Made by a program: the position numbers and the translations under genes. A stretch of DNA of 63,302 nt from Acinetobacter sp. (GTDB lineage Bacteria; Pseudomonadota; Gammaproteobacteria; Pseudomonadales; Moraxellaceae): contig JAITLL010000028.1 in NCBI GenBank assembly GCA_031277915.1, positions 1 through 63,302 of the forward strand, read 5' to 3'. This document shows positions 1-63,302 of the stretch, in pieces. The notes beneath the pieces were generated by a model. The model saw only the letters and a list, made by a program, of their open reading frames with translations. It was not told the DNA's origin and ran no database searches. The stretch's first letter is position 1. Each line of letters opens with the position of its first letter.

Positions 1-162
1 AGCACTGGTAAGTAACGAACTACTTTCAGCCAGCACACCAGCAAAAGCAGTCCCAGCGGCAATTCCCCCCACATTTTGATTTACGGGTATTTTGGACTTG
101 GCTTTTTCTAAAGAATGGACTGAACCTTCCACCAGTTTTAAGTTTAACTTTAAATCTTTCAT
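1..162 (-). CDS. Partial gene following the T6SS effector (possible immunity or accessory protein)
   Basis: An open frame starts with ATG at 162 directly after the TAA stop of the effector gene (163-165) and runs off the left edge, giving 54 visible codons. The visible N terminus is charged and Lys-rich, followed by a Gly/Ala-rich hydrophobic stretch (residues about 32-52) that could start a membrane segment. The zero-base spacing to the effector implies co-translation. In VgrG-adaptor-effector modules the gene after the effector is usually its immunity protein, so that is the working guess, but no family is recognised from this fragment. A PAAR-like or second effector subunit cannot be excluded. 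Confidence 0.5.
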   Translation of the reverse strand, partial: MKDLKLNLKLVEGSVHSLEKAKSKIPVNQNVGGIAAGTAFAGVLAESSSLLTSA

Positions 163-2949
163 TTAAACACTCACCACCGCGCTATTAAACTCTTTCTCTT
201 CTTCTTTAATATCTTTAAAAGAATTTTCAGCACTCGTTTTTAACCGAAATGCGCACTTCTGACACCAGTCTTGCATCGCATTATCCAAGACATAATTTTT
301 TAAATAAATCTCTAATACAACAAGTACAATACCGGCTAAGCTTAACATCGCACCCGCCTGTATAGCTCGCACCCCTAAAAATGCTCTTCCTAAAGCATAA
401 CGTTCAATATTAGTGTAATAAGCTGTATTTCTCATTAAAGGTAAGTTTAATAATGCATTAATACCTACAGCAAAAGTTAAAAATGAAGTTATACCCTTGA
501 AACTATTTAGAGCTATAGCATATGGATTGCCCTCTTTTCTTGACTTTACAAAACCTTTCACATCAATAATTAATGAAATTGTTGCACCTGCAATCGCAAA
601 ATATGCACCACACTTGGCAATATAAGCAGCACGCTCTGCGAATGAAAACTTCTCCATCGAACTACTACCCACTTCCAAAATAGCAGCTACTGTTGCCATC
701 ATGCCGGACATATATGACAAAGCATTATCTACGGATGGATCATTATTAAATTTAGAAACCTGTGTTCCAAAGTTAATCAGCTCAAATATTGCAACCACAC
801 CAGATACACGCAAACCTGCACTTGGTGAACTATTTGCAATAATCCGATCAATTTGTTTTGCTGCTTTACTTGGGTTAGTTGCCGATGAAGAATACTTTTT
901 CCAGTTGTTCTGCACCATTTCAGGTGTCAGCTTAATCCGACCCGTTAAAGTTTGAACTGGAATAAGATAATACAGAGAGTTTTTTGCAACATGCTCAACC
1001 AATGCCCCACTATGGGCAAAGGTATAAAATGTTAAGCGTCCAAGTTTTTTTGCAAATTCTGAACCTGGCGTATATTTCATGCTCCACTTCACTGCACTTT
1101 GGGTCAGTTCAGACATCCAGTAAAACGTTTTTAATAAGCTAAATTTTTGCCCATGTAACATATAAACGTTATTGGTTTTATCTACCGCCCATTCTTGCCA
1201 AGCTTTATCCGCAGCAACAAATGCAGCAATAACCGTCTTTGCTGCATTTTGTCCATCATCCCAAGAGATATCGATAATACTTGGTGCCGCTGCATTATAT
1301 TTATTCTTTAAACTCTCTTGGTTATAACAAATTGCCCTCATATAAATATTTTCTTTGGCAATTTTTTCCACCCCTAACCAAGTTTCAAGCAATGCTTGCC
1401 CACTCGGCACCCCACTCATACCATTAATCATATCCATGGCATGTACATAAAAAATATTTCCATATGGAACTTGCACTTGATCATCATAAGCATGAAGGGC
1501 ATTTATTACAGCCTTAGACAATAACCATTTAATATGATCATCTCCTACGGCTCTTGCTCCTGCTAAACATTCTTGAATTAATGCGTTAATTTTTTTATCA
1601 AAATTTGATTTAGCCACCATATCTAAATTTGGCTTATATTTTTGAATCCAAATCTGTTCTCCGTCCCTCCTACTTAATTTCCCCATATCTTCAGTATAAA
1701 TACCTTTATTTGCTCTTTGTTTCTGCTGAGCCTCTTTTAATAGTCTCTCTTGTTCTTCTTTTGACTTTCTTTTATATATTTTTTCTAACTCATAATTAAT
1801 ATCATCAGCATCTGTTAAGTTTTTTGGAAGTTCATCCCACAACCCCATTAATACTTTACTTTTGGTTACCTGAGTACTCAATTGGCTGCGTTCATTTAAC
1901 AATCTATTTTCTAAACAAATTTTGATACTATCAATACATTGAGAACTATGTAACCGGTGCTCGTTTGTAAAATCTCCTTCTTTTTTAGCTAAAAAATCCA
2001 TTACTTTTTTAAATTCTGAATTACGCAATGTATTTAATTTTCTTGTAATTCCTACAGGATCATATAAAGCCATACAAGCAAGTGATTTAGGCTCATCTTT
2101 GAATTTATTTAATGTTGCATCGATACGGTTTTTACCAAAACTGTTTAGATTATAAATCGTAGTTTTAAATTGGCTTGCAGCAATACAATGTTCTTGTGTA
2201 CTTCCACCATTAATTAAAATTTTCTGCCATTTTCCTTCTGTTACGAACTTATCAGCATTTTTTTCATACTCGGATATTTTGGCCTTACTCATAGGCACAT
2301 GCGTATGAATAATATATGCAATCTTCGCCTCATCTTTAGGATTACTTTCTACAGCTATGACAGATGAATTAAAACTATGACCTGCTCCTTTACATGCGAA
2401 CTCTGGAACACTTTTAGGTGCCTCTTTACCAACAGGGAAATAAGACAAATGTCCATTTGGGGTAACTTTATATCCCGCCCATTCCAACGCTCCAGATGTT
2501 CTTTTCACTAAACGATAAATATATCCAGTATCAATCATCTCAACCGCATATTTGAGATGGCTTAACTGAATATCTTTAACATTTTTACCTAAGGTTGCAG
2601 GCAAAACAGGTGGATTATCTTTAACAACGGCGTATCGTAAAGGTAAAATATTAAAGCCTTTTTTGCGGCAAAAATTTGAACATTCTTTCTGTGACTGCCC
2701 CGCACTACTATTTTGCATATTTGCAGCAGTTGACTGTTTTGCTGACTTTGCAATTTCACTTTCTTCAATCTTCTTATTAATATCTTTAGCAACTGTTGGG
2801 TTACGCATATCGCCCACTGGTGTGGTTTTTCCCATAACAGGAATTTTACTCTGCTTCTGTTTTTGCTGAGCAATCATTTCATTAAATGAATTATTTGATT
2901 TTGACTTACCCAATATCATTTTTTGATTTTCTGTCATCTTTTTATCCAT
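163..2949 (-). CDS. VasX-like type VI secretion effector, membrane-active
   Basis: This 928-residue protein has the N-terminal toxin-VasX-type region (residues about 90-200, with a Leu-Pro-Leu-Arg-Tyr-Ala core shortly after a Cys pair), a long soluble middle, and a C-terminal third with about four hydrophobic helices (from about residue 745 to 900). That layout matches VasX-type effectors, which are delivered by the T6SS and disrupt the inner membrane of target cells. The gene overlaps the DUF4123 adaptor gene by 8 bases and follows vgrG in the same operon, which fits an effector loaded on that VgrG through the adaptor. The pore-forming role is inferred from family and topology. The N-terminal 90 residues are low-complexity, Lys/Gln/Ser-rich. 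No catalytic motif was seen. Confidence 0.8.
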   Translation of the reverse strand: MDKKMTENQKMILGKSKSNNSFNEMIAQQKQKQSKIPVMGKTTPVGDMRNPTVAKDINKKIEESEIAKSAKQSTAANMQNSSAGQSQKECSNFCRKKGFNILPLRYAVVKDNPPVLPATLGKNVKDIQLSHLKYAVEMIDTGYIYRLVKRTSGALEWAGYKVTPNGHLSYFPVGKEAPKSVPEFACKGAGHSFNSSVIAVESNPKDEAKIAYIIHTHVPMSKAKISEYEKNADKFVTEGKWQKILINGGSTQEHCIAASQFKTTIYNLNSFGKNRIDATLNKFKDEPKSLACMALYDPVGITRKLNTLRNSEFKKVMDFLAKKEGDFTNEHRLHSSQCIDSIKICLENRLLNERSQLSTQVTKSKVLMGLWDELPKNLTDADDINYELEKIYKRKSKEEQERLLKEAQQKQRANKGIYTEDMGKLSRRDGEQIWIQKYKPNLDMVAKSNFDKKINALIQECLAGARAVGDDHIKWLLSKAVINALHAYDDQVQVPYGNIFYVHAMDMINGMSGVPSGQALLETWLGVEKIAKENIYMRAICYNQESLKNKYNAAAPSIIDISWDDGQNAAKTVIAAFVAADKAWQEWAVDKTNNVYMLHGQKFSLLKTFYWMSELTQSAVKWSMKYTPGSEFAKKLGRLTFYTFAHSGALVEHVAKNSLYYLIPVQTLTGRIKLTPEMVQNNWKKYSSSATNPSKAAKQIDRIIANSSPSAGLRVSGVVAIFELINFGTQVSKFNNDPSVDNALSYMSGMMATVAAILEVGSSSMEKFSFAERAAYIAKCGAYFAIAGATISLIIDVKGFVKSRKEGNPYAIALNSFKGITSFLTFAVGINALLNLPLMRNTAYYTNIERYALGRAFLGVRAIQAGAMLSLAGIVLVVLEIYLKNYVLDNAMQDWCQKCAFRLKTSAENSFKDIKEEEKEFNSAVVSV

Positions 2950-3880
2950 TCAATTCTTTAGCTATCTGTTCATATAAGTCTTTCGTTACATAATCCATAG
3001 CATCTGTAAAAGACATTTCATTCATTACACAATGGTCATAAAGCACATTGGTTATCACAGGATGCTGTATAAAATTTTTATGTATAATTTGGCTGTACAG
3101 ACCATATGTGACTAAATCTAAATGATTTTGAAGACCATAATCATAGTAAGCCTCTTTAAGATTTTGGTGGATTTCAACTGGATGAATTTTTATTAGATCA
3201 ACTTGTTCAAATTCATTTAATTGTTGAAATACATTATTAGCAATTTCAATTAGATCTAAAGATATAGATTGCTCAAGGTTCACTTTTGTTAGATTCAAGA
3301 TTGATCGTGATTCATCGTAAGACTTAAAGCTAAATAGACCTTTTGGGTGCAAAAAATGCCATTCTTTAAAGCCATCCAATAAGCTGCCTACATGTTCTGT
3401 TTTAAAAATCTCATCCAAGTAGATCATGACTCTAGGATCATACCAACGGAAAAGAATTTTTTTACCTTGATCAGAAATCACTAATTTAGTTTTTATCTGA
3501 TCACGCAATTCTTCAAGTGAGCGTGTCTTCGCCACGCCAAACCCATGAACAAAATAGTAATCATTCGTAATATTTTTATTTCTCACTAGATTTTGCAATA
3601 AATCATCTTTGACCTGCTCAAATATTTTTTTATCATCAATACAAATAAAAAAGAGGTTTGATTTTGCAATTTCTTTTTTATGAGCTAAAGGGATATATGC
3701 AATATTTTTGTTTGATAAATTATCTATTGCCTCGTTAAAAATAGAATCATTCAATGTAGTATCTAATAAAAAAATGATCTGACCATATTCATTCAGAATT
3801 TGGATACACTGTTCTTCAACTTTAGAAGTTATATCTTTTAAATCATTATATTGAGTTATATTAAAAACAGGCAAACTCAT
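2942..3880 (-). CDS. DUF4123 type VI effector adaptor/chaperone
   Basis: The 312-residue protein fits the DUF4123 family (Tap/TEC, VasW-like): an N-terminal domain with the typical 'FLLDTTLND' segment near residue 36 and the 'WYDPRV' segment near residue 145. Members bind a cognate effector and load it on VgrG. It overlaps vgrG by 4 bases (ATGA) upstream and the effector by 8 bases downstream, so all three are translationally coupled. Cytosolic; no signal peptide or membrane segment. Its partner is inferred to be the VasX-like protein encoded immediately after it. Confidence 0.85.
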   Translation of the reverse strand: MSLPVFNITQYNDLKDITSKVEEQCIQILNEYGQIIFLLDTTLNDSIFNEAIDNLSNKNIAYIPLAHKKEIAKSNLFFICIDDKKIFEQVKDDLLQNLVRNKNITNDYYFVHGFGVAKTRSLEELRDQIKTKLVISDQGKKILFRWYDPRVMIYLDEIFKTEHVGSLLDGFKEWHFLHPKGLFSFKSYDESRSILNLTKVNLEQSISLDLIEIANNVFQQLNEFEQVDLIKIHPVEIHQNLKEAYYDYGLQNHLDLVTYGLYSQIIHKNFIQHPVITNVLYDHCVMNEMSFTDAMDYVTKDLYEQIAKELNG

Positions 3881-6504
3881 GATAAATCTACCTTAGCCGA
3901 ACCATTTTGAGCAGCTTGAGTCTGTTTAGCCGAACAGTCTGGTAAATCTAATACAGGTGGATTTATTGATGAGCCCCCCATAAATACATGCTGCCCTGCT
4001 TTCACCTCAAACTTACCACCCGTGACAGGGAAAATGCCTGAACCATTGAGTTTCACTTGAGACCCATTTGCAGTCAGATTAATTTCAGTTGGACTAGTAA
4101 TATAAACAGTGTCTTCGGTTGAAGTAATCTGCACACTTTTTCGGGCAATGATATCCAGTCCATCACCTTGGGCCTGAATTTCTACTTTGCCTTGGCCAGC
4201 AAAAAGTCGAGCACCCTCCCGAGCTGCAAACAGACTAATCTTTTGGCTCGCATGACCCACTATATTTTTTTGTGTACTGAGATTAATACTGTCACCAGCA
4301 CTTTGAGTGAGCTGTCCATTTGCACTAAGGTGTATATCTTCATTACTACTTACAGCAATACTTTTTGGAGATGCCAACAGCATTACCGCCGATTGAAACT
4401 CAGCAGCCTTTTTAGGATCTTCTTGTTTAAGAACCTCTAAGAAAGTCTGAATGTTCTCAAGCATATCCAGTGGGTCAGTCTGCTGATTTTTAGCCACCTC
4501 ACTGAGTGCCTTGGCATTGCTAAGGCCGCCTTCAATTTGTTGTTTGGCCTCGCTTGCATCAAGGTGTACGCCTTGAGCTTGGTCTTGTTTATGGGTGCTA
4601 ATGAGTAAGCCACTACCAGCTCGTACCGCACCCCATTGGTCAGTTCTAAGTTCAAAGCCTTCGCCACGACCATCGCTCTCGGCCTTGTCTTTTGGATGGC
4701 TTAAGTTACCGAGGTTGAGTTGGCTAGCTGCATGGCTGCTTTGTAGCTGGGCACTAATTTGACCTGTGGTGTCATCAAAACAGAGCTGGTTAAAGCCTTT
4801 GCCGTCGACTTCTTCTGAACGGATACCGCTGAGCTTTTTAGTGTCAGGTAATTGGCCTTTTTGGTCGAACTGGGTTGGGTGGCGCTCGGCTTCATGAATG
4901 CGCCCCACCACAAACGGGCGGTCAATGTTACCGTCAAAGAAATCAATCACCACGATCTCACCCACACGTGGCAAGAAGCGTGCCCCATAACCGGCACCTG
5001 CCCATGGGGTGAGCACATCGACCCAAGCCGAGTCGGTGTCATTGTCGTTACTGCCTGCTCCACCGTCATGACTATGGTCATCAGCTCGGGTAAACAGGAA
5101 ACGGACTTTAATACGTCCCCACTGGTCAACATGGATGCTTTCGCCTTCCAAGCCCACCACTTTAGCGCGCTGTGGGTGAGCTGCTGGTCGGTGCTCTAGC
5201 GGGTGATATTCAGGCACAGCTTGAATGTTGCGTCGAACGACATTGAGTTCAGCAAAGTGGCGCTGCTCTGGGTTTTGTGTGTCGAGCTGGGCTGCCTTGA
5301 GTTTGCCTTGTGGTAATAGGCGTTCAATTTGCTGTTGTAATTCTTTCGGTAAATTATTCTGGTTGTAGTAGTGTTTGCTTAAAATTAAGAACTCTTTATC
5401 CGCACTGTCATGTTGGTCGAGTTCTGGGTGGTCATTCAGTTCAAACCAGTAACCCACTTGTGCATCACGGACGTTACCTGAAACCGTAAATTGTTTAGAG
5501 CTCAGGTGATGATACGCATTAATGTGCTGGTTCAGTTGTTCAATCTGGCTATTACCTGAAGCTGTGGCTTGGTCTTCACCGTTTAAGTCCTGCATCCAAG
5601 CAGGGCTAACATGCCATGCATCTTCAAGATTCAGACTAGCATTATCATAGTGTTCGCTGTGCTTTTGTGTGCCTTGTACGCTGCCACTGCCTTCTTCTTG
5701 TTGTAAGGCATCGGCTTGCCAACGTTGCACATGAACCGAGGTTGGTTGTAAACGTCGTTCTGCCTTGACTTGGGTAATAGTGTCGAACTGTTCGGTAGCA
5801 CTGCTACGTTGGTAGCGTAAGTTACGGCGTTCAAGGGCTTTATAGTTTTGATTTTCATCAATTAAACGTAAGACTTGTGGCTGAATAGATGCATTCGGGT
5901 CGGCAACAAAAAGCTGTGATTCATCCACTAACCAGTTAATGCCTTCACTACGCCACAAACGGGTTAAAAAGTCATAATCGCTTTCGTTAGACTGCATCAC
6001 AAATGGACGCACATCGTAGTCTTTGGTTAAACCTGCTGTGTCAAGCGTTAGACTTGAGGCAAATAACGGGCTTTTGCCCTGCCATTCTTTAAATAGAATT
6101 TCGCTAATATCGCGCACGCTTTTATTCATAAACACGCGGCTATTACGGCGTTTATGCCAAAGTGCGGTTGGGTCTTTTAAAGTTAGATTATAAATGGTGA
6201 GTGAGCCGTCGCTTTGCCCTTGGCTCGCTTCGGTAATAATACCTGTAGTTCTAAAAAACTGGCCTGCATCCGTTACCTGATCGATGGCAACCTGACAACC
6301 AATAAATTGTTTTAATGCAATATGTGCGTTTGTCGACAGACACAGTAATTCAGCAACGCTGCCCTGATTGAGCGTATGTCCGCCTTCAATACGTTGTAAG
6401 AAGACTTGATTATTTAATAATGCGTTGGAAAATTGCACATGCAATACGCGATTCTGTGCGACCAAACCTAAACTATCTAAAATTTGAAATATTTTATGGG
6501 ACAT
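3877..6504 (-). CDS. vgrG: Type VI secretion spike protein VgrG
   Basis: The 875-residue protein has the VgrG order: an N-terminal gp27-like part (to about residue 400), a gp5-type OB region containing 'DQWGRIKVRF' and 'GYGARFLPRVGEIVV' (about 450-540), and a C-terminal DUF2345 beta-helix region rich in short Ser/Thr/Asn repeats (about 690-845). It trimerises at the tip of the T6SS tube and carries effectors into target cells. No T6SS structural genes (tss/hcp/clpV) are present in this window, so this is an orphan vgrG module relying on a core elsewhere. First gene of a minus-strand operon with the adaptor and effector. The tail ends in a 30-residue Gln/Ala-rich segment that may recruit cargo. 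Confidence 0.95.
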   Translation of the reverse strand: MSHKIFQILDSLGLVAQNRVLHVQFSNALLNNQVFLQRIEGGHTLNQGSVAELLCLSTNAHIALKQFIGCQVAIDQVTDAGQFFRTTGIITEASQGQSDGSLTIYNLTLKDPTALWHKRRNSRVFMNKSVRDISEILFKEWQGKSPLFASSLTLDTAGLTKDYDVRPFVMQSNESDYDFLTRLWRSEGINWLVDESQLFVADPNASIQPQVLRLIDENQNYKALERRNLRYQRSSATEQFDTITQVKAERRLQPTSVHVQRWQADALQQEEGSGSVQGTQKHSEHYDNASLNLEDAWHVSPAWMQDLNGEDQATASGNSQIEQLNQHINAYHHLSSKQFTVSGNVRDAQVGYWFELNDHPELDQHDSADKEFLILSKHYYNQNNLPKELQQQIERLLPQGKLKAAQLDTQNPEQRHFAELNVVRRNIQAVPEYHPLEHRPAAHPQRAKVVGLEGESIHVDQWGRIKVRFLFTRADDHSHDGGAGSNDNDTDSAWVDVLTPWAGAGYGARFLPRVGEIVVIDFFDGNIDRPFVVGRIHEAERHPTQFDQKGQLPDTKKLSGIRSEEVDGKGFNQLCFDDTTGQISAQLQSSHAASQLNLGNLSHPKDKAESDGRGEGFELRTDQWGAVRAGSGLLISTHKQDQAQGVHLDASEAKQQIEGGLSNAKALSEVAKNQQTDPLDMLENIQTFLEVLKQEDPKKAAEFQSAVMLLASPKSIAVSSNEDIHLSANGQLTQSAGDSINLSTQKNIVGHASQKISLFAAREGARLFAGQGKVEIQAQGDGLDIIARKSVQITSTEDTVYITSPTEINLTANGSQVKLNGSGIFPVTGGKFEVKAGQHVFMGGSSINPPVLDLPDCSAKQTQAAQNGSAKVDLS

Positions 6505-6609
6505 CGTTCTTATAAAACTGAGTCATAATTAGCGATATTTTATAAAAAACAGACAGAATTGTCTATTTATGTGGCTTTAAATCGCTTCATTTACATTGCT
6601 TTTATTTTA

Positions 6610-7503
6610 TCAAAAGGTAAAACGAGCCACTAAAAAATCTATAAAGGCACGCGTTTTAGCCGGTAAATTAGAGGTATTAGGATAAAGTAATTGAATACTT
6701 TGTACCGGTAACGAAAAATCAGGAAATAACCGAATGAGGCGATTTTGTTGAATATCTTCATCGACTAACCATGCAGGACAAATCGCCACACCTAAAGATG
6801 AAAGAGCCATTTGATGAATTGCTGTAACCGAGTTTGATTCATACTGACTTCGTATAAAAGGTAATGAATATTGCTCCCCTAAGCTATTTTGCAAAATATA
6901 TTGTGAATCTTGCCAATTTAATAAAGTGTGGCCAATCCAAGGAACATCCGCTAAACCAGATATATTTTCTACAGGATGGCTTTTTATAAATTGTGGCGTT
7001 GCGACAAGATAAATTGGATATTCTCCGATTTTCCTTGTTTTTAGAGATGAGTTTTTTAAATTTCCTAGTCGAATAACCAGATCTAACTTTTCAGTGACTA
7101 AATCATCAAGCGATGAATTAAACGAATATTGTAAACGTAAATGTGGATAAAGCCGACAAAACTCAGGAAGTAAAGGCAGAATGAAGCGTTGGCCAAATTC
7201 ATTCGTAGACGAAAACCGTAAAGTGCCTGTAATGCTTGTACCTAAGTGTTGGCTTCGTTCAAATGCCTCATCAATCTGAAGTTGGATTTGTTTAAAATCC
7301 TCATAAAAATGCTGACCGATTTCAGTTAATGCAATATTACGGGTGTTGCGAATTAACAGGCTTGTATTTAGCTGCTTTTCTAATTGTTTTATATCAATAC
7401 TCACCATTGATCGGCTTAAGCCTAAAATTTCAGCAGCCTTGGTAAAAGAGCCAGAGTCAACGACTTGTAAAAAACTGGTAATTTGCTTGAGGTTTTTTTG
7501 CAC
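6610..7503 (-). CDS. LysR-family transcriptional regulator
   Basis: At 297 residues it has the usual LysR length, with an N-terminal winged HTH ('SFTKAAEILGLSRSMVSIDI', residues about 18-37) and a C-terminal periplasmic-binding-like effector domain with an 'RLGNLKNSSL' segment typical of the CrgA-type subgroup. It is divergent from the MFS transporter gene at 7602. A 7-bp inverted repeat lies in the 98-base intergenic space, so control of the transporter and autoregulation are likely. The inducing ligand cannot be read from the sequence. LysR family assignment is firm; target assignment is inference from position. Confidence 0.9.
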   Translation of the reverse strand: MQKNLKQITSFLQVVDSGSFTKAAEILGLSRSMVSIDIKQLEKQLNTSLLIRNTRNIALTEIGQHFYEDFKQIQLQIDEAFERSQHLGTSITGTLRFSSTNEFGQRFILPLLPEFCRLYPHLRLQYSFNSSLDDLVTEKLDLVIRLGNLKNSSLKTRKIGEYPIYLVATPQFIKSHPVENISGLADVPWIGHTLLNWQDSQYILQNSLGEQYSLPFIRSQYESNSVTAIHQMALSSLGVAICPAWLVDEDIQQNRLIRLFPDFSLPVQSIQLLYPNTSNLPAKTRAFIDFLVARFTF

Positions 7504-7513
7504 AATTAAGCCA

Positions 7514-7536
7514 ATTGTTTAAAATTATCAAACAAT
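7514..7536. promoter_or_regulatory. Inverted repeat, candidate LysR operator
   Basis: A perfect ATTGTTT-N9-AAACAAT dyad lies just upstream of the LysR start and about 65 bases before the MFS start. It contains the T-N11-A core expected of LysR-type sites. Binding is inferred. Confidence 0.5.
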
Positions 7537-7601
7537 GATTTTACTTCGCTTGCATCGACAATAAAAGAGCTGGATCTTACCCTGCCTACACGGAGGTAGG
7601 T

Positions 7602-8942
7602 ATGTCTTATCGATATAAAATAGCGACAGTGTTTTTACTTGGGTTCTTTATTGATTGCATCAACATTTTTATGTCTGCAATTGCTTTGCCTCATATTGCA
7701 GCTTCATTTTCAGTCAGCCAAACCATGGTGGCTTGGATAACAAATGCTTATATTCTAGGTCTGATTTTAATTATGCCCATGAGTTTATGGTTAGCAACTA
7801 AGCTTGGGAACCAAAAATTATTGTGTTATTCGATGCTGTTATTTTCTATAAGCATCTACTTTATTGGTTTTAGTGAGTCGATTTATAGCTTAATTTTTTG
7901 GCGATTTATTCAAGGCATAGCTGGAGGTTTATTAATACCTGTTGGCCAAGCACTGGTATATGGCTTATTTCCAAATCAAGAACGCCAACGCATTTCTACA
8001 TTAATTATGGCAATTGCATTGATTGCCCCTGCATTTTCCCCCGCGATTGGTGGTGTGATTATTGATTCATTGAATTGGAGATGGGTCTTCTTATCTAACC
8101 TTCCTTTTTCTTTACTAGCGGCAGCTCTAGCATGGTTATGGGTAAAAAACACACAGAATGTGTCTAGTGAAAAACCAGATATAAAAGGCTTAGTGATTTT
8201 TAATTTAAGCCTATTATTTTTATTACTCTCCTTTTCGTTCTATAGCGATTACCATAACCTCTTATTCGCATTCACTAGTTTTCTAATTTCAGTCGGAATG
8301 CTTATTTTTTACATTCGACATGCGAAAAAAACCTCTCATCCTGTTCTTAATCTTCAGTTATTAAAAAATAAAAATTTACGCAATGCATTTATTATTTATT
8401 ACGCTGTTCCGGGTATTTTTACTGGAGTGAATGTTCTCAATATTTTTAATTTACAGCTTAACTTTGGCTTTAATGCAAAACAAACCGGTTTATTTATGTT
8501 GCTCTATGCAATAGGTGCACTGGTCTCAATGATTAGCGGAGGCCTGCTTTATCAGCGGTTAGGGAAAAAATATCTACTCCTTATTGGAATAGCGCTACAT
8601 AGTCTGGGTATCTTTCTTTTGTTTTGTATATCGAACCATATGCCCATCAGCTTTTTAGTGATTGCTTATTTATTGATGGGTATGGGAGGTGGTCTAAGTG
8701 CCAATATTGCCCAAATTAGCTCATTGATTGATTTTACAGGCCAAGATTTATTACAAGGAAGTGTACTCTGGAATATTAATCGACAAGTTTCATTTAGTGT
8801 CGGAACAGTTGTTCTCATTTCGATATATAACTTGATGTCTGGCTCAAGCGATCTCATTCGCTATCAACATACTTTTTTAATTGCAGCTTTACTCTGTTTA
8901 CTTTCACTCATTCCCGTTTTAAAGGAGAAAACCCATGTCTAA
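7602..8942 (+). CDS. MFS drug/solute exporter, DHA2-like
   Basis: The 446-residue polytopic membrane protein shows about 13-14 hydrophobic segments and DHA2 (EmrB/QacA)-type motifs: 'WITNAYILGL' in TM2, 'RFIQGIAGGLLIPVG' in TM4, and 'APAFSPAIGG' (motif C, antiporter signature) in TM5. These indicate proton-driven efflux of small molecules across the inner membrane. The start has a Shine-Dalgarno-like GGAGG 5 bases upstream. It is divergent from a LysR gene and overlaps the next gene by 8 bases, so both are in one operon. The substrate is unknown. Confidence 0.88.
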   Translation: MSYRYKIATVFLLGFFIDCINIFMSAIALPHIAASFSVSQTMVAWITNAYILGLILIMPMSLWLATKLGNQKLLCYSMLLFSISIYFIGFSESIYSLIFWRFIQGIAGGLLIPVGQALVYGLFPNQERQRISTLIMAIALIAPAFSPAIGGVIIDSLNWRWVFLSNLPFSLLAAALAWLWVKNTQNVSSEKPDIKGLVIFNLSLLFLLLSFSFYSDYHNLLFAFTSFLISVGMLIFYIRHAKKTSHPVLNLQLLKNKNLRNAFIIYYAVPGIFTGVNVLNIFNLQLNFGFNAKQTGLFMLLYAIGALVSMISGGLLYQRLGKKYLLLIGIALHSLGIFLLFCISNHMPISFLVIAYLLMGMGGGLSANIAQISSLIDFTGQDLLQGSVLWNINRQVSFSVGTVVLISIYNLMSGSSDLIRYQHTFLIAALLCLLSLIPVLKEKTHV

Positions 8943-9336
8943 ACAAATGGATCAGGCCATTCAAAGTGTCATTGACCTACATGTTTTAATAGAAAATGTA
9001 TTTACAGGCCAAAATGCAGAGCAAAGTCTGAGCCCGCTTTTAGATAGCTTTGATCAAAATTTTAAGATGGTAACGGTTCAAGGTCACAGCATTGGTTTCG
9101 CAGAAGTGAATAGTTTATTTAGTCAGAGTATCGGAAAAAAACCTTCTTTAAAAATCGACATTATTAAGAGTACAACTTTATACGAATTTGAAAATTATTG
9201 TTGGGTGCAATATCAGGAACATCAGCAAACTGATGAAACCGAAACATTACGCACTTCGACGGCCTGTATTAAAGTAGAAGGTGAAAAATGTTATTGGGTT
9301 TATTTACATGAAACTTTAGTTCCCTCGTCTTCTTAA
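8935..9336 (+). CDS. NTF2-like (SnoaL/DUF4440-type) small protein
   Basis: This 133-residue cytosolic protein overlaps the transporter gene by 8 bases and is presumably co-translated with it. Its pattern (two N-terminal helices, then strands ending in 'YCWVQYQEHQ' and 'CYWVYLHETLV') resembles NTF2-fold DUF4440/SnoaL proteins, which bind or isomerise small molecules. No catalytic residues can be identified with confidence. It may act on the compound exported by the neighbouring pump. Family assignment is tentative. Confidence 0.55.
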   Translation: MSKQMDQAIQSVIDLHVLIENVFTGQNAEQSLSPLLDSFDQNFKMVTVQGHSIGFAEVNSLFSQSIGKKPSLKIDIIKSTTLYEFENYCWVQYQEHQQTDETETLRTSTACIKVEGEKCYWVYLHETLVPSSS

Positions 9337-9657
9337 CTCATCTAGAGCGCCATAAAGATGGCACTTATTTTGCTTAACAGTATTAGGTAAAAGCCAATGA
9401 TATCAATATTGTCTTTGACTGCAAAAGACACACCATATTAGAGGCTCGTCAGTATTCTGACCTTTTAAAACATCAATTTGTGTCTGGATTTTACATCGTT
9501 CATATCACATCTCCAGCTTGGTATTACCAAATTCAGTTTTTAAGCGTGGTTTTGATAGATGTGGCTCAAATTTGTGAGTAATTTTTGCGTATAAAAAAGC
9601 CCCATACAAAGGGATGGGGCTAATATTTACATTTTTAAGAAAGTTAGTTTTTTAACC
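9337..9657. other. Intergenic stretch with no supported gene
   Basis: About 320 bases separate the NTF2-like gene from the convergent HxlR gene. A stop-free plus-strand run of about 63 codons (9395-9582) has no start codon with a ribosome binding site and no recognisable family; it may be chance or a relic. The only clear element is the terminator at 9598. Confidence 0.5.
9590..9621 (-). terminator. Rho-independent terminator of the HxlR gene
   Basis: An 8-bp stem (AGCCCCAT / ATGGGGCT, 8-base loop) is followed on the minus strand by TTTTTTAT. It lies 37 bases beyond the stop of the HxlR gene. Confidence 0.8.
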
Positions 9658-10011
9658 TTAAGACTGATTAATCATCGTATGCGCCCATACCGATAAAGAC
9701 TCTAGAACAGGCTTAAAAGAGTGGCCTAATTCGGTCATTTCATAGACCACCTTAATCGGTGCTTTTTCACCATAAACGGTTCGAGAGATTAAGCCGCTTT
9801 GCTCTAATTGTTTGAGTTGAAGGCTTAAGGTCATTTCTGTGATGGTTGGCATTAATTGATTGATTTCATTAAAACGTTTTGGCCCATCTTTTAAGTAATA
9901 CAAAATAACACCTTTCCATTTTCCACCCACCAAATCCATAGCCATACTGATATGACATGGATAAGTTTTTCCATTCATGCTGATTTCACATTTATTTTCA
10001 GTATTTGCCAT
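9658..10011 (-). CDS. HxlR-family transcriptional regulator
   Basis: The protein has the one-domain winged-helix HxlR layout: Cys near the N terminus, 'LVGGKWKGVILYYL' (helix 1-2), 'RFNEINQLMPTITEMTLSLQL' recognition region and a C-terminal dimerisation helix. An in-frame GTG at 10023 would add four residues, but the ATG at 10011 has an AGGTGG 8 bases upstream and is preferred, giving 117 residues. It is divergent from the flavodoxin-fold reductase at 10104, and two palindromes lie between them. HxlR proteins of this context often sense electrophiles or quinones through the Cys; this is inference. Confidence 0.88.
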   Translation of the reverse strand: MANTENKCEISMNGKTYPCHISMAMDLVGGKWKGVILYYLKDGPKRFNEINQLMPTITEMTLSLQLKQLEQSGLISRTVYGEKAPIKVVYEMTELGHSFKPVLESLSVWAHTMINQS

Positions 10012-10024
10012 TTTTAATGCCACC

Positions 10025-10071
10025 TATCAACTTTGATAGTTATTGTACACCCATACTATAAAAATTATAGT
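10025..10071. promoter_or_regulatory. Twin palindromes between HxlR and reductase genes
   Basis: Two perfect dyads: TATCAACTTTGATA at 10025-10038 and ACTATAA-N3-TTATAGT at 10055-10071, with centres about 31-32 bases apart (about three helical turns). They sit in the divergent promoter region, as expected for a dimeric HxlR repressor. Binding is inferred. Confidence 0.5.
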
Positions 10072-10103
10072 TACTATGATTTTTATAGCTACAAGGCATT
10101 ATT

Positions 10104-10640
10104 ATGGCTTTACTTATTTTGGCTCATCCCTACTACGCTCAATCAATTGCAAATAAAACGATAGTGAATGCACTTATAAAAACCTATCCAGACATTGAAG
10201 TGCGAGATATTTTCCAGCTTTATCCGGACTATAAAATTGATGTCAGTGCTGAACAAGAAGCGTTGTTACGCCACGACACCATCATTCTGCAATATCCAAT
10301 GTTCTGGTTTAATATGCCGGCGATTTTAAAGTTATGGTTTGATGAAGTTTTTACTTATCAGTTTGCTTATGGCTCTCAGGGCGACAAATTAAAAGACAAA
10401 AAAGTTATTATTAGTATGACAGTCGGGCAAAAAGAAGCCGACATGGTAACCGAACAAGAAAACTTAATTGATAGCTTTTTAAAAGCGGTTCAACATTCAA
10501 TTCTATATACACAAATGCAGATAAGCGGCACTTATTTGCTTTATGAAGTCTCGCCTGTAACTGGCAACTCAGAATCTGAAATTAAGTTAAAAGCGGTTGA
10601 GCATGGTCATAAAGTATTAAAGCATTTGACCGAAGCATAA
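10104..10640 (+). CDS. NAD(P)H-dependent flavodoxin-fold oxidoreductase (KefF/YwrO-like)
   Basis: The 178-residue protein has features of the flavodoxin-like quinone reductase family (KefF, YwrO, NQO1-type): '[13 protein letters not shown]' for the FMN phosphate loop, '[23 protein letters not shown]' contacting the flavin, and 'FAYG' thereafter. These enzymes carry out two-electron reduction of quinones or nitro compounds using FMN. It is divergent from the HxlR regulator, a common pairing that suggests induction by electrophilic substrates. A single-gene transcript is likely because degenerate DNA follows it. Confidence 0.88.
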
Positions 10641-10659
10641 GATTTAAAGAGAGCATCAA

Positions 10660-10770
10660 TACTGCGGGATCAACTTCTTCAACAACGCCCATAAACTCAT
10701 ACCCAAAGATATCGCCATGTTCAGTCTTTGGGATTTTGCCCCGATATAAATTTAAGTAAGAGCGCGCATA
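10660..10770 (-). pseudogene. Fragment of a zinc-dependent alcohol/formaldehyde dehydrogenase gene
   Basis: One minus-strand frame from 10770 to 10660 reads '...[23 protein letters not shown]' followed by VVEEV, a close match in pattern to the conserved N-terminal segment of medium-chain Zn alcohol dehydrogenases of the formaldehyde-dehydrogenase type (normally DLHLYRG...GHEFMG). There is no start codon and the rest of the roughly 390-residue protein is absent; the Gly-His-Glu of the zinc site reads Gly-Tyr-Glu. The flanks (10641-10659 and 10771-11020) hold no gene. It is a deletion relic left between two intact genes. Confidence 0.7.
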
Positions 10771-11020
10771 TTATTATTCCTCTATTTCCTTTCATGTCAT
10801 TTGATTATGAGGAGGCTTTCTTTACTGTTTGCAACGATTGTTATTTTTCACGTAAGGCATATTACTCAAATGCAAATAAATGAAGGCTTCGCTCTGCCCT
10901 AAAACGTGCAATATAGAGGTGAAATCACTCCGATGAACAAAAATTCCACGCTATTCAAAAGCATGCTAATATCCAAATTCTGACAATTACTCATGTCAAA
11001 TTTACTTTAGAGGGAACAAG
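10771..11020. other. Non-coding remainder of the 10641-11020 gap
   Basis: No gene, repeat or terminator could be supported here. The promoter and ribosome binding site (GAGGG, 9 bases before the ATG at 11021) of the SRPBCC gene are at the right end. Confidence 0.5.
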
Positions 11021-11452
11021 ATGTTAAAAACTCAAAAAATCAACATCGTACAAGAATTTGATGCACCCGTAGATAAGGTCTTTGCGACCTTAAGTGAACA
11101 TGAAAACCTAAGTAAACTTTTTGCCCCTGCTAAAGTTACTCGCATTAGCAACGGAAAGGATGCACGCAATGGTGTTGGCTCTGCCCGCAAGATGTCTATT
11201 CCGTTTACACCTTCATTTGTAGAAACAAATTTAGTCTATAAAGAAAATGAACTTATCGAATATGCGATCACAAGCGGAATTAGCCCAATCAAGGCGCACT
11301 ATGGCGTGATGAAATTTACTGACTTGGGAAATAATCGAACTCGTTTAAATTACACTATTAGCTTTAAAGGCCGCGTTCCTTTTATTGGCCCAATTATTAA
11401 AGCAGCTTTAGAAAATGGCGTGAGCCGTGGTCTTAAAAAACTTAAGTTTTAA
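11021..11452 (+). CDS. SRPBCC-fold protein (polyketide cyclase/START-like)
   Basis: The 143-residue protein has the SRPBCC/Bet v1-like pattern: 'VQEFDAPVDKVFATLSEHENLSKLFAPAKVTRI' at the N terminus, a central sheet, and a C-terminal amphipathic helix (about 120-143). Such proteins bind hydrophobic ligands in a deep cavity; individual functions vary widely. No signal peptide. It is monocistronic, with GAGGG upstream and a bidirectional terminator 15 bases after the stop. The ligand is unknown. Confidence 0.82.
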   Translation: MLKTQKINIVQEFDAPVDKVFATLSEHENLSKLFAPAKVTRISNGKDARNGVGSARKMSIPFTPSFVETNLVYKENELIEYAITSGISPIKAHYGVMKFTDLGNNRTRLNYTISFKGRVPFIGPIIKAALENGVSRGLKKLKF

Positions 11453-11467
11453 CCCGCCCTATCAAAT

Positions 11468-11495
11468 AAAAGCCCTGTTACGGGCTTTTATTTTT
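11468..11495. terminator. Bidirectional terminator between SRPBCC and TetR genes
   Basis: AAAAGCCC-N6-GGGCTTTT with a T run on the plus-strand side and A-rich flank on the other; it serves the convergent genes ending at 11452 and 11505. Confidence 0.85.
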
Positions 11496-11504
11496 TGAGT
11501 ATTT

Positions 11505-12059
11505 CTATGTAAGCATCGCTATAAAATATTCGAATTGTTTATCTCTTTCCTCTATATGGGTATCGCTGAGCCTTTGAATAATAGTTCCTTCAATTATATG
11601 TAGAAGTAGTTTGGCATCATCATAAGAAGTATACGTTTTAAGCATTCTTAGCTGGCTATAAATTTCATTGGTGAGCCATGTTCTATATTTAATGGCAGTT
11701 TGGTATGCATTGGGATAAGTATTCTTGGTTTCAAAAATGGCTTTCAATAACAGGTAATACAGCCCTTCTAAGTCTGTATGTAATTCATAAAGTGTTTTGA
11801 GTTTGTCTCTCACACTTATGTTCTGGTCATATTCCACCATTGCTGTGACTTTGTCTTGAAGCCGTTCTTTTTGCACGAGTAGGCAGATTTCAATAAACCG
11901 CGCTTTGGACTGAAAGTAATGATAAAAAGTCATTTTTGTAATTTCAGACTCTTTAATAATTCTGTCGACACCAACGAGATGAAAGCCGTGGTGGTGAAAT
12001 AAATCAATTGCTTTATTCACAACTTTTAACGCGCGTGTAGAAAGTACTAAAGGTGACAT
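11505..12059 (-). CDS. TetR-family regulator 1, behind a C4-like RNA leader
   Basis: The 184-residue protein has the TetR HTH (residues about 10-55; 'GVDRIIKESEITKMTFYHYFQSK' pattern) and a short all-helical C-terminal domain. It is paralogous to the TetR genes at 34780 and 62889 (shared 'LLLKAIFE...YP.AY..A..YR.WL' block) and more distantly to the one at 44181. Its upstream region (12060-12630) carries a promoter, a C4-like RNA and a 30-codon gene in the same direction, with 176 bases between that small gene and this start. No metabolic gene is adjacent, so its target is not evident; it may regulate itself or act at distance. Confidence 0.88.
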   Translation of the reverse strand: MSPLVLSTRALKVVNKAIDLFHHHGFHLVGVDRIIKESEITKMTFYHYFQSKARFIEICLLVQKERLQDKVTAMVEYDQNISVRDKLKTLYELHTDLEGLYYLLLKAIFETKNTYPNAYQTAIKYRTWLTNEIYSQLRMLKTYTSYDDAKLLLHIIEGTIIQRLSDTHIEERDKQFEYFIAMLT

Positions 12060-12235
12060 ATTTGTACCGTTTAAAATAATTTTTTGTTGTATATAAAAGA
12101 GATAGAAATGCCGTCACTCTTAAATTGAGTGCTAAAACAGGCATACAGAAGCAGCACAATAAAGATGTGCTCGCCTATCTCAGGTTTATTGTTGCTATGA
12201 TTTTTGAGTCGTAATGATTTAAGGTCGTAGAAAAT

Positions 12236-12328
12236 CTACAAACGGTTAAACCGTTTTAAATACCAGTTAGGTGGTATGGGTAGAGAGAGTTTGGCGAAGG
12301 CCAATAAATGAGAAGAATTAGTACGCAT
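12236..12328 (-). CDS. 30-codon small gene between C4-like RNA and tetR
   Basis: ATG at 12328 is preceded by an excellent AAAGGAG 6 bases upstream and reads 30 residues (MRTNSSHLLAFAKLSLPIPP then NWYLKRFNRL) to TAG. It lies downstream of the C4-like RNA in the same orientation. Its Shine-Dalgarno is part of a sequence (AACAAAGGAG) complementary to the loop of that RNA, so its translation is probably repressed by it. In phage P1 the corresponding place holds icd, which is translationally coupled to ant. The peptide is basic and has no recognised domain. No expression evidence; the call rests on the ribosome binding site and layout. Confidence 0.6.
   Translation of the reverse strand: MRTNSSHLLAFAKLSLPIPPNWYLKRFNRL
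12240..12256. promoter_or_regulatory. 17-bp palindrome overlapping the end of the small gene
   Basis: AAACGGTTAAACCGTTT is a perfect 8-1-8 dyad lying 181-197 bases before the TetR start. It could be a TetR operator or an RNA hairpin. It also encodes part of the small protein, so function is uncertain. Confidence 0.35.
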
Positions 12329-12337
12329 AGCGGACTC

Positions 12338-12374
12338 CTTTGTTAATAAAAGAAATCCTACCGATCACTGCTAA
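12338..12374 (-). promoter_or_regulatory. Predicted target of the C4-like RNA (a2/b2-like)
   Basis: On the minus strand TTAGCAG (12374-12368) and AACAAAG (12344-12338) are perfect complements of the two unpaired segments of the C4-like RNA (CTGCTAA at 12406-12400 and CTTTGTT at 12419-12413). The second segment continues into the Shine-Dalgarno (AACAAAGGAG) of the 30-codon gene. Pairing would block translation initiation. Confidence 0.6.
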
Positions 12375-12382
12375 ATGATGGT

Positions 12383-12458
12383 GGCAGGACGAAAGAGGGT
12401 TAGCAGACTGGCAACAAAGAAACCAGCACACCCGAAGGTGTCCCCCTTCCGCCCTACC
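12383..12458 (-). ncRNA. C4-like antisense RNA, copy 1
   Basis: About 76 nt fold into a closed three-way structure: an outer stem of about 13-14 pairs in 17 positions (12458-12442 with 12399-12383), a hairpin ACACC-TTCG-GGTGT with a cUUCGg tetraloop, and a CTGG...CCAG hairpin whose loop carries CTTTGTT. The minus strand is chosen because a sigma70 promoter lies upstream on that strand and the tetraloop is a UUCG only in that orientation. Size and shape match the C4 RNA of phages P1/P7, which is antisense to the ribosome binding region of icd/ant. It lies in the leader of the small gene and tetR. Confidence 0.72.
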
Positions 12459-12516
12459 GTAGAGAAAAAGGGGGCGAACGAGTTCACGATACACAAAACT
12501 AGGTTTTGAATATCGT

Positions 12517-12539
12517 CTTTGTTAAATAGGGTCTGCTAA
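12517..12539 (-). promoter_or_regulatory. Upstream complement of the C4-like RNA (a1/b1-like), copy 1
   Basis: Minus-strand TTAGCAG (12539-12533) and AACAAAG (12523-12517), 9 bases apart, both pair perfectly with the two single-stranded segments of the C4-like RNA 60 bases downstream. It may act in cis in leader folding or as a decoy. A CAAAAC/GTTTTG hairpin follows at about 12495-12510. Confidence 0.55.
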
Positions 12540-12569
12540 AACCCGCTAGCGATGTAGGCCAGCCCGCAA

Positions 12570-12598
12570 AGGATAGTATTCGCTTTTGTTGGCGTCAA
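12570..12598 (-). promoter_or_regulatory. Sigma70 promoter of C4-like leader 1
   Basis: TTGACG (12598-12593), 17-base spacer, TATCCT (12575-12570). The same promoter is repeated for copy 2 and, in diverged form with the same 17-base spacing, for copy 3. Confidence 0.7.
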
Positions 12599-12630
12599 GC
12601 GTAGGAAATGACAATTGTATTAAAGTAGAG
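12570..12630. repeat. 61-bp direct repeat, first copy (partner at 12855-12915)
   Basis: The promoter and its upstream DNA are repeated 285 bases away at 12855-12915 with three differences in 61 positions, showing that the two C4-like units arose by local duplication. Confidence 0.9.
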
Positions 12631-12768
12631 CGGTTAAGTTTTAAATTATTTTCAAGTTTAGAAGATTTAAAAACTAATTGAATATTGATATGTAGGATCT
12701 GTTTGTCTAGTTATAAAAATTAAATAAAAACTGAAGAATGAAATAACTATCTCTGCTAAATAATTATG

Positions 12769-12846
12769 GTAGCAGAACGAAAAAGAGTTAGCAGACTGGT
12801 GCCAAAGAGACCAGCACATCCTAAGATGTCCTCTTTCCGTCCTACT
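12769..12846 (-). ncRNA. C4-like antisense RNA, copy 2 (solo)
   Basis: About 77 nt with the same fold: outer stem pairing 12846-12831 with 12787-12771, hairpin ACATC-TTAG-GATGT (compensatory change relative to copy 1) and hairpin CTGGT...ACCAG with loop CTCTTTGGC. It keeps the b' segment CTGCTAA (12794-12788), but its loop differs. It starts almost at the promoter, so the a1/b1-like leader is missing, and no small gene or tetR follows. A TCTGCTA/TAGCAGA stem (12752-12776) overlaps the 3' end and may end the transcript. Probably a stand-alone trans-acting RNA. Confidence 0.68.
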
Positions 12847-12854
12847 AGAAAGAA

Positions 12855-12883
12855 AGGATAGTATTCGCTTTTGTTATCGTCAA
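12855..12883 (-). promoter_or_regulatory. Sigma70 promoter of solo C4-like RNA
   Basis: TTGACG (12883-12878), 17-base spacer, TATCCT (12860-12855); transcription would begin within about 5-8 bases of the first stem of the RNA. Confidence 0.7.
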
Positions 12884-12915
12884 GCGTAGGAAATGACAAT
12901 CGTATTAAAGTAGAG
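12855..12915. repeat. 61-bp direct repeat, second copy (partner at 12570-12630)
   Basis: Second copy of the promoter-containing repeat. Confidence 0.9.
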
Positions 12916-13020
12916 AGGCTGGAATAAATAAAAGTTATTTAATTGGTTTAGTTCATTATGAAATTTCTAATATCTTTTAGTATGATATATTTTCATTATA
13001 AAAATGATTAGAGTTATCTA

Positions 13021-13518
13021 ATGACATTAAAGTCTTTATATATTGAGCTTTATTATGGAGAATATTCAGCTCAAGAAAAAACGGAAAAGATTAATAAATA
13101 TATTGAAGAAAACGAAGATGTCCATATAGATTTTTTTACCGAGCTACTACAGCCATTTAATGATTATAATTCTTTATTACTTCGACACATAAACTTAACA
13201 GATTCTAGTTTTTCATATAATTGTATTGAAGCAGAAATATTAGCAGCTAGATTTTTTTTAGATATTTTAAATAATTATCAAGAAAACAATCTAAGCCCAG
13301 TTCAACTATGTACTATTTTCAATAATTTAGAAACAGGTTTTATGGGCGCTCCAAGAAATCTTCCAGATAATATAATTTATTACCCAACTTGGCTCGAATC
13401 TTTCTACGATGCTTGCGATTGGTGTGATGAAACATGGACTTTAGAGAATTCTCCTCACCTAATTGAAGCCACAAAACAGCAAATCCATGTCATAGAAAAA
13501 TGGCTATTCTTCAAATAG
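13021..13518 (+). CDS. Unrecognised acidic protein
   Basis: The 165-residue protein is not recognised. It is acidic, mostly helical by composition, with no signal peptide or membrane segment. It has a Trp-rich C-terminal part ('PTWLESFYDACDWCDETWTLENS', residues about 121-143) with two Cys. Its low G+C and AT-rich codons differ slightly from its neighbours. Its 3' end overlaps the convergent Sel1-repeat gene by 15 bases. Its length and acidity resemble many contact-toxin immunity proteins, but there is no toxin next to it, so that is speculation. Confidence 0.75.
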   Translation: MTLKSLYIELYYGEYSAQEKTEKINKYIEENEDVHIDFFTELLQPFNDYNSLLLRHINLTDSSFSYNCIEAEILAARFFLDILNNYQENNLSPVQLCTIFNNLETGFMGAPRNLPDNIIYYPTWLESFYDACDWCDETWTLENSPHLIEATKQQIHVIEKWLFFK

Positions 13519-14463
13519 TGATAAGGCATCTTTATTGCCATTTTCTGCTGCTTTTCTTAGCCACTTTTCGGCTAATTCATTGTTTTGTTGTACGCCTTCA
13601 CCTTTAAAGTACATCATGCCCACAGTAAATTGTGCTTCATCGTTTTCCTGTTGAGCAGCTTTACTATACCATTCGAACGCTTTTTTATAATCTTGACTTA
13701 CACCTTGCCCAAGCGCATAACACGCCCCTAAGTTATTTTGTGCTATTGAGTTTCCTTGCTCAGCCGCTTTGCTATATAACTCAAAGGCTTTTTTATTATT
13801 TAGTTCTACACCCTTACCTTGCGCATAAAGTGCAGCAAGATTATTTTGCGCATCGGCATAATTTTGTGCTGCAGCCTGACTGTACCACTCAGAAGCTTTC
13901 TTATAATCTTGGGTAACCCCATAGCCTTCTTCGTAAAGTATGCCCAAATAGTATTTAGCTTCAGCATTATCTCGTGCAGCAGCTTTGTTATACCATTCAA
14001 ATGCTTTCTGATAGTTTTTAACTCCACTATCACCATTTGCATAATATGCACCTAAATTATTCTGCGCTTTCACTTCCCCTTGTTCAGCAGCTTTACTGTA
14101 CCATTCGAATGCTTTTTTATAATTTTGCTCTACCCCTTGTGCAAGAGCATACATTGCTCCCAAATTATTCTGCGCTTCCGCATTTCCTTGATTAGCAGCT
14201 TTACTATACCATTCAAAGGCCTTTTTATAATCTTGAGGAACAACTTTCCCCTCTACATATAGTTCACCAAGTTTTGCTTGAGCTTCTGCATCGCCTCTTT
14301 CTGCCAAATGAGAAATATCTTTAAAATCTGGTTGATGGCTACAAGCTAATAAATTAATTGCTAAGAAAATAATGCCAATTTTTTGAAGTTTTTTTCTTAA
14401 AATAAAAAACATAATAAATATTAAATTGTATTGGGTGATAAATGTATTTAAGAATATTAGCAT
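13504..14463 (-). CDS. Sel1-repeat lipoprotein
   Basis: The 319-residue protein carries about seven Sel1-type (36-residue TPR-like) repeats from about residue 54 to the end, each with the 'A(F/S)EWYSKAA' and 'AQNNLG.(L/Y)Y' cores. A lipobox LLAC near residue 38-41 follows a hydrophobic stretch, so it is probably lipidated. The ATG at 14463 has GAGGA close upstream; an internal ATG at 14412 would give a more normal signal peptide length. Sel1 proteins mediate protein-protein contacts in the envelope; some are immunity proteins of secreted lipases. The partner here is unknown. It overlaps the convergent gene by 15 bases. Confidence 0.85.
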   Translation of the reverse strand: MLIFLNTFITQYNLIFIMFFILRKKLQKIGIIFLAINLLACSHQPDFKDISHLAERGDAEAQAKLGELYVEGKVVPQDYKKAFEWYSKAANQGNAEAQNNLGAMYALAQGVEQNYKKAFEWYSKAAEQGEVKAQNNLGAYYANGDSGVKNYQKAFEWYNKAAARDNAEAKYYLGILYEEGYGVTQDYKKASEWYSQAAAQNYADAQNNLAALYAQGKGVELNNKKAFELYSKAAEQGNSIAQNNLGACYALGQGVSQDYKKAFEWYSKAAQQENDEAQFTVGMMYFKGEGVQQNNELAEKWLRKAAENGNKDALSLFEE

Positions 14464-14520
14464 AAATCCTCAAGCACAATTGAGCAAAAACCCGATCAAG
14501 CCCACCTTATAAACCATCCA

Positions 14521-15741
14521 TTAATCCATCAACTTTTTACGGCGATACAACCCACAATTTCCAGAAAATAGCGCTGCCAATAAACACGTAATGATGGCGT
14601 AAGTGGCAACATTCATTCCAAATAGTTCAATTGCTAAAATAATAGACGTTAACGGGGCCTTACTTGCCCCTGAAAACAAACTCACTAACCCTAAGCCTGC
14701 AAGCAATGAAATTGGTAGGTTTAAAACCGCCCCTAAAGCATTACCTAATGTCGCGCCCACATAAAACAACGGTGTAATTTCGCCACCTTTAAAGCCCGAA
14801 CCTAAAGTAATTGCAGTAAAAACGGTCTTGTTAAAAAAGTCGTAAAACTCAATCGGTACATAAAAAGATGCGATGATTTTATCCGTACCCAAGCCATTAT
14901 ATTGCTGATGCGCAGTAAACAAAGTAAGTAGCATAATAATAATACCGCCAACCATTGTTCTTAATGGCAAATAGCGAATATACTTGTAAAAGAGGTCACT
15001 CGCCAAATGAATAGCTGCAATAAAGAAACGTGCAGCTAAACCAAAGACTAACCCTGCTGCAATCAAGCTCATGAGCGTGCCAAAATGAATAGCTGGAAAC
15101 TCGCTAATGACGTAAAAAACATGCGGGTGAACAATATCGAACAGCTCAGGCATGGTCGATGCAATAAGTGCCGACACAAAACATGGGAAAATGGCTGAGT
15201 ATCTTAAATTACCTAAAGCGGTAATTTCTAAACCATAAATTGCACCTGCTAAAGGTAAGCCAAAGACTCCTGCAAAACCCGCACCAATACTCGCAATTAA
15301 ACAAATTTTTCGGTTATCTTCCGAGATTTTTAATATATGGCTAAAGTGGTCAATTAAAGCACCTGAAAGCTGAACTGCTGGCGCCTCACGCCCTGCCGAA
15401 CCACCAAACAGTTGCGTTAAAATTGAAGTAATAAAAATGATGGGACTCATTCGTTTTGGAATAAACGACTTCGGCTGGTGAATTTCATCTAAGAGTAAAT
15501 GAGTTCCCCGTTCAATCGGTGATCCATATTTTTTAATGAGATAACCAATACCAAAACCCACGAAAGGCAAAAAGTAGATGAGCCAGTGATGCAGACTTCG
15601 GACTTTATTTGAAATATCAAAAGCCACAAAAATTAAAGTCGATGCCAGCCCTGCGACGACTCCAATCACAATGGATATGACGAGCCAATAGATACTGTAT
15701 TTTAGAATTTGATCATATTCAGATGAAGGTAGAATTTTCAT
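14521..15741 (-). CDS. ClC-family chloride channel/antiporter-like membrane protein
   Basis: The 406-residue polytopic protein matches the ClC fold: the 'GGSAGREAPAVQLSGAL' segment (residues about 113-130) corresponds to GREGPxxQ with the gating Glu kept, and 'GSGFKGGEITPLFYVGATLG' (about 287-306) corresponds to the GxFxP region. The first filter motif GSGIP is not present in recognisable form ('PIERGTH' in its place), so ion selectivity may differ from that of E. coli ClcA. Function is anion transport across the inner membrane by family. Monocistronic; a terminator and about 300 bases separate it from the next operon. Confidence 0.82.
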   Translation of the reverse strand: MKILPSSEYDQILKYSIYWLVISIVIGVVAGLASTLIFVAFDISNKVRSLHHWLIYFLPFVGFGIGYLIKKYGSPIERGTHLLLDEIHQPKSFIPKRMSPIIFITSILTQLFGGSAGREAPAVQLSGALIDHFSHILKISEDNRKICLIASIGAGFAGVFGLPLAGAIYGLEITALGNLRYSAIFPCFVSALIASTMPELFDIVHPHVFYVISEFPAIHFGTLMSLIAAGLVFGLAARFFIAAIHLASDLFYKYIRYLPLRTMVGGIIIMLLTLFTAHQQYNGLGTDKIIASFYVPIEFYDFFNKTVFTAITLGSGFKGGEITPLFYVGATLGNALGAVLNLPISLLAGLGLVSLFSGASKAPLTSIILAIELFGMNVATYAIITCLLAALFSGNCGLYRRKKLMD

Positions 15742-16044
15742 TCGCTTTCTTCAATTCGCCTTTGAGTGAGTGCCAAATTCTCAAATTGTTTTTATGCCGC
15801 CAGCTCATTAAGTGAGAAATGCTTAAACTGGGCTAAAAATTAAAGCTCGCATAAGCGAGCTTTAAATACAGTGGTTAATATTTATACTACAAATCTGTGA
15901 TAAATATCTCATAACCCGGACAGGCTTTCAAGGTGTAAATAGTGAAGGGAAACCTGAAAAATGCCTGATTGAGTTAATTAATAAGCATTCGATTTGACCC
16001 GATCAAAGTAAAAACATTATCGGGGCAAATGATCGATTCAAAAC
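15742..16044. other. Intergenic region between ClC and biotin carboxylase genes
   Basis: Holds the terminator at 15842 and the promoter region of the ClC gene. Nothing else was recognised. Confidence 0.5.
15842..15866. terminator. Terminator downstream of the Pxp operon
   Basis: Perfect 9-bp stem AAAGCTCGC-ATAA-GCGAGCTTT. It is the first strong hairpin past the end of the minus-strand operon (stop at 16045). Confidence 0.65.
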
Positions 16045-17766
16045 TTAATTAATGCTACCAATCACAGTTTCTGCATGGCAGGTTGCACCCTTCTCTGCAC
16101 TAATCTGAATAACACCGCTGCGATGCGCAAGTACCTGCACTTCCATTTTCATCGCTTCCATAATGGCAACCACTTGGCCTTCGGTAACTTGCTCACCATT
16201 TTCGACTTTCCAAGCGCTAATCACACCATTAATTGGGGCCAGTAAATGCTCAGCACTTACTTCTGGCTCGGCAGATTGTGCTTGAACTGCGGTTGCTGGG
16301 CCTTGTGCAAACATACCCGCAGGTAAACCTAAACGGTGTAACTTGCCATCAATTTCAATGTAGCTGAGCAACATTGGTTGTTGATGGTTTGGAATGCCGC
16401 GTTTAGTCGGTTTCAACTCTTGTTTAAAGTCGTTTTCGATCCAACGCGTATGTACATTAAACTCATCTGTAAAGTCAGGTTCATTAAGTACCGCACGGTG
16501 AAAGTCTAAAACCGATGCTACACCTTCAATTTTAAATTGCTTCAAAGCACGTTTAGCGCGGGCAATTGCAACCTCACGGGTTGGACCAGTCACAATCAGT
16601 TTTGCCATGAGTGAGTCAAAATGACTAGACACTAATGAACCTGTGCGAACACCTGTATCAACTCGTACACCGTTACCAAATGGCGCTTCAAATAAACTCA
16701 ACACACCAAAGGCCGGAATGAAACCACGTGCTGGGTCTTCGGCATTTATACGAAACTCAATGGCATGCCCCTGTGCTTTTGGTGTTTCTTTAATAGAAAG
16801 CGCTTGGCCCTGTGCAACACGAATTTGCTCAACCACCAAATCGACTTTTGAGGTTTCTTCAGTCACTGGATGCTCAACTTGCAAACGTGTGTTTACTTCT
16901 AAAAATGAAAGCTTGCCGTCACGACTCAGTAAGTATTCAACTGTACCCGCACCCACATAGTTTGCAGCCTGACAAATGTTTTTTGCCGAGGTTAAAATTT
17001 GCTGATAAATCTCATCGCTAATAAATGGCGCTGGCGCTTCTTCGACTAACTTTTGGTTACGGCGTTGCAATGAGCAATCACGTGTACCAAGCACCACAAT
17101 ATTGCCATGTTGGTCGGCAATCACTTGCGCTTCTACATGGCGGGGTTTATCGAGATATTGCTCGACAAAACATTCACCACGACCAAAGGCAGCTTTTGCT
17201 TCACGTACTGCCGACTCATAAAGCTCTTTCACTTCTTCGAGTTTCCACGCGACTTTTAAGCCACGGCCACCACCGCCAAATGCAGCTTTAATGGCAATCG
17301 GTAAACCAAACTGTTTAGCAAACTCTAAAGCTTCATCTGCATTGTTAAGTGGGTCTTGTGTACCTTGAACTAACGGCGCACCAACCGAAGCAGCAATTTT
17401 ACGCGCTTCGATTTTATCACCTAATTTTTCAATGGCACTTGGAGATGGCCCCACCCATTTTAAGCCAGCATCAATTACAGCTTGAGCAAACTCAGCACGT
17501 TCAGATAAAAAACCATAACCGGGATGTACCATAGTCGCTTTCGATTTCTTTGCAACTTCGATAATCGCTGGAATATTTAAATAGGTTTCACTCGCCTTCG
17601 CACCAGCCAAGCCCCATGCTTCATCTGCCAGTTCGACATGCATGCTGCCAATATCATCATCTGCATATAACGCGACCGATGAAATGCCCATATCACGGCA
17701 AGCATGAATAATACGAACAGCAATTTCACCACGGTTAGCAATCAATAATTTTTCTGTATTCATCAT
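16045..17766 (-). CDS. Biotin carboxylase with biotinyl domain (AccC-like)
   Basis: The 573-residue protein has a full biotin carboxylase module (residues 1-450: 'MVHPGYGFLSE', the Gly-rich ATP lid 'AAFGGGGRGLK', 'EVNTRLQVEHPVTE') and a C-terminal biotinyl domain with 'EAMKM' carrying the biotinylated Lys (about residue 541). It carboxylates its own biotin with bicarbonate and ATP, but no carboxyltransferase gene is nearby. It overlaps the PxpB/PxpC fusion gene by 4 bases. Such genes recur in 5-oxoprolinase/urea-amidolyase-like clusters, where their acceptor is not established. It may serve the KipA-type subunit as acceptor; this is inference. Confidence 0.9.
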   Translation of the reverse strand: MMNTEKLLIANRGEIAVRIIHACRDMGISSVALYADDDIGSMHVELADEAWGLAGAKASETYLNIPAIIEVAKKSKATMVHPGYGFLSERAEFAQAVIDAGLKWVGPSPSAIEKLGDKIEARKIAASVGAPLVQGTQDPLNNADEALEFAKQFGLPIAIKAAFGGGGRGLKVAWKLEEVKELYESAVREAKAAFGRGECFVEQYLDKPRHVEAQVIADQHGNIVVLGTRDCSLQRRNQKLVEEAPAPFISDEIYQQILTSAKNICQAANYVGAGTVEYLLSRDGKLSFLEVNTRLQVEHPVTEETSKVDLVVEQIRVAQGQALSIKETPKAQGHAIEFRINAEDPARGFIPAFGVLSLFEAPFGNGVRVDTGVRTGSLVSSHFDSLMAKLIVTGPTREVAIARAKRALKQFKIEGVASVLDFHRAVLNEPDFTDEFNVHTRWIENDFKQELKPTKRGIPNHQQPMLLSYIEIDGKLHRLGLPAGMFAQGPATAVQAQSAEPEVSAEHLLAPINGVISAWKVENGEQVTEGQVVAIMEAMKMEVQVLAHRSGVIQISAEKGATCHAETVIGSIN

Positions 17767-19346
17767 TCATTCTCAAAATCTGTAAATTCGGCAATTTTTT
17801 TAAATTTGATGCGGCAACCTGCTGGAATCTGTGCCACCAAGTCCCAATGGTGTTTAGCAACAGAGCCAATGACGGGATATCCGCCTGTTAACGGATGATC
17901 ATTCATAAACAAAACTGGCTGACCACTTGGTGGAATCTGCAAAGCACCAATGCATGTGCCTTCACTTTCCAGTTCATGGGTAATTTTGCGAGTCAAAGAC
18001 TGTTCACCTGAAAGTCTTAGCCCGATTCGGTTGCTTTCATTGGTCACTAGCCATTCTTGCTGACACAATAGTTCAATACTGTCTTGTTCAAACCAGTCAG
18101 TGCGCGGCCCCATCACAATATCTAACTCAACCACTTCACCTGCTTGAGGCAAATTGCTTTTACCTACTTCATTTACGCTAATGTTGGCTGCCTTTATCTG
18201 CCCTTGGTAAATGGTATCTCCAAGCTTTAAAGGTTCTGGCCCTAACACCGCCAAGCTGTCAAATGAGGCGCTATTGAGTACTGGTTCAACATCTACACCA
18301 CCGCGAACTGCCAAATAGTTTCTTAAGCCTGCTGTTGGTGGCTGAATTTGAAACTCATCGCCTTCGTCTAGATCAATCGGTTGATAGCTTGCAAAATCTG
18401 CGGTTTGACCGTCGGCAAATTTCACACGAATGTTTGAGATCGCCCCAGCAACAGCAATAACGCCCGCATGCTGCATTTTGGCTTTTAATCCACCATTTAA
18501 AACTTCAATAACAGGTGTATCGGTTGGATTCCCCACAATACGGTTGGCACTATGCATGGCAGATAAGTCCATTGCCCCTGTAACCCCAACGCCAATATTG
18601 GTCTGGTTTAAGCGCCCTTCGTCTTGAATGAGCATCTGTAAACTTGGGGCAGTAATCGTAAACAGTGGCACAGATGGTTTCTGTTCAACCGTACGCGTGA
18701 TTTGCTGCGGTACATTCACAGTCGTTGGGCGATGCGTGACATCCTCAAAATGTACGGTCATGCCCGGTAAAAGTAATGCTGGATTTTTACGCTCTAAATC
18801 CCACATTTTTTCCGATGTAGTGCCAATAAGCTGCCAGCCACCCGGACTGTCTTTTGGGTAAATACCAGAGTATTTTCCAGCTAAGCCCAAAGAGCCTGAC
18901 GGTATTTTTTTACGTGGAACTGTTAAGCGTGGAATATCGGTAAAAGGCTTATCAGGACTGCTCATATAAGCAAAGCCCGGCGCAAAACCAATAAAAGCGA
19001 CATTCCACACGCTTTGGTGATGTTTTCTAATCACATCGGCAACAGATAACCCTTGTAACTCGGCAACCTGCGCAAGGTCTTCGCCATCGTAACGAATCGG
19101 CACAATCACTTCTTGGCCGCTACGCTCAAATCCAGAATCAACTTTAAGGCTCTGAATTGAAGCAACCAGCGTTTTAAAGTTGGTTTCGATCTCGTTGAAA
19201 AAAACCAAAATTGTTTTTGCAGCAGGGACTAAGTCTTTAATTCCATTCAATTGCGTATTTTGCAATTTATTGTACAACGCCAAAGTTTCCTCTAAGCTCG
19301 CAAGCTCAATCAGAAAACAATCGGCGTTTACCGATAAAAAACGCAT
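17763..19346 (-). CDS. 5-oxoprolinase subunit B/C fusion (KipI-KipA)
   Basis: The 527-residue protein joins a PxpB/KipI domain (residues about 1-215, with 'GFAPGFAYM' and 'VPRKKIPSGSLGLAGKYSGI') and a PxpC/KipA domain (about 230-520, 'IQDEGRLNQTNIGVGVTGAMD'). In E. coli these are separate subunits of the ATP-dependent 5-oxoprolinase that opens pyroglutamate to glutamate together with PxpA. The fused order is also found in the allophanate/urea amidolyase family. It lies in an operon with pxpA, a DUF1445 protein and a biotin carboxylase. Confidence 0.9.
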   Translation of the reverse strand: MRFLSVNADCFLIELASLEETLALYNKLQNTQLNGIKDLVPAAKTILVFFNEIETNFKTLVASIQSLKVDSGFERSGQEVIVPIRYDGEDLAQVAELQGLSVADVIRKHHQSVWNVAFIGFAPGFAYMSSPDKPFTDIPRLTVPRKKIPSGSLGLAGKYSGIYPKDSPGGWQLIGTTSEKMWDLERKNPALLLPGMTVHFEDVTHRPTTVNVPQQITRTVEQKPSVPLFTITAPSLQMLIQDEGRLNQTNIGVGVTGAMDLSAMHSANRIVGNPTDTPVIEVLNGGLKAKMQHAGVIAVAGAISNIRVKFADGQTADFASYQPIDLDEGDEFQIQPPTAGLRNYLAVRGGVDVEPVLNSASFDSLAVLGPEPLKLGDTIYQGQIKAANISVNEVGKSNLPQAGEVVELDIVMGPRTDWFEQDSIELLCQQEWLVTNESNRIGLRLSGEQSLTRKITHELESEGTCIGALQIPPSGQPVLFMNDHPLTGGYPVIGSVAKHHWDLVAQIPAGCRIKFKKIAEFTDFENE

Positions 19347-19378
19347 TTGCTTATCCTTTTAATTCTTCTTTAGTCCAA

Positions 19379-20194
19379 TTAGCCAATCCAAGCACGGTCA
19401 GGAATGTCGGTAATAAACATATGACCCGGTGCATGACTAATCGCAAAAGGAATTTTTGAGTTCATGACTGCTGCTTGTGGTGTTACCCCGCATGCCCAAA
19501 ACACAGGAATTTCACCAGCTTCAATACGAGAAGCGTCACCAAAGTCTGGCTTGTTTACATCCGAAATTCCTAAGCTTTCAGGGTGCCCAATATGCACAGG
19601 CGCACCATGCACACTTGGCATGCGTGCGGTAATTTTTACCGCTTCACTAATTTGATGCGATGGAATTGGTCGCATGGAAACCACCATATTTCCTGAAATA
19701 CGCCCTGCCGGTTGGCACTGAATATTGCTCAGATACATCGGTACATTGGTATCGTCATGAATATGGCGAACTTCAATGCCTGCTTCTTGCAAAGCGGTTT
19801 CAAACGAAAAACTGCAACCAATTAAGAAAGTCACCAAATCAGGATGGGTGTTATAAATCTCACTCGCATCGGTCACTTCATCGACCATTTCGCCATCTTT
19901 CCAAATGCGATAGCGCGGAAAATCGGTTCGAATGTCTGAATCTGTGGCAAGCTTGGTTGCATAGATGCCTTCTTCAAGCACATCAAGTACTGGGCAACTT
20001 TGCGGATTACGATGCGCATAGAGTAAAAAGTCATATGCCCACTCTTTTGGCACCGAAATCATGTTGACCTGTGTCATACCCGCAGCCATCCCTGCTGTCG
20101 GTTTATCAAAACCTGCACGGATTTTTAAACGCGCATCTAAAGCGGCTTCAAGCTGAGCTGGGTCGACTTTAATATCCTTATACATTGTGCTCAT
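19379..20194 (-). CDS. DUF1445 / YcsI-like putative hydro-lyase
   Basis: The 271-residue protein belongs to the DUF1445 family (YcsI; related to mitochondrial D-glutamate cyclase): '[18 protein letters not shown]' near the N terminus, 'LIGCSFSFE', and the terminal 'FWACGVTPQ...[13 protein letters not shown]'. D-glutamate cyclase members convert D-glutamate to 5-oxoproline reversibly, which suits its place in a 5-oxoprolinase operon. It is 2 bases from pxpA. The enzymatic role in bacteria is inference. Confidence 0.88.
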
Positions 20195-20196
20195 CC

Positions 20197-20961
20197 TTAT
20201 GCTTTGTTTACAAATGGGCGAATTTCAATATTGTTTTTTACAAGCTCGGCTTTAATGGCTGCCGACATCTCTAGCGCCCCATCGGTGTCGCCATGTAGGC
20301 AAATGGTGTCGGCTTGAATTGGAGTAAATACGCCGTCAATTGACTCAACCCCACCATTTTTAAGCATTGAAACCACACGGCTCGCTACAAATGCCGAGTC
20401 GTGTAAAACCGCACCTTCTAGACGACGAGACACCAGTGAACCATCACTGTTATATGCACGGTCTGCAAATGCTTCAGATACCACTTTTAAGCCAGCCGCA
20501 CGTGCCTGCTCGACTAAGTTCGATCCCGCCAAAGCCACTAAAACCAATTCAGAGTTATACATTTTAATCGCATCAATTACGGCTGCTGCCTGAGCTTGGT
20601 CATGTGCAATGGTGTTGTAGAGAGCGCCATGCGGCTTAACATATTGCACTTTTGAACCTGCCACTTTAGCCAAGCCATCGAGTGCAGAAATTTGGTAAAG
20701 CACATCGGCAATCAGTTCGTCACGTGACAAATCCATATTACGGCGGCCAAAGCCTACAAGGTCTGGATAAGACACATGAGCACCAACGGTCACACCAAGC
20801 TCCGCTGCTTTACGAACCGTTTTTAAAATACCGAGCGGGTCGCCAGCATGGAAGCCACAAGCAATATTGGCACTGGTCACGACAGGTAAAATCTGATCAT
20901 CATTACCCATTTTCCATGAGCCAAAGCTTTCACCCAAATCACTATTTAAATCTACAAACAT
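20197..20961 (-). CDS. pxpA: 5-oxoprolinase subunit PxpA (LamB/YcsF family)
   Basis: The 254-residue protein has the LamB/YcsF signature: '[11 protein letters not shown]' at the N terminus, '[11 protein letters not shown]', 'GAHVSYPD' and 'KPHGALYN', whose Asp/His residues form the active site of this TIM-like hydrolase. With PxpB and PxpC it makes the ATP-dependent 5-oxoprolinase. AAGGA 9 bases upstream supports the start. It is the second gene of the operon after the NRAMP-type transporter. Confidence 0.93.
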
Positions 20962-20995
20962 GGCATTATTCCTTTATCACTTAACAAAGTCTGGC

Positions 20996-22228
20996 TTAAA
21001 GCTTGGTCAAATAGTTAAACACTGTCGTAAACGACATATAGCCCATCCACCACGTCAACAGACATGTTAATCCACCCAAAATAAGCAACCATTTTGGATA
21101 GTTGTAATTACCCATTAAATCTTTACGGCACGCGGCAACATACACAAAAATTGTAAGGCCAATTGGCAACACCAATCCGTTAAAACCACCTACAAAAATG
21201 AGCAGACCTGCTGGAGTTGCACCCAATAACACATAGAGCAATAAAGCCAATGCAATGAAGGTAATGGTCGTATAATTGTTTTGTTTTGGTGTTAAATTCT
21301 TTTTAAACACATTAAAGAACGACACTGAAGTATATGCTGCGCCAATGGTGCTACTAATACCTGCTGCCCAGAAAATTAAACCGAATAATTTAAAACCAAA
21401 TGTACCCGCTGCATATTGGAATGCTTGAGCTGCTGGATTGGCGTCATGGCTGGCTAAATCAATATTTGCACCGCTTACCACCACACCTAAAAACGCTAAA
21501 AACAATACATAGCGCATGATGCCGACAACAATAATGCCCTTGGTCGCAGCTTTAGCAACTTCATCAATATTTTCAGGGCCAACAGCGCCTTTATCGAGTA
21601 AACGATGCGCACCCGCATAACAAATATACCCACCAACTGTACCACCGACAATGGTGGTAATAATGGCAAAGTCGATATGATCTGGAGCAAAAGTTTGGTG
21701 CACAGCTTGCCCAACTGGAGGCATTACAATCACAGCAACGATAATAATTAGGAGGATTTTAAGCAATCCCAACACGATCATGCTTTTATCCATAGCAAGC
21801 GTTGCTTTTTTGGAAGCAAAAATTAAGATGGCTAAGGCACCACTTAAAATACCACCCCACTTTGTATCTAGGCCAAAAAGTGCATTTAGACCTAAAGCTG
21901 CACCTGCAATGTTACCAACACTAAAGAAAAAACCACCCAAAATCACCAGAAATGCCAGTAAATAACCACTACCCGGTAATGCTTTATTGGCAATATCCGA
22001 TGCACGCATTTGGGTCAGTGTGACCACTCTCCAAATGTTTTGTTGAACTACATAATCAATCAGAATAGAAACTAAAATTGCAAAACCAAATGCAGCGCCT
22101 AACTTCACTGTAAATACAGCAGTTTGGGTTAAAAACCCTGGCCCCATTGCAGAGGTCGCCATCATAAAGATTGAGGCAACAATGGCCCATTGGCGATCTG
22201 ATAGAAAAGAAGATTTCAGTAAAGACAT
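20996..22228 (-). CDS. NRAMP-family transporter of the Pxp operon (YcsG-like)
   Basis: About eleven transmembrane segments and an NRAMP-like first helix ('MATSAMGPGFLTQTAVF', where metal transporters have DPGN). The metal-binding Asp-Pro-Gly-Asn is replaced by Gly-Pro-Gly-Phe, so it is probably not a metal importer. Such YcsG-like members sit beside ycsF and likely carry the organic substrate, such as 5-oxoproline. An ATG at 22249 is in frame, but the ATG at 22228 has GAGGAA 8 bases upstream and is preferred (410 residues). First gene of the operon. Confidence 0.85.
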   Translation of the reverse strand: MSLLKSSFLSDRQWAIVASIFMMATSAMGPGFLTQTAVFTVKLGAAFGFAILVSILIDYVVQQNIWRVVTLTQMRASDIANKALPGSGYLLAFLVILGGFFFSVGNIAGAALGLNALFGLDTKWGGILSGALAILIFASKKATLAMDKSMIVLGLLKILLIIIVAVIVMPPVGQAVHQTFAPDHIDFAIITTIVGGTVGGYICYAGAHRLLDKGAVGPENIDEVAKAATKGIIVVGIMRYVLFLAFLGVVVSGANIDLASHDANPAAQAFQYAAGTFGFKLFGLIFWAAGISSTIGAAYTSVSFFNVFKKNLTPKQNNYTTITFIALALLLYVLLGATPAGLLIFVGGFNGLVLPIGLTIFVYVAACRKDLMGNYNYPKWLLILGGLTCLLTWWMGYMSFTTVFNYLTKL

Positions 22229-22592
22229 ATTAATGCGTTCCTCATCCATTTGAGCTTAACAACGCTATTTTCAAGTTGAACCAAGAACATCATTTTTTGT
22301 CCCAAACGATATTCTTTAATCCTTTAAAATGACAAAGATTCCCTGTTCCCCAATCAACTTAATCGGTGATCAAATCTTGTATTTAAAATAAAAACATACG
22401 TAATCCCTACGAACAATAAGACTTTTTACATAAACCTAAAAAACCAAGTATTTGATTTTTAATATTTTTAAATTTATTCAAAAAGAAGTATAAATTTTAC
22501 TTATCGAACTATATAAGCTGCCTTTATGACTTTACATACAAGCAGCAATAATTTAGATAAGAAAAATGAGATGAAACGATCACTAATCCTGC
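22229..22592. other. Upstream region of the Pxp operon
   Basis: AT-rich 364-base space between the LysR gene and the operon, both minus strand. It must contain the operon promoter and probably the LysR site; no dyad strong enough to name was found. Confidence 0.45.
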
Positions 22593-23504
22593 TTATTTTT
22601 TGATTTGCTCATTGAGTCTTTTCATGGCACTCGCCGACACTTTTACAGCAACTTCTGTCAGTTTTTCTTTCAATGCAACATCATTGCCATGAATATAAAT
22701 AGACGTAAAGTGAAAGGTCTTTAAGCGAATAGGTGTATTTAATATTTCCAGTCGTCCGTCGGTAATTTCCTTTAAAGCCGTTAAAGTCGGCACTACCGCA
22801 ATACCCAAGCCCTGCTCGGCAAGACGCAATAACGTCGCTAAAGAATAACTGGTAATTGAAAGTGGCTCATCAATGCCCTTTTCTTTCATTTTGGCCTTTA
22901 ATTCTTTATAAGGATAGGTAATTTTTGGATAGGTTAAAATGGTATGCGACATTAAGGCTTTAAAAGACATTTGCCCAATTCCACCTTTAAAAGATGGCGC
23001 TGCCAAGAAGCTCAGCTCAAAGTTGCATAGCGACTGTTCTATACACTCAAAAGCTAAGGTTGGCCCAAGTAAAAAGGCCATGTCCAAGTCACCTGTACGA
23101 ACCCCTTCTTGCAAGTTAGGTGTCAGATCGACCACAATTTCAACTGAAATTTTTGGAAACTCTTGCTGAACTTTTTCGATATATTCGACCAGCCACGTAT
23201 ACACAATCGTTTCGGAAACGCCTAAACGTATGGTTCCCGTCAGGTGCTGGTTTTCGGTCAGTTCTGCGACCAGATCGGTTTCTAAGCGCATAAACTTTTC
23301 GGCATACTTAAATAAAGTCATGCCTTTATGAGTCAGTTTAAACTGCCGCAAGCTTCGGTCTAAAACTTTAAAACCTAATTCATTTTCAAGAGATGTGATT
23401 TTTTGAGATACCGCAGGCTGCGTCGTTTGTAATTTAGTTGCAGCCTTGTTGAAGCTATTTAAAGTCACAACCCAATAAAATGCTTCAAGATTCTTTAAAT
23501 TCAC
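22593..23504 (-). CDS. LysR-family regulator, probably of the Pxp operon
   Basis: 303 residues with the N-terminal HTH ('SFNKAATKLQTTQPAVSQKI', about 17-36) and a substrate-binding-like C-terminal domain. It lies immediately upstream of the 5-oxoprolinase operon in the same direction, an arrangement that suggests it activates that operon in response to 5-oxoproline or a related compound (inference). Family assignment is firm. Confidence 0.9.
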   Translation of the reverse strand: MNLKNLEAFYWVVTLNSFNKAATKLQTTQPAVSQKITSLENELGFKVLDRSLRQFKLTHKGMTLFKYAEKFMRLETDLVAELTENQHLTGTIRLGVSETIVYTWLVEYIEKVQQEFPKISVEIVVDLTPNLQEGVRTGDLDMAFLLGPTLAFECIEQSLCNFELSFLAAPSFKGGIGQMSFKALMSHTILTYPKITYPYKELKAKMKEKGIDEPLSITSYSLATLLRLAEQGLGIAVVPTLTALKEITDGRLEILNTPIRLKTFHFTSIYIHGNDVALKEKLTEVAVKVSASAMKRLNEQIKK

Positions 23505-23664
23505 TTTTCATCCTGTCTTAAAAAAACTCCTCTCTTTTATAGTATGAAAGGTATTTCCATAATTAAGCTAGCGACATCGACAATTTTTTATTCAAGCCGC
23601 CCCGCATCAGAACAACAAATACTCATTTAATCATTTGAAATAAAACATAATATAATATTTATTT

Positions 23665-24462
23665 TTAATCAGTGATTGCACCAGCGGTCATATTCACAAT
23701 AGTTGCGGTCATTGAGTTCGCATGTTCCGAGGCAAGAAAAGCAACGGTTTCTGCAACTTGTGAAAGTGTCGGTAGTCGTTTTAGCATGGTGCTCTGAGCA
23801 GCACCTTCAAGCCATTGCCCTATGCTGAGCCCCATGGCCTGTGCTTTAGACTCAAACAATTCGCGCGTATAAGAACCCGCTTGAACAGCATCAATGATTG
23901 CATGTGAGCGCACACCCAATACTCTTATATTTTTAGAACCTACCTCACTGGCAAGTGCTTTAATAAAAGCCTCAATTCCTGCACAGCCCACAATATGTCC
24001 TAAATGTCCCGGTATCGCCATCCGTGCTGAAGGTGCCACAATCGAAATAAGGGTTCCGCCACGCTCACCGCCCATATAAGGCACTACAGCTTTCGATATA
24101 TTAAACTGAGCCGTTAGAAATGGCTGTATTCCTCCTACAAATTCGTTAAGGTTTAATTCCAAAAGCTCTTTACCCTGATTATGTATAAAACTCGTCGCAT
24201 TAATGACGATATCCAAACCACCCATCGCTTGGGCAATTTGAGCAACTGCCTCATTGGTTACCTGGCTATTTAGCACATCAACACTAACGGTATGTACTAC
24301 ACCTTCATGTTTTTGCAGTTCTGTCGCAATGTTTTGCAGTTTATTTAAATCCCTTGCGCATAAATAAACATGTGCTCCTTCACGAAGGAAAACCTGCGCA
24401 ATCGCAGTGCCAATTGCACCGCTGCCTCCAAAAATTACTGCTACCTTTCCCTTGAGCAACAT
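23665..24462 (-). CDS. SDR-fold protein lacking the catalytic Tyr/Lys
   Basis: The 265-residue protein has the classical SDR coenzyme motif ('GGSGAIGTAIAQ', residues about 12-23) and ends with 'TGAGSITD'-like C-terminal topology, but where YxxxK should occur it reads 'HIVGCAGIEAFIKALASE'; aligned on the following helix, the Tyr and Lys positions carry hydrophobic/small residues. It should bind NAD(P)(H) but not carry out normal SDR catalysis. The Ser of the triad remains in 'SIVAPSA'. It stands alone between a LysR gene and a DUF4424 gene. A role as binding or regulatory protein is inference. Confidence 0.82.
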   Translation of the reverse strand: MLLKGKVAVIFGGSGAIGTAIAQVFLREGAHVYLCARDLNKLQNIATELQKHEGVVHTVSVDVLNSQVTNEAVAQIAQAMGGLDIVINATSFIHNQGKELLELNLNEFVGGIQPFLTAQFNISKAVVPYMGGERGGTLISIVAPSARMAIPGHLGHIVGCAGIEAFIKALASEVGSKNIRVLGVRSHAIIDAVQAGSYTRELFESKAQAMGLSIGQWLEGAAQSTMLKRLPTLSQVAETVAFLASEHANSMTATIVNMTAGAITD

Positions 24463-24553
24463 ACGGCATCCTCTTGTTATTGTGCGCCAGAGTTAGGTTA
24501 TGACACACATTCAAAAGTGATGCAATTTTATACAGTTTAAACTTTGTATTGGT

Positions 24554-25498
24554 TTATGGGAGATGAACAAAAATAATATCTAAGTCTTGTTTTGGTACAA
24601 ACTTGGTTTTGCTCATTTGAAATTGAATCGGACTAATTTTATTGACTTTGCCATCCCAACAAAATGAAACCAGTTCGTCTTTATCACGTTCAATCGTTAA
24701 CTTAAAGTTTTCAATAGGCTTTGCCCAGTTAGCACCTGTCGTCAAAATATAACCTAAAGCACTAAATGGAGAATGTTCTGCCTGAGCTTTTTTAAGGCCC
24801 TGCTTAAATTGTTTATCCATGCAAAATTGCTTGCTATCTTCATCTGGATATAGCGCAACAGAACCACCTACTAACGGCTTATATTCATGATGAATTTTAG
24901 TTAAGCCATTTGCTTTGAAGGTTTGCTTCCAGCTATAAATGACTTGAGATGACCACGGGATTACATCATCTTTTTCAAATTGAGCTACAATTTTCTGCAT
25001 TTGTGGTTTATTACATTGTTTTAGTCTATCTAGATAAAAGTCATAATCATATTTAGTAGGTGTCCATGGATTAAGCATGTCTTTTTCAGTAAAACCGCAT
25101 TGCTTAAACTCATCGGTTACATCAATTAAAGGCGATTTTTCATCTTTTTGAATAAACGTTCTGACATGCATTTCTGGCTTTATATTTTTACCATCCACCA
25201 CAATTTTAAAGCTTTTTAAAAGTGCTTCCGTATTTGCAAAATCAGACTCAAAGAAATTATCAATGCGTGGTAGTGGAAATAAAATAGTTTCAGTGACATC
25301 TTTATTGCTTAAATTTTTATAAAGATAGTCGACCTTAATCATCTTTTTACTAATAAATAAATCTTCACTTTGCATCGCAACTTGTGAGTTTTTAAGATAC
25401 TGAATACCCCCTGTACCGACATAACCCGTAGAGTCATTGGCTAAGCTATAGCTTGAGAGTGGAATCAAAACAGCTAAAGTGATTGTAAGCTTTCTCAT
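24554..25498 (-). CDS. DUF4424-like exported protein
   Basis: With the ATG at 25498 the protein has 314 residues and a clean signal peptide (Lys-Arg then a 14-residue hydrophobic core ending Ser-Leu-Ala, cleavage before Asn-Asp). An upstream in-frame ATG at 25543 would place 15 charged residues before it and is rejected. The mature part ('GGIQYLKNSQVAMQSEDLFIS' start and 'TILFPLPRID') resembles DUF4424, a periplasmic beta-rich family of unknown role. It contains four Cys (two near the middle) that may form disulfides. Monocistronic. Confidence 0.8.
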   Translation of the reverse strand: MRKLTITLAVLIPLSSYSLANDSTGYVGTGGIQYLKNSQVAMQSEDLFISKKMIKVDYLYKNLSNKDVTETILFPLPRIDNFFESDFANTEALLKSFKIVVDGKNIKPEMHVRTFIQKDEKSPLIDVTDEFKQCGFTEKDMLNPWTPTKYDYDFYLDRLKQCNKPQMQKIVAQFEKDDVIPWSSQVIYSWKQTFKANGLTKIHHEYKPLVGGSVALYPDEDSKQFCMDKQFKQGLKKAQAEHSPFSALGYILTTGANWAKPIENFKLTIERDKDELVSFCWDGKVNKISPIQFQMSKTKFVPKQDLDIIFVHLP

Positions 25499-25831
25499 TT
25501 TAAAGTCTCTATATCGTTTTTCATTATGGAGTATCAATCTCATATAAATAATAACGGTTTAGCTGTGTTGCAGTAAGCATGACATCAGCTATTTAAGAAA
25601 AACAAATATTGGATAAGAACATCTTCATTTATATTTGGGTTTGAAAATTTGTCCTTTTATTTTATGCAAACAACTAGATTGCTCTATTTTAAATCTTTCT
25701 TTTAATTTTCAATTTATTAACTTAAAAACAATAAAACCGCCATACCCCCAAATGCTTATTGAGCATAGTACTAACATTCACAAACATCAGTTACGGGAGT
25801 TACAACGGTTTTAAAAATAATTGATTAAAAA
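25499..25831. other. AT-rich spacer between two minus-strand units
   Basis: No gene recognised. An AAAACCG (about 25733) and CGGTTTT (about 25806) pair bracket about 70 bases beyond the stop of the SMR operon, possibly a weak terminator. Confidence 0.4.
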
Positions 25832-26230
25832 TTATTTTGTAGCGACTTCTTCATGACTATGGCTCTCTTCTTCATCTTTAGCCAAGAAGCAAACACCAGC
25901 AAAAATAAGAATAGCGCCTGTGACTTTTGTAAATGTTAGCGGTTCATTAAACAGCCAAATCGACAAAAACATGACAGTGATGAGTTCTAAATGTGAAGCT
26001 GCAAAGGCAGGACCAATAGGTGCATGCTTTAATAAATTCATCCAGATAAAAAAGGCACCTATATACCCAATGAAAGCCCCATAAATCCAAGGATGTCCAA
26101 ATACTCGAAGCAGCCAATCTACATCAAAAGTTAAAGGCATCGCATGATTTGAAGCCAACTTAAAACTGATCTGGGCCAAAGTATCGAAGAGCATTAATGT
26201 TAAAAAACCAACAATATAAAATTTTCTCAT
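25832..26230 (-). CDS. SMR/EamA-type small transporter, subunit 2
   Basis: 132 residues with four hydrophobic helices, the length of a small multidrug resistance or half-EamA protein. Helix 1 contains 'TLAQISFKLA', where EmrE-type proteins carry the substrate-binding Glu; no Glu is present there. The C-terminal tail is Glu/His-rich. It overlaps its paralogue at 26227 by 4 bases, a typical two-gene heteromeric pair like MdtI/MdtJ, which exports spermidine. It is the last gene of a four-gene coupled operon. Confidence 0.8.
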   Translation of the reverse strand: MRKFYIVGFLTLMLFDTLAQISFKLASNHAMPLTFDVDWLLRVFGHPWIYGAFIGYIGAFFIWMNLLKHAPIGPAFAASHLELITVMFLSIWLFNEPLTFTKVTGAILIFAGVCFLAKDEEESHSHEEVATK

Positions 26231-26586
26231 GCTCCAATCCCAACAATAGTCACTCCGAGTCCAATCAGAATCACACCAATTAATCGATTTCGAGTTAATT
26301 TTTCTTTAAAGAATAAACGCCCAGCAAGCATAATAACGACAATATTAATGCATCCTAGCATCACTCCAACAGAAAGTGGAACTAGCGAGAGGAAAGCAAG
26401 CCAAACGACAAACTCAAAGATATAACAAAAAACCCCTACCCATAACCACGGGCGTTTAGCCATGAACCACCAATGTTCAAGCCCTTCGTTGGTTTTACTT
26501 TCATGAGCAGCGGCCTTAAAAGCCAACTGCCCAACGGTATCAATCAAAATGGTTAGCATCCATACACTGAACACCACAATATTCAT
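26227..26586 (-). CDS. SMR/EamA-type small transporter, subunit 1
   Basis: 119 residues with four hydrophobic helices and the last-helix motif 'RLIGVILIGLGVTIVG' typical of EamA/SMR proteins. It is coupled to its partner by a 4-base overlap on one side and to the alpha/beta hydrolase by 4 bases on the other. Helix 1 shows 'DTVGQLAFKAA', parallel to the partner. The pair is inferred to form a heterodimer exporting a product of the neighbouring enzymes. Confidence 0.8.
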   Translation of the reverse strand: MNIVVFSVWMLTILIDTVGQLAFKAAAHESKTNEGLEHWWFMAKRPWLWVGVFCYIFEFVVWLAFLSLVPLSVGVMLGCINIVVIMLAGRLFFKEKLTRNRLIGVILIGLGVTIVGIGA

Positions 26587-27467
26587 ATAAGTTCACCAAT
26601 CTTTTCAGGTGAGACTCGTCGTTCCTGTCTAGTTGACAGCGTCTCTGGCTTCTTTTTTTGCTGTTGGTACTGCTGAATAAAATGAATGGATTCGTCAATC
26701 ACTTGCTTACGATCATTATCAATGGTGATCATGTGATAGCTGTTATAAAGCCAGATTAAACTCTTAGGCCCCTTCACTTTGGCATAAATTAATTCACTGT
26801 TTCTGCGGTGAGCAATATCATCGTCATAGGCATGCAGTAACAGACATGGCGCAGTGATATTTGAGAGATTTTTGCGAACATTGCGCGAAAGTCGCTGCAA
26901 CTGGAACAATGAATGCCAAGGGTTTCCCGGTAAACCTGCTTCGCTACTTTCACCGCTGTTCATGGCCTGAACAATACGTGAACGCAATACCTCATTTTTG
27001 ATGCCGTAAGGTTCAGCTTCATCAAAGGTATTATTACGGAAAATATTTAGATAATGAACACTCGGCAAAACAATAGGTGCAAGCATTTTTGACCATAAAG
27101 GAATGCTCCAGCCATCGTATTGAAAGGTTGGACTATAGGCAATCACTCCGGCAACCGGATAAGACGATGCATACTTTAACGCCAACAAAGATCCCATCGA
27201 TAAGCCTGCAACAAATAACTCATCGGTATGTTCTTTTAGCTTTTCTGCTGCTGCAACAACACTATTGAACCAATCTTCCCATCGACTGTTCACAAGGTCT
27301 TCAACGTCACCACAATGCCCAGCCAACTGTACACCATATACGCTATAACCAGCCTGATGAAGTACGCGTGCAATTCCTCTCATTTCATTTGGCGTACCAG
27401 TCAAACCATGAATAAGTAGAATACCAGTTCGGTTGCCCGATAAAAAAAATGAGTTGTCTTTTATCAT
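26583..27467 (-). CDS. Alpha/beta hydrolase (carboxylesterase/monoacylglycerol-lipase type)
   Basis: 294 residues. 'LLIHGLTGTPNEMRGIA' gives the oxyanion HG region, 'AGLSMGSLLALK' (about 105-116) the nucleophile elbow with Ser, and later 'YDDDIAHRRN' and 'YNSYHMI' the acid and His. The fold and motif order match EstD/Est30-like carboxylesterases and YvaK-type hydrolases. The C-terminal tail is Gln/Lys-rich. It overlaps both neighbours by 4 bases, so its substrate is probably part of the pathway encoded here and by the divergent operon. Confidence 0.88.
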   Translation of the reverse strand: MIKDNSFFLSGNRTGILLIHGLTGTPNEMRGIARVLHQAGYSVYGVQLAGHCGDVEDLVNSRWEDWFNSVVAAAEKLKEHTDELFVAGLSMGSLLALKYASSYPVAGVIAYSPTFQYDGWSIPLWSKMLAPIVLPSVHYLNIFRNNTFDEAEPYGIKNEVLRSRIVQAMNSGESSEAGLPGNPWHSLFQLQRLSRNVRKNLSNITAPCLLLHAYDDDIAHRRNSELIYAKVKGPKSLIWLYNSYHMITIDNDRKQVIDESIHFIQQYQQQKKKPETLSTRQERRVSPEKIGELI

Positions 27468-28183
27468 GTAATCACCGTTACTGGAGTATCTATTCCAAAA
27501 TCGCTACTTAATAGTTTAGCCAAAGGCTGGTAAATTTCTGCAAAGTTCTCAAACTTTGTATGGAAAATCTGCTTTTCTATACAATGGTCTATTAGAGATT
27601 TTTTTGCAAAAACATAATCTGCATTACCTGCGAGACAATAATCTGAACGACCATCACCAATCAAGATAATATGTTTTTGAGGTTTTTGGTTGGCAACCTT
27701 ACATTTACACGTTCCACTTTGACTAACACAGTTCACCTCCTGATTAGGGAACTCTAGTCTCCATGACCTTTCACCTTTCTGAACCAGATGATTTGCAATC
27801 ACAGGCAAATGTTCTAAATTATATTTTTTTAAAATATGACGAATCACAAAATCGAGGCCATCACTCACAATCGTCAATGGAATTTTATATTGAACAGTGA
27901 TCTTTACTAATTCTATAAAACCCAGATCAATTTCAATTTTATCGAGACATTGCTGCAACTCATCAACAGACACATCTAATAGTTCAATCTGTTTTTGCAT
28001 ACAAACTTTAGAACCAATTTTTCCTTGTTCCCACTCTTCCTCAATTTCTTCCCAACCAGCTTTTGCATAAGTTTCAAGCAAATAGTCCGTTGTATCTTGT
28101 AAACTAATTGTTCCATCAAAGTCACATAAAATATGCCAAGGTACAGTGTGATCTGTGTAGTAGTGCTGGTTGACCATGAACAT
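27464..28183 (-). CDS. HAD-IB (MtnX-like) phosphatase
   Basis: About 239 residues with the three HAD motifs: 'CDFDGTISLQD' (nucleophile Asp), 'IVSDGLDF' and 'LIGDGRSDYCLA', closest in style to MtnX/SerB-type phosphatases. A four-Cys insertion (residues about 170-185) is unusual and may bind a metal. The ATG at 28183 has GAGG 6 bases upstream and is preferred to those at 28195 and 28177. First gene of a four-gene overlapping operon, divergent from the mipA-aminotransferase operon. The substrate is unknown. Confidence 0.87.
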   Translation of the reverse strand: MFMVNQHYYTDHTVPWHILCDFDGTISLQDTTDYLLETYAKAGWEEIEEEWEQGKIGSKVCMQKQIELLDVSVDELQQCLDKIEIDLGFIELVKITVQYKIPLTIVSDGLDFVIRHILKKYNLEHLPVIANHLVQKGERSWRLEFPNQEVNCVSQSGTCKCKVANQKPQKHIILIGDGRSDYCLAGNADYVFAKKSLIDHCIEKQIFHTKFENFAEIYQPLAKLLSSDFGIDTPVTVIT

Positions 28184-28613
28184 AAAATGCCTCATACAAA
28201 TAATCTAAGAATTTTTATAAAAATCACAGTATGACTTTAGGCTGCAAATCTTAAAATTTCTTTAATTAAAAGTCTTCAAAAAAATTTGGAATAAAGTATT
28301 ATATTATTCCATCAATTACAAAAGTATAAATAGAGTTCAGATGATTTAATGGTTGCAAAAAACACTTTCTATTTTAAAGAAAAACTTACTAATCAATTTT
28401 TTAACCAAGGATTCACACAAAAATGAATCTCTCATTTTTCTTAAAGAGTCTCTTTTTGATCTAAAACTAGAGCTTTTTGACCAGAAAATACAAAATTAAG
28501 TTAGTTTTAATTTATTCTTAAGATTTGTATAAGAATTACCTTTTATATTCAAAAAAATTTTTGAACTGAACATAACTGAACACCGTTTTTTCTTCACCCT
28601 AGAAAGACTGAAT
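28184..28613. other. Divergent promoter region between the two metabolite operons
   Basis: About 420 AT-rich bases that must contain both promoters. No strong dyad or known binding-site consensus was found; the length leaves room for long leaders or a small RNA. Confidence 0.45.
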
Positions 28614-29372
28614 ATGATTAAACCATTGAAAAGAATCTCCATAGCAATAGTAATCACCAGTAGCTGTTTTTACTGCTCTGCTTATGCACAAGAAGAAAGC
28701 TCATCGCCAGATTTCACAATGGGTTTTAACTATTCTGTAAATTTTCAGGCTTATAAAGGCCATAAAACATCTCAAACGCTTTTGCCTGTTTTTTTCTACG
28801 ACAATGACAAATTCTATATTGAAGGCGACGATGCCGGTTATTACTTGTTCAAAGACGACAAAAATCAATTACGCCTCGACGCTCACTATGACGGTAACTC
28901 ATATGATCCAAGTGGTGAACTATATTTGCTAGATAAACGTAAATGGTCTGTTCTAGCAGGTGCAAGTTATATGCGAATTACACCTTATGGTGGATTTAAA
29001 GCACGACTTAATACCGATACCTTATCCCGTAGTAAAGGAACGATTTTAAGAGGGTCTTATATCGCTGAACTAGATAAAGGCAATTTAACCGTCTATCCTG
29101 AAGCAGGTTTCCAGTGGAACAACGCAAAATATAACCAATATTACTACGGCGTAAGTGACGCTGAAAGTAAACGTAGTGGTATCGCAGCATATCAACCAGG
29201 TCAAAGTATAACGCCGTTTGTAAGTATGACAGCCAACTACTCACTTTCAAAACACGTAAACGCTTTTAGCTCTATTGAAGTTAATTATCTATCAAACGAA
29301 CAATTTAAAAGTCCAATGGTAAAAAAACGCACAGACATTACTCCTGCTGTGGGGCTTACCTTTACTTTTTAA
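28614..29372 (+). CDS. MipA/OmpV-family outer membrane protein
   Basis: 252 residues with a signal peptide (ends Tyr-Ala-Gln near residue 26) and a beta-barrel pattern: alternating strands, many Tyr/Asn, C-terminal 'TPAVGLTFTF' with terminal Phe as required for outer-membrane insertion. The MipA/OmpV family includes murein-complex scaffolds and porin-like proteins. It is the first gene of the operon with the aminotransferase, so it may pass the product of the pathway through the outer membrane (inference). Confidence 0.85.
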   Translation: MIKPLKRISIAIVITSSCFYCSAYAQEESSSPDFTMGFNYSVNFQAYKGHKTSQTLLPVFFYDNDKFYIEGDDAGYYLFKDDKNQLRLDAHYDGNSYDPSGELYLLDKRKWSVLAGASYMRITPYGGFKARLNTDTLSRSKGTILRGSYIAELDKGNLTVYPEAGFQWNNAKYNQYYYGVSDAESKRSGIAAYQPGQSITPFVSMTANYSLSKHVNAFSSIEVNYLSNEQFKSPMVKKRTDITPAVGLTFTF

Positions 29373-29448
29373 ATGACAACTCTTTTCACTCAGCCTCTGT
29401 ATCTAAAACGTACATACTGAAAACATCAACCGTAAAAGGAATAGAAGT

Positions 29449-30888
29449 ATGAACAACGATCATACATTCAAGCAAGAAAGCACTTCTGCAACAAGTTCTA
29501 ATAACCGCGTTCCACTTAATGAAGCGCAACTTTTAGCAGATGAGGCAAAGTATTGTTCACATGGTGATACAGTACACTATGTAAACCCACCTAAGATTTT
29601 TACGGATTGTCAGGGCAGCTATATATTTGATGATCAGAATATCCCATATTTAGATTTACAAATGTGGTATTCGGCAGTCAACTTTGGTTATAAAAACCCA
29701 CGTTTAGACCAAGCACTTATCGACCAAATTCATAAACTTCCTCAAATTGCCAGCCAATACTTACACCCAACTAAAATTGAACTCAGTAAAGTTATTGCTG
29801 AAGACATACTTAAAAAGACAGGTGTACAAGGCCGTGTTCACTACAACGTTGGTGGTTCACAAGCAATTGAAGACTCATTAAAAGTTGTACGTAACTTTAC
29901 TAAAGGCAAAAGCCGCATGTTCGCTTTCGAAGGCGGTTACCATGGCCGTACTTTAGGTGCATCTTCAATTACTTCAAGCTATCGCTACCGTCGTCGCTAT
30001 GGCCATTTTGGTGAGCGTGCTCAATTCATTCCATTCCCATATCCTTTCCGTCGTCCTAAAGGCATGACACCAGAAGAATATGCAGACAAGCTAGTTGCTG
30101 AATTTGCACGTCTTTTTGAAAATGAATACCACGGTGTTTGGGACCCTAAAGTTCGTGAAAGTGAATTTGCTGCTTTCTATATCGAAACAATTCAGGGTAC
30201 TGGTGGTTACGTTATTCCACCGAAGAACTTCTATAAAGGCTTGAAAAAAGTTCTAGATGACCACGGTATTTTATTGGTTGTAGATGAAATCCAAATGGGC
30301 TTCTACCGTACTGGTAAACTGTGGTCTTTCGAACACTTCGACATTACACCAGACGTTGTTGCATTTGGTAAAGCGTTAACCAACGGATTAAATCCTCTTG
30401 CTGGTATTTGGGCAAAAGAAGAAATGATTAATCCTGAAATTTTCCCAGTTGGTTCAACTCACTCAACGTTTGCATCTAACCCACTTGGTACAGCAGTTGG
30501 TCTTGAAGTCATGAACATGTTGGCTGAAAAAGACTATGAAAAACAAATCATGGAAAGCGGTGCCTATTTCCTAGAAGGTCTAAAAGACTTACAATCTCGT
30601 CATCCAGAAATTGGTGATGTTGATGGTTTAGGACTAGCATTGCGTGCAGAAATTTGTCAGGCTGACGGCTTTACTCCAAACAAAGAATTGTTGGATAAAA
30701 TGGTCGATATCGGTCTTTCAGGTACCCTTGAATATCAAGGACAGCAATGTGGTTTGGTGTTAGATGTAGGCGGTTATTACAAAAACGTAATTACATTTGC
30801 ACCATCTCTAGAAATCTCGAGAGCCGAAATCGATCAAGCTATGGTATTACTTGACCAATTATTAATTCGAGCTAAACGGGAAATTTAA
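29449..30888 (+). CDS. Class III PLP-dependent aminotransferase
   Basis: 479 residues with the class III pattern: 'NVGGSQAIEDSLK' for the phosphate-binding loop, 'FEGGYHGRT', 'LLVVDEIQMGFYRTG' with the PLP ring Asp, and 'AFGKALTNG' with the Schiff-base Lys (about residue 310). Relatives act on omega-amino groups of ornithine, GABA, diaminobutyrate or polyamines. It is 9 bases from the acyltransferase gene. Substrate unknown; the arginase-fold partner favours a diamine or amino-acid derived substrate. Confidence 0.9.
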   Translation: MNNDHTFKQESTSATSSNNRVPLNEAQLLADEAKYCSHGDTVHYVNPPKIFTDCQGSYIFDDQNIPYLDLQMWYSAVNFGYKNPRLDQALIDQIHKLPQIASQYLHPTKIELSKVIAEDILKKTGVQGRVHYNVGGSQAIEDSLKVVRNFTKGKSRMFAFEGGYHGRTLGASSITSSYRYRRRYGHFGERAQFIPFPYPFRRPKGMTPEEYADKLVAEFARLFENEYHGVWDPKVRESEFAAFYIETIQGTGGYVIPPKNFYKGLKKVLDDHGILLVVDEIQMGFYRTGKLWSFEHFDITPDVVAFGKALTNGLNPLAGIWAKEEMINPEIFPVGSTHSTFASNPLGTAVGLEVMNMLAEKDYEKQIMESGAYFLEGLKDLQSRHPEIGDVDGLGLALRAEICQADGFTPNKELLDKMVDIGLSGTLEYQGQQCGLVLDVGGYYKNVITFAPSLEISRAEIDQAMVLLDQLLIRAKREI

Positions 30889-30897
30889 AATCAATTT

Positions 30898-31965
30898 ATG
30901 ACTATAAACCTGAATCAGTTAGAACCTCAGGCAGTGGTGGATGCTTTTTTAAAGCATCCACCTTTAAGTTTTCAGGTTCATTCTCCTAACAATTTTTTGC
31001 CTTATTTTTATACAGAGTTTGATTTATTAACAACTCTAGATACTGACCTTCTTAAAAAAATTAAAGCGCTGCCAGGGTATCAAATCTGGGGAAAACTTCT
31101 TCATTTTAAAACGTGTTTTATCGGTACCACTGTTACAGAATACAGCCTATTACCCGATCAGCTTTCGCTGGACTCAATTACAGATTTTTTAAAAAATAAT
31201 GACCAAAACATCAAATTAGGTATTATTAAAGATCTTCCTTTAAGTTCACCTTTACTCAGTGATCTTGAAAATAATTACAGTCAAACTTTTATTCAAGAAG
31301 CAGAAAAAAAAGGGTTTTTATCTGTTGAAGGACAAGCCTTAGCATATGTCCCTATCGACTTTTCAAGTCGCGAAGAATATCTCTCAAGATTATCTAGACC
31401 TCGTCGTAAAAACTTTAAACGTAAACTCAAAAGTTTAAATGAACTCAATATTGAACAATTGTCTACGGGTGACGAACGGTTTAACGATTCTCGATTTAGA
31501 ACCTATTTATATCAACTTTATCTCGCGGTTTATCAACAAAGCGAAATACATTTCGACTTACTAAGCCCTGAGTTTTTTTCAGAAATTCTTCAAGATGCAA
31601 ACAGTGGCGGCAAAGTCTTTTTATATTGGGCAGATGACACCCTTGTAGGCTATAACATTTGTTATGAATATAAAGACAATCTGGTTGATAAATATATTGG
31701 GCTCAATTATCCACTCGCAAAAGAATACAATTTATATTTTATTAGTTGGTTCGTAAATTTAGATTATGCATTAGCTAACAACCTCAAGTTCTACATTGCA
31801 GGATGGACAGACCCTGAAGTCAAAGCTCAACTAGGGGCAAAATTTACATTTACCCGTCATCTGGTATGGATACATTCCCCTGCATTACGTTTTGTTTTAA
31901 AAAAATTACGACCTTTATTTGAAGCAGATCATCAGTGGCATGTTAAACAGGAAACACGATCATGA
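30898..31965 (+). CDS. GNAT/BioF2-like acyltransferase
   Basis: 355 residues. Central 'SRPRRKNFKRKLKSL' and the later 'LYWADDTLVGYNICYEYKDNLVDKYIGLNY' match the BioF2-like/FemAB-type acetyltransferase fold with a GNAT core in the second half; family predictions of this type are low-specificity. It probably transfers an acyl or aminoacyl group to an amine, the donor being unknown. It overlaps the arginase-fold gene by 4 bases (ATGA), so the two are coupled. Confidence 0.7.
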   Translation: MTINLNQLEPQAVVDAFLKHPPLSFQVHSPNNFLPYFYTEFDLLTTLDTDLLKKIKALPGYQIWGKLLHFKTCFIGTTVTEYSLLPDQLSLDSITDFLKNNDQNIKLGIIKDLPLSSPLLSDLENNYSQTFIQEAEKKGFLSVEGQALAYVPIDFSSREEYLSRLSRPRRKNFKRKLKSLNELNIEQLSTGDERFNDSRFRTYLYQLYLAVYQQSEIHFDLLSPEFFSEILQDANSGGKVFLYWADDTLVGYNICYEYKDNLVDKYIGLNYPLAKEYNLYFISWFVNLDYALANNLKFYIAGWTDPEVKAQLGAKFTFTRHLVWIHSPALRFVLKKLRPLFEADHQWHVKQETRS

Positions 31966-32852
31966 ATCTGGGAAATAACAGAACACCTGTCGTTTTAAAT
32001 TTTGACGATTCTGCGGGTGATCCTGATGATGCGGTACGTATTGACCTAACTTCATGGCAAGAAGTGATTCGATTTGGTTGTAAATTAAAAGAGTTCGATG
32101 AGTTACGTACACACCTAAACCAGCATTTACCTTCAAAACTCGGTTGTGTTCTTTTGGGTAGCGGTGATTATCACCACGTTACTCAGCTTTTACTCGAAAG
32201 ACTGCCCTCTGATGAACCTCTTCACCTGATTGTCTGCGACAACCACCCTGACAACATGCGTTATCCTTTTGGTATTCACTGTGGTTCATGGGTGTATTGG
32301 GCAAGTAAGCTTCCACAAGTTGCCAGAATTGACGTGCTTGGGATTAGTTCAAGTGATATTGGATGGCTACACGCCGTAGAAAACCATTGGTCGCCTTTAC
32401 TAAAAGGTAAACTGCATTACTGGAGTATTCAGCAAAATGCATCATGGGTGCGTTTTACGGGCAAAAAGAATGCATGGCAAAATTTCAATCATCCAGATGA
32501 GTTGCTAACTGCATTCCTGACAGAACTAAAAGCATCGAATTCGCCTATCTATTTATCGATTGATAAAGATGTATTGTCGAGCGATGTAGTAATGACAAAC
32601 TGGGATCAAGGCAAATTTCTAGAAAGTCACTTACAGAGCTTAATTGAAGCATGTAAAGGTCGTTTAGTTGCAGCAGATATTACGGGTGATGTTTCTGCCT
32701 ATCATTATAAAAACTACTTTAAACGATTTTTAGCAGCTTCTGATGGACAAGAAGAACCGACTGCCGAAGAACTCTCAAATTGGCAGTTAGAACAGAAAGC
32801 ACTGAACTTGCGTTTAATTCATGCCATAGATTCAGCGTGGTTAGATCAATAA
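31962..32852 (+). CDS. Arginase/agmatinase-fold hydrolase
   Basis: 296 residues with ureohydrolase metal motifs in order: 'LGSGDYHHVT' (GGDHS-like), 'CDNHPDN' (DAHxD-like) and 'LSIDKDVLSSD' (SxDxD). All the Mn ligands that can be read from these motifs are present, but the loops differ from arginase or agmatinase proper, so a related guanidine or amide substrate is likely. Last gene of the operon, followed by a strong terminator. Role in polyamine-like metabolite formation is inferred. Confidence 0.85.
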   Translation: MNLGNNRTPVVLNFDDSAGDPDDAVRIDLTSWQEVIRFGCKLKEFDELRTHLNQHLPSKLGCVLLGSGDYHHVTQLLLERLPSDEPLHLIVCDNHPDNMRYPFGIHCGSWVYWASKLPQVARIDVLGISSSDIGWLHAVENHWSPLLKGKLHYWSIQQNASWVRFTGKKNAWQNFNHPDELLTAFLTELKASNSPIYLSIDKDVLSSDVVMTNWDQGKFLESHLQSLIEACKGRLVAADITGDVSAYHYKNYFKRFLAASDGQEEPTAEELSNWQLEQKALNLRLIHAIDSAWLDQ

Positions 32853-32855
32853 GAA

Positions 32856-32884
32856 AAAACCCACAACATGTGGGTTTTCTTTTA
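32856..32884. terminator. Bidirectional terminator after the arginase-fold gene
   Basis: Perfect 10-bp stem AAAACCCACA-ACA-TGTGGGTTTT followed by CTTTT; also serves the convergent gene ending at 32886. Confidence 0.9.
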
Positions 32885-32885
32885 G

Positions 32886-33203
32886 TTACTTCGCTGCGTT
32901 TACGCCAACGATAAATTGACTACAATTCGAGCCTTCAGAAGCATTGCCCAACTGCTTTTCAGAAAACTTAAATTTTGATGCCACAGAAGCATAATCTTGC
33001 TTAAGGGTTTGACCTGTGAGTTCACCTAACTCTTTTACTTGCTCAGGCTTTAAAATCCCATGTTCAACTGCTTGATTTACCATTACACATGCAGTGGTCA
33101 TGGCATCATAACGTGCGGCAGTTTTAGAATAACCTAGAGCACCCACTACACCACCAATAATTAAACCAACTACTACAGCCAAAGTTACATGCATTTTATT
33201 CAT
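32886..33203 (-). CDS. Small membrane-anchored or exported protein, unknown
   Basis: 105 residues with one N-terminal hydrophobic helix (residues 6-25, Gly-rich 'VGLIIGGVVGALGY') and a soluble helical rest with two Cys. It could be a signal anchor facing the periplasm. Not recognised as a known family. Monocistronic, converging on the arginase-fold gene with a shared terminator. Confidence 0.7.
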   Translation of the reverse strand: MNKMHVTLAVVVGLIIGGVVGALGYSKTAARYDAMTTACVMVNQAVEHGILKPEQVKELGELTGQTLKQDYASVASKFKFSEKQLGNASEGSNCSQFIVGVNAAK

Positions 33204-33328
33204 TTTAAATACCTAAAAATCTAACTAAAAGACGAACACATTAAGGGTTTGTGTTCAAGTAACATTAAGATAGCTATTTTTATTTGATATAAAAAGTTAG
33301 ATTATGTCAGATTTATTGATAGATCATG

Positions 33329-33679
33329 TTAAGTAGTTCTCTTTAACACCTGCTCTATTTGAGTAGTAAGGCTGCTAAATGTCACTTCTCCAGCAATGAC
33401 CTTTACTAAATGAGATTCTTTAAATATAGCTATCGATGGTACTGACTTAATACCATACTGCTGAGCTAAATTTGGTGATTGCGCTATATCGACTAGCCCA
33501 AAATTGATTGGTCTGCTCGCCATATCATCAACAACTTGTTGAAAAACCGATTTCATATTTTTACAAGGTTGACACCAAGAGGCTGAGAAAAAGATTATTG
33601 CAACTTGTTCGTTTAGCGGGTTGGTACTACGAATAGCAGAAGAAAAATTGTCTAGTGTTAATACATGAATATCAGTCAT
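33329..33679 (-). CDS. Thioredoxin-family protein
   Basis: 116 residues with a thioredoxin fold: 'FFSASWCQPCKNM' contains the CxxC active site (WCQPC instead of WCGPC), and 'YGIKSVPSIAIF' contains the cis-Pro. No signal peptide, so cytosolic. It probably reduces disulfides with a redox potential shifted by the Gln in the CxxC loop (family knowledge). Short tail of 3' sequence suggests single-gene transcription. Confidence 0.9.
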   Translation of the reverse strand: MTDIHVLTLDNFSSAIRSTNPLNEQVAIIFFSASWCQPCKNMKSVFQQVVDDMASRPINFGLVDIAQSPNLAQQYGIKSVPSIAIFKESHLVKVIAGEVTFSSLTTQIEQVLKRTT

Positions 33680-33767
33680 TTATTAATATCCTTTAGATGA
33701 AATAGGATAGTGTTTGGATTTAAAAATCCGCCAACCTATCCTATCGGCTAAATTTCAAGCGCTACCT

Positions 33768-34187
33768 TTAAACTGTAAGAACGATATAAATTCCCATCCA
33801 AATCATGGCAATTATTTGAGCAAAGAAAAATATAAAGCGCCATGTGGCAACTCGATCACTTTGCTCCAGACAAATATGAATCAAACTTTGGGCAATACGT
33901 GCAACTAACACGCCTATCGCCAAACTATCGAGCATTTGACTATTAAGCTCAAAGTGGTTGATGGCAATAACAATAGCTGCAAAAATAGGAAGATTTTCAA
34001 TACAGTTACGGTGTGCTGCCATTGCTCGTTGATACCAATCACTCCCTTGTGGCTGGCCTGCTTGCCATTCACTTATGGTCGCACGACCAGTCAAAATTCT
34101 TGACCAACGATAAACCCCTACCGTGCTAAACAAAATAAGTAATGTCCAGCCAGCGAATGCAAGCAGTATCCAAGTCGGTAAGTTCAT
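33768..34187 (-). CDS. MAPEG-family membrane protein
   Basis: With the ATG at 34187 (GGGAA 8 bases upstream) the protein has 139 residues and four hydrophobic helices. 'RAMAAHRNCIENLPIFAAIVI' (helix 2) is the MAPEG motif with the glutathione-binding Arg/Glu/Asn. MAPEG proteins act as microsomal glutathione S-transferase-like detoxifying enzymes. A longer frame reaches 34244, but that adds 19 unlikely residues. Divergent from the ArsR regulator, with twin operators between them. Confidence 0.85.
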   Translation of the reverse strand: MNLPTWILLAFAGWTLLILFSTVGVYRWSRILTGRATISEWQAGQPQGSDWYQRAMAAHRNCIENLPIFAAIVIAINHFELNSQMLDSLAIGVLVARIAQSLIHICLEQSDRVATWRFIFFFAQIIAMIWMGIYIVLTV

Positions 34188-34281
34188 CGTTAATATTCCC
34201 AAATTTAGAAAAAAAGAAACTGCGTTCATGCATGCGTTACACATGTGAACGTAGTGATTAAGCTTGAGGTAAATTTAGTAT

Positions 34282-34326
34282 ATTAGATAAATCTAATTTA
34301 GCAATAGTTAATTTAGATTTATCTAA
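34282..34326. promoter_or_regulatory. Twin palindromic operators of the ArsR regulator
   Basis: ATTAGATAAATCTAAT (34282-34297) and TTAGATTTATCTAA (34313-34326) are perfect dyads sharing the TTAGAT half-site, with centres 30 bases apart. They sit between the divergent MAPEG and ArsR genes and match the AT-rich dyads used by BigR/SqrR-like ArsR proteins. Binding is inferred. Confidence 0.7.
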
Positions 34327-34399
34327 TATAATGTTTTCAACTCGGCTTATCCGCTATAATCATGAAATCTTGTTTCGTAATTTCTCTTATGAGAGTGAC

Positions 34400-34717
34400 A
34401 TGACCGCTAGTTCCCAAAATGTAGATGATCTTTTTTTAATTGAAGGCGCTCAGAAAGCCTCTGATCTTTTAAAGGCGATTAGTAATAAACATCGTCTTTT
34501 AGTCTTATGTTTATTAATTGAAAAAGAAGAAATGACAGTCGGCGAAATCCAACAAAGAATCTCTCTTAGCCAATCTTCTCTTTCGCAGCATCTTGCAAAA
34601 ATGCGTGAGGAAGGTTTAGTAACTTATCGCCGAGAATCGCAAACGTTGTACTACCGTATAGAAAACCCCGATATCGCCAAAGTCATCGCTCTACTTAAAA
34701 GTATTTTTCACTCATAA
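34400..34717 (+). CDS. ArsR-family regulator (BigR/SqrR-like)
   Basis: From the ATG at 34400 (GAGAG upstream) the protein has 105 residues; an earlier frame start at 34331 would lie inside the operator region and is rejected. The winged helix reads 'SQSSLSQHLAKMREEGLVTYRRESQTLYYRI'. A Cys in helix 2 ('LLVLCLLIEKEE') matches one of the two redox Cys of BigR/SqrR; the second near the C terminus is missing. It probably represses itself and the MAPEG gene, sensing electrophiles or reactive sulfur (inference). Confidence 0.87.
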   Translation: MTASSQNVDDLFLIEGAQKASDLLKAISNKHRLLVLCLLIEKEEMTVGEIQQRISLSQSSLSQHLAKMREEGLVTYRRESQTLYYRIENPDIAKVIALLKSIFHS

Positions 34718-34779
34718 CCATAATTGTGTGGATATGTATGGCTGCGATAAATCATTTTGGGAGTGTTTTATCTCAGCAA

Positions 34780-35337
34780 CTATTTTGAATGACTACCCAA
34801 GAACCGCTCTACCACAGCGTCTCTTTCTTCCAAACTGTTTGAGTTTAAAACCTGTAGCAGTAAAGCATCTATAAGGTTTACCACCATATTGGCATCGAAT
34901 TTTGGTTCGCGGATTTCTCCGCTAAAAATCAGATCAAAAATTTCATGGCGCAGCCAATTTCGGTATTCAACTGCCATGCGGTAAGCTTGAGGATAAGCGA
35001 CTCTAATTTCAAAAATGGCTTTGAGTAACAAATGGTACGGGCTGTTAAAGCAGACATGTAAGCGCATAATTTCTTTGAGCTTAGCGCTTGAAGTGTAATA
35101 ACGACTTGAATAAATGATCGCTAATACTTCTTCTTTAAGTAAGCTTTTTTGAAAGGCAATACACATTTCAATGAGTTTTTCTTTCGAGTGAAAATAGTTA
35201 TAAAACGTCATTTTTGTCACTTCGGATTCTTTCACAATCAAGTCTACGCCTGAGGTGTGAAAGCCACGAGTGGTAAAGAGTTGGATTGCGGTCTGAATAA
35301 CCTGTAATTTTTTGGAAGAGATTTCTAAAGTTGGCAT
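34780..35337 (-). CDS. TetR-family regulator 2, behind a C4-like RNA element
   Basis: 185 residues, TetR HTH at the N terminus ('GVDLIVKESEVTKMTFYNYFHSK' pattern) and a short C-terminal domain. Its C-terminal part is very close to that of the partial TetR at the right end ('LKEIM.LHVCFNS.YH.L.KAIFEI...PQAY'), and it is related to TetR 1. Its 5' region (35338-35852) repeats the layout of TetR 1: homologous AT-rich leader (CAATAAAACTTGA block), C4-like RNA and promoter, but with a terminator in between. Targets unknown. Confidence 0.88.
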   Translation of the reverse strand: MPTLEISSKKLQVIQTAIQLFTTRGFHTSGVDLIVKESEVTKMTFYNYFHSKEKLIEMCIAFQKSLLKEEVLAIIYSSRYYTSSAKLKEIMRLHVCFNSPYHLLLKAIFEIRVAYPQAYRMAVEYRNWLRHEIFDLIFSGEIREPKFDANMVVNLIDALLLQVLNSNSLEERDAVVERFLGSHSK

Positions 35338-35395
35338 AGTTTTACCTTTTTAAATTCTTGTTGTTTCTAAAAGAGAAAAAAGCCTGTGCCTTTTT

Positions 35396-35437
35396 GGGAG
35401 AAAAAAAGCACAGCAAAGCCGTAAAGACTGTGCTTGG
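35396..35437 (-). terminator. Terminator between C4-like unit 3 and tetR 2
   Basis: On the minus strand AAGCACAG-N14-CTGTGCTT followed by TTTTT: a canonical Rho-independent terminator between the C4-like transcript and tetR. In unit 1 the same place has a related GCACA/TGTGC hairpin without the T run. Confidence 0.8.
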
Positions 35438-35530
35438 CACATCTCAAGTTTTATTGTTGATACAAATTTTTGGGCCGTAATGACTTAAAGCCTGAGAATC
35501 CTAAAGGCCATCAAGCTGTTTAAAGATGAT

Positions 35531-35587
35531 TTAAGTGCTGTCGTTATAGCTTTCGGCATCGAGAGCCAAGAAATAATGAATGTGCAA
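35531..35587 (-). CDS. Possible 18-codon TTG-start remnant of the small gene
   Basis: Aligned with unit 1, the AAAGGGAG at about 35604-35597 takes the place of the Shine-Dalgarno, and the aligned start is TTG (35587) leading to an 18-residue frame (MHIHYFLALDAESYNDST), with ATG replaced. It shares only a His/Leu-Leu-Ala trace with the unit 1 peptide. It is probably degenerate and may not be translated. Confidence 0.25.
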   Translation of the reverse strand: MHIHYFLALDAESYNDST

Positions 35588-35634
35588 AGCCAACTCCCTT
35601 TATTGGGAGTTCTGCCAAACATTAAAATTAGGGT

Positions 35635-35707
35635 GGCAGAACGAGAAAGGGTTCGCGGACTGGTTTCGACTCCAGCACACCCGAAGGTGTCCCTCTCCCG
35701 TCCTACC
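35635..35707 (-). ncRNA. C4-like antisense RNA, copy 3
   Basis: 73 nt with the same three-part fold: outer stem (35707-35691 with 35651-35635), the identical ACACC-TTCG-GGTGT hairpin, and CTGG-AGTCGAAA-CCAG. Unpaired segments are GTCGAAA (35670-35664) and TCCGCGA (35659-35653), entirely different from those in copies 1 and 2 (CTTTGTT and CTGCTAA). The leader upstream carries exact complements of both new segments (TTTCGAC and TCGCGGA at 35773-35793), so specificity has changed as a unit. Minus-strand transcription is shown by its promoter and the UUCG tetraloop. Confidence 0.72.
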
Positions 35708-35772
35708 GCTACGGGAGGAGACGAGGAGATGCTCACACAAAACTATTCCTCAGAAGAAATAATCCTGATGTG

Positions 35773-35793
35773 GTCGAAAACAGCGGTCCGCGA
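35773..35793 (-). promoter_or_regulatory. Upstream complement (a1/b1-like) of C4-like RNA 3
   Basis: Minus-strand TCGCGGA (35793-35787) and TTTCGAC (35779-35773) pair perfectly with the two single-stranded segments of the C4-like RNA about 65 bases downstream, in the same order and with a similar gap (7 bases) as in copy 1. Confidence 0.6.
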
Positions 35794-35823
35794 CGACCGA
35801 CTGGCAATGTGGCCAGCAGGCAA

Positions 35824-35852
35824 AGAATAGTGTCCAACCCTTTTGCAGTCAA
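35824..35852 (-). promoter_or_regulatory. Sigma70 promoter of C4-like unit 3
   Basis: TTGACT (35852-35847), 17-base spacer, TATTCT (35829-35824). Position and spacing match those of copies 1 and 2, although the sequence around it has diverged. Confidence 0.68.
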
Positions 35853-36048
35853 GCACACAAAATGACATTTGTTTTAAAATAGATCATTAAAAAGTAAGGA
35901 TAAATAATTCAGCTTTATTATTAAAATTTAGTTTATAAAATCGAAGAAATTTATATAGATATATGAGTTTTGATAAGTCAAAATGAATGTTTATTTTAAA
36001 ACCATTTATAAAAAACTGTAGATGAGTCTGAATATAGGAGGACATTTA

Positions 36049-37296
36049 ATGAAGAACTTTCTAACCAAGAAAATGTACACGACTAGAGCTTTATTTTTTG
36101 CTGTAGGCGTTATGACTTTGAATGTTTCCCCTATTGTTATTACTCACTCTCACGCAGCGACAGAACAAAAAATGGATACTTTATCTAACAAGCTTTCATC
36201 AATTTTTGCAGATAAACCCATAGAAGCTTCTTTATTTAGTCCTCACTTTTTACAACAGGTTTCCATAACACAAATTCAAAAAATCGTTGATGATTTAAAA
36301 GCCTCTTTAGGCCCATTAAAAAGCATGAATGTTTCAAACGGCTCTGGGACTATTGATTTTGAAAAAGGAGAATTACCTGTTTCAATTAGCTTAGATGAGC
36401 AAGGGAAAATTAGTACCCTTTGGTTTAGCGCGCCTCATTTAAAAACAGTAAGCCTAGACGAAATGGTTAAAGGTCTACATGAAAACGCAGTCGGTAAAAC
36501 CTCTCTTTTAGTTGTTGTAGATAACAAACCAGTGGTTGTTGAAAATGATAAGACCCCTATGGCTGTGGGTTCGACTTTTAAATTACTCGTTTTAAAAGCG
36601 TATGAAGATGCGATAAAAAAAGGCGAATTAAAAAGAGAAACTATTGTTTCTTTAAAAGAAAAAAATCGCTCACTACCTTCAGGAGTTTTACAAAACCTGC
36701 CTGCAGGTACACCTGTAAATCTCGAACTTCTCGCGCAGTTAATGATACAAATTAGCGATAACACAGCGACCGATAGCTTGATAGAGGTATTAAAGAAACC
36801 TCGTATAGAAGCTCTATCAGCTAGAAATATCCCGATGCTGACCACAAGAGAGCTATTTCAACTGATTGATCCGAGCAATGAAAAGCTAAGAAATAAGTTT
36901 AAAACAGGAACAAAATCAGCGCGCCTAGAAGTGCTCTCTGAGTTAGACAAACTCCCGCTACCAAGTGTGAGTAGCATTGGAAAATCGGCTACTTGGCAAG
37001 ATGCTGAATGGTATATATCAGCCAATGAGATTTGTCCTCTGCTTGAAAGTGTTCAAGATGCCCCTGCTCTGAATAGCTATTTAAACCCACTTTTTAAAAA
37101 TCTAAATTGGCAAAAAATTGGCTTCAAAGGTGGTTCTGAATATGGCGTGATTAACTTTTCTGTGATTGGTAAAACTCAAAAAGGTCATAAAGTTTGTGCG
37201 GTCTTTACCGCAAATGGAAATGAACCACAGCCCGAGTCTAAATTAGCAATACTATTTACAAGCATACTCCAAACTGTTGATTCTATGAATTATTAA
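36049..37296 (+). CDS. Class A beta-lactamase-fold serine hydrolase
   Basis: From the ATG at 36049 (AGGAGG 8 bases upstream) the protein has 415 residues with a signal peptide ending near His-Ala-Ala-Thr. An N-terminal 110-residue domain precedes a penicillin-binding fold: 'VGSTFKLLVL' (SxxK), 'ISDNTATDSL' (SDN) and 'IGFKGGSEYG' (KGG in place of KTG). These are the active-site motifs of class A beta-lactamases and related esterases; the omega-loop Glu was not located with confidence. It is longer than true beta-lactamases (about 290). Whether it hydrolyses beta-lactams cannot be told; it may act on cell-wall peptides. Confidence 0.82.
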   Translation: MKNFLTKKMYTTRALFFAVGVMTLNVSPIVITHSHAATEQKMDTLSNKLSSIFADKPIEASLFSPHFLQQVSITQIQKIVDDLKASLGPLKSMNVSNGSGTIDFEKGELPVSISLDEQGKISTLWFSAPHLKTVSLDEMVKGLHENAVGKTSLLVVVDNKPVVVENDKTPMAVGSTFKLLVLKAYEDAIKKGELKRETIVSLKEKNRSLPSGVLQNLPAGTPVNLELLAQLMIQISDNTATDSLIEVLKKPRIEALSARNIPMLTTRELFQLIDPSNEKLRNKFKTGTKSARLEVLSELDKLPLPSVSSIGKSATWQDAEWYISANEICPLLESVQDAPALNSYLNPLFKNLNWQKIGFKGGSEYGVINFSVIGKTQKGHKVCAVFTANGNEPQPESKLAILFTSILQTVDSMNY

Positions 37297-37360
37297 ATCT
37301 AGTAGTTAGATAAAGTATTTACCTAATTTTAAATTTTTTTGAATGACACATCTTCTAAAT

Positions 37361-37390
37361 AAATCCCTGCCTTGTCAGGGATTTTATAAT
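37361..37390. terminator. Bidirectional terminator of hydrolase and kinase genes
   Basis: AAATCCCTG-N6-CAGGGATTT followed by TATAA, between the convergent genes ending at 37296 and 37449. Confidence 0.8.
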
Positions 37391-37448
37391 AAAAACTATG
37401 CTGGTATTTCTATACAAAGCGTATTGAATTGACCCGGTAGTTTTCTAA

Positions 37449-38345
37449 TTATATTTCGACATCATTCATAATCCGATTCAATGTAGAACGTCCTAGCTCA
37501 CTCATAGCCGGATTAGTTGTTTCATAGTACCAGACCAATCCTATTGCTTGTTGAAATGCCCATGCAGCACCACGTTTCCACTCAAGATCACTAGAATTTA
37601 AATTACGTCTTACTATACCTCTTCTTTCTTTATCAAAAAGATGCCATGTAGAAACCAAATCTAAAGCAGGATCAGCCGCACCAAAGCCACCACAATCCAA
37701 CAAACCAATAAGCCTATTATTTTTGACAAGAATGTTAGCCGGTATAAGATCTTTATGACTCATGACATCATGATCAACTTTAGGGAGTATTCTAAATTTT
37801 TCCCATAAAGCACCTAATGTGCACGTGTCTAAAAGCGCTTTACTTTTTTCTAAGCATGTTGATATCCATTGATCGTGATCTGCAAGATTTCCACCTCTCC
37901 CTTGCCCATCGAAAGTACGATTATTTACATTAAGAGATCGCAATGAGGTGATAAGACTTGAGATATCGTTTGCTAAAGAAACAGATGAAGAAAAACCATG
38001 AGGCGTTGCAATATCACCCTCTAACCAAGTTTGTAACATCCATGACATTGGATAAAGTGGACTTGGTTTACCAATACCGATTACCTTCGAACAAGGAAAG
38101 TTTGCATACGTAAAAAACTCTTCAATAGCCAGAGCTTCTTTTTGCACAATGTTATAACTATCTTGTTCATCTATTTTCTGTAAAGGAAACTTAGCAACCA
38201 GATTTGTTCCTATTCTAAAAATTGCACTCGTAGTTGCTTGGGTATTTAATTGTTTAATTTCCATTTCTTGGTATTGAGGAAATTGTTTTGCAATTAATTG
38301 AGTGACAATTTTTATATCTAAATAGATTTGATCAGGATGCATCAT
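37449..38345 (-). CDS. APH-fold phosphotransferase (aminoglycoside-kinase family)
   Basis: 298 residues with 'VMSHKDLIPANILVKNN' (catalytic loop HxD....N) and 'GLLDCGGFGAADPALDLVS' (metal-binding Asp) as in APH and related kinases, plus an N-terminal ATP lobe with 'VAKFPLQ'. The family includes aminoglycoside and macrolide kinases but also homoserine and choline kinases, so resistance cannot be assumed. No mobile element flanks it. Start at 38345 ATG (a second ATG codon follows directly). It lies next to the restriction-modification cassette. Confidence 0.82.
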   Translation of the reverse strand: MMHPDQIYLDIKIVTQLIAKQFPQYQEMEIKQLNTQATTSAIFRIGTNLVAKFPLQKIDEQDSYNIVQKEALAIEEFFTYANFPCSKVIGIGKPSPLYPMSWMLQTWLEGDIATPHGFSSSVSLANDISSLITSLRSLNVNNRTFDGQGRGGNLADHDQWISTCLEKSKALLDTCTLGALWEKFRILPKVDHDVMSHKDLIPANILVKNNRLIGLLDCGGFGAADPALDLVSTWHLFDKERRGIVRRNLNSSDLEWKRGAAWAFQQAIGLVWYYETTNPAMSELGRSTLNRIMNDVEI

Positions 38346-38450
38346 AAAGTTAAGAATTTCTCAGGAAAAATATATTTCCAGACTAATTTAACCGCAGTTC
38401 TAGGAAAGATAAAAGTAAAAATATTTTATAATTAAGGTATTAGCAAAGTA

Positions 38451-38588
38451 GTGATTGTTAAAACAGAAGAACAATATGATCTCTACTATGCAATAAGTGC
38501 AAAAACAGAAACTCTTATGATCGACACAGACTATAACTCACGCTTATCCTATAAAGGAAAGCTTAATTTTACACCTCTTTCTACTTAA
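38451..38588 (+). CDS. Possible 45-codon gene or relic, GTG start
   Basis: A frame from GTG at 38451 to TAA reads a plausible soluble sequence (start VIVKTEEQYDLYYAISAKTE), ending Thr-Pro-Leu-Ser-Thr. There is no good ribosome binding site and it is not recognised. It might be a truncated gene left at the edge of the restriction-modification insertion. Confidence 0.25.
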   Translation: MIVKTEEQYDLYYAISAKTETLMIDTDYNSRLSYKGKLNFTPLST

Positions 38589-38640
38589 ATTAGCGTGGGC
38601 AATAGAAGAAGCTTGAAGTCCTATATTATATAGAGAACAA

Positions 38641-39855
38641 TCAAATAAACTGAAGTTGAATTTCAACAGCTTCTTTTTTCTCATCTTTTATAAAATCCTC
38701 AGGCAACCACTGCTTTCTTTTTTTTCTTTCTGATCTCACTTTATCATTAAATAAACAATTCACTTCTGATCTATATTTTTTCAATAAAGGGCGCTCATCC
38801 TCTATATTTTTTAATCGATCAATGATCTGCTCGATTGGCCCTATTTCACTGCCAATCCATTTTCTATTTTTTAGCTCACAAACAGCATAAGTAGAACCAG
38901 AGCCACCGAATGGATCTAAAATAATATCACCCTCTTTAGATCCTAACTCTATAATCCTATCTAACAATTTAATGGATAGTTCATTGGAATCTTTACGTTT
39001 TTTATATTTAGAATGCCTTACAGGAGAGATATCTAACCAGACATCAGTCAAACTAACTCCTAACGGATTCATTTTTGCTTTATAACCACCATAATCTTTT
39101 GTCTCTTTGAAACAATGAGGACAGGTATTCATTTGTAATCGATCAGGCTGAAAAATATTAGGTTTATCATTTTTTACATAGTAAAGTAGGCCATAATGTG
39201 AAGGATATAATCTTCCTTTAATAGGTAAAGAGTACTTAATATCTACAGCTATCCAATGCTTAAAAGTTAAATATTTATTTAAATAGTTTGCTGTATACGT
39301 TAACCATTTTGGGAGATTCCATATAAATAAACTTCCCCCTGGTTTTAAAACTCTAATACATTCATTTAACCATTCTTCAGTCCATAGTATATATTCATGT
39401 TCTGGCAAGTTATCATCCATCTTTGATGGATAATTTTTTGATAAATTAAATGGTGGATCTGCAAAAATTAAGTCTATTGACTCAGTTTCTACTGATTTAA
39501 GTACTGCCAAACAGTCATTTTGATATAACTCTCCTAATTTTGTTTTGTAATTAGGTACCAGATTTTCAATTTTGCTTTCAATTTTGCTATGTTCTATGTT
39601 CAAATAAATATTTTGAGCATTTTTTACCAGAATATCTGTCAAATTTTGATCAATTTTTCCATATATCAATTTTAAAAAATTCTGATCAATTTTTAAATAT
39701 TCAAGTAATCTTTCTTGATCCTTACCTAACGGAAATATCCCACTTAAATATTCTTTTAAATTTTTTTTAGGTATATCCAACTTTTTATATACTTTATCAA
39801 TTTCACTTAGATCAGAAATCTGCAATAACCCAAATAAAACTTCTTTATTGAACAT
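38641..39855 (-). CDS. Type II DNA N-methyltransferase, beta class
   Basis: 404 residues. Catalytic motif 'ADPPFNLS' (residues 132-139) precedes the AdoMet motif 'DPFGGSGST' (about 312), the order of beta-class amino-methyltransferases. DPPF suggests N6-adenine methylation, although N4-cytosine cannot be ruled out. A Cys-Pro-His-Cys pair near residue 245 is an insertion that may bind zinc. An N-terminal 110-residue helical extension has no known match. It is divergent from the control protein gene, with a C-box between them, and protects the host from the endonuclease encoded at 40164. Confidence 0.88.
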   Translation of the reverse strand: MFNKEVLFGLLQISDLSEIDKVYKKLDIPKKNLKEYLSGIFPLGKDQERLLEYLKIDQNFLKLIYGKIDQNLTDILVKNAQNIYLNIEHSKIESKIENLVPNYKTKLGELYQNDCLAVLKSVETESIDLIFADPPFNLSKNYPSKMDDNLPEHEYILWTEEWLNECIRVLKPGGSLFIWNLPKWLTYTANYLNKYLTFKHWIAVDIKYSLPIKGRLYPSHYGLLYYVKNDKPNIFQPDRLQMNTCPHCFKETKDYGGYKAKMNPLGVSLTDVWLDISPVRHSKYKKRKDSNELSIKLLDRIIELGSKEGDIILDPFGGSGSTYAVCELKNRKWIGSEIGPIEQIIDRLKNIEDERPLLKKYRSEVNCLFNDKVRSERKKRKQWLPEDFIKDEKKEAVEIQLQFI

Positions 39856-39881
39856 GCATTTACCTTAAAAGTCCTGGACGT

Positions 39882-39907
39882 GACTATAGTCTGTAGAACT
39901 ATAGACT
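39882..39907. promoter_or_regulatory. C-box-like operator of the restriction-modification system
   Basis: GACTATAGTC (39882-39891) is a perfect palindrome of the GACT...AGTC type. AGTCT/AGACT (39888-39892 and 39903-39907) form a second inverted repeat. It lies in the 88-base gap between methyltransferase and control genes, as expected for timing control by the C protein. Binding is inferred. Confidence 0.65.
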
Positions 39908-39943
39908 TCAAAATTAAATCATTGTAGCAAATCAGGGGCTTCT

Positions 39944-40177
39944 ATGAATATAGAAAATGCATTTGCTACAGTGTTAAAAGACTTACGTACTCAAAAGAAA
40001 ATTTCTCAGGAGAATTTAGCTTTCTTAAGTGGGCTAGATAGAACTTATATCTCTCTTTTAGAAAGAGGTAAAAGGCAACCTACTCTTACTTCACTTTTTT
40101 CTATCTCTAAAGCACTTGACATGACCTTAGTCGAATTCACTATCGCTTTAGAGGAAAAACTTTATGAAAATCAATAA
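39944..40177 (+). CDS. Control (C) protein, XRE/Cro type
   Basis: 77 residues forming one HTH domain: 'SQENLAFLSGLDRTYISLLERGKRQPTLTSLFSISKAL' is the classical C-protein/XRE pattern and the length is usual (about 75-80). C proteins bind C-boxes and boost their own and the endonuclease gene after a delay while methylation is established. It overlaps the endonuclease gene by 14 bases in a different frame, ensuring coupled translation. Confidence 0.88.
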   Translation: MNIENAFATVLKDLRTQKKISQENLAFLSGLDRTYISLLERGKRQPTLTSLFSISKALDMTLVEFTIALEEKLYENQ

Positions 40178-40745
40178 AATTAGAATTTTAATAAACACAT
40201 ATCAAGGGGATATCGATTCTGTTATTCAAAATCTAACTTATGGAATATCAACAACTAGTTGGCCAACTGGTACACTATCTTTTAAATTAAACCCTATCCG
40301 TAAAGGCAATGGGGTAAAACCCATAAAGAATAACTGTATTACTCATTTACAATCATTAGGTTGGACTGCTGAAGCTAAAGTTCCTGGCTCTAATTTAGGG
40401 CCTCTGGATGCGGTATTTACCAATCAATGTAATGAAAATTTTGCTTTAGAATGGGAAACAGGCAATATTTCTTCTTCTCATCGAGCGGTAAATAAACTTG
40501 TATATGAGATGTTAAATCAAAGATTACAAGGAGGTTTTCTAGTTCTTCCCTCTAAAGATTTTTATCATTATTTGACAGACCGTGTTGGTAATTTTCCAGA
40601 GTTAGAACCTTATTTTCCTGTTTGGATTGCTCATAGTGTAGTATTAAACAACCACTTCTTAGCTATTATTGAAATTGAGCACGACGAATTAGATCAAAAC
40701 TCACCTCTCATACCAAAAGGTACTGATGGACGTGCCTTAAGATAA
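40164..40745 (+). CDS. Type II restriction endonuclease, BamHI/BglII-like
   Basis: 193 residues with a candidate PD-(D/E)xK core: Glu70, Asp82 ('GPLDAVF') and Glu96-Trp-Glu98 ('FALEWETGNISSSHRA'). The ExE instead of ExK/ExQ recalls BamHI, while the following Gly-Asn-Ile-Ser-Ser-Ser-His recalls the BglII/BstYI group. Those enzymes recognise sites with a GATC core, so a related target is possible but cannot be read from the protein. It starts inside the C gene (14-base overlap). Slightly shorter than BamHI (213). Confidence 0.75.
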   Translation: MKINKIRILINTYQGDIDSVIQNLTYGISTTSWPTGTLSFKLNPIRKGNGVKPIKNNCITHLQSLGWTAEAKVPGSNLGPLDAVFTNQCNENFALEWETGNISSSHRAVNKLVYEMLNQRLQGGFLVLPSKDFYHYLTDRVGNFPELEPYFPVWIAHSVVLNNHFLAIIEIEHDELDQNSPLIPKGTDGRALR

Positions 40746-40839
40746 TCGCTATCAATTATATCAAACTTACTAATACAAGTTAGTAAAAATATTTAATTTT
40801 TATAGAATTAATTGCTTAGAGCTTAGCTCTATTTTTAAG

Positions 40840-40860
40840 GAAAAACCGCCAGAAGGCGGT
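40840..40860 (-). terminator. Minus-strand terminator, second of a pair
   Basis: GACCGCC-type hairpin ACCGCC-AGAA-GGCGGT with a TTTTT run on the minus strand. It is 80-100 bases beyond the other terminator, so either a backup or the end of a separate short minus transcript from 40861-40917. Confidence 0.6.
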
Positions 40861-40914
40861 CGCTGAGTTAAAATCAGCAGGTATATAGAAGTATGGTGGG
40901 CGAATACTCAGCAA

Positions 40915-40941
40915 TAAAAAAGCCAAACATTGTTTGGCTAT
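40915..40941 (-). terminator. Terminator of the dehydrogenase gene
   Basis: AGCCAAAC-ATT-GTTTGGCT (8-bp stem) followed on the minus strand by TTTTTTA, 16 bases past the stop at 40957. Confidence 0.85.
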
Positions 40942-40956
40942 GAGTCACTAACAAGT

Positions 40957-41907
40957 TTAATCCAACTCTAATTGCTGTCTTAGCTTTAAAATATCGACCA
41001 GTCCTTTATCTCTTTTTTGGTATAAATCGACATCTTGATATTGCATTAAAAGCTCATTGGTTTGGGCTTCTAGCAACTCTGTGGTTTCTTCCGAGTGCTG
41101 AAAGGCTTGCATATCATTCCACCATTCGGTCATTGGTGGCCCTAAGTGATGAATCGCCTCTTTAAAACCCTTCTGGTTTGCAAGCTCCATATTTATATAA
41201 GGGCCAAATAATGCCCATCTCAGCCCAGGCCCACTGGTGATTGCGATATCTACATCTTCTGCTGAGCAGACCCCGTCTTTAACCAATGAAAATGCCTCTC
41301 GCCATAAAGCAGCTTGTAAACGATTTGCGACGTGCCCTTTTACTTCTTTATTTAAAATAATCGGGTGCTTACCTAACCTTTGATAAAATGCAGACGCTCG
41401 TTTTAAAAGCTGTGGATCTGTTAAGTTTCCTCCAACAATTTCAACCAAAGGTAATAGATGAGGTGGGTTAAATGGATGACCTAAGAAAATACGCTCGGGA
41501 TAGGTTGCATCTTTTTGAAAGTCGGTCACTTTCAAGCCTGAAGAGCTTGAAGCAATAAGTGTTTTTTCAGGGCAATATGAAGTAATTTCCTGATATAACT
41601 TTTGTTTTAACTCTAAGCGTTCTGGTGCATTTTCTTGAATGAAATCGACATCGGCAACAGCATCTTTTAAGTTATTGTGAAGTTCCAGATTTAACAAAAG
41701 GTCATGTAAATTATAGCCATTAGGCTCTTGCTGATCTAAAGCAAGTAAATCACTAAGATTGGCATATATCCGTTTTTTAAAGAACTCCTCATCTATAGGG
41801 TAAGGGTCATATACCTTTACTTTAAAACCTTTATATAAAAATAATGCTGTCCAGCTTGCACCAATGACACCTACACCAACCACACAGACTGTTTTAATGT
41901 CTTCCAT
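40957..41907 (-). CDS. 3-hydroxyacyl-CoA dehydrogenase/carnitine dehydrogenase-like enzyme
   Basis: From the ATG at 41907 (GAGG 6 bases upstream) 316 residues. Rossmann 'GVGVIGASWTALFLYKGF' at the N terminus, 'FIQENAPERLELK' and 'LGHPFNPPHLLPLVEIVGG' with the catalytic His, 'HVANRLQAALWREA' thereafter: the pattern of L-carnitine dehydrogenases and 3-hydroxybutyryl-CoA dehydrogenases. Carnitine-type enzymes lack the CoA-binding tail, and here the length (about 320) fits both. Uses NAD. Neighbour genes give no further hint. Confidence 0.85.
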   Translation of the reverse strand: MEDIKTVCVVGVGVIGASWTALFLYKGFKVKVYDPYPIDEEFFKKRIYANLSDLLALDQQEPNGYNLHDLLLNLELHNNLKDAVADVDFIQENAPERLELKQKLYQEITSYCPEKTLIASSSSGLKVTDFQKDATYPERIFLGHPFNPPHLLPLVEIVGGNLTDPQLLKRASAFYQRLGKHPIILNKEVKGHVANRLQAALWREAFSLVKDGVCSAEDVDIAITSGPGLRWALFGPYINMELANQKGFKEAIHHLGPPMTEWWNDMQAFQHSEETTELLEAQTNELLMQYQDVDLYQKRDKGLVDILKLRQQLELD

Positions 41908-42142
41908 ATTTTCCCTCATCATCCTCTTACTTTTTAAAACTTCCCTAATTTCCCTTTACGACTTTAAAAATAGTCAAACCCTTAGTCCTTTAAACGTTCA
42001 ATACCCTGCTTTTACACCGTCGTAATTGCATGAGATTATTTTTATAATAAGCACACCCTTCCCAAAGTTCATCTCATTATTGTACTTTTCTTGCATTATC
42101 TTTATTTATGAAACTGAAATGATGACTGATAATTGCAGCCCT

Positions 42143-42161
42143 ATACGCGCTAAGCGTGTAT
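42143..42161. promoter_or_regulatory. Imperfect dyad upstream of the DUF1826-like gene
   Basis: ATACGCGC-TAA-GCGTGTAT, 7 of 8 pairs, 36 bases before the start at 42197. G+C-rich in an AT-rich region. Possible operator; unproven. Confidence 0.35.
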
Positions 42162-42196
42162 GATTACGCAAGGTTTTTAGCTATTTTAATGGTTAT

Positions 42197-42895
42197 ATGA
42201 CGAGTACCCTTTTCGACCACAAACAAATTGAAGTAGTTTCTAGTTTCGCTGAACTTATAAATACACATTTTCAGAGAGAAACAAACGCTATTTGCTGGTC
42301 TAGAAATTTGCTTGGCGACTTTAAAGAAATCGTAGATAAGCTCCAGTTAATAGATAATATTACAGAAATTTCTGTCGAAGATCTTTTAGTCCTGCAACTT
42401 TCAGAACAAGCCCATTTGGCACGGGGAATTATCCTAAACGATATTCAACGCTTAACAGATCTAGGCGCATCGCCTTCTCTTAATTTACTTAAAAACTATG
42501 AACGTGATGAAGAGCTAGACTTTATTTCAACAGATGTCTATTCTTTTCATGTCGATCGCTCCCCTATAGAAACTGATACATTTTTATGTACTTATTATGG
42601 CGCAGCGAGCGATATTGTGCCTAATGATCAGGTTGAGCAAAAAGTTTTAATTCCAGAAATTAGAGAAAAGCTTAAAGAATTACATGATGGCTCAGAAGCC
42701 GAGTTCGAAAGCTTTCTGGCAGAGTATTTTTTTGATTTGCATTATCAACCCAAACCTCAAGCACAACCTATAAATTTAGGTATGGGTCATTTGTGGCGTT
42801 TAGCAGTAGACCATCCTACTCAAAAGGTATTACCTTGTGTTCATCGAGCACCTGTTGAAAAAGAAGGTGAATATCGGTTGCTGTTGATTTGTTAA
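42197..42895 (+). CDS. DUF1826-like protein, possible 2OG/Fe(II)-fold enzyme
   Basis: 232 residues, cytosolic. 'VYSFHVDRSPIETDTFLCTYYGAASDI' (about 115-140) and 'VLPCVHRAPVEKEGEYRLLLIC' at the C terminus resemble DUF1826. The His-Val-Asp, distal His and Arg in order suggest the His-x-Asp...His...Arg metal and 2-oxoglutarate ligands of a double-stranded beta-helix fold; this reading is inference. It converges on an unrelated putative iron enzyme at 42995. Zur- or iron-regulated contexts are known for DUF1826 but no Zur box was seen. Confidence 0.6.
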   Translation: MTSTLFDHKQIEVVSSFAELINTHFQRETNAICWSRNLLGDFKEIVDKLQLIDNITEISVEDLLVLQLSEQAHLARGIILNDIQRLTDLGASPSLNLLKNYERDEELDFISTDVYSFHVDRSPIETDTFLCTYYGAASDIVPNDQVEQKVLIPEIREKLKELHDGSEAEFESFLAEYFFDLHYQPKPQAQPINLGMGHLWRLAVDHPTQKVLPCVHRAPVEKEGEYRLLLIC

Positions 42896-42931
42896 GTTAT
42901 TTGCATAAGATTTAGATAAAAAAACACAAAT

Positions 42932-42964
42932 AAAAAAGCCTACCCACCTGGATAAGCTTTTTTT
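42932..42964. terminator. Terminator between convergent genes
   Basis: AAAAAAGC ... GCTTTTTTT arms around a 15-base imperfect loop, between stops at 42895 and 42995. Confidence 0.6.
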
Positions 42965-42994
42965 GAATGAAGCGATTGCTATGTGACGTTAACC

Positions 42995-43858
42995 TTACGC
43001 CAGCTTCTTTGTTTCAATAAAATGAATATCTGACATTTGAACATCCCAGAACTCATTCCATAAAGCACAATATTCTACACATAGGTTTGTTAAGCTTTCA
43101 TAATCATCTTTTGTGATAGCTTGAGCTAATGCAAACCATAGGTCATCTTCATGGTCATCATCCGCGGCTTCTGATGTCTCGTCAGTAGACACACCATGTA
43201 CGTGGTAATAGCCACCACCCTCAACATCAACACCCACAGCTTTAGTCGCCTCACGTAGTGGAGGACTAAAAAGAATCACCTCTTCCTCTGCAACAGCAAG
43301 CAATGCGACAACTTTAATGTAGCTATCATAAGAAGATTCCAAAAAGGTTCTCACCTGATCTGCGATTTTTGAAGGTTGATACGTTCTACGATCTTGTTCA
43401 TTTAAACCGTAATCATTCAATAAATCTTCATAGAGTGGATAGTGTGCGTACTCAGGGTTACCTAAATAATAATTTTCTTGATCTGTTCCAGGTCGAAAAC
43501 CAAACTCATCAAGCACATTCAAGCTTAATAAAACACGCGGAAACATTTTAGCTCCAGAGTGTAATTTCGGTTCTAATTGCTTTGTCTGGAACTGAGCCAT
43601 TAATAAGGCGTCAGTAAAGATCTGTACAATAGCGTGGCGATATTCCAAATGAATTTTTGTTAATGTGAATTTATCAAGCTGTCCGTTATTTAAAACTTCG
43701 ATTGCTGGATGTTGGCATACTGGTAATTCAGCAATTTTACCTCTTAATTGTTTGAGAAATGCTAGATTTTCTTCCCACTGTTCTGAAGGAATACTATTCT
43801 TCATCCCCAGTAATGCCTTTTGCCTTGGATTATTAAAATCCTCAAATTTTTTTGACAT
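42995..43858 (-). CDS. Heme-oxygenase-like (HDO/PqqC-fold) putative metal enzyme
   Basis: From the ATG at 43858 the protein has 287 residues, nearly all helical. 'LEYRHAIVQIFTDAL' (about 78-92), 'VAEEEVILFSPPLREATKAVG' and then 'YYHVHGVSTDE', 'ADDDHEDDLWFAL' place Glu/His and Asp-x-x-x-His ligands in the way of heme-oxygenase-like diiron oxidases (HDOs) and iron-containing redox enzymes. These oxidise fatty acids, arginine or amino acid derivatives. The assignment is by pattern only; a TENA/PqqC-like role is an alternative. Divergent from the TetR gene at 44181, which may control it. Confidence 0.6.
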   Translation of the reverse strand: MSKKFEDFNNPRQKALLGMKNSIPSEQWEENLAFLKQLRGKIAELPVCQHPAIEVLNNGQLDKFTLTKIHLEYRHAIVQIFTDALLMAQFQTKQLEPKLHSGAKMFPRVLLSLNVLDEFGFRPGTDQENYYLGNPEYAHYPLYEDLLNDYGLNEQDRRTYQPSKIADQVRTFLESSYDSYIKVVALLAVAEEEVILFSPPLREATKAVGVDVEGGGYYHVHGVSTDETSEAADDDHEDDLWFALAQAITKDDYESLTNLCVEYCALWNEFWDVQMSDIHFIETKKLA

Positions 43859-44180
43859 AATCATTCTCAATAACAAATTAGTTCTTATAGTTAGGTTTTG
43901 AGTTCTCCATTATTTTAATTGCGCATTCATTTGCTACTCAATAAAATTGTATACTCATTCCTAAACAATTCGATATTAGGTTTATTGTTTAAACAAATCA
44001 ATCCATCATTTAATGAATTTTTTTAATAAATTAATTAACAATTGATAGCAAAAAATATTGTCATTTTTATTATTTCATCTGTTGTATTACGACAATCTTT
44101 TCAATATGATTAAAATTAACTTCTATAAGAGACCACTTTAAAAAGAAACGGATTTCAAAAGATTTACAACGGGGAAATCG
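43859..44180. other. Divergent promoter region, HDO-like and TetR genes
   Basis: 322 strongly AT-rich bases; no dyad strong enough to name as operator. A GGGGAAATCG ribosome binding sequence precedes the TetR start. Confidence 0.45.
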
Positions 44181-44753
44181 ATGTCAAAAAGAGACACAAT
44201 TATAACAACGGCTATAGCCCTTTTTAATCAGAAAAGCTATAACGGTATTGGAATTGATAAAATTATTGCTGAATCCAATGTCGCAAAAATGACATTCTAC
44301 AAATATTTCCCTTCCAAGGAAAATTTAATAGAATCATGTCTTTATAGAAGAAATTCTGATATACAGGCTGCCATATTAGAAAGAATCAATGCAAATGACT
44401 TGCCTTTAGTTCAGCTCAGGAGTTTATTTGATTGGTATATTGACTGGATTTATACCGAAGATTTCAATGGATGTTTATTTAAAAAAGCAACTATGGAAGT
44501 AGTTCAGATTTATCCATCGCTTAAGACTCCAATTAATGAATATCGTGAATGGATCTATCAGCTTGTTTTTTCAATATTAATTAAGTTCTATGTTGAAGAC
44601 CCAGTTGCATTAACTACATTATTTCTCAATATTATTGATGGCATTATTATTGATGGCACAATTGATAAAAGTTTAGTTAACCCTGAAAAAACATGGTCTT
44701 ATATGAAAAAGATCATTGAGCTTGAAAAAGTTGAAGAACTCATTGCCGTTTAA
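44181..44753 (+). CDS. TetR-family regulator 3
   Basis: 190 residues, TetR HTH ('GIDKIIAESNVAKMTFYKYFPSKENLIESC') and short C-terminal domain including 'LIDLFDWYIDW' like helices. Related to the other TetR genes in the window but without a C4-like leader. Divergent from the HDO-like gene at 43858, a likely target. Followed by a terminator. Confidence 0.88.
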   Translation: MSKRDTIITTAIALFNQKSYNGIGIDKIIAESNVAKMTFYKYFPSKENLIESCLYRRNSDIQAAILERINANDLPLVQLRSLFDWYIDWIYTEDFNGCLFKKATMEVVQIYPSLKTPINEYREWIYQLVFSILIKFYVEDPVALTTLFLNIIDGIIIDGTIDKSLVNPEKTWSYMKKIIELEKVEELIAV

Positions 44754-44758
44754 ACCAT

Positions 44759-44802
44759 AAAAAGAGATTTTTTTATTTATTTTTAAAAATAATCTCTTTT
44801 TT
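44759..44802 (+). terminator. Terminator of TetR 3
   Basis: AAAAAGAGATT ... AATCTCTTTTT, 11-bp arms around a 21-base AT loop, ending in a T run, 6 bases after the stop. Confidence 0.8.
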
Positions 44803-45142
44803 AATTATTTTAAGTCTACTTAAGCTTATATTCATTAAACTGTCACTTTCGGTTATATATAAACACATTCAAATTAATTTAACTATTTAATTTTTTGATA
44901 TTTAAATATTAAATATAACACTCAACACATGGAAAATTTTAAAACAAGAACAAATGCTTTAAGCAGAAGTACATCTGCTTGTGTCTGTCAGTAATATGTC
45001 TTTACGCGCATTTGAGGTCTGAATTTTATACCGTCTATTCACCGATTAAGCTAATTTATACAAATATGACCTAAGAGCTTTGCCGATCTTTTAACATATA
45101 ACTTTACACTATCACAGCCTAAAACCGCATAAGCAACAACAT
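44803..45142. other. AT-rich spacer before the catalase relic
   Basis: No gene. An AAGCAGA-AGTACA-TCTGCTT hairpin at 44961-44980 lacks a T tail. The left part of the catalase gene is not recognisable here. Confidence 0.45.
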
Positions 45143-45641
45143 GTAAAGGAAGCTTTCGTATTTGAACGTTCTAAAATTCAAGATACAGAAAATTCGTAAG
45201 CGAATTCTTACTAATATCTTAGTCAATATTGATCTTGATTTGGCAAAGGAAGTGGCTGAAGAGTTGGGCCTATGCTGAAGAAAATGCAGTAGCTAAAATT
45301 CTGGTATCTAATGCAACTCTGGTAATCTCTAACGATAAACAGAATATAGCTGTAGATGTTAGACAAAATAGTGAACCATCGGTGACTGCTGTAGATAGCA
45401 ACAACCTTGATAAATTCAAAAAAAGATGGCGAGCGACTCATTATATTTTAAAAGTTAATAGACTCTTAAAACCAATCATTCCATCGGGGGTGATAAACAA
45501 GAGTTACTACAAACACTGTCTATAGTGAAAAATGTAGGTGTTTTAACTTTTGATAAGTTTAAAAGGGTAAAACAGCAATTTAAAGAGTTTATTCAGACAC
45601 ATCATATGTTGGATCGAAAAAACAAAGCGATTTCGACTTAA
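45143..45641 (+). pseudogene. Degenerate C-terminal part of a large-subunit (KatE-type) catalase gene
   Basis: Joined over frames the translation reads KEAFVFERSKIQDTE, frameshift, 'IRKRILTNILVNIDLDLAKE' VAEELGL, stop, then after a gap in another frame 'KILVSNATLVISNDKQNIAV' and 'SEPSVTAVD', then 'LLKPIIPSG', frameshift, 'ELLQTLSIVKNVGVLTFDKF' and a tail to TAA at 45641. These are in order the post-heme-domain linker and the flavodoxin-like C-terminal domain of KatE/HPII catalases. The N-terminal catalytic part is deleted, and there are at least two frameshifts, one stop and an internal deletion. The gene is dead. Confidence 0.75.
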
Positions 45642-45642
45642 T

Positions 45643-45672
45643 AAAAAAAGCCCTCCAAGGAGGGCTTTTTTA
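45643..45672. terminator. Bidirectional terminator between catalase relic and csp gene
   Basis: GCCCTCC-AA-GGAGGGC with A run before and T run after; serves csp on the minus strand and formerly the catalase on the plus strand. Confidence 0.9.
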
Positions 45673-45695
45673 GATTTTATATTCTACAGAAATAA

Positions 45696-45908
45696 TTACT
45701 GTGGAATAATGTTTGTAGCGCTAGGACCTTTTTGGCCTTGAACAACGTTAAAAGTTACGCGTTGGCCTTCATGTAAAGTTTTGAAGCCAGAAGCAGCGAT
45801 TTCTTTAAAGTGAGCAAAAACGTCTGGACCTGAATCTTGTTGAATAAAACCGAAACCTTTAGTTTCGTTGAACCATTTAACTGTACCGGTAGCTGTATTG
45901 TTAGACAT
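45696..45908 (-). CDS. Cold-shock domain protein
   Basis: 70 residues from the ATG at 45908 (AGGA 8 bases upstream). '[27 protein letters not shown]' contains both RNP motifs of CspA-family RNA chaperones. A longer frame reaches 45953 but adds residues unlike any Csp. It has a long AT-rich upstream region, as usual for cold-regulated leaders. Binds single-stranded RNA and DNA; which of the several Acinetobacter Csp it is cannot be told. Confidence 0.95.
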
Positions 45909-47652
45909 AACATATATCCTATTGATATTTAAGAACTTAAAGTCATGAGACATGACGGGTTTAACTTTGAAAAAATAACGAATTGAGCTTAAGATCTTAA
46001 AAACGGAGGATTATGAATAAAGCTTCGATACTAAAAGAGGATTTACTAAACTAATAAGTCTTTTTTCTAGTTAAGTTAATTATACACCAAAAGATCGCCT
46101 ATTCAAGCAAATTATATGAATTATTTATTACTTCTATACTATGCACTTGTCTGTCTATGTAAAAATCATTACAAAATATTATGTAAGCTAACAATAAATG
46201 ATCTGTTATACAGTTTTATAAAATTAGATTTTTTATTATTACAAAACCTTCATTCAAATCATAAAGACCACTCTCAGATACTCCCTCACACTAAATAAAA
46301 AAATTGATTTAAATAATATTATGATTAATTATTTAAATGATCACACACTACCCACACCCCATAAAGAGCAACAACCAAAAGTTGTTATATTTAAAAAATC
46401 ATTACAACTAAATGCATTCATACCAAACAAATTTTTAAATAGGTTACCATAATTTCAATATATAATTTAAAATTATTCTTTATTTTTTAAAATTAGAATT
46501 TTATTTTAAATAAAATTAACTACCAAACACATGAGCACCAATTAAAATCAATAATTTTTATTTTAAATATCATTGGTTAGTGAGGTATATAACATAGCGA
46601 TGAACCCAGCAAAAATACCTACGTCCTCTTATTTTATTCTAGGTAGAATAAATTATAAATTTGAAGTATAAAATGTTGGGGTGATAACGATCTAGCATTC
46701 ACATATTTATTTATCAATATGTAGACTTTACTTCCTAAAGATGGAGATTACTTTTTTCACAGCGCAGACTTTTACTAACAAAAATAAAATATAACAATAA
46801 GTTAAATATCTACAGAAATATTTATAGGTCAATAGGCCATGTCTTCTAAAGAGCATCAGACTGCTCACTTAAGTACTCAGTAGCATAGCGTGAACTCTAA
46901 GTCTTTAGAGGAAATGACCAGCTTTGTATTAAAGCAAGTTGAAAAGAACTTTGCAAAAAATGGAGTTTGTCGCCCGTTGTAGGAGTAAAATACTAGACAA
47001 TTACCTTGGTAGTTGACATGATGTTAAATATAAAAGCTATATTATTAGCTCCAACATACGTTATTTATGATAATCAATTATCTCAAAAAATAGAGTATAA
47101 AACCATAGTAAATATTTTTATAAATACTTATATGATAAAATATAAAAATACATTTAATCTAGAGTTATTTCTTATACACTTGGATTAATTTCAACATCTC
47201 ATTTATTTTTTAATAAGAAATATAAAAAAACCATTAGCATAAATCATGAACAATTCATCTAAAGTTTAAAAACATATACAACATCACTTTCCTATATTAT
47301 TAAAATTTAATTTTCAGTTTTACTAAATCAAAAAAAATAAATTACTCCAAATATAAAAGTAAAGATTAGATTGCATTTAAAATTACAAACCACCCCATTT
47401 ATTATTGATTATTTAGTTTAAAATTTTTAAATAATAGGTTAACTTCTAACTAGTTTTTATTAAAGCTAAAAGTTAGCCACCTTTTGAATAAAGAATAATC
47501 ACACTTTATATAAAAACAGCAAATATTATGTCTACTGGACCATATAACATTAAAGAACTGGATGTATTGATTGCTTCATAGTGTGCTTAAGCTGCCCTCA
47601 GCTCATATCAGCAACGAGCCTATCTATAATTCTTTGAACTTTGAGGACACTC
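45909..47652. other. 1.7-kb AT-rich, gene-poor region
   Basis: Apart from the csp leader on the left, only short AT-rich frames occur (46116-46298, 47006-47188), which look like chance. Two possible relics: 46839-46982 (see next entry) and a minus-strand run near 46580-46635 reading like part of a membrane protein (VGIFAGFIAMLYTSLTN). Composition and relics suggest a decayed region. Confidence 0.5.
46839..46982 (+). pseudogene. Short relic frame with one internal stop
   Basis: From ATG at 46839 to TAG at 46980-46982 a 48-codon frame is interrupted only by TAG at codon 15. It reads MSSKEHQTAHLSTQ, stop, then 33 residues including 'SLEEMTSFVLKQVEKNFAKN', and looks like real coding sequence with helix-forming character. 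The family is not recognised. Confidence 0.35.
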
Positions 47653-48375
47653 ATGCATCTACATTTTATTGTTCATGAAGATTTTGAAGCACCTGGTGCA
47701 TACGAAATTTGGGGCAAAAGACATAACTTTGAAATGACATATTCAAGAGTGTATTTAAATGAGCCCTTACCTTCTAAGGTTGAAGGGATAGATTTCCTTA
47801 TTGTGATGGGTGGCCCCCAAAGTCCAGATACTACTATCGAAATGTGCCCTCATTTTAATTCACTTGCCGAGCAAGCGGTTATAAGAAAAGCGATTGAGGC
47901 AAATAAAGTGGTTTTAGGGGTATGTCTGGGTTCACAGCTTATAGGGGAAGCTTTGGGTGCGAATTTTGAGCATAGTCCAGAAAGAGAAATTGGTAAGTTT
48001 CCTATCATGCTAACAGAACATGGAGTTAAACATTCGCTATTTTCACACTTAGGAAAAATAACAGAAGTTGGACATTGGCATAATGATATGCCCGGCTTAA
48101 CGAGTAATGCAAAAATTATTGCTTTTAGCGCAGGGTGTCCACGACAAATTATTGAATATTCGAAATTAGTTTATGGATTGCAGTGTCATATGGAACTGAC
48201 ACCTGAAGTCGTTGAATTGCTTATTCAGCATTCGGCCGTTGAACTGGATCAAGCTTATGATTATAAATTTGTGAACACGCGTGAAGAATTACGAAGCCAC
48301 GACTACCAAGAAATGAACAAAAATCTGTTTATTTTTCTTGATAAACTGAAAGAAGAATATTTAAAACTCAGCTAA
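47653..48375 (+). CDS. Class I glutamine amidotransferase-like protein
   Basis: 240 residues from ATG at 47653 (GAGG 8 bases upstream). 'LIVMGGPQSP', 'VLGVCLGSQLIGEALG' with the nucleophile Cys (about residue 94) and 'YGLQCHMELTPE' with the catalytic His and Glu form the triad of class I GATases. Stand-alone members (GuaA/GlnAT-like, YfeJ-type) hydrolyse glutamine or gamma-glutamyl compounds. The partner synthase is not nearby, so a gamma-glutamyl hydrolase role is possible (inference). Confidence 0.88.
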   Translation: MHLHFIVHEDFEAPGAYEIWGKRHNFEMTYSRVYLNEPLPSKVEGIDFLIVMGGPQSPDTTIEMCPHFNSLAEQAVIRKAIEANKVVLGVCLGSQLIGEALGANFEHSPEREIGKFPIMLTEHGVKHSLFSHLGKITEVGHWHNDMPGLTSNAKIIAFSAGCPRQIIEYSKLVYGLQCHMELTPEVVELLIQHSAVELDQAYDYKFVNTREELRSHDYQEMNKNLFIFLDKLKEEYLKLS

Positions 48376-48383
48376 ATAACAGT

Positions 48384-48409
48384 AAAGCCCTTTCAGCAGG
48401 GCTTTCTTT
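48384..48409. terminator. Terminator after the amidotransferase gene
   Basis: AAAGCCC-N8-GGGCTTT followed by CTTT; lies between convergent genes ending at 48375 and 48435. Confidence 0.8.
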
Positions 48410-48434
48410 CATGAAGTTAAATCTTCATTAAGTT

Positions 48435-49139
48435 CTATAAACTCCCCCCTCCATCAACATTTAGAACTTGGCCCGTAATAAAACCTGCATGATCTGACAG
48501 TAAAAAAGATACGGCATGTGCAACATCTTGTGGTGTGCCGATTCTTCCTAAAGGAATACTTTCTAATATCGCTTTTTCAGCTACGCTTCCAACTGGCCTG
48601 GTTTTTCTAAAAAGTTCCGTTTCAATTGGCCCTGGTGATACACAATTGACTGTTATTCCGAACTCAGCCAACTCAAGTGCCCAAGTTTTAGTACAACCGA
48701 CCAATGCACTTTTTGCTGCTGAGTATGCTGTCCGTTGTTTTGCCCCGTAAATCACCCTACTCCCAATATTAATAATTCGCCCAAAGCGTTGTTCTTTTAG
48801 TTGAGCAACAAAATGCTGAGTTACTTGTATAGCCGCTCTTACATTTAAGTTCCAGACCTCCTCTAAGGCAAGAAAGGAAATCTGGCCTAAAGGTTGAGGT
48901 AGACTAATTCCTGAGTTATTCACTATTCCATGTATGACATGAGATTTAGCAATTAATGCTAAGGTTTCTTCAGTCTGTTCTATATTGGATAGATCACAAC
49001 TAAAAAGCTGTCCGGGAAAGTCTATATGGTCGATATTTCTGGCAATGCCAATCACCTGATGCCCCTGCAAGGACAGTTCGTTGCTAATTGCTTTTCCAAT
49101 ACCTTTAGTAGCACCTGTAACTAAATAAGTGTTTTTCAT
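48435..49139 (-). CDS. Short-chain dehydrogenase/reductase, FabG-like
   Basis: 234 residues. 'GATKGIGKAIS' (coenzyme), 'NNSGIS', catalytic Ser in 'NIGSRVIYG', 'YSAAKSAL' with Tyr and Lys, 'NCVSPGPIETE' and a C-terminal 'VDGGGSL': a complete classical SDR of the 3-oxoacyl-ACP reductase type, probably using NADP(H). Not in an operon with fatty-acid genes, so its substrate is open. Confidence 0.9.
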   Translation of the reverse strand: MKNTYLVTGATKGIGKAISNELSLQGHQVIGIARNIDHIDFPGQLFSCDLSNIEQTEETLALIAKSHVIHGIVNNSGISLPQPLGQISFLALEEVWNLNVRAAIQVTQHFVAQLKEQRFGRIINIGSRVIYGAKQRTAYSAAKSALVGCTKTWALELAEFGITVNCVSPGPIETELFRKTRPVGSVAEKAILESIPLGRIGTPQDVAHAVSFLLSDHAGFITGQVLNVDGGGSL

Positions 49140-49453
49140 AGCGAATCCTTATTAGACATAAAATAGTTTCTGGTTCGTTCTCCCCTGTTAACTACAAAAT
49201 AATAAAACGTTAACTATGATTTTTTATGACGATAAATAGATTTATATAAATTCAAAAAAACTATAATCAATATCCCCAAAATGGATATCACTTTATATTG
49301 ATTTTCTTAATTGAAATTAAGAAGTGGTTGTATTTGTATAAGTTAAAAAATTGGTATAGTCATTTAGCTTTAACTTACCTTCTAAAAGATTATTTTAAAC
49401 AGCTAGATGGGATTTTTAAGTTTCAGTAAATGCATTAAAAAGAGTACGTAATA
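49140..49453. other. Divergent intergenic region, SDR and PEP-mutase-family genes
   Basis: 314 AT-rich bases with promoters for both neighbours. No operator or terminator recognised. Confidence 0.4.
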
Positions 49454-50272
49454 ATGAAAACCTCTGTAGATGAGAAAAGAAAAAAATTCCGTGATCTCCA
49501 TAAAGACGGATGTTTTATTTTACCCAACCCTTGGGATGCAGGCAGCGCAAAGGTACTCGAACAACTCGGCTATAAAGCACTTGCCACAACAAGCTCAGGT
49601 TATGCATGGTCTTGCGGAAAGACCGATGGTCAACTCGACCGAGATGAAACGTTGGCACATTTACGTTATATGGTTCAGTCCACTAACCTGCCTATAAATG
49701 CTGATTTTGAAAGTGGCTTTTCAGATACAACTCAAGGTGTTATTGAAAATGTTCTAATGGCACTTGATACAGGTATAGCGGGTATTTCTATTGAAGATTC
49801 GACTGGAAATAGTGAAAAGCCGCTTCGTGGAATTTTTGATGCAGTTGAAAGAATACGAGCAGCTCGTTTAGCGATCGACCAAAGCGGAACTCACGCTATG
49901 CTTATCGGACGTGCTGAAAACTTTTTTGTTGGTGTGCCCGATTTAGAAGATACCATTAAAAGATTAAAAGCATATTCAGAAGCTGGTGCTGACTGCCTAT
50001 ATGCACCTGGTATTAAAACTCGTGAACAAATCATCGCTGTTGTGAATGCCGTTTCACCAAAACCCGTAAACGTTTTAATTGGCTGGGATACTGATTTAAC
50101 AGCAGCAGAGCTTGCAGATTTGGGTGTAAGACGTATTAGTCTGGGTGGAGCATTAGCTCGTACAGCGTGGGATAGTTTTATTAAAGCAGCAAGTGCGATT
50201 GCCGAATCAGGTGATTTTCATTCGCTCAATACTACGGTTTCAAGTAGCGATCTAAATAGTCGATTTAAATAG
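49454..50272 (+). CDS. Isocitrate lyase/PEP mutase-family enzyme
   Basis: 272 residues. 'LPNPWDAGSAKVLEQLGYKALATTSSG' and 'NADFESGFSD' (Mg site), 'ISIEDSTGN' and 'IGRAENF' are the standard motifs of the ICL/PEPM superfamily group with oxaloacetate or 2-methylisocitrate-like carbon-carbon bond lyases and phosphonate hydrolases. The catalytic-loop motif of true methylisocitrate lyases (KKCGH) is absent, so the exact reaction is open. Confidence 0.88.
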   Translation: MKTSVDEKRKKFRDLHKDGCFILPNPWDAGSAKVLEQLGYKALATTSSGYAWSCGKTDGQLDRDETLAHLRYMVQSTNLPINADFESGFSDTTQGVIENVLMALDTGIAGISIEDSTGNSEKPLRGIFDAVERIRAARLAIDQSGTHAMLIGRAENFFVGVPDLEDTIKRLKAYSEAGADCLYAPGIKTREQIIAVVNAVSPKPVNVLIGWDTDLTAAELADLGVRRISLGGALARTAWDSFIKAASAIAESGDFHSLNTTVSSSDLNSRFK

Positions 50273-50321
50273 CATTTGAATCATCTTCCTGATTTGATAA
50301 CTTTTAGCGAGGACCTCTGTT

Positions 50322-50906
50322 ATGGCCCCAAACATCATGCTTTCAAGTAATCGTATTCGATTACGCCTTTTGACCATTGAAGACTCAAAAGATTTAGTTA
50401 CCGCTGCTTCAGACGGAGAACTATGGAACCTCCCTTTCACTGTCGTACCTTCAACAGAAACAGTAGATGACTATATTCACCTTGCGCTAGAAGGTTACCA
50501 AGCAGGTACTGTTCTTCCTTTTGTTATTGAAGATATTGCTACAGGAAAAATCATTGGGTCTACAAGATTTTGGAAAATAGATAGAAAAAATTTAAAGTTA
50601 GAAATTGGCAGCACTTGGTACTCAAAATCTTGGCAGCGAACATATGCAAATACAGAGGCAAAATATTTGCTGCTTCAATATGCCTTTGAAGAGCTAAATT
50701 GCGTTAGAGTTCAGTTCACAACAGATGTACTTAATGAAAAATCACAGAATGCAATTTTAAGACTCGGTGCCCAGAAAGAAGGTGTGGTTAGAAATGAGCG
50801 AATTATGCCTGATGGGAGAAAAAGGAATTCTGTCAGATTCAGTATCATTGATGAAGAGTGGCTGAGCATAAAAGATAATCTAATTAAAAAGTTAAATTAT
50901 TATTAA
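50322..50906 (+). CDS. GNAT acetyltransferase, RimJ/RimL type
   Basis: 194 residues. 'NRIRLRLLTIEDSKDL' at the N terminus and 'LEIGSTWYSKSWQRTYANTEAKYLLLQYAFEEL' then 'SQNAILRLGAQKEGVVR' match RimJ/RimL-like N-acetyltransferases. Acetyl-CoA donor; acceptor unknown (protein N terminus, polyamine or drug). GAGGA 9 bases upstream supports the start. Probably co-transcribed with the PEP-mutase-family gene 50 bases before it. Confidence 0.87.
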   Translation: MAPNIMLSSNRIRLRLLTIEDSKDLVTAASDGELWNLPFTVVPSTETVDDYIHLALEGYQAGTVLPFVIEDIATGKIIGSTRFWKIDRKNLKLEIGSTWYSKSWQRTYANTEAKYLLLQYAFEELNCVRVQFTTDVLNEKSQNAILRLGAQKEGVVRNERIMPDGRKRNSVRFSIIDEEWLSIKDNLIKKLNYY

Positions 50907-50940
50907 TTTTTCCTGCAGCTTTATTACCTGCAACCATTGC

Positions 50941-50955
50941 AAATGAGTCTCATTT
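50941..50955. promoter_or_regulatory. Fur-box-like palindrome before the siderophore receptor
   Basis: AAATGAG-T-CTCATTT, perfect 7-1-7 dyad, resembles the AATGA(G/T)...(C/A)TCATT core of Acinetobacter Fur boxes. Position before a TonB receptor gene fits iron control; not proven. Confidence 0.6.
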
Positions 50956-51065
50956 ATATATACTTTACACACTTTTTTTTGAGTCTATAGACGGCACTCC
51001 TATTTGTTTGAATGGCCGCTCTTTTTCAGCCTCAACACGATTTTCTATATCACTTAGGTATACGT

Positions 51066-53237
51066 ATGTTTGCTTTCTCCCCACGTAAAAATTTAATTAC
51101 TGTTGAAATTTTAAAACATAGTAGCCCCTTGCTTTTATCCCTCATCCCGATGATGTCTTGGGCAGAAACAACCGCGATTCAACCAGCGCAATTAGAAACC
51201 ATTAAAGTTCAGGCTGAGGCAGACTCAAGCTATATTGGTACACAAACGGCGTCGACCCTACGAGGCAAACAAAAAAATCTAGAAAGCCCGCAAACCGTAA
51301 ACGTCGTATCTAAGCAATATATGAAAGATTATTTACCTGCAAACTTGGACAATGCATTGACTCAGGTCAGTGGCATTACGCAGGGCAATACTTTAGGCGG
51401 TACGCAAGATACTGTTATGAAACGAGGTTTTGGTGACAATCGTGACGGTTCCATTACCGTAAATGGTATGCCGATTGTACAAGGCCGAACCATGAATGCG
51501 GCAGTTGAACAAGTTGAAGTTTTAAAAGGCCCAGCTTCATTACTCTATGGCATTATGGACCCGGGTGGTGTGGTCAATGTCATTACAAAAAAACCCGAGA
51601 CTACCCAAAAAACCGAACTTTCAGTTTATGGTTCAAGCTTTGCAGCGGGTAAAAATGGTCTAGGCGCAAGCATAGATACCACAGGGGCAATTAGTGATAG
51701 TAACTTTGCCTATCGCTTTATTGCCGACCATTCTGATGCTGACTATTGGCGTAACTTTGGTAATCTCAAACAGACTTTAATCGCTCCATCTGTGGCATGG
51801 GATAATGGTCAAACTAAAGTTAACCTAAGCTATCAATACCGTCACTTTGATGTGCCTTTTGACCGCTCTACCGTGTTTGACACGAAAACCAACAAAGCCC
51901 TACCCATCTCTAAATATCAACGTCTAGATGAAGCTTTTAACCAAATGAAAGGTGAAGATCATTTGGCACAATTGTTGGTTGACCACAAACTTAATGATAA
52001 CTGGTCAGCTCACTTAGGCTATACCTATAACTACGAAACTTATGATGCCAACCAGTTACGTGTACTCTCATTAGATACTACTAATCACACCGTTAAACGC
52101 CGCGCAGATGCGACTTTAAATGCAGAGAGTATAGACAGTAATGCCCAAGCATATATCACCGGTTCAACCAATCTGTTTGGTTTTAAACATGATATTCAAT
52201 TCGGTTCAGACATTGAGTACCGTAAGTATTTCCGTCCCGACATGGTCCGTAGTACTACTACTTCCACAATAGATTATTTAAATCCAAGTTTTGGAACTGT
52301 CGAGCCATCTCTTGAAATCAGCAAAGATGATAGTGATCAAACCGATAAACTGCATACCTATGGTTTTTATGTGCAAGATGCAATTCACTTAAATGAAAAA
52401 TGGATTGCTGTACTTGGTGGCCGTTACCTAAACTATCAACAGACTGCTGGGCGTGGTAGACCGTTTAAAGAAAATACCAACACCAATGATGATGCTTGGC
52501 TTCCACACGCAGGTTTAGTTTATAAATGGAATGACCAACTTTCATTCTATGGTAGTTATACCGAGTCACTTAAGCCATCTTCTTCAATTGCACCTTTGGG
52601 TGGCGATGCTGTCATTAACTCTGATGTTCAACCTGAACAAGCCAAGTCTTATGAAGTTGGTGCAAAATATGAGTTAAATGACCGTATCAAAGCCAACTTT
52701 GCACTCTACGATATTAAAAAACGTAATGTCTTAGTAGCAATCACTGAACCTGGTCAAGAAACAGAGTTACATACTACCGGAGCAGTGCGTTCTAAAGGAG
52801 CTGAACTCGACCTGACAGGACGAGTAACCGATCAACTTGATGCGACCCTCACCTATGCGTATACAGACGCCAAAGTCACTAAGGATGAAACTGGCCTTGA
52901 GGGCAATCGCTTGAATAATGTAGCGAAAAACACTGCTTCTTTAGCACTGGCCTATAACTACGGGGAACTTTATAACGGTAATTTACGTTTTGGTGTAAGT
53001 AGTAATTATGTTGGCAAACGTGCTGGAGATGCAAAAAACACCTTCGATCTGCCTGACTATACCCTTGCCAATGCTTTTGTGAGCTATGACACGACCATTG
53101 CTAAACAAGCAGTGACGTTCCAATTTAATTTAAATAATATCTTTGACAAAACCTACTACACAGCTAGCGTCAATAATTTGGCAGTGTCTCAAGGCGACTC
53201 TCGCCAAGCAGTATTACGTGCAACCTTTAAATTTTAA
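51066..53237 (+). CDS. TonB-dependent siderophore receptor
   Basis: 723 residues from ATG at 51066 (AGG 8 bases upstream); an ATG at 51012 adds 18 residues before the signal peptide and is disfavoured. Signal peptide ends near 'MSWAE'. TonB-box-like region around 'LETIKVQAE', plug domain with 'SPQTVNVVSKQYMKDY', 'GNTLGGTQDTVMKRGF' and 'GPASLLYGIMDPGGVVNVITKKP' (FhuA/FpvA-type), 22-strand barrel and C-terminal 'AVLRATFKF' ending in Phe. Imports a ferric siderophore; likely Fur-regulated and paired with the ThuA-like gene at 53286. Confidence 0.93.
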   Translation: MFAFSPRKNLITVEILKHSSPLLLSLIPMMSWAETTAIQPAQLETIKVQAEADSSYIGTQTASTLRGKQKNLESPQTVNVVSKQYMKDYLPANLDNALTQVSGITQGNTLGGTQDTVMKRGFGDNRDGSITVNGMPIVQGRTMNAAVEQVEVLKGPASLLYGIMDPGGVVNVITKKPETTQKTELSVYGSSFAAGKNGLGASIDTTGAISDSNFAYRFIADHSDADYWRNFGNLKQTLIAPSVAWDNGQTKVNLSYQYRHFDVPFDRSTVFDTKTNKALPISKYQRLDEAFNQMKGEDHLAQLLVDHKLNDNWSAHLGYTYNYETYDANQLRVLSLDTTNHTVKRRADATLNAESIDSNAQAYITGSTNLFGFKHDIQFGSDIEYRKYFRPDMVRSTTTSTIDYLNPSFGTVEPSLEISKDDSDQTDKLHTYGFYVQDAIHLNEKWIAVLGGRYLNYQQTAGRGRPFKENTNTNDDAWLPHAGLVYKWNDQLSFYGSYTESLKPSSSIAPLGGDAVINSDVQPEQAKSYEVGAKYELNDRIKANFALYDIKKRNVLVAITEPGQETELHTTGAVRSKGAELDLTGRVTDQLDATLTYAYTDAKVTKDETGLEGNRLNNVAKNTASLALAYNYGELYNGNLRFGVSSNYVGKRAGDAKNTFDLPDYTLANAFVSYDTTIAKQAVTFQFNLNNIFDKTYYTASVNNLAVSQGDSRQAVLRATFKF

Positions 53238-53285
53238 AACAGAGGATCAGAGCAGTGTTTAAATCACTGCTCTTTTGAGATCAAT

Positions 53286-53963
53286 ATGAAAAAGCTTCTT
53301 TCTATCTTAGTTTTAATTGGCACACTGTTTAGCTCTTCCATTTATGCCCAAACACGAATTGCGCTGATTTCACAAGTCAAGGGTTCATCGGCTAGCACAG
53401 ATATTGCCATTCAAAAATACTTGCAAAGCAAAGGCTATCAAGTTGAGGTATTAGATCAATCTGTTTCACCAAACAATTTAAAGAATACAGATTTAGTGAT
53501 TATCTCTTCTACTGTCGCTTCTAAAAATATGCAATCAGGATGGCGTCAACTGCCCGTTCCACTTATGACGTGGGAAAACGATTATCTTGATGACTTGGCG
53601 ATGACCGGTAAACGCATTAATACCGATTTTGGTGAAGTCGAGAAAGAACGTTATTTGTGGTTAGTCAATGCACCACATCCATTGTCTGCACATCTTCTTG
53701 CGGGAACTCACAATGTGTATAAAGCACAAGCGCCTATGAGTTGGGGCAAGCCTGGTTTAGGTGCCACCATTATTGCGACTATTTATGGGCAACCTGAAAA
53801 AGTGGCAATTTGGGGTTATGAGAAAGGTGCAACTATGGATTATGAATCTTTAGCACCTGCAAAACGACTCATGTTCTTTCTTAACAATGATACCTTTACC
53901 AATCTATCTGACGATGGGTTAAAACTGTTTGATGCCTCAATCCAATGGCTCATCAATAAATAA
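53286..53963 (+). CDS. ThuA/GATase-like exported protein
   Basis: 225 residues with a signal peptide (ends Tyr-Ala-Gln, about residue 21). The rest resembles a flavodoxin/GATase-1-like (ThuA-type) fold: 'ALISQVKGSSASTDIAIQKYLQSKGYQVEVLDQ', 'DLVIISSTVAS'. It is 48 bases after the TonB receptor gene and presumably co-transcribed, so it may be a periplasmic helper in siderophore uptake or modification. Function not known for such proteins. Confidence 0.7.
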   Translation: MKKLLSILVLIGTLFSSSIYAQTRIALISQVKGSSASTDIAIQKYLQSKGYQVEVLDQSVSPNNLKNTDLVIISSTVASKNMQSGWRQLPVPLMTWENDYLDDLAMTGKRINTDFGEVEKERYLWLVNAPHPLSAHLLAGTHNVYKAQAPMSWGKPGLGATIIATIYGQPEKVAIWGYEKGATMDYESLAPAKRLMFFLNNDTFTNLSDDGLKLFDASIQWLINK

Positions 53964-54016
53964 AATCATTTGTGCAGCTCACAAGGTTTCATTCATTAAA
54001 CTTTGCTGAGCTGCAA

Positions 54017-54487
54017 TCAATAAACCACATTCACACGTACCCAATCTTCATACTTTGTTGCCTGAACATTGGTACTCGATGTAATCATCCCATGAACAGG
54101 AATATTTTCTTTCATTCCAGTTGCGACGCCTGAATGTATTTTACTTCCTGCTCCTCCCCAAATTTGAGTATGGCCTGCATCTTGAAATAATACATATGCG
54201 ACAGATGCTGTGTTTGCAGTAGATTTAAGTTCAAAGTTATTGTCTGAGGTTATAGCCAATTGATACGGTGTATTATGGGTGCATTGGACAGATATATTCG
54301 TTGTTGCAGGAGCAACTGGTTGAGCACGTAAAACTGAACCAAAATCTAAATTTCCTTGTGTCGAAACCTCACAACTTTCAAGAATGGTTAAACTGACCTT
54401 TAAAGATGTCGATGCATTTCCCGCCTCTGCGTTATTTATTATCAGCATTCCCATAAGAGAAAATAAGGCGTATTTAATGAGATTCAT
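54017..54487 (-). CDS. Orphan U-domain (Csu-type) pilin
   Basis: 156 residues, signal peptide ending Ala-Glu-Ala-Gly at about residue 23. 'LKVSLTILESCEVSTQGNLDFGSV' and the C-terminal 'ATKYEDWVRVNVVY' with two Cys fit the spore coat protein U/CsuA-B family of archaic chaperone-usher pilins. No chaperone or usher gene is nearby, so it is an orphan; it may be exported by a csu-like system elsewhere. Confidence 0.82.
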   Translation of the reverse strand: MNLIKYALFSLMGMLIINNAEAGNASTSLKVSLTILESCEVSTQGNLDFGSVLRAQPVAPATTNISVQCTHNTPYQLAITSDNNFELKSTANTASVAYVLFQDAGHTQIWGGAGSKIHSGVATGMKENIPVHGMITSSTNVQATKYEDWVRVNVVY

Positions 54488-54983
54488 TTCTTCTCCTTAT
54501 CTTTTTGTTCTAATAGCTCGTCATTTTTTATTATCATTTCTCTATTTCTATTAAAGAAATAATTCCAGGATCTTTTAGTTATAAAACTTAATACCACCTA
54601 CTGTCAATCATCAATAATTGCATGATTTTCATATTATTTTTATAATGTGTGATGGACTAAACGTAATCAATTTAATTTAAAAAGTAGTTGATGTTTTTTT
54701 ATTTCTCTTAACCCACATTTAACCAGTAAACTGTTTGGTAACTCAATTAATGGTTAACCCCAAAAGTTCTTTATTCAGGTCGTTCAACGGTGTCCATTGG
54801 CCGCACTTTATTGAACTGTACAATAGTTTAACTCACTGAGTAGTATTCATTTTTTTATGAGTGACATAGTTAAGAAAAACTTACTTTTATGACCTAGCCA
54901 GAAATACAATTTTATAGCTTGAATGAACTGATGCTTTCTTATTATTATTTCGAAAGTACTCAATACAATAAAATGGAAAAAAA
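54488..54983. other. 496-base AT-rich spacer
   Basis: No gene supported. Frames of 28-33 codons around 54735-54840 on both strands carry no ribosome binding site. The promoter of ppnP is at the right end. Confidence 0.45.
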
Positions 54984-55307
54984 ATGCCAAATCAATTTGA
55001 CTCCGTTTCTATAAGAAAAAAAGCAAATGTTCACTTCGAAGGCCATTCTGTGAGTCACATCATTGAATTTGAAGATGGTACAAAAAAAACGTTAGGAGTC
55101 ATTCTTCCTACCGATAAATCGTTGACCTTTAAAACTCATGTATCAGAGCGTATTGAAATAATTTCAGGAAAATGCACTGTTCAAATTGGTGATGAACCAG
55201 AAGCTAAAATTTACTCTAGTGGTGAATCTTTTAATGTTCCTGAAAATAGTAAGTTCAAAATTATGACAGATGAAGTAATCGATTATATTTGTCATTTAGA
55301 TGAATAG
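54984..55307 (+). CDS. ppnP: Pyrimidine/purine nucleoside phosphorylase PpnP
   Basis: 107 residues of the DUF1255/PpnP cupin family: 'NVHFEGHSVSHIIEFEDGTKKTLGVILP', 'FKTHVSERIEIISGKC', 'YSSGESFNVPENSKFKI'. Small homomeric phosphorylase accepting several nucleosides. Monocistronic. Length and motifs match E. coli PpnP (YaiE, 94 residues) with a slightly longer N terminus. Confidence 0.9.
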   Translation: MPNQFDSVSIRKKANVHFEGHSVSHIIEFEDGTKKTLGVILPTDKSLTFKTHVSERIEIISGKCTVQIGDEPEAKIYSSGESFNVPENSKFKIMTDEVIDYICHLDE

Positions 55308-55373
55308 ATTAAAAATTATTTTTCCAATATTTAAAAAGAAGAAAATATTTTTAGTACTTATATTTTCATCAAC

Positions 55374-56294
55374 TCAATGAAAGGATGATTTTGTACGTCG
55401 ATACTGCCCTGGCAATATACCAGTATGCTTTTTAAATGCTTTTCCAAACGCAGCCTCAGACTGATAACCGACCTCTAATGCCACTGCACTCACCTGAGAA
55501 TCTGTTTTACTCAATAAATGGCAAGCCACAGACATCCGAACCTGAGTAATAAACTCAAAAACAGTCAATCCCGTTGTTTCTTTAAAATGTCGGGCATAAC
55601 TTGCTCTGGACATTGCCGAAATTTGGCCAAGCGTATCAATGGTCCAGTTTTTCTCTGGATATTTTAATAAAGCCTGTACAGATACGCTCAAACGAGGATC
55701 TACGACCACTGCTAAAGTATTCATAGGACTATGAGCATTTTCTCCAAAACGGCGCAGTGCAATCGTCAGTAAAGACTGACATAGCGCCGTAACGATTGCT
55801 AATGCCCCAGGAAAACCCTGATTTGCTTCTTGTCGTGTCCAATCAACAATTGCCTGTAATGGAATGTTTGACTCATCATTTAACAGTGAAATATGCAACT
55901 GATCTGGTAAAGACTGAAATAATAATTTACTTGCTTCATGCTCATATTTGAAATGACCACATAATAAATCAGCTTCAACCACGCCATTACCAATACGATT
56001 CATCGGTAAAATTCCACTGTCATCTCTGTATGCAGAATGAAATAGATTCGAAGTCGTTACACTCCGAATAGAATGTGCCGCTCCTCTTGGAAATATTACA
56101 AAATCTCCGGCTTGAGCTTTCAAGATGCCTTGTTCTGTTTCGATTAAACACTCACCCGCCAAAACCAAATGAAATGGAGCAGTTCCTTTTGAAGATACCG
56201 TATGTGGAATTTCATAGGTACCAGACATTTGGCAACGCAAATCTAGTTCGGCCTGAGGTTGTGCAATCTGAATCAGTTGAGTCAAAACATCCAT
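55374..56294 (-). CDS. AraC-family regulator with cupin N-terminal domain
   Basis: 306 residues: an N-terminal AraC-type cupin ('ECLIETEQGILKAQAGDFVIFPRGAAHSI', about 48-77) and a C-terminal double HTH ('WTIDTLGQISAMSRASYARHF', 'VSAVALEVGYQSEAAFGKAFK'). Divergent from the AhpD-like/TehA-like operon at 56397, which it probably controls. Cupin ligand unknown. Confidence 0.9.
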   Translation of the reverse strand: MDVLTQLIQIAQPQAELDLRCQMSGTYEIPHTVSSKGTAPFHLVLAGECLIETEQGILKAQAGDFVIFPRGAAHSIRSVTTSNLFHSAYRDDSGILPMNRIGNGVVEADLLCGHFKYEHEASKLLFQSLPDQLHISLLNDESNIPLQAIVDWTRQEANQGFPGALAIVTALCQSLLTIALRRFGENAHSPMNTLAVVVDPRLSVSVQALLKYPEKNWTIDTLGQISAMSRASYARHFKETTGLTVFEFITQVRMSVACHLLSKTDSQVSAVALEVGYQSEAAFGKAFKKHTGILPGQYRRTKSSFH

Positions 56295-56396
56295 GAGACG
56301 AATTCGCTAAAATTAAGTACCTTTAATCACTCATCGTACCAATTAATTTCTTATACTGCCAGAATACGACGTTTTTTTACTCAAAAGGAGATCGTC

Positions 56397-56744
56397 ATGT
56401 TGGACTGGGATACTTATCGCAAAGAACTTTTTTCCAAAATTGGAGAGATTGCCACACTTTCACCAGACACAGCTCGTGGTTATCAAACCTTATCTGGTGC
56501 AGTACAAAAGAATGGCCGATTAGATGCAAAGACAGCCGAATTAATTGCTATTGCCGTTGCGGTCACAACACGTTGTGATGGTTGTATTGCGGTACATGCA
56601 GATGCAGCTTTAAAACAAGGTGCTACTCGTGAAGAAATTGCAGATGCCCTTGCCGTTGCTGTTGCGCTCAATGCCGGAGCTGCTTTGGTCTACTCAGCAC
56701 GAGTGATGGATGCAGTTTCCTCACTTGAGAAAAAAACGGTTTAA
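56397..56744 (+). CDS. Carboxymuconolactone decarboxylase/AhpD-like protein
   Basis: 115 residues from ATG at 56397 (AAAGGAG 6 bases upstream). 'TRCDGCIAVHADAALKQGAT' contains the AhpD CxxC with downstream His, so a thiol peroxidase or disulfide role is likely. A longer frame starts upstream at 56259 but overlaps the divergent AraC gene and is rejected. 21 bases from the SLAC1-like gene in one operon. Confidence 0.9.
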   Translation: MLDWDTYRKELFSKIGEIATLSPDTARGYQTLSGAVQKNGRLDAKTAELIAIAVAVTTRCDGCIAVHADAALKQGATREEIADALAVAVALNAGAALVYSARVMDAVSSLEKKTV

Positions 56745-56765
56745 AACTAGTGGTAGGGCCATTTT

Positions 56766-57764
56766 ATGATATCTACTCAAGCACAAACTCCGACTGAATC
56801 GCAGGGTCTATTTTCCTATTTACCCATTGCACTATTTGGTTCAGTCATGGGACTCAGTGGACTTAGCCTCACATGGCGGCTTGCTCATAGCAGTTTTAAT
56901 GCGCCACTTTGGATCTCCAATGTGCTTGAGGGGATTGCCCTCATCTCATTCATTGCTCTACTAATAAGTTATAAGCTTAAAGCAATAACCAATTTCAATA
57001 AAGTCCGCAGTGAATTTATGCATCCTATTGCTGGCAGTATGTTTGGAACGCCATTGATTAGCATGCTATTAATTCCAATTTTATTAGCAAATCAAAATTT
57101 GCTAATAGCACGTGTCATCTGGGTTATTGGTGCTATTGGCATGACATTACTGGCATGGTTCATGATACTTCGCTGGGTGAGTGTACGTCAGCAGTTTGAA
57201 AATGCAGTACCCGCTTGGATTGTACCAGTCGTCGGTATGATTGATATCCCCCTAGCCGTTCCAGCCTTGGGTTGGGTCAATGAGTTACACGGGTTTATGG
57301 TCTTTGCAACAGCCGTAGGCCTATTCTTTGCCATACCATTGTTTACTATTATTATGTCGCGGCTTATGTTTGCCGAGCCTCTGCCTATAACGTTGCAACC
57401 TTCATTACTTATTCTCACAGCACCTTTTGCAGTTGGTTTTTCAGCATATACCACCACCATTGGTCAGATAGATGGATTTGCCGAAGTTCTCTATATGCTC
57501 ATGCTATTTGTACTTGCCATTGTGATTGTGCGAATGCGTCATTTAGCGTATTGCTGCCCATTTCGTGTCTCGTGGTGGTCTGTTAGTTTTCCACTTGCAG
57601 CATCTGCCAATGCTGCTCTTCGCTATACTACTTTTGCACCGCACTGGGTAACTCATACAATTGCAGTTTTACTTCTTGGATTAGCCAGCTTGGTTATTAT
57701 GTTATTACTCATAAGAACAATTTTTGGAATTCTTCGAGGAGAATTAAAGACATTAAGCACATAA
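56766..57764 (+). CDS. TehA/SLAC1-family membrane protein
   Basis: 332 residues with ten hydrophobic helices. 'MGLSGLSLTWRLAH' near the start and 'EFMHPIAGSMFGT' match the TehA/SLAC1 fold of anion channels and C4-dicarboxylate transporters, whose Phe gate was not located by eye. Operon partner of the AhpD-like gene and under the divergent AraC regulator. Substrate may be an organic anion or bisulfite-like compound; unproven. Confidence 0.85.
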   Translation: MISTQAQTPTESQGLFSYLPIALFGSVMGLSGLSLTWRLAHSSFNAPLWISNVLEGIALISFIALLISYKLKAITNFNKVRSEFMHPIAGSMFGTPLISMLLIPILLANQNLLIARVIWVIGAIGMTLLAWFMILRWVSVRQQFENAVPAWIVPVVGMIDIPLAVPALGWVNELHGFMVFATAVGLFFAIPLFTIIMSRLMFAEPLPITLQPSLLILTAPFAVGFSAYTTTIGQIDGFAEVLYMLMLFVLAIVIVRMRHLAYCCPFRVSWWSVSFPLAASANAALRYTTFAPHWVTHTIAVLLLGLASLVIMLLLIRTIFGILRGELKTLST

Positions 57765-58071
57765 GTAAAGTGTAGTAGTTACTCATATCCATACATTCAA
57801 GTACTGTGAGTTTCACTGCGCTAGCTAAAATTTTAAATATCTAATACTTTTTCTTTCATCAGTTTAATATGAAGCTAAATAACTGAATAATTCTGTTCAT
57901 CCTCGCAATTGCAAAAAAAAAGCGGGCAAAGTAATATCTGAGACAACATAATACAATTTTACATATTGTTGACCTTCTAGATTCAAAACAAAGAAGGCTG
58001 TAAAGTTGACTTTAAAATGAATAATTTTGGCAGTTAAAGCCCCCTAGTTGTTAATTTGAGAAATGATTGTT
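57765..58071. other. Spacer before the DUF2147 gene
   Basis: 307 AT-rich bases; no terminator or operator could be supported. Confidence 0.4.
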
Positions 58072-58509
58072 ATGAAAAAATATCTATTCCTACTTGTACT
58101 CAGCTCTTTTTCGGTTCATTCCTTTGCTGCCGACAAGCTCAATGGTACTGTCTGGAAAACCATCGATGATGAAACCAATCAGCCTAGAGCACTCATAAAA
58201 TTTAGCGAAGATAAAAATGGTGTTTTGACTGCGAACATTGAAAAAATTTTGGTTCCAAGCGAAGCAAACAAATGCACAATGTGTGAAGGTACGTATAAAA
58301 ACAAATCTTTAATTGGTTTAACCATCGTCAAAAATTTAAAAAATGTAAGTGAAAACAAATATGACAAAGGGTCTATTCTCGATCCGCAGTCAGACAAGAC
58401 CTATCGCTTTAGCGTATCGGTATCTCCAAGTTGGGACAAACTCACCGCACGTGGTTATATTGGTATCTCTGCAATTGGTCGAAACCAAACGTGGTATCGA
58501 GTTAAATAG
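58072..58509 (+). CDS. DUF2147 exported protein
   Basis: 145 residues from the ATG at 58072 (three codons inside the longest frame). Signal peptide ends Phe-Ala-Ala, then 'LNGTVWKTIDDETNQPRALIKF', 'CTMCEGTYKNKSLIGLTIVKNL' and 'DPQSDKTYRFSVSV..WDKLTARGYIGISAIGRNQTW': the DUF2147 family, thought to be periplasmic lipocalin-like. Two Cys in CTMC form a likely disulfide. Terminator after the stop. Confidence 0.87.
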   Translation: MKKYLFLLVLSSFSVHSFAADKLNGTVWKTIDDETNQPRALIKFSEDKNGVLTANIEKILVPSEANKCTMCEGTYKNKSLIGLTIVKNLKNVSENKYDKGSILDPQSDKTYRFSVSVSPSWDKLTARGYIGISAIGRNQTWYRVK

Positions 58510-58811
58510 GCTTCCCTCACTGTTAAACTCGGGTTTATAAATTAGCTTGAATAAAACAGCCTACTCGTAAGAGGCTGTTTTAATTTTTTATAAGCATTTA
58601 TTTTAAATAGAAAATTTTAACTTTTTTAATTTCTGACATATTTAGTATCACAATATTTATATCTCAATTATATTTTCAATTTTCCCTATAAAATTTAGAG
58701 AAACCAATTATTTAAATTAATTAAACACATTAAGTAATTATAATGTTTTAATCAAAATGTCACCTTTATCACTTAAACTCAAAAAACCGACCAGGCTCTG
58801 GATTTAAGGTT
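58510..58811. other. Spacer with terminator, upstream of the TauD operon
   Basis: 302 bases: DUF2147 terminator at 58553 and the AT-rich promoter region of the dioxygenase gene. Confidence 0.5.
58553..58588 (+). terminator. Terminator of the DUF2147 gene
   Basis: AAAACAGCCT-N9-AGGCTGTTTT followed by AATTTTTT. Confidence 0.9.
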
Positions 58812-59534
58812 ATGTTTTATAAAGATATATTCTCTGGGGTGAAACATGATTGGAGTCTTAACAATCAAACACACATCCAGCAATCGCTTCAAGATGATGG
58901 CCTAATTATTTTAGAAAATATAACAAGTAAAGAAGATTTTTTAGCTCAAATCTCACATTTAGGTGAAATTGTCTATCATTTTGACTCCACGGAAGATGGA
59001 CTAACCCACATTGTGAATTATGCTGAGACCCATAACCGAGCGGATGCGGCACTCTCTAATCGTTTAGGACTAACTCAAGGAGCTTTAACTCCCCACACTG
59101 ATCGAAGTGGTCTGGAAACTCCGCCTTCTCTCTTGGCTTTCTGGATTGAGAGCCAATCACATAATGGTGGTTCCAGCCTTTTTGTTGATAGTCATCTTGT
59201 ATTTGAAGAACTATCTGTCATTAACCCTGAAGCAACGCAAATTTTGACACGACCCAACTCGGTCATATTCAAATCTGAGAAAGGTTTGTTAGAAAGTAGT
59301 ATTTTTGAAATCGATCAACAAAATTTATATGTCCGTTTCCGTTTTGACAAAATGGTGTATTTCTCAACCGAAGTTTCACAGGTCATGCCAGATTTACTCA
59401 AAATGATAGAGAAATGTACGATAAGACGTAAGTTGGGTGCAGGAAATGGCTACATTTTAAACAACCGAAGGTGGTTGCACGGCCGAACGCATTTTTTTGG
59501 TGATCGATCAGCTTATCGACTATTAATGAAATAA
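58812..59534 (+). CDS. TauD/TfdA-type 2OG-Fe(II) dioxygenase
   Basis: 240 residues. 'LTPHTDRSGLETPPSLLAFW' carries the His-x-Asp of the facial triad (about 97-99), 'WLHGRTHFFGDRSAYRLLM' the distal His and the 2-oxoglutarate-binding Arg. Hydroxylates an unknown substrate using 2-oxoglutarate and oxygen. Short N-terminal region compared with TauD (283). First gene of a tightly packed operon with a PP2C-like phosphatase, a Nudix hydrolase and an MFS transporter. Confidence 0.88.
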   Translation: MFYKDIFSGVKHDWSLNNQTHIQQSLQDDGLIILENITSKEDFLAQISHLGEIVYHFDSTEDGLTHIVNYAETHNRADAALSNRLGLTQGALTPHTDRSGLETPPSLLAFWIESQSHNGGSSLFVDSHLVFEELSVINPEATQILTRPNSVIFKSEKGLLESSIFEIDQQNLYVRFRFDKMVYFSTEVSQVMPDLLKMIEKCTIRRKLGAGNGYILNNRRWLHGRTHFFGDRSAYRLLMK

Positions 59535-59562
59535 AAAGCATAAAAATTAGAGTGTAAAAAAT

Positions 59563-60414
59563 ATGAGTATAGATATAACAACTATTAGTCATACCAGTTT
59601 GCAAATTAATGAAGATATTTTGGGTTATAACCCTAAAGCTATCTGGGTTCTAGATGGAGCCACCAGTATCTCTGGGAGGAAAGCCCAAATTGCAGATCGG
59701 TTTGAATCGGATGCGTCTTGGTTTGTGAATCAGTTTTCAAATTTTTTTTCTAATCTTAATAGTGATGCCGAGTTAAATACACAACTTAAATCAATCACTG
59801 ACAAGATCCAGCAAGATGCGCCATCTGTTTGGGGAAATTGGGATGACCAAGATGTTCCTTCTGCAAGTTTTTCCGCAGCCTTTTATGATGAAGAAATCAT
59901 TTCTTTATATAACTTAGGCGATTGTAGAATTCTCTATCAACTTGATGATGGCCCTATTCAAGCATTTGGTCAGTCAAATGTTGAAGCGCTCGATCAAGAT
60001 CTTTTAGAACAATATAAAACGCTCAGTCTGCAAGTTCCACGCCCCTCACGTAAAGAAATTTGGCAACAATTGGTTGCTCAAATTCGTGCAAATCGTTTAC
60101 GTATGAATCGACCCGATGGTTACTGGATATTAAGTCCGGATGGCCTTGGTATTGATCATTTACAGCAAGTTCACTTACGTTACCAGCAACATGCCAAAAT
60201 CTTGCTATCTTCTGATGGACTATATCGTTTGGTCGATACCTATCAGCAAATGAGTGCTGAAACATTTTTTACTCAAGCTTTCCAAAAAAATGGATTAAAT
60301 GCACTTTTATTACAGCTAAGAGAAATTGAAAACGAAGACCCTGAAGCAATTCGGTACCCACGCGTCAAACTACAAGATGATGCAAGTGCTGCCTTAGTTC
60401 ATATCAATCTATAA
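59563..60414 (+). CDS. PP2C-like protein phosphatase
   Basis: 283 residues. 'WVLDGATSISG' (Asp of the metal site), 'ASFSAAFYDEEIISLYNLGDCRILYQ', 'LLSSDGLYRLVD' and the C-terminal 'DDASAALVHI' match PPM/PP2C Mn-dependent Ser/Thr phosphatases. In this cluster it may dephosphorylate a metabolite or protein; no kinase is adjacent. Starts 28 bases after the dioxygenase gene. Confidence 0.85.
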   Translation: MSIDITTISHTSLQINEDILGYNPKAIWVLDGATSISGRKAQIADRFESDASWFVNQFSNFFSNLNSDAELNTQLKSITDKIQQDAPSVWGNWDDQDVPSASFSAAFYDEEIISLYNLGDCRILYQLDDGPIQAFGQSNVEALDQDLLEQYKTLSLQVPRPSRKEIWQQLVAQIRANRLRMNRPDGYWILSPDGLGIDHLQQVHLRYQQHAKILLSSDGLYRLVDTYQQMSAETFFTQAFQKNGLNALLLQLREIENEDPEAIRYPRVKLQDDASAALVHINL

Positions 60415-60423
60415 GGTGTATAC

Positions 60424-60837
60424 ATGAATCAACACATTCCATCCGATGCACAGGCAACGCACTTTCCAGTCTCGGTAAAAGGTATTTTAGTGCTGGATGA
60501 GCAGATTTTGTTGCTCAAAAATGAACGTGATGAATGGGAACTTCCTGGTGGCAAATTGGAACCTAATGAAGACATTCCAAGCTGCTTAATCAGAGAAATT
60601 AAAGAAGAAACTGGTTTAGATGTGCAAGTGGTTGCAGTGCTTGAACCTTATATCTATAAAGTATTAGATATTACGGCAGTTTTAATTATTCCATTTAAGT
60701 GCCAAGTCGAAAGTTTTGAATCCATGGTCATTAGCCATGAACATAAAGAAATTGGGCTGTTTGATGTACATACACTAGATCAGATTAATCTTCCCGAAGG
60801 ATACAGAAAAACAATTCAACAATCCTTAGCGTACTAA
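60424..60837 (+). CDS. Nudix hydrolase
   Basis: 137 residues. 'GGKLEPNEDIPSCLIREIKEETGLDVQV' is a complete Nudix box (GX5EX7REUXEEXGU). Acts on nucleoside diphosphates linked to another moiety; substrate unknown. 9 bases after the phosphatase gene and 7 before the transporter, hence co-translated. Short (137) Nudix proteins of this type include MutT-like housekeeping enzymes, but the operon position suggests a dedicated role. Confidence 0.92.
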   Translation: MNQHIPSDAQATHFPVSVKGILVLDEQILLLKNERDEWELPGGKLEPNEDIPSCLIREIKEETGLDVQVVAVLEPYIYKVLDITAVLIIPFKCQVESFESMVISHEHKEIGLFDVHTLDQINLPEGYRKTIQQSLAY

Positions 60838-60844
60838 CTAAACT

Positions 60845-62017
60845 ATGTGGATTCAGTTTAAACAGTGGCTTCCGATTTTATCCATTTCACTGACAGCTTT
60901 TTTATTGGTAACCAGTGAGTTGATTCCGATCGGCATACTGAATCAAATCAGTGCTGATTTAGCCATTCCCCCTTCTCAGATTGGGCTAATGATTAGCATC
61001 CCCAGTCTGATGGCAGCCGTTTCGGCTATTTTATTTCCATTTATATTTAAAAAATTTAATCGGCAGTTCATCTTTATTAGCTTAACAGTCATCATGATCA
61101 TTTCTAACTTGCTTGTGTATGTCAGCCATGATTACCCGATCATTTTGTTTGGACGACTGATCATTGGAATTGCGATAGGCGGTTTTGCCACACTTTCAAT
61201 AACCTCATGTCGGCTTTATACACCAGATATCAATCACATTGCGACAGCCATCAGTATTGTAATAATAGGAATGACCTTAGCAACAGTACTTGGTTTACCT
61301 TTTGGAATTTGGATAAGTCATGTACTGGGCTGGAGACAAATTTTCCTCATTATTTCCTTACTCAGTCTTGTTCTATTGATAATCCAACTGAAGTTTTTGC
61401 CACAACGCTATGCGACAGAGGTTATTTCTTTTAACAACATCCTGATTTTAATTTCTAATTCTCAAACCCGTATTCATATCTATATCGCACTCCTCATCTT
61501 TTTAGCGCACTTTATTTGCTACAGCTATATTTCAGTATTATTTGAGCGTGTTTTTAGCTTAACTACACAAATGACCGCTCTTTTACTATGTATCTTTGGG
61601 GTGAGTAGTATTTTGGGAAATTTTGCTGCCTCTCGTTCAAAGCAAAATAATGTAGACCGTTATTTAGTCTCTTCTTTTTTTATCTTTTGTCTCAGTCTTG
61701 GCTTAATTTTGAGCCATTTAACCCTCTTACTCTATATGGCATGTGTGCTCTGGGGGCTGGCATTTGGTGTTTTTTCATCGGCAATCAATATTTTTATTAC
61801 GTACCAAATACCAAAGCATATTGAGAATGGAATGCCTCTTTTTATCGCTTTAATTCAGTTGACCATTATGTTTGGCTCCTTCTCTGGAGGTTTTTTACTC
61901 AATCAATTTGGGATTAATTCTGTATTTATAAGCTCATTTGTCTTATTCACTCTTTGTACTTTTTGCTTTGTATTGTATGGACTTAAAACAACTGGACTCA
62001 GAGAATTTTCTAAATAA
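60845..62017 (+). CDS. MFS transporter (DHA1-like), last gene of the TauD operon
   Basis: 390 residues, about 12 hydrophobic helices. 'LLVTSELIPIGILNQISADL' in TM1, 'FGRLIIGIAIGGFATLS' in TM4 and 'TLATVLGLPFGIWISHVLGWRQIF' (motif C and following loop) fit the DHA1 arabinose/drug-efflux group. Probably exports the product of the operon. Confidence 0.88.
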   Translation: MWIQFKQWLPILSISLTAFLLVTSELIPIGILNQISADLAIPPSQIGLMISIPSLMAAVSAILFPFIFKKFNRQFIFISLTVIMIISNLLVYVSHDYPIILFGRLIIGIAIGGFATLSITSCRLYTPDINHIATAISIVIIGMTLATVLGLPFGIWISHVLGWRQIFLIISLLSLVLLIIQLKFLPQRYATEVISFNNILILISNSQTRIHIYIALLIFLAHFICYSYISVLFERVFSLTTQMTALLLCIFGVSSILGNFAASRSKQNNVDRYLVSSFFIFCLSLGLILSHLTLLLYMACVLWGLAFGVFSSAINIFITYQIPKHIENGMPLFIALIQLTIMFGSFSGGFLLNQFGINSVFISSFVLFTLCTFCFVLYGLKTTGLREFSK

Positions 62018-62307
62018 GCCCAAGTATGAGTAAGGCTAAAAATATTTTTTGTATCTACAGATACAACTGTAGTACTCAATTTCATTGCATTTTTTAAGTT
62101 TCATACTTTTTGGGGGGCAATACTAAAAAATAGTGGAATTCTTCATAGTATCTCTACTGCTGATCAGCACTAAAAAAATAGATTTTACTGGTGAAACAGC
62201 ACAAAAATAAGACTGTAGACACATTTTTAAAAAAATGCGATAACTCAAACACAGTTTAAGAAGCACTGCAAATCATCTTGTTTGTTAAAGACCATGTAGG
62301 ATTAAAT
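62018..62307. other. Spacer before the MliC-like lipoprotein
   Basis: 290 AT-rich bases; only the ribosome binding site AGGA (7 bases before 62308) can be identified. Confidence 0.4.
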
Positions 62308-62679
62308 ATGAAAAAGTTACTATTAGTTTCGACTATTTTGACAGCAGCCGTTTTAGCTGGGTGTAATGGCAAAGACAAAACCCCTGCTGCTGACTCAGGA
62401 GCCGGTACTCCAGCAGCACAAAGCAATACCAGCCAAGCTACTGAGAAAACAGTAAAATATATTACTGAAGATAATCTAACCTTTAAGCTAAAAACGAATG
62501 ATAACTTTACCACTGCGACATTAGAAGATAATCACGGCAACAGCTATGCACTCAAAAATGCTCCTGCAGGAAGTGGCATGCTCCTTGAAGGTGAGAATGG
62601 TGTTTCTGTTCACACTAAAGGCAAAGAAGGAATGATTGAAATAGCAAATAAGGTATTTAACGTTAAAGAAGTTCAATAA
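62308..62679 (+). CDS. MliC-like lipoprotein (putative C-type lysozyme inhibitor)
   Basis: 123 residues from ATG at 62308 (longer frame from 62278 rejected). Signal peptide with lipobox Val-Leu-Ala-Gly-Cys, an Ala/Ser/Thr linker, then an MliC-like small beta domain: 'LEDNHGNSYALKNAPAGSGM' and 'GVSVHTKGKEGMIEI' match the SASGARY...LWTKGDEA core in spacing. MliC inhibits host C-type lysozyme from the periplasm; homology here is tentative. Confidence 0.72.
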   Translation: MKKLLLVSTILTAAVLAGCNGKDKTPAADSGAGTPAAQSNTSQATEKTVKYITEDNLTFKLKTNDNFTTATLEDNHGNSYALKNAPAGSGMLLEGENGVSVHTKGKEGMIEIANKVFNVKEVQ

Positions 62680-62689
62680 GTTGTAACTC

Positions 62690-62718
62690 TGGAATTTTAC
62701 CGCTTGGGTAAAATTCCA
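62690..62718. repeat. 12-bp perfect inverted repeat after the lipoprotein gene
   Basis: TGGAATTTTACC-N5-GGTAAAATTCCA. It lacks a T run on either side, so it may be a factor-dependent terminator, a processing site or an operator. Confidence 0.6.
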
Positions 62719-62888
62719 GTAAAAATGATAAGCATGTATACAACTTTCTAGGATCTTAGTCTTTTTAGATGAATGCAAATAGTCAGAAGGTACGAATTTC
62801 TTGGTTCAAAATTTCAAGCCAATATAAATTAATTTAGTGAGCTGCATTTGAAATGACTTTCCAAAGGTAGCTTGCTAAAAAGCACTAT

Positions 62889-63302
62889 TTAATAAACTCT
62901 TTTAAAAAACCTATCCACCACCACATCCCTTTCTTCCAAACTGTTTGAGCTTAGAAACTGTATCATCAAACCATCTATTAAGTTTAAAACCATATCGGCG
63001 TTGGGCCTTAATTCATGGGCTTCTAAACTAAAAATCAAGTCAAAAATTTCATGATGTAACCATTTTCTATACTCAACTGCCATGCCATAAGCTTGCGGAT
63101 AAACCACTTTAATTTCAAAAATGGCTTTGAATAACACATGGTACAGGCTGTTAAAACAGACATGTAAGTGCACTATTTCTTTGAGTTTATCTTTTGAAGT
63201 GTAATAACGATTTGCATAGATAATGGTGAACACTTCTTCTTTAAGTTTGCTTTTTTGAAAGGCAATACACATTTCAATTAGATGCTCTTTCGAGCGAAAG
63301 TA
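62889..63302 (-). CDS. TetR-family regulator 4, partial at right edge
   Basis: 138 visible codons from the C terminus back to the window end; the internal ATG at 63272 is not the start, since the frame continues with 'YFRSKEHLIE' matching the HTH end of the other TetR proteins. It is the closest paralogue of TetR 2 ('LHVCFNSLYHVLFKAIFEIKVVYPQAYGMAVEYRKWL' in pattern). If the layout is conserved its C4-like leader should lie just outside the window to the right. Confidence 0.88.
   Translation of the reverse strand, partial: YFRSKEHLIEMCIAFQKSKLKEEVFTIIYANRYYTSKDKLKEIVHLHVCFNSLYHVLFKAIFEIKVVYPQAYGMAVEYRKWLHHEIFDLIFSLEAHELRPNADMVLNLIDGLMIQFLSSNSLEERDVVVDRFFKRVY

What the first reader, a model, noticed from the sequence alone, without database searches (positions are those of the whole stretch)
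12236..12630. Chromosomal C4-like antisense RNA leader in front of a small gene and tetR, mirroring phage P1 c4-icd-ant
On the minus strand a 17-bp-spaced sigma70 promoter is followed by an upstream pairing segment (12539-12517), a 76-nt three-way RNA (12458-12383), a second pairing segment overlapping a Shine-Dalgarno (12374-12338), a 30-codon gene and tetR. The two unpaired RNA segments (CTTTGTT and CTGCTAA) are exact complements of both target segments. In P1/P7 the C4 RNA represses icd/ant translation in the same way. I recall, unverified, that A. baumannii transcriptome surveys reported C4-like small RNAs; a C4-tetR regulatory unit seems not to be a standard description.
Basis: partly seen in the sequence, partly recalled or inferred. 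Interest (0 to 1): 0.88.

Follow-up and report, generated by a model that had tools for sequence, protein, structure and literature searches.

The report
Barcoded phage-type RNA switches before tetR
Some Acinetobacter genomes carry about twenty copies of a phage P1-type regulatory RNA, most of them in front of a TetR-family gene and nearly all matched to their own leader, which suggests a bank of private RNA switches that could help explain how these bacteria flip between cell types.

Summary
The RNA is a true C4 antisense RNA (Rfam RF01695, 75.6 bits), with exact complements of both loops upstream and over the Shine-Dalgarno. It is one of a family: three C4s in the window, 26 matches in the genome (25 over the cut-off). 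Of the 26, 17 directly precede a TetR of one subfamily; 80 of 80 fetched relatives of these TetRs have one too. Each C4 carries a loop "barcode" matched by its own leader: 101 of 110 modules, against 191 of 11628 swapped pairs. Two output classes exist: P1-like pairing over the Shine-Dalgarno (this locus), and a class with a Shine-Dalgarno hairpin and usually an intrinsic terminator. C4-like sRNAs of A. baumannii are published (Weiss 2016), targets unknown. A TetR family that sets its virulence state is published (Perez-Varela 2022), activation mechanism open. No paper found here joins them; genome positions suggest they are the same loci. Folding predicts that the free leader captures its own C4 and that C4 bound in trans would release it, a self-reinforcing switch that is untested.

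The parts
12570..12598 (-). sigma70-like promoter (TTGACG, 17 nt, TATCCT)
   Evidence: like sites with the same spacing before the other two C4s of the window
12546..12562 (-). 5' leader hairpin CTGGC-CTACATC-GCTAG (compare Region 1 of Weiss 2016)
   Evidence: sequence; published loop motif
12517..12539 (-). upstream pairing segments a1 (TTAGCAG) and b1 (AACAAAG)
   Evidence: own-versus-swapped tests
12377..12464 (-). C4 RNA; predicted mature 5' end at GGT 12458
   Evidence: Rfam RF01695 75.6 bits; covariation
12383..12390 (-). outer 3' strand of the C4 closing stem (GTCCTGCC)
   Evidence: its downstream complement
12355..12362 (-). anti-P1 segment (GGTAGGAT), complement of the C4 outer 3' strand
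   Evidence: such a helix beats the shuffled 95th percentile in 104 of 110 modules
12338..12374 (-). downstream target a2 (12374-12368) and b2 (12344-12338), b2 overlapping the Shine-Dalgarno
   Evidence: class I in 40 of 110 modules
12332..12358 (-). hairpin hiding the Shine-Dalgarno (GGATTTCTTT / AAAGGAGTCC)
   Evidence: RNAfold
12236..12328 (-). 30-codon leader ORF (MRTNSSHLLAFAK...KRFNRL)
   Evidence: start codon and length kept; weak coding selection
11505..12059 (-). TetR-family regulator of the C4-linked subfamily
   Evidence: Pfam PF00440
12765..12852 (-). second, tandem C4 RNA without a1/b1, Shine-Dalgarno or ORF
   Evidence: Rfam 58 bits
12855..12883 (-). promoter-like site of the tandem C4
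35824..35852 (-). promoter-like site of the third, class II, module
35773..35793 (-). a1 (TCGCGGAC) and b1 (TTTCGAC) of the third module
35629..35713 (-). third C4 RNA
   Evidence: Rfam 56.7 bits
35592..35617 (-). anti-P1 (TGGCAGAAC) and Shine-Dalgarno hairpin (AACTCCC / GGGAGTT)
35531..35587 (-). 18-codon leader ORF with TTG start (class II)
   Evidence: sequence; class pattern
35384..35413 (-). intrinsic terminator between leader ORF and tetR (class II)
34780..35337 (-). TetR-family regulator of the third module

Best explanation
Each module is a self-contained phage P1-type C4 leader that controls the TetR gene behind it. One promoter makes a transcript that holds, in order, a1/b1, the C4 RNA, a small ORF and tetR (shown as sequence layout). 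C4 is cut out, most likely by RNase P at the GG of its closing stem (inferred from P1 and from published AB5075 RNA-seq). At this locus, class I, C4 then pairs through its two loops with a2/b2 over the Shine-Dalgarno of the 30-codon ORF, stops its translation and so causes Rho-dependent termination before tetR (inferred from P1 c4-icd-ant; pairing shown, effect not). In class II the a2/b2 pairing is absent and the output is a Shine-Dalgarno hairpin plus, before tetR, an intrinsic terminator. What nearly all modules share is the private pairing of C4 with its own upstream a1/b1, so that many such switches could work side by side in one cell with little cross-talk.
For: C4 model hits and cloverleaf covariation. 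In three genomes, 45 of 47 full-length TetRs scoring at least 200 bits to the subfamily profile have a C4 directly upstream, against 0 of 21 weaker relatives; two partial copies at contig ends set aside (matched by eye). In the window genome this is partly built in, because its 17 C4-linked TetRs made the profile; in the other two genomes (28 of 29 and 0 of 14) it is not. 80 of 80 TetR loci from other Acinetobacter records have a C4, these being the best 80 of 248 by protein similarity. Own-leader pairing: 0 of 20000 permutations; 101 of 110 against 191 of 11628 swapped. Class I target over the Shine-Dalgarno in 40 of 110 against 183 of 11628 swapped. Terminator in 61 of 68 class II leaders and 2 of 40 class I leaders; shuffled 4 of 204 and 3 of 120. 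Barcodes unique in 24 of 24 modules of this genome and in the 18 of 19 parsed in A. baumannii X4-300. Published RNA-seq shows C4-like RNAs in AB5075, in all but two cut at GGW.
Against: No expression data for this genome. 69 of 110 modules lack the P1-type downstream target, and over 24 own modules there is no own-locus signal downstream (9225 of 20000 permutations), so the P1 mechanism cannot be the whole story. The own leader is not the single best partner for 5 of 24 C4s. The Shine-Dalgarno is predicted to be hidden by its own hairpin even without C4 bound, and opens only from 0.015 to 0.14 unpaired when the C4 stem is unavailable. Coding selection on the small ORFs is weak, and their conserved core is also a hairpin. 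5 of the 26 own C4s precede another gene type instead of tetR, and 5 of 19 in X4-300 precede no TetR of the profile. Two TetRs of the subfamily have no C4.
Confidence: 0.75

Rival explanations
1. Bistable RNA memory. A free leader a1/b1 captures the loops of its own nascent C4 and spoils it, which leaves the tetR mRNA intact (ON). Mature C4 from earlier transcripts covers a1/b1 in trans, lets the next C4 fold and be cut out, and so keeps the gene OFF and C4 abundant. Each module is a self-reinforcing, heritable switch that flips when its C4 runs low.
For: a1/b1 is kept in 62 of 68 class II modules although a2/b2 is lost. RNAfold, 108 modules: with the leader free, capture 15.4 pairs, native C4 stem 1.2, anti-P1 10.7; with a1-b1 masked, stem 8.1, anti-P1 7.2; with a control mask, stem 1.6, anti-P1 10.7. 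The stem gains more than 5 pairs in 55 of 108 with the a1-b1 mask, in 7 of 108 with the control mask, and loses in 0. The Shine-Dalgarno is more open with the leader free in 34 and less in 3 (all). Own leader captures the complete C4 in 84 of 110, a swapped leader in 2 of 110. Phage P1 gives the same prediction. The TTTR genes are reported to switch stochastically and in combinations, with no autoregulation seen for the three tested (PMC9802203).
Against: RNAfold cannot form pseudoknots, so capture and native stem exclude each other partly by the method. In 53 of 108 modules masking did not raise the stem by more than 5 pairs, and the Shine-Dalgarno changes little (0.14 against 0.07 unpaired). 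When the transcript is cut at the junction, swapped leaders also capture at least 5 pairs in 79 of 110 (own 110 of 110; means 7.9 and 17.6). No kinetics or expression data.
Confidence: 0.35
2. Homeostatic negative feedback: mature C4 binds a1/b1 of new transcripts and causes early termination or cleavage, holding C4 and TetR at a steady low level.
For: Same private upstream pairing. Many published Group 1 transcripts are about 180-220 nt, which I read as ending near the C4 3' end.
Against: Gives no reason for the covarying anti-P1 helix or for the reported ON/OFF TTTR expression.
Confidence: 0.3
3. Stand-alone trans-acting sRNAs of phage origin with many bacterial mRNA targets, or immunity against incoming P1-like phages (the reading of Weiss 2016).
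For: High abundance and variable loops in AB5075.
Against: Loops match the own leader far better than other leaders; linkage to one TetR subfamily.
Confidence: 0.1
4. Decaying prophage remnants without function.
For: Tandem extra copies lack pairing segments and ORF.
Against: Covariation of stem, loops with leader and anti-P1 helix; conserved ORF length and terminator.
Confidence: 0.03

Closest known systems
C4 antisense RNA of phages P1 and P7 (Rfam RF01695), c4-icd-ant
   Same: Cloverleaf fold, GG processing site, a1/b1 upstream and a2/b2 over the Shine-Dalgarno of a small ORF, an anti-P1 segment (in P1 by eye), and the same predicted capture/release behaviour.
   Different: The gene behind is a TetR regulator, not an antirepressor; many private copies per genome; class II has no a2/b2 but a Shine-Dalgarno hairpin and mostly a terminator.
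Group 1 (C4-like) sRNAs of A. baumannii AB5075 (Weiss et al. 2016, PMC5320573)
   Same: Same RNA family, Region 1 hairpin, GGW processing in all but two, 21 copies, truncated copies in a cluster.
   Different: The parts read treat them as separate sRNAs with unknown targets. The leader pairing, the two classes and a TetR link are not in them; the only main-text hit for 'TetR' is the word tetraloop. Its supplements were not available.
TTTR switch genes of A. baumannii (Perez-Varela et al. 2022, PMC9802203)
   Same: Family of highly similar TetR regulators; 12 locus tags fall beside 12 different Group 1 sRNAs by position (distances 1-31 kb after a fitted linear map).
   Different: The main text does not mention antisense RNA (0 occurrences) and leaves the activation mechanism open; it considers Rho-dependent termination in connection with SrvS.

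Membership tests
C4 antisense RNA (RF01695) | three-stem fold scoring above the gathering cut-off | tested here: met
   75.6, 58 and 56.7 bits against 45 in the window; covariation
C4 antisense RNA (RF01695) | loops a' and b' complementary to a2/b2 over the Shine-Dalgarno of the next ORF | tested here: met
   exact at this locus; 40 of 110 modules in all, so not met in class II
C4 antisense RNA (RF01695) | a1/b1 upstream of C4 in the same transcript | tested here: met
   absent at the tandem copy 12852-12765
C4 antisense RNA (RF01695) | processed by RNase P to about 77 nt | not testable with these tools
   GGT at the predicted site; published for AB5075 copies, not for this locus
C4 antisense RNA (RF01695) | represses translation of the ORF and, by polarity, the gene behind | not testable with these tools
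   needs a reporter assay
P1 immI operon c4-icd-ant | antirepressor gene ant downstream | tested here: not met
   tetR instead; the locus may work like the operon but is not that operon
A. baumannii TTTR switch family | TetR with the shared DNA-binding region, beside a Group 1 sRNA | tested here: inconclusive
A. baumannii TTTR switch family | stochastic ON/OFF expression changing colony type | not testable with these tools
   needs single-cell data for this locus

The most novel reading that the evidence does not exclude
Acinetobacter has turned the phage C4 immunity RNA into a bank of up to about twenty orthogonal, barcoded RNA memory switches. Mature C4 acts as the heritable OFF state by covering a1/b1 and so templating the correct folding of the next C4. 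Loss of C4 lets the leader capture and spoil it and turns the private TetR regulator ON. This would explain stochastic, combinatorial phenotype switching without any protein feedback.
Probability: 0.33. Interest if true: 0.93.

Novelty: new variant of a known kind. Interest (0 to 1): 0.82.

Why it matters
Two published puzzles may be one system: an abundant C4-like sRNA family with unknown targets, and a family of TetR genes that switch on at random, in combinations, by an unknown mechanism and affect whether a hospital pathogen is virulent. The link names the target, the pairing bases and a direct test. It also shows a phage immunity RNA multiplied into many apparently non-interfering host switches, and suggests that P1 c4 itself may be a two-state RNA switch.

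Tried and rejected
A four-segment toggle, in which an unavailable C4 stem would free the Shine-Dalgarno, was first tested and looked unsupported (0.18 against 0.17 unpaired). On checking, the Shine-Dalgarno had been misplaced there and: at a wrong site in the modules with an earlier AGGA, and one base off where AGGA overlaps GGAG. Redone: 0.015 with the C4 stem against 0.14 without, more open in 66 of 110, less in 3. The terminator counts (61 of 64 and 1 of 39) missed four class II and one class I leader for the same reason and are replaced (61 of 68 and 2 of 40). Four of the seven class II leaders without a terminator are the ones before the small lipoprotein-like genes (L009, L013, L014, L021). 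SrvS, the plasmid sRNA that raises TTTR switching, was compared with 24 leaders: no excess complementarity (mean -118.8 against -122.8 for 30 shuffles); a long-duplex energy is a blunt measure, so a short interaction is not excluded. P1-type downstream pairing as the common mechanism was rejected (9225 of 20000 permutations). Rho termination in class I could not be tested.

Rows dropped: 9 of the 29 loci L027-L055 were not parsed by the loop pattern and left out of the module counts. L018, L026 and two tandem copies were excluded from pairing counts; 124 modules were reduced to 110 by removing near-identical ones. L143 was unparsed. 7 of the 9 loci L161-L169 were unparsed. 108 of 110 modules entered the masking test. 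The barcode count in other species used 47 of the 80 loci, those on named chromosome-size records.

Full report
WHAT IS THERE. On the minus strand at 12598-11505 lie, in order, a sigma70-like promoter, a short hairpin, the segments a1 (TTAGCAG) and b1 (AACAAAG), a C4 RNA, a2 and b2 with the same letters, a 30-codon ORF and tetR. The C4 matches Rfam RF01695 over its full length with 75.6 bits (cut-off 45). Two more C4s lie in the window: a tandem copy at 12852-12765 (58 bits) with a promoter-like site but without a1/b1, Shine-Dalgarno or ORF, and a third at 35713-35629 (56.7 bits) in front of another TetR gene.

A FAMILY, NOT A SINGLE CASE. The genome (3.48 Mb, 83 contigs) has 26 C4 matches, 25 of them over the cut-off; none of 14 control genomes has one. 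Of the 26, 17 directly precede a TetR gene, two are extra tandem copies before such a module, five precede a gene of about 94 codons that looks by eye like a small lipoprotein, and two run into a contig end. In the genus 67 of 80 genomes have C4, own included, five of them with more than 20 copies. In the wider class it is 23 of 368 other genomes (369 searched with the own one; at most 11 candidates scored per genome, so copy numbers there are lower bounds).

LINK TO ONE TETR SUBFAMILY. A profile of 17 TetRs of this genome was run on three genomes, one of them a complete A. baumannii chromosome (X4-300, NZ_CP064203.1, which sits in the plasmid collection). Full-length matches of at least 200 bits: 17 of 18 (window genome), 14 of 15 (X4-300) and 14 of 14 (G007) have a C4 directly upstream. 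Matches below 120 bits: 0 of 7, 0 of 8 and 0 of 6. Two partial copies at contig ends were set aside. Adjacency was read by eye. In the window genome the split is partly built in, because the 17 C4-linked TetRs made the profile. Conversely, 14 of 19 C4s of X4-300 precede such a TetR; the other five do not. Of the two TetRs without C4, one keeps what looks like a relic of the distal leader and one shows no leader. In other Acinetobacter records, the best 80 of 248 related TetR loci all carry a sense-strand C4 that ends about 270-340 bases before the gene, and two carry a tandem second one. The C4 model for that search was built from this genome's copies.

PRIVATE BARCODES. In 24 modules of this genome the C4 loop region pairs better with its own leader than with the others: mean -23.8 against -15.5 kcal/mol, own best in 19 of 24, 0 of 20000 permutations as good. 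Loop alone and junction alone are own-best in 12 and 13 of 24, so the specificity lies in the pair. Over 110 distinct modules with 50 different loops, 101 have a1 and b1 in order in their own leader, against 191 of 11628 swapped pairs. The pair of loop and junction is unique in 24 of 24 modules here and in the 18 parsed of 19 in X4-300. Among 47 modules of six other genomes (only those in the fetched set) there is 1 duplicate, where 4.2 are expected when barcodes are shuffled between genomes (168 of 5000 as low). Three pairs of modules here share seven or more loop bases, and all three differ in the junction.

TWO CLASSES OF OUTPUT. Class I (40 of 110, this locus among them) has a2/b2 over the Shine-Dalgarno, as in P1 (183 of 11628 swapped pairs do). 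Class II (69 of 110, the third C4 of the window among them) has a hairpin that hides the Shine-Dalgarno. One module has both and two have neither. In class II 62 of 68 modules keep a1/b1 and in class I 37 of 39, the one with both left out. An intrinsic terminator lies between the small ORF and the next gene in 61 of 68 class II and 2 of 40 class I leaders; shuffled 4 of 204 and 3 of 120. Class I ORFs all start with ATG and 28 of 40 have 29-31 codons; class II ORFs have 18 codons in 58 of 68 and a TTG start in 53 of 68. Selection for coding is weak: synonymous share 0.39 against 0.24 expected, and 0.315 against 0.226. The shared core of the ORFs is also a hairpin. That class II derives from class I is my inference.

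A THIRD CONSERVED PAIRING. Just behind C4 lies a segment that pairs with the outer 3' strand of the C4 stem. The helix scores 22.0 in the own locus, 18.5 with a different strand from another module (lineages share sequence, so this gap is modest) and 13.6 with shuffled sequence. In 104 of 110 modules it exceeds the shuffled 95th percentile, and its letters change together between lineages. By eye on the printed sequence, phage P1 and two other gammaproteobacterial C4 loci have it too, weakly in one. It competes with the C4 stem.

FOLDING TEST OF A SWITCH (numbers, which repeats with the Shine-Dalgarno placed correctly). With the leader free, RNAfold predicts that a1/b1 captures the C4 loops (15.4 pairs), the native C4 stem is nearly lost (1.2 pairs) and the anti-P1 helix forms (10.7). 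With a1-b1 masked, as if occupied by another C4, the native stem returns (8.1) and anti-P1 falls (7.2). A control mask leaves them at 1.6 and 10.7. The stem rises by more than 5 pairs in 55 of 108 modules and falls in none; with the control mask it rises in 7. The Shine-Dalgarno is more open with the leader free in 34 modules and less in 3, but the mean change is small (0.14 against 0.07 unpaired). Without a partner for the C4 stem it opens from 0.015 to 0.14, in 66 of 110 modules. Capture is specific for the complete C4: 84 of 110 own leaders against 2 of 110 swapped ones; for a transcript cut at the junction it is less so (110 against 79 of 110; means 17.6 and 7.9 pairs). Phage P1 gives the same picture: capture 11.6 with stem 5.6 when free, stem 17.6 when masked, and the Shine-Dalgarno goes from 0.41 to 0.10 unpaired. 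Against it: RNAfold allows no pseudoknots, and in about half of the modules the effect on the stem is small.

LITERATURE. Weiss et al. 2016 (PMC5320573; sections 11 and 16 read in full, other passages by term search) report 21 C4-like "Group 1" sRNAs in A. baumannii AB5075, in all but two cut at GGW, with targets unknown. Perez-Varela et al. 2022 (PMC9802203; passages by term search) report 11 TetR-type regulators whose overexpression changes the cell type. Four of them are switched on at random and in combinations, no autoregulation was seen for the three tested, and the mechanism is open. The 11 locus tags and one pseudogene tag fall beside 12 different Group 1 sRNAs when tags are mapped linearly onto the chromosome (median distance 6.5 kb, range 1-31 kb; 1 of 300 random sets as good). 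This is a position match, not sequence identity. No paper joining C4 and TetR was found in the held library (search listings; passages of PMC11472050, PMC12802169, PMC9810633 and PMC10845969). One relevant paper is not held, preprints are not held, and supplements were not available. What I say of P1 (RNase P, Rho polarity in icd) rests on Weiss's summary and on recall.

VERDICT. Shown by sequence: C4 identity, family size, linkage to one TetR subfamily, private pairing, two output classes, the anti-P1 helix. Inferred: C4 keeps tetR off, by blocked translation and Rho polarity in class I and by attenuation in class II. Speculative: a self-reinforcing RNA memory behind the published phenotype switching.

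Noticed in passing
window 62889-63272 (-) and the window's end: A partial TetR of the same subfamily is cut by the contig end; two C4 leaders also run into contig ends (L001, L019), so these similar leaders may have broken the assembly.
   Followed up: partly
L004, L009, L013, L014, L021: Five C4 modules precede a gene of about 94 codons that looks by eye like a small lipoprotein; at L009 a PAAR-like ORF follows (by eye). Four of the five lack the terminator of the TetR modules; the fifth, L004, is in neither class.
   Followed up: partly
window 44181-44753 (+): A more distant TetR relative (105 bits to the profile) without any C4, a useful contrast to the two C4-linked TetRs of the window.
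   Followed up: yes
L136, L137 (phage P1 relatives): P1 c4 shows the same anti-P1 segment by eye; in L137 the fold predicts the same capture of C4 by its own leader.
   Followed up: partly
phages collection, records named Acinetobacter phage MD-2021a (H1-H22): Contigs up to 379 kb, some with several C4 matches, look like a bacterial assembly filed as a phage; NZ_CP064203.1 is a 3.97 Mb chromosome-size record filed as a plasmid.
   Followed up: no
L037, L041: Class I C4s in front of ORFs of about 124 codons (MNAKV...) that may be prophage genes, possibly closer to the phage ancestor of the modules.
   Followed up: no
L140, 37505-37730 (-): The SrvS region of p1AB5075 (aadB leader) holds AACAAAG next to the gene start, the b2 letters of the window locus, but no excess pairing with the leaders overall.
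   Followed up: partly
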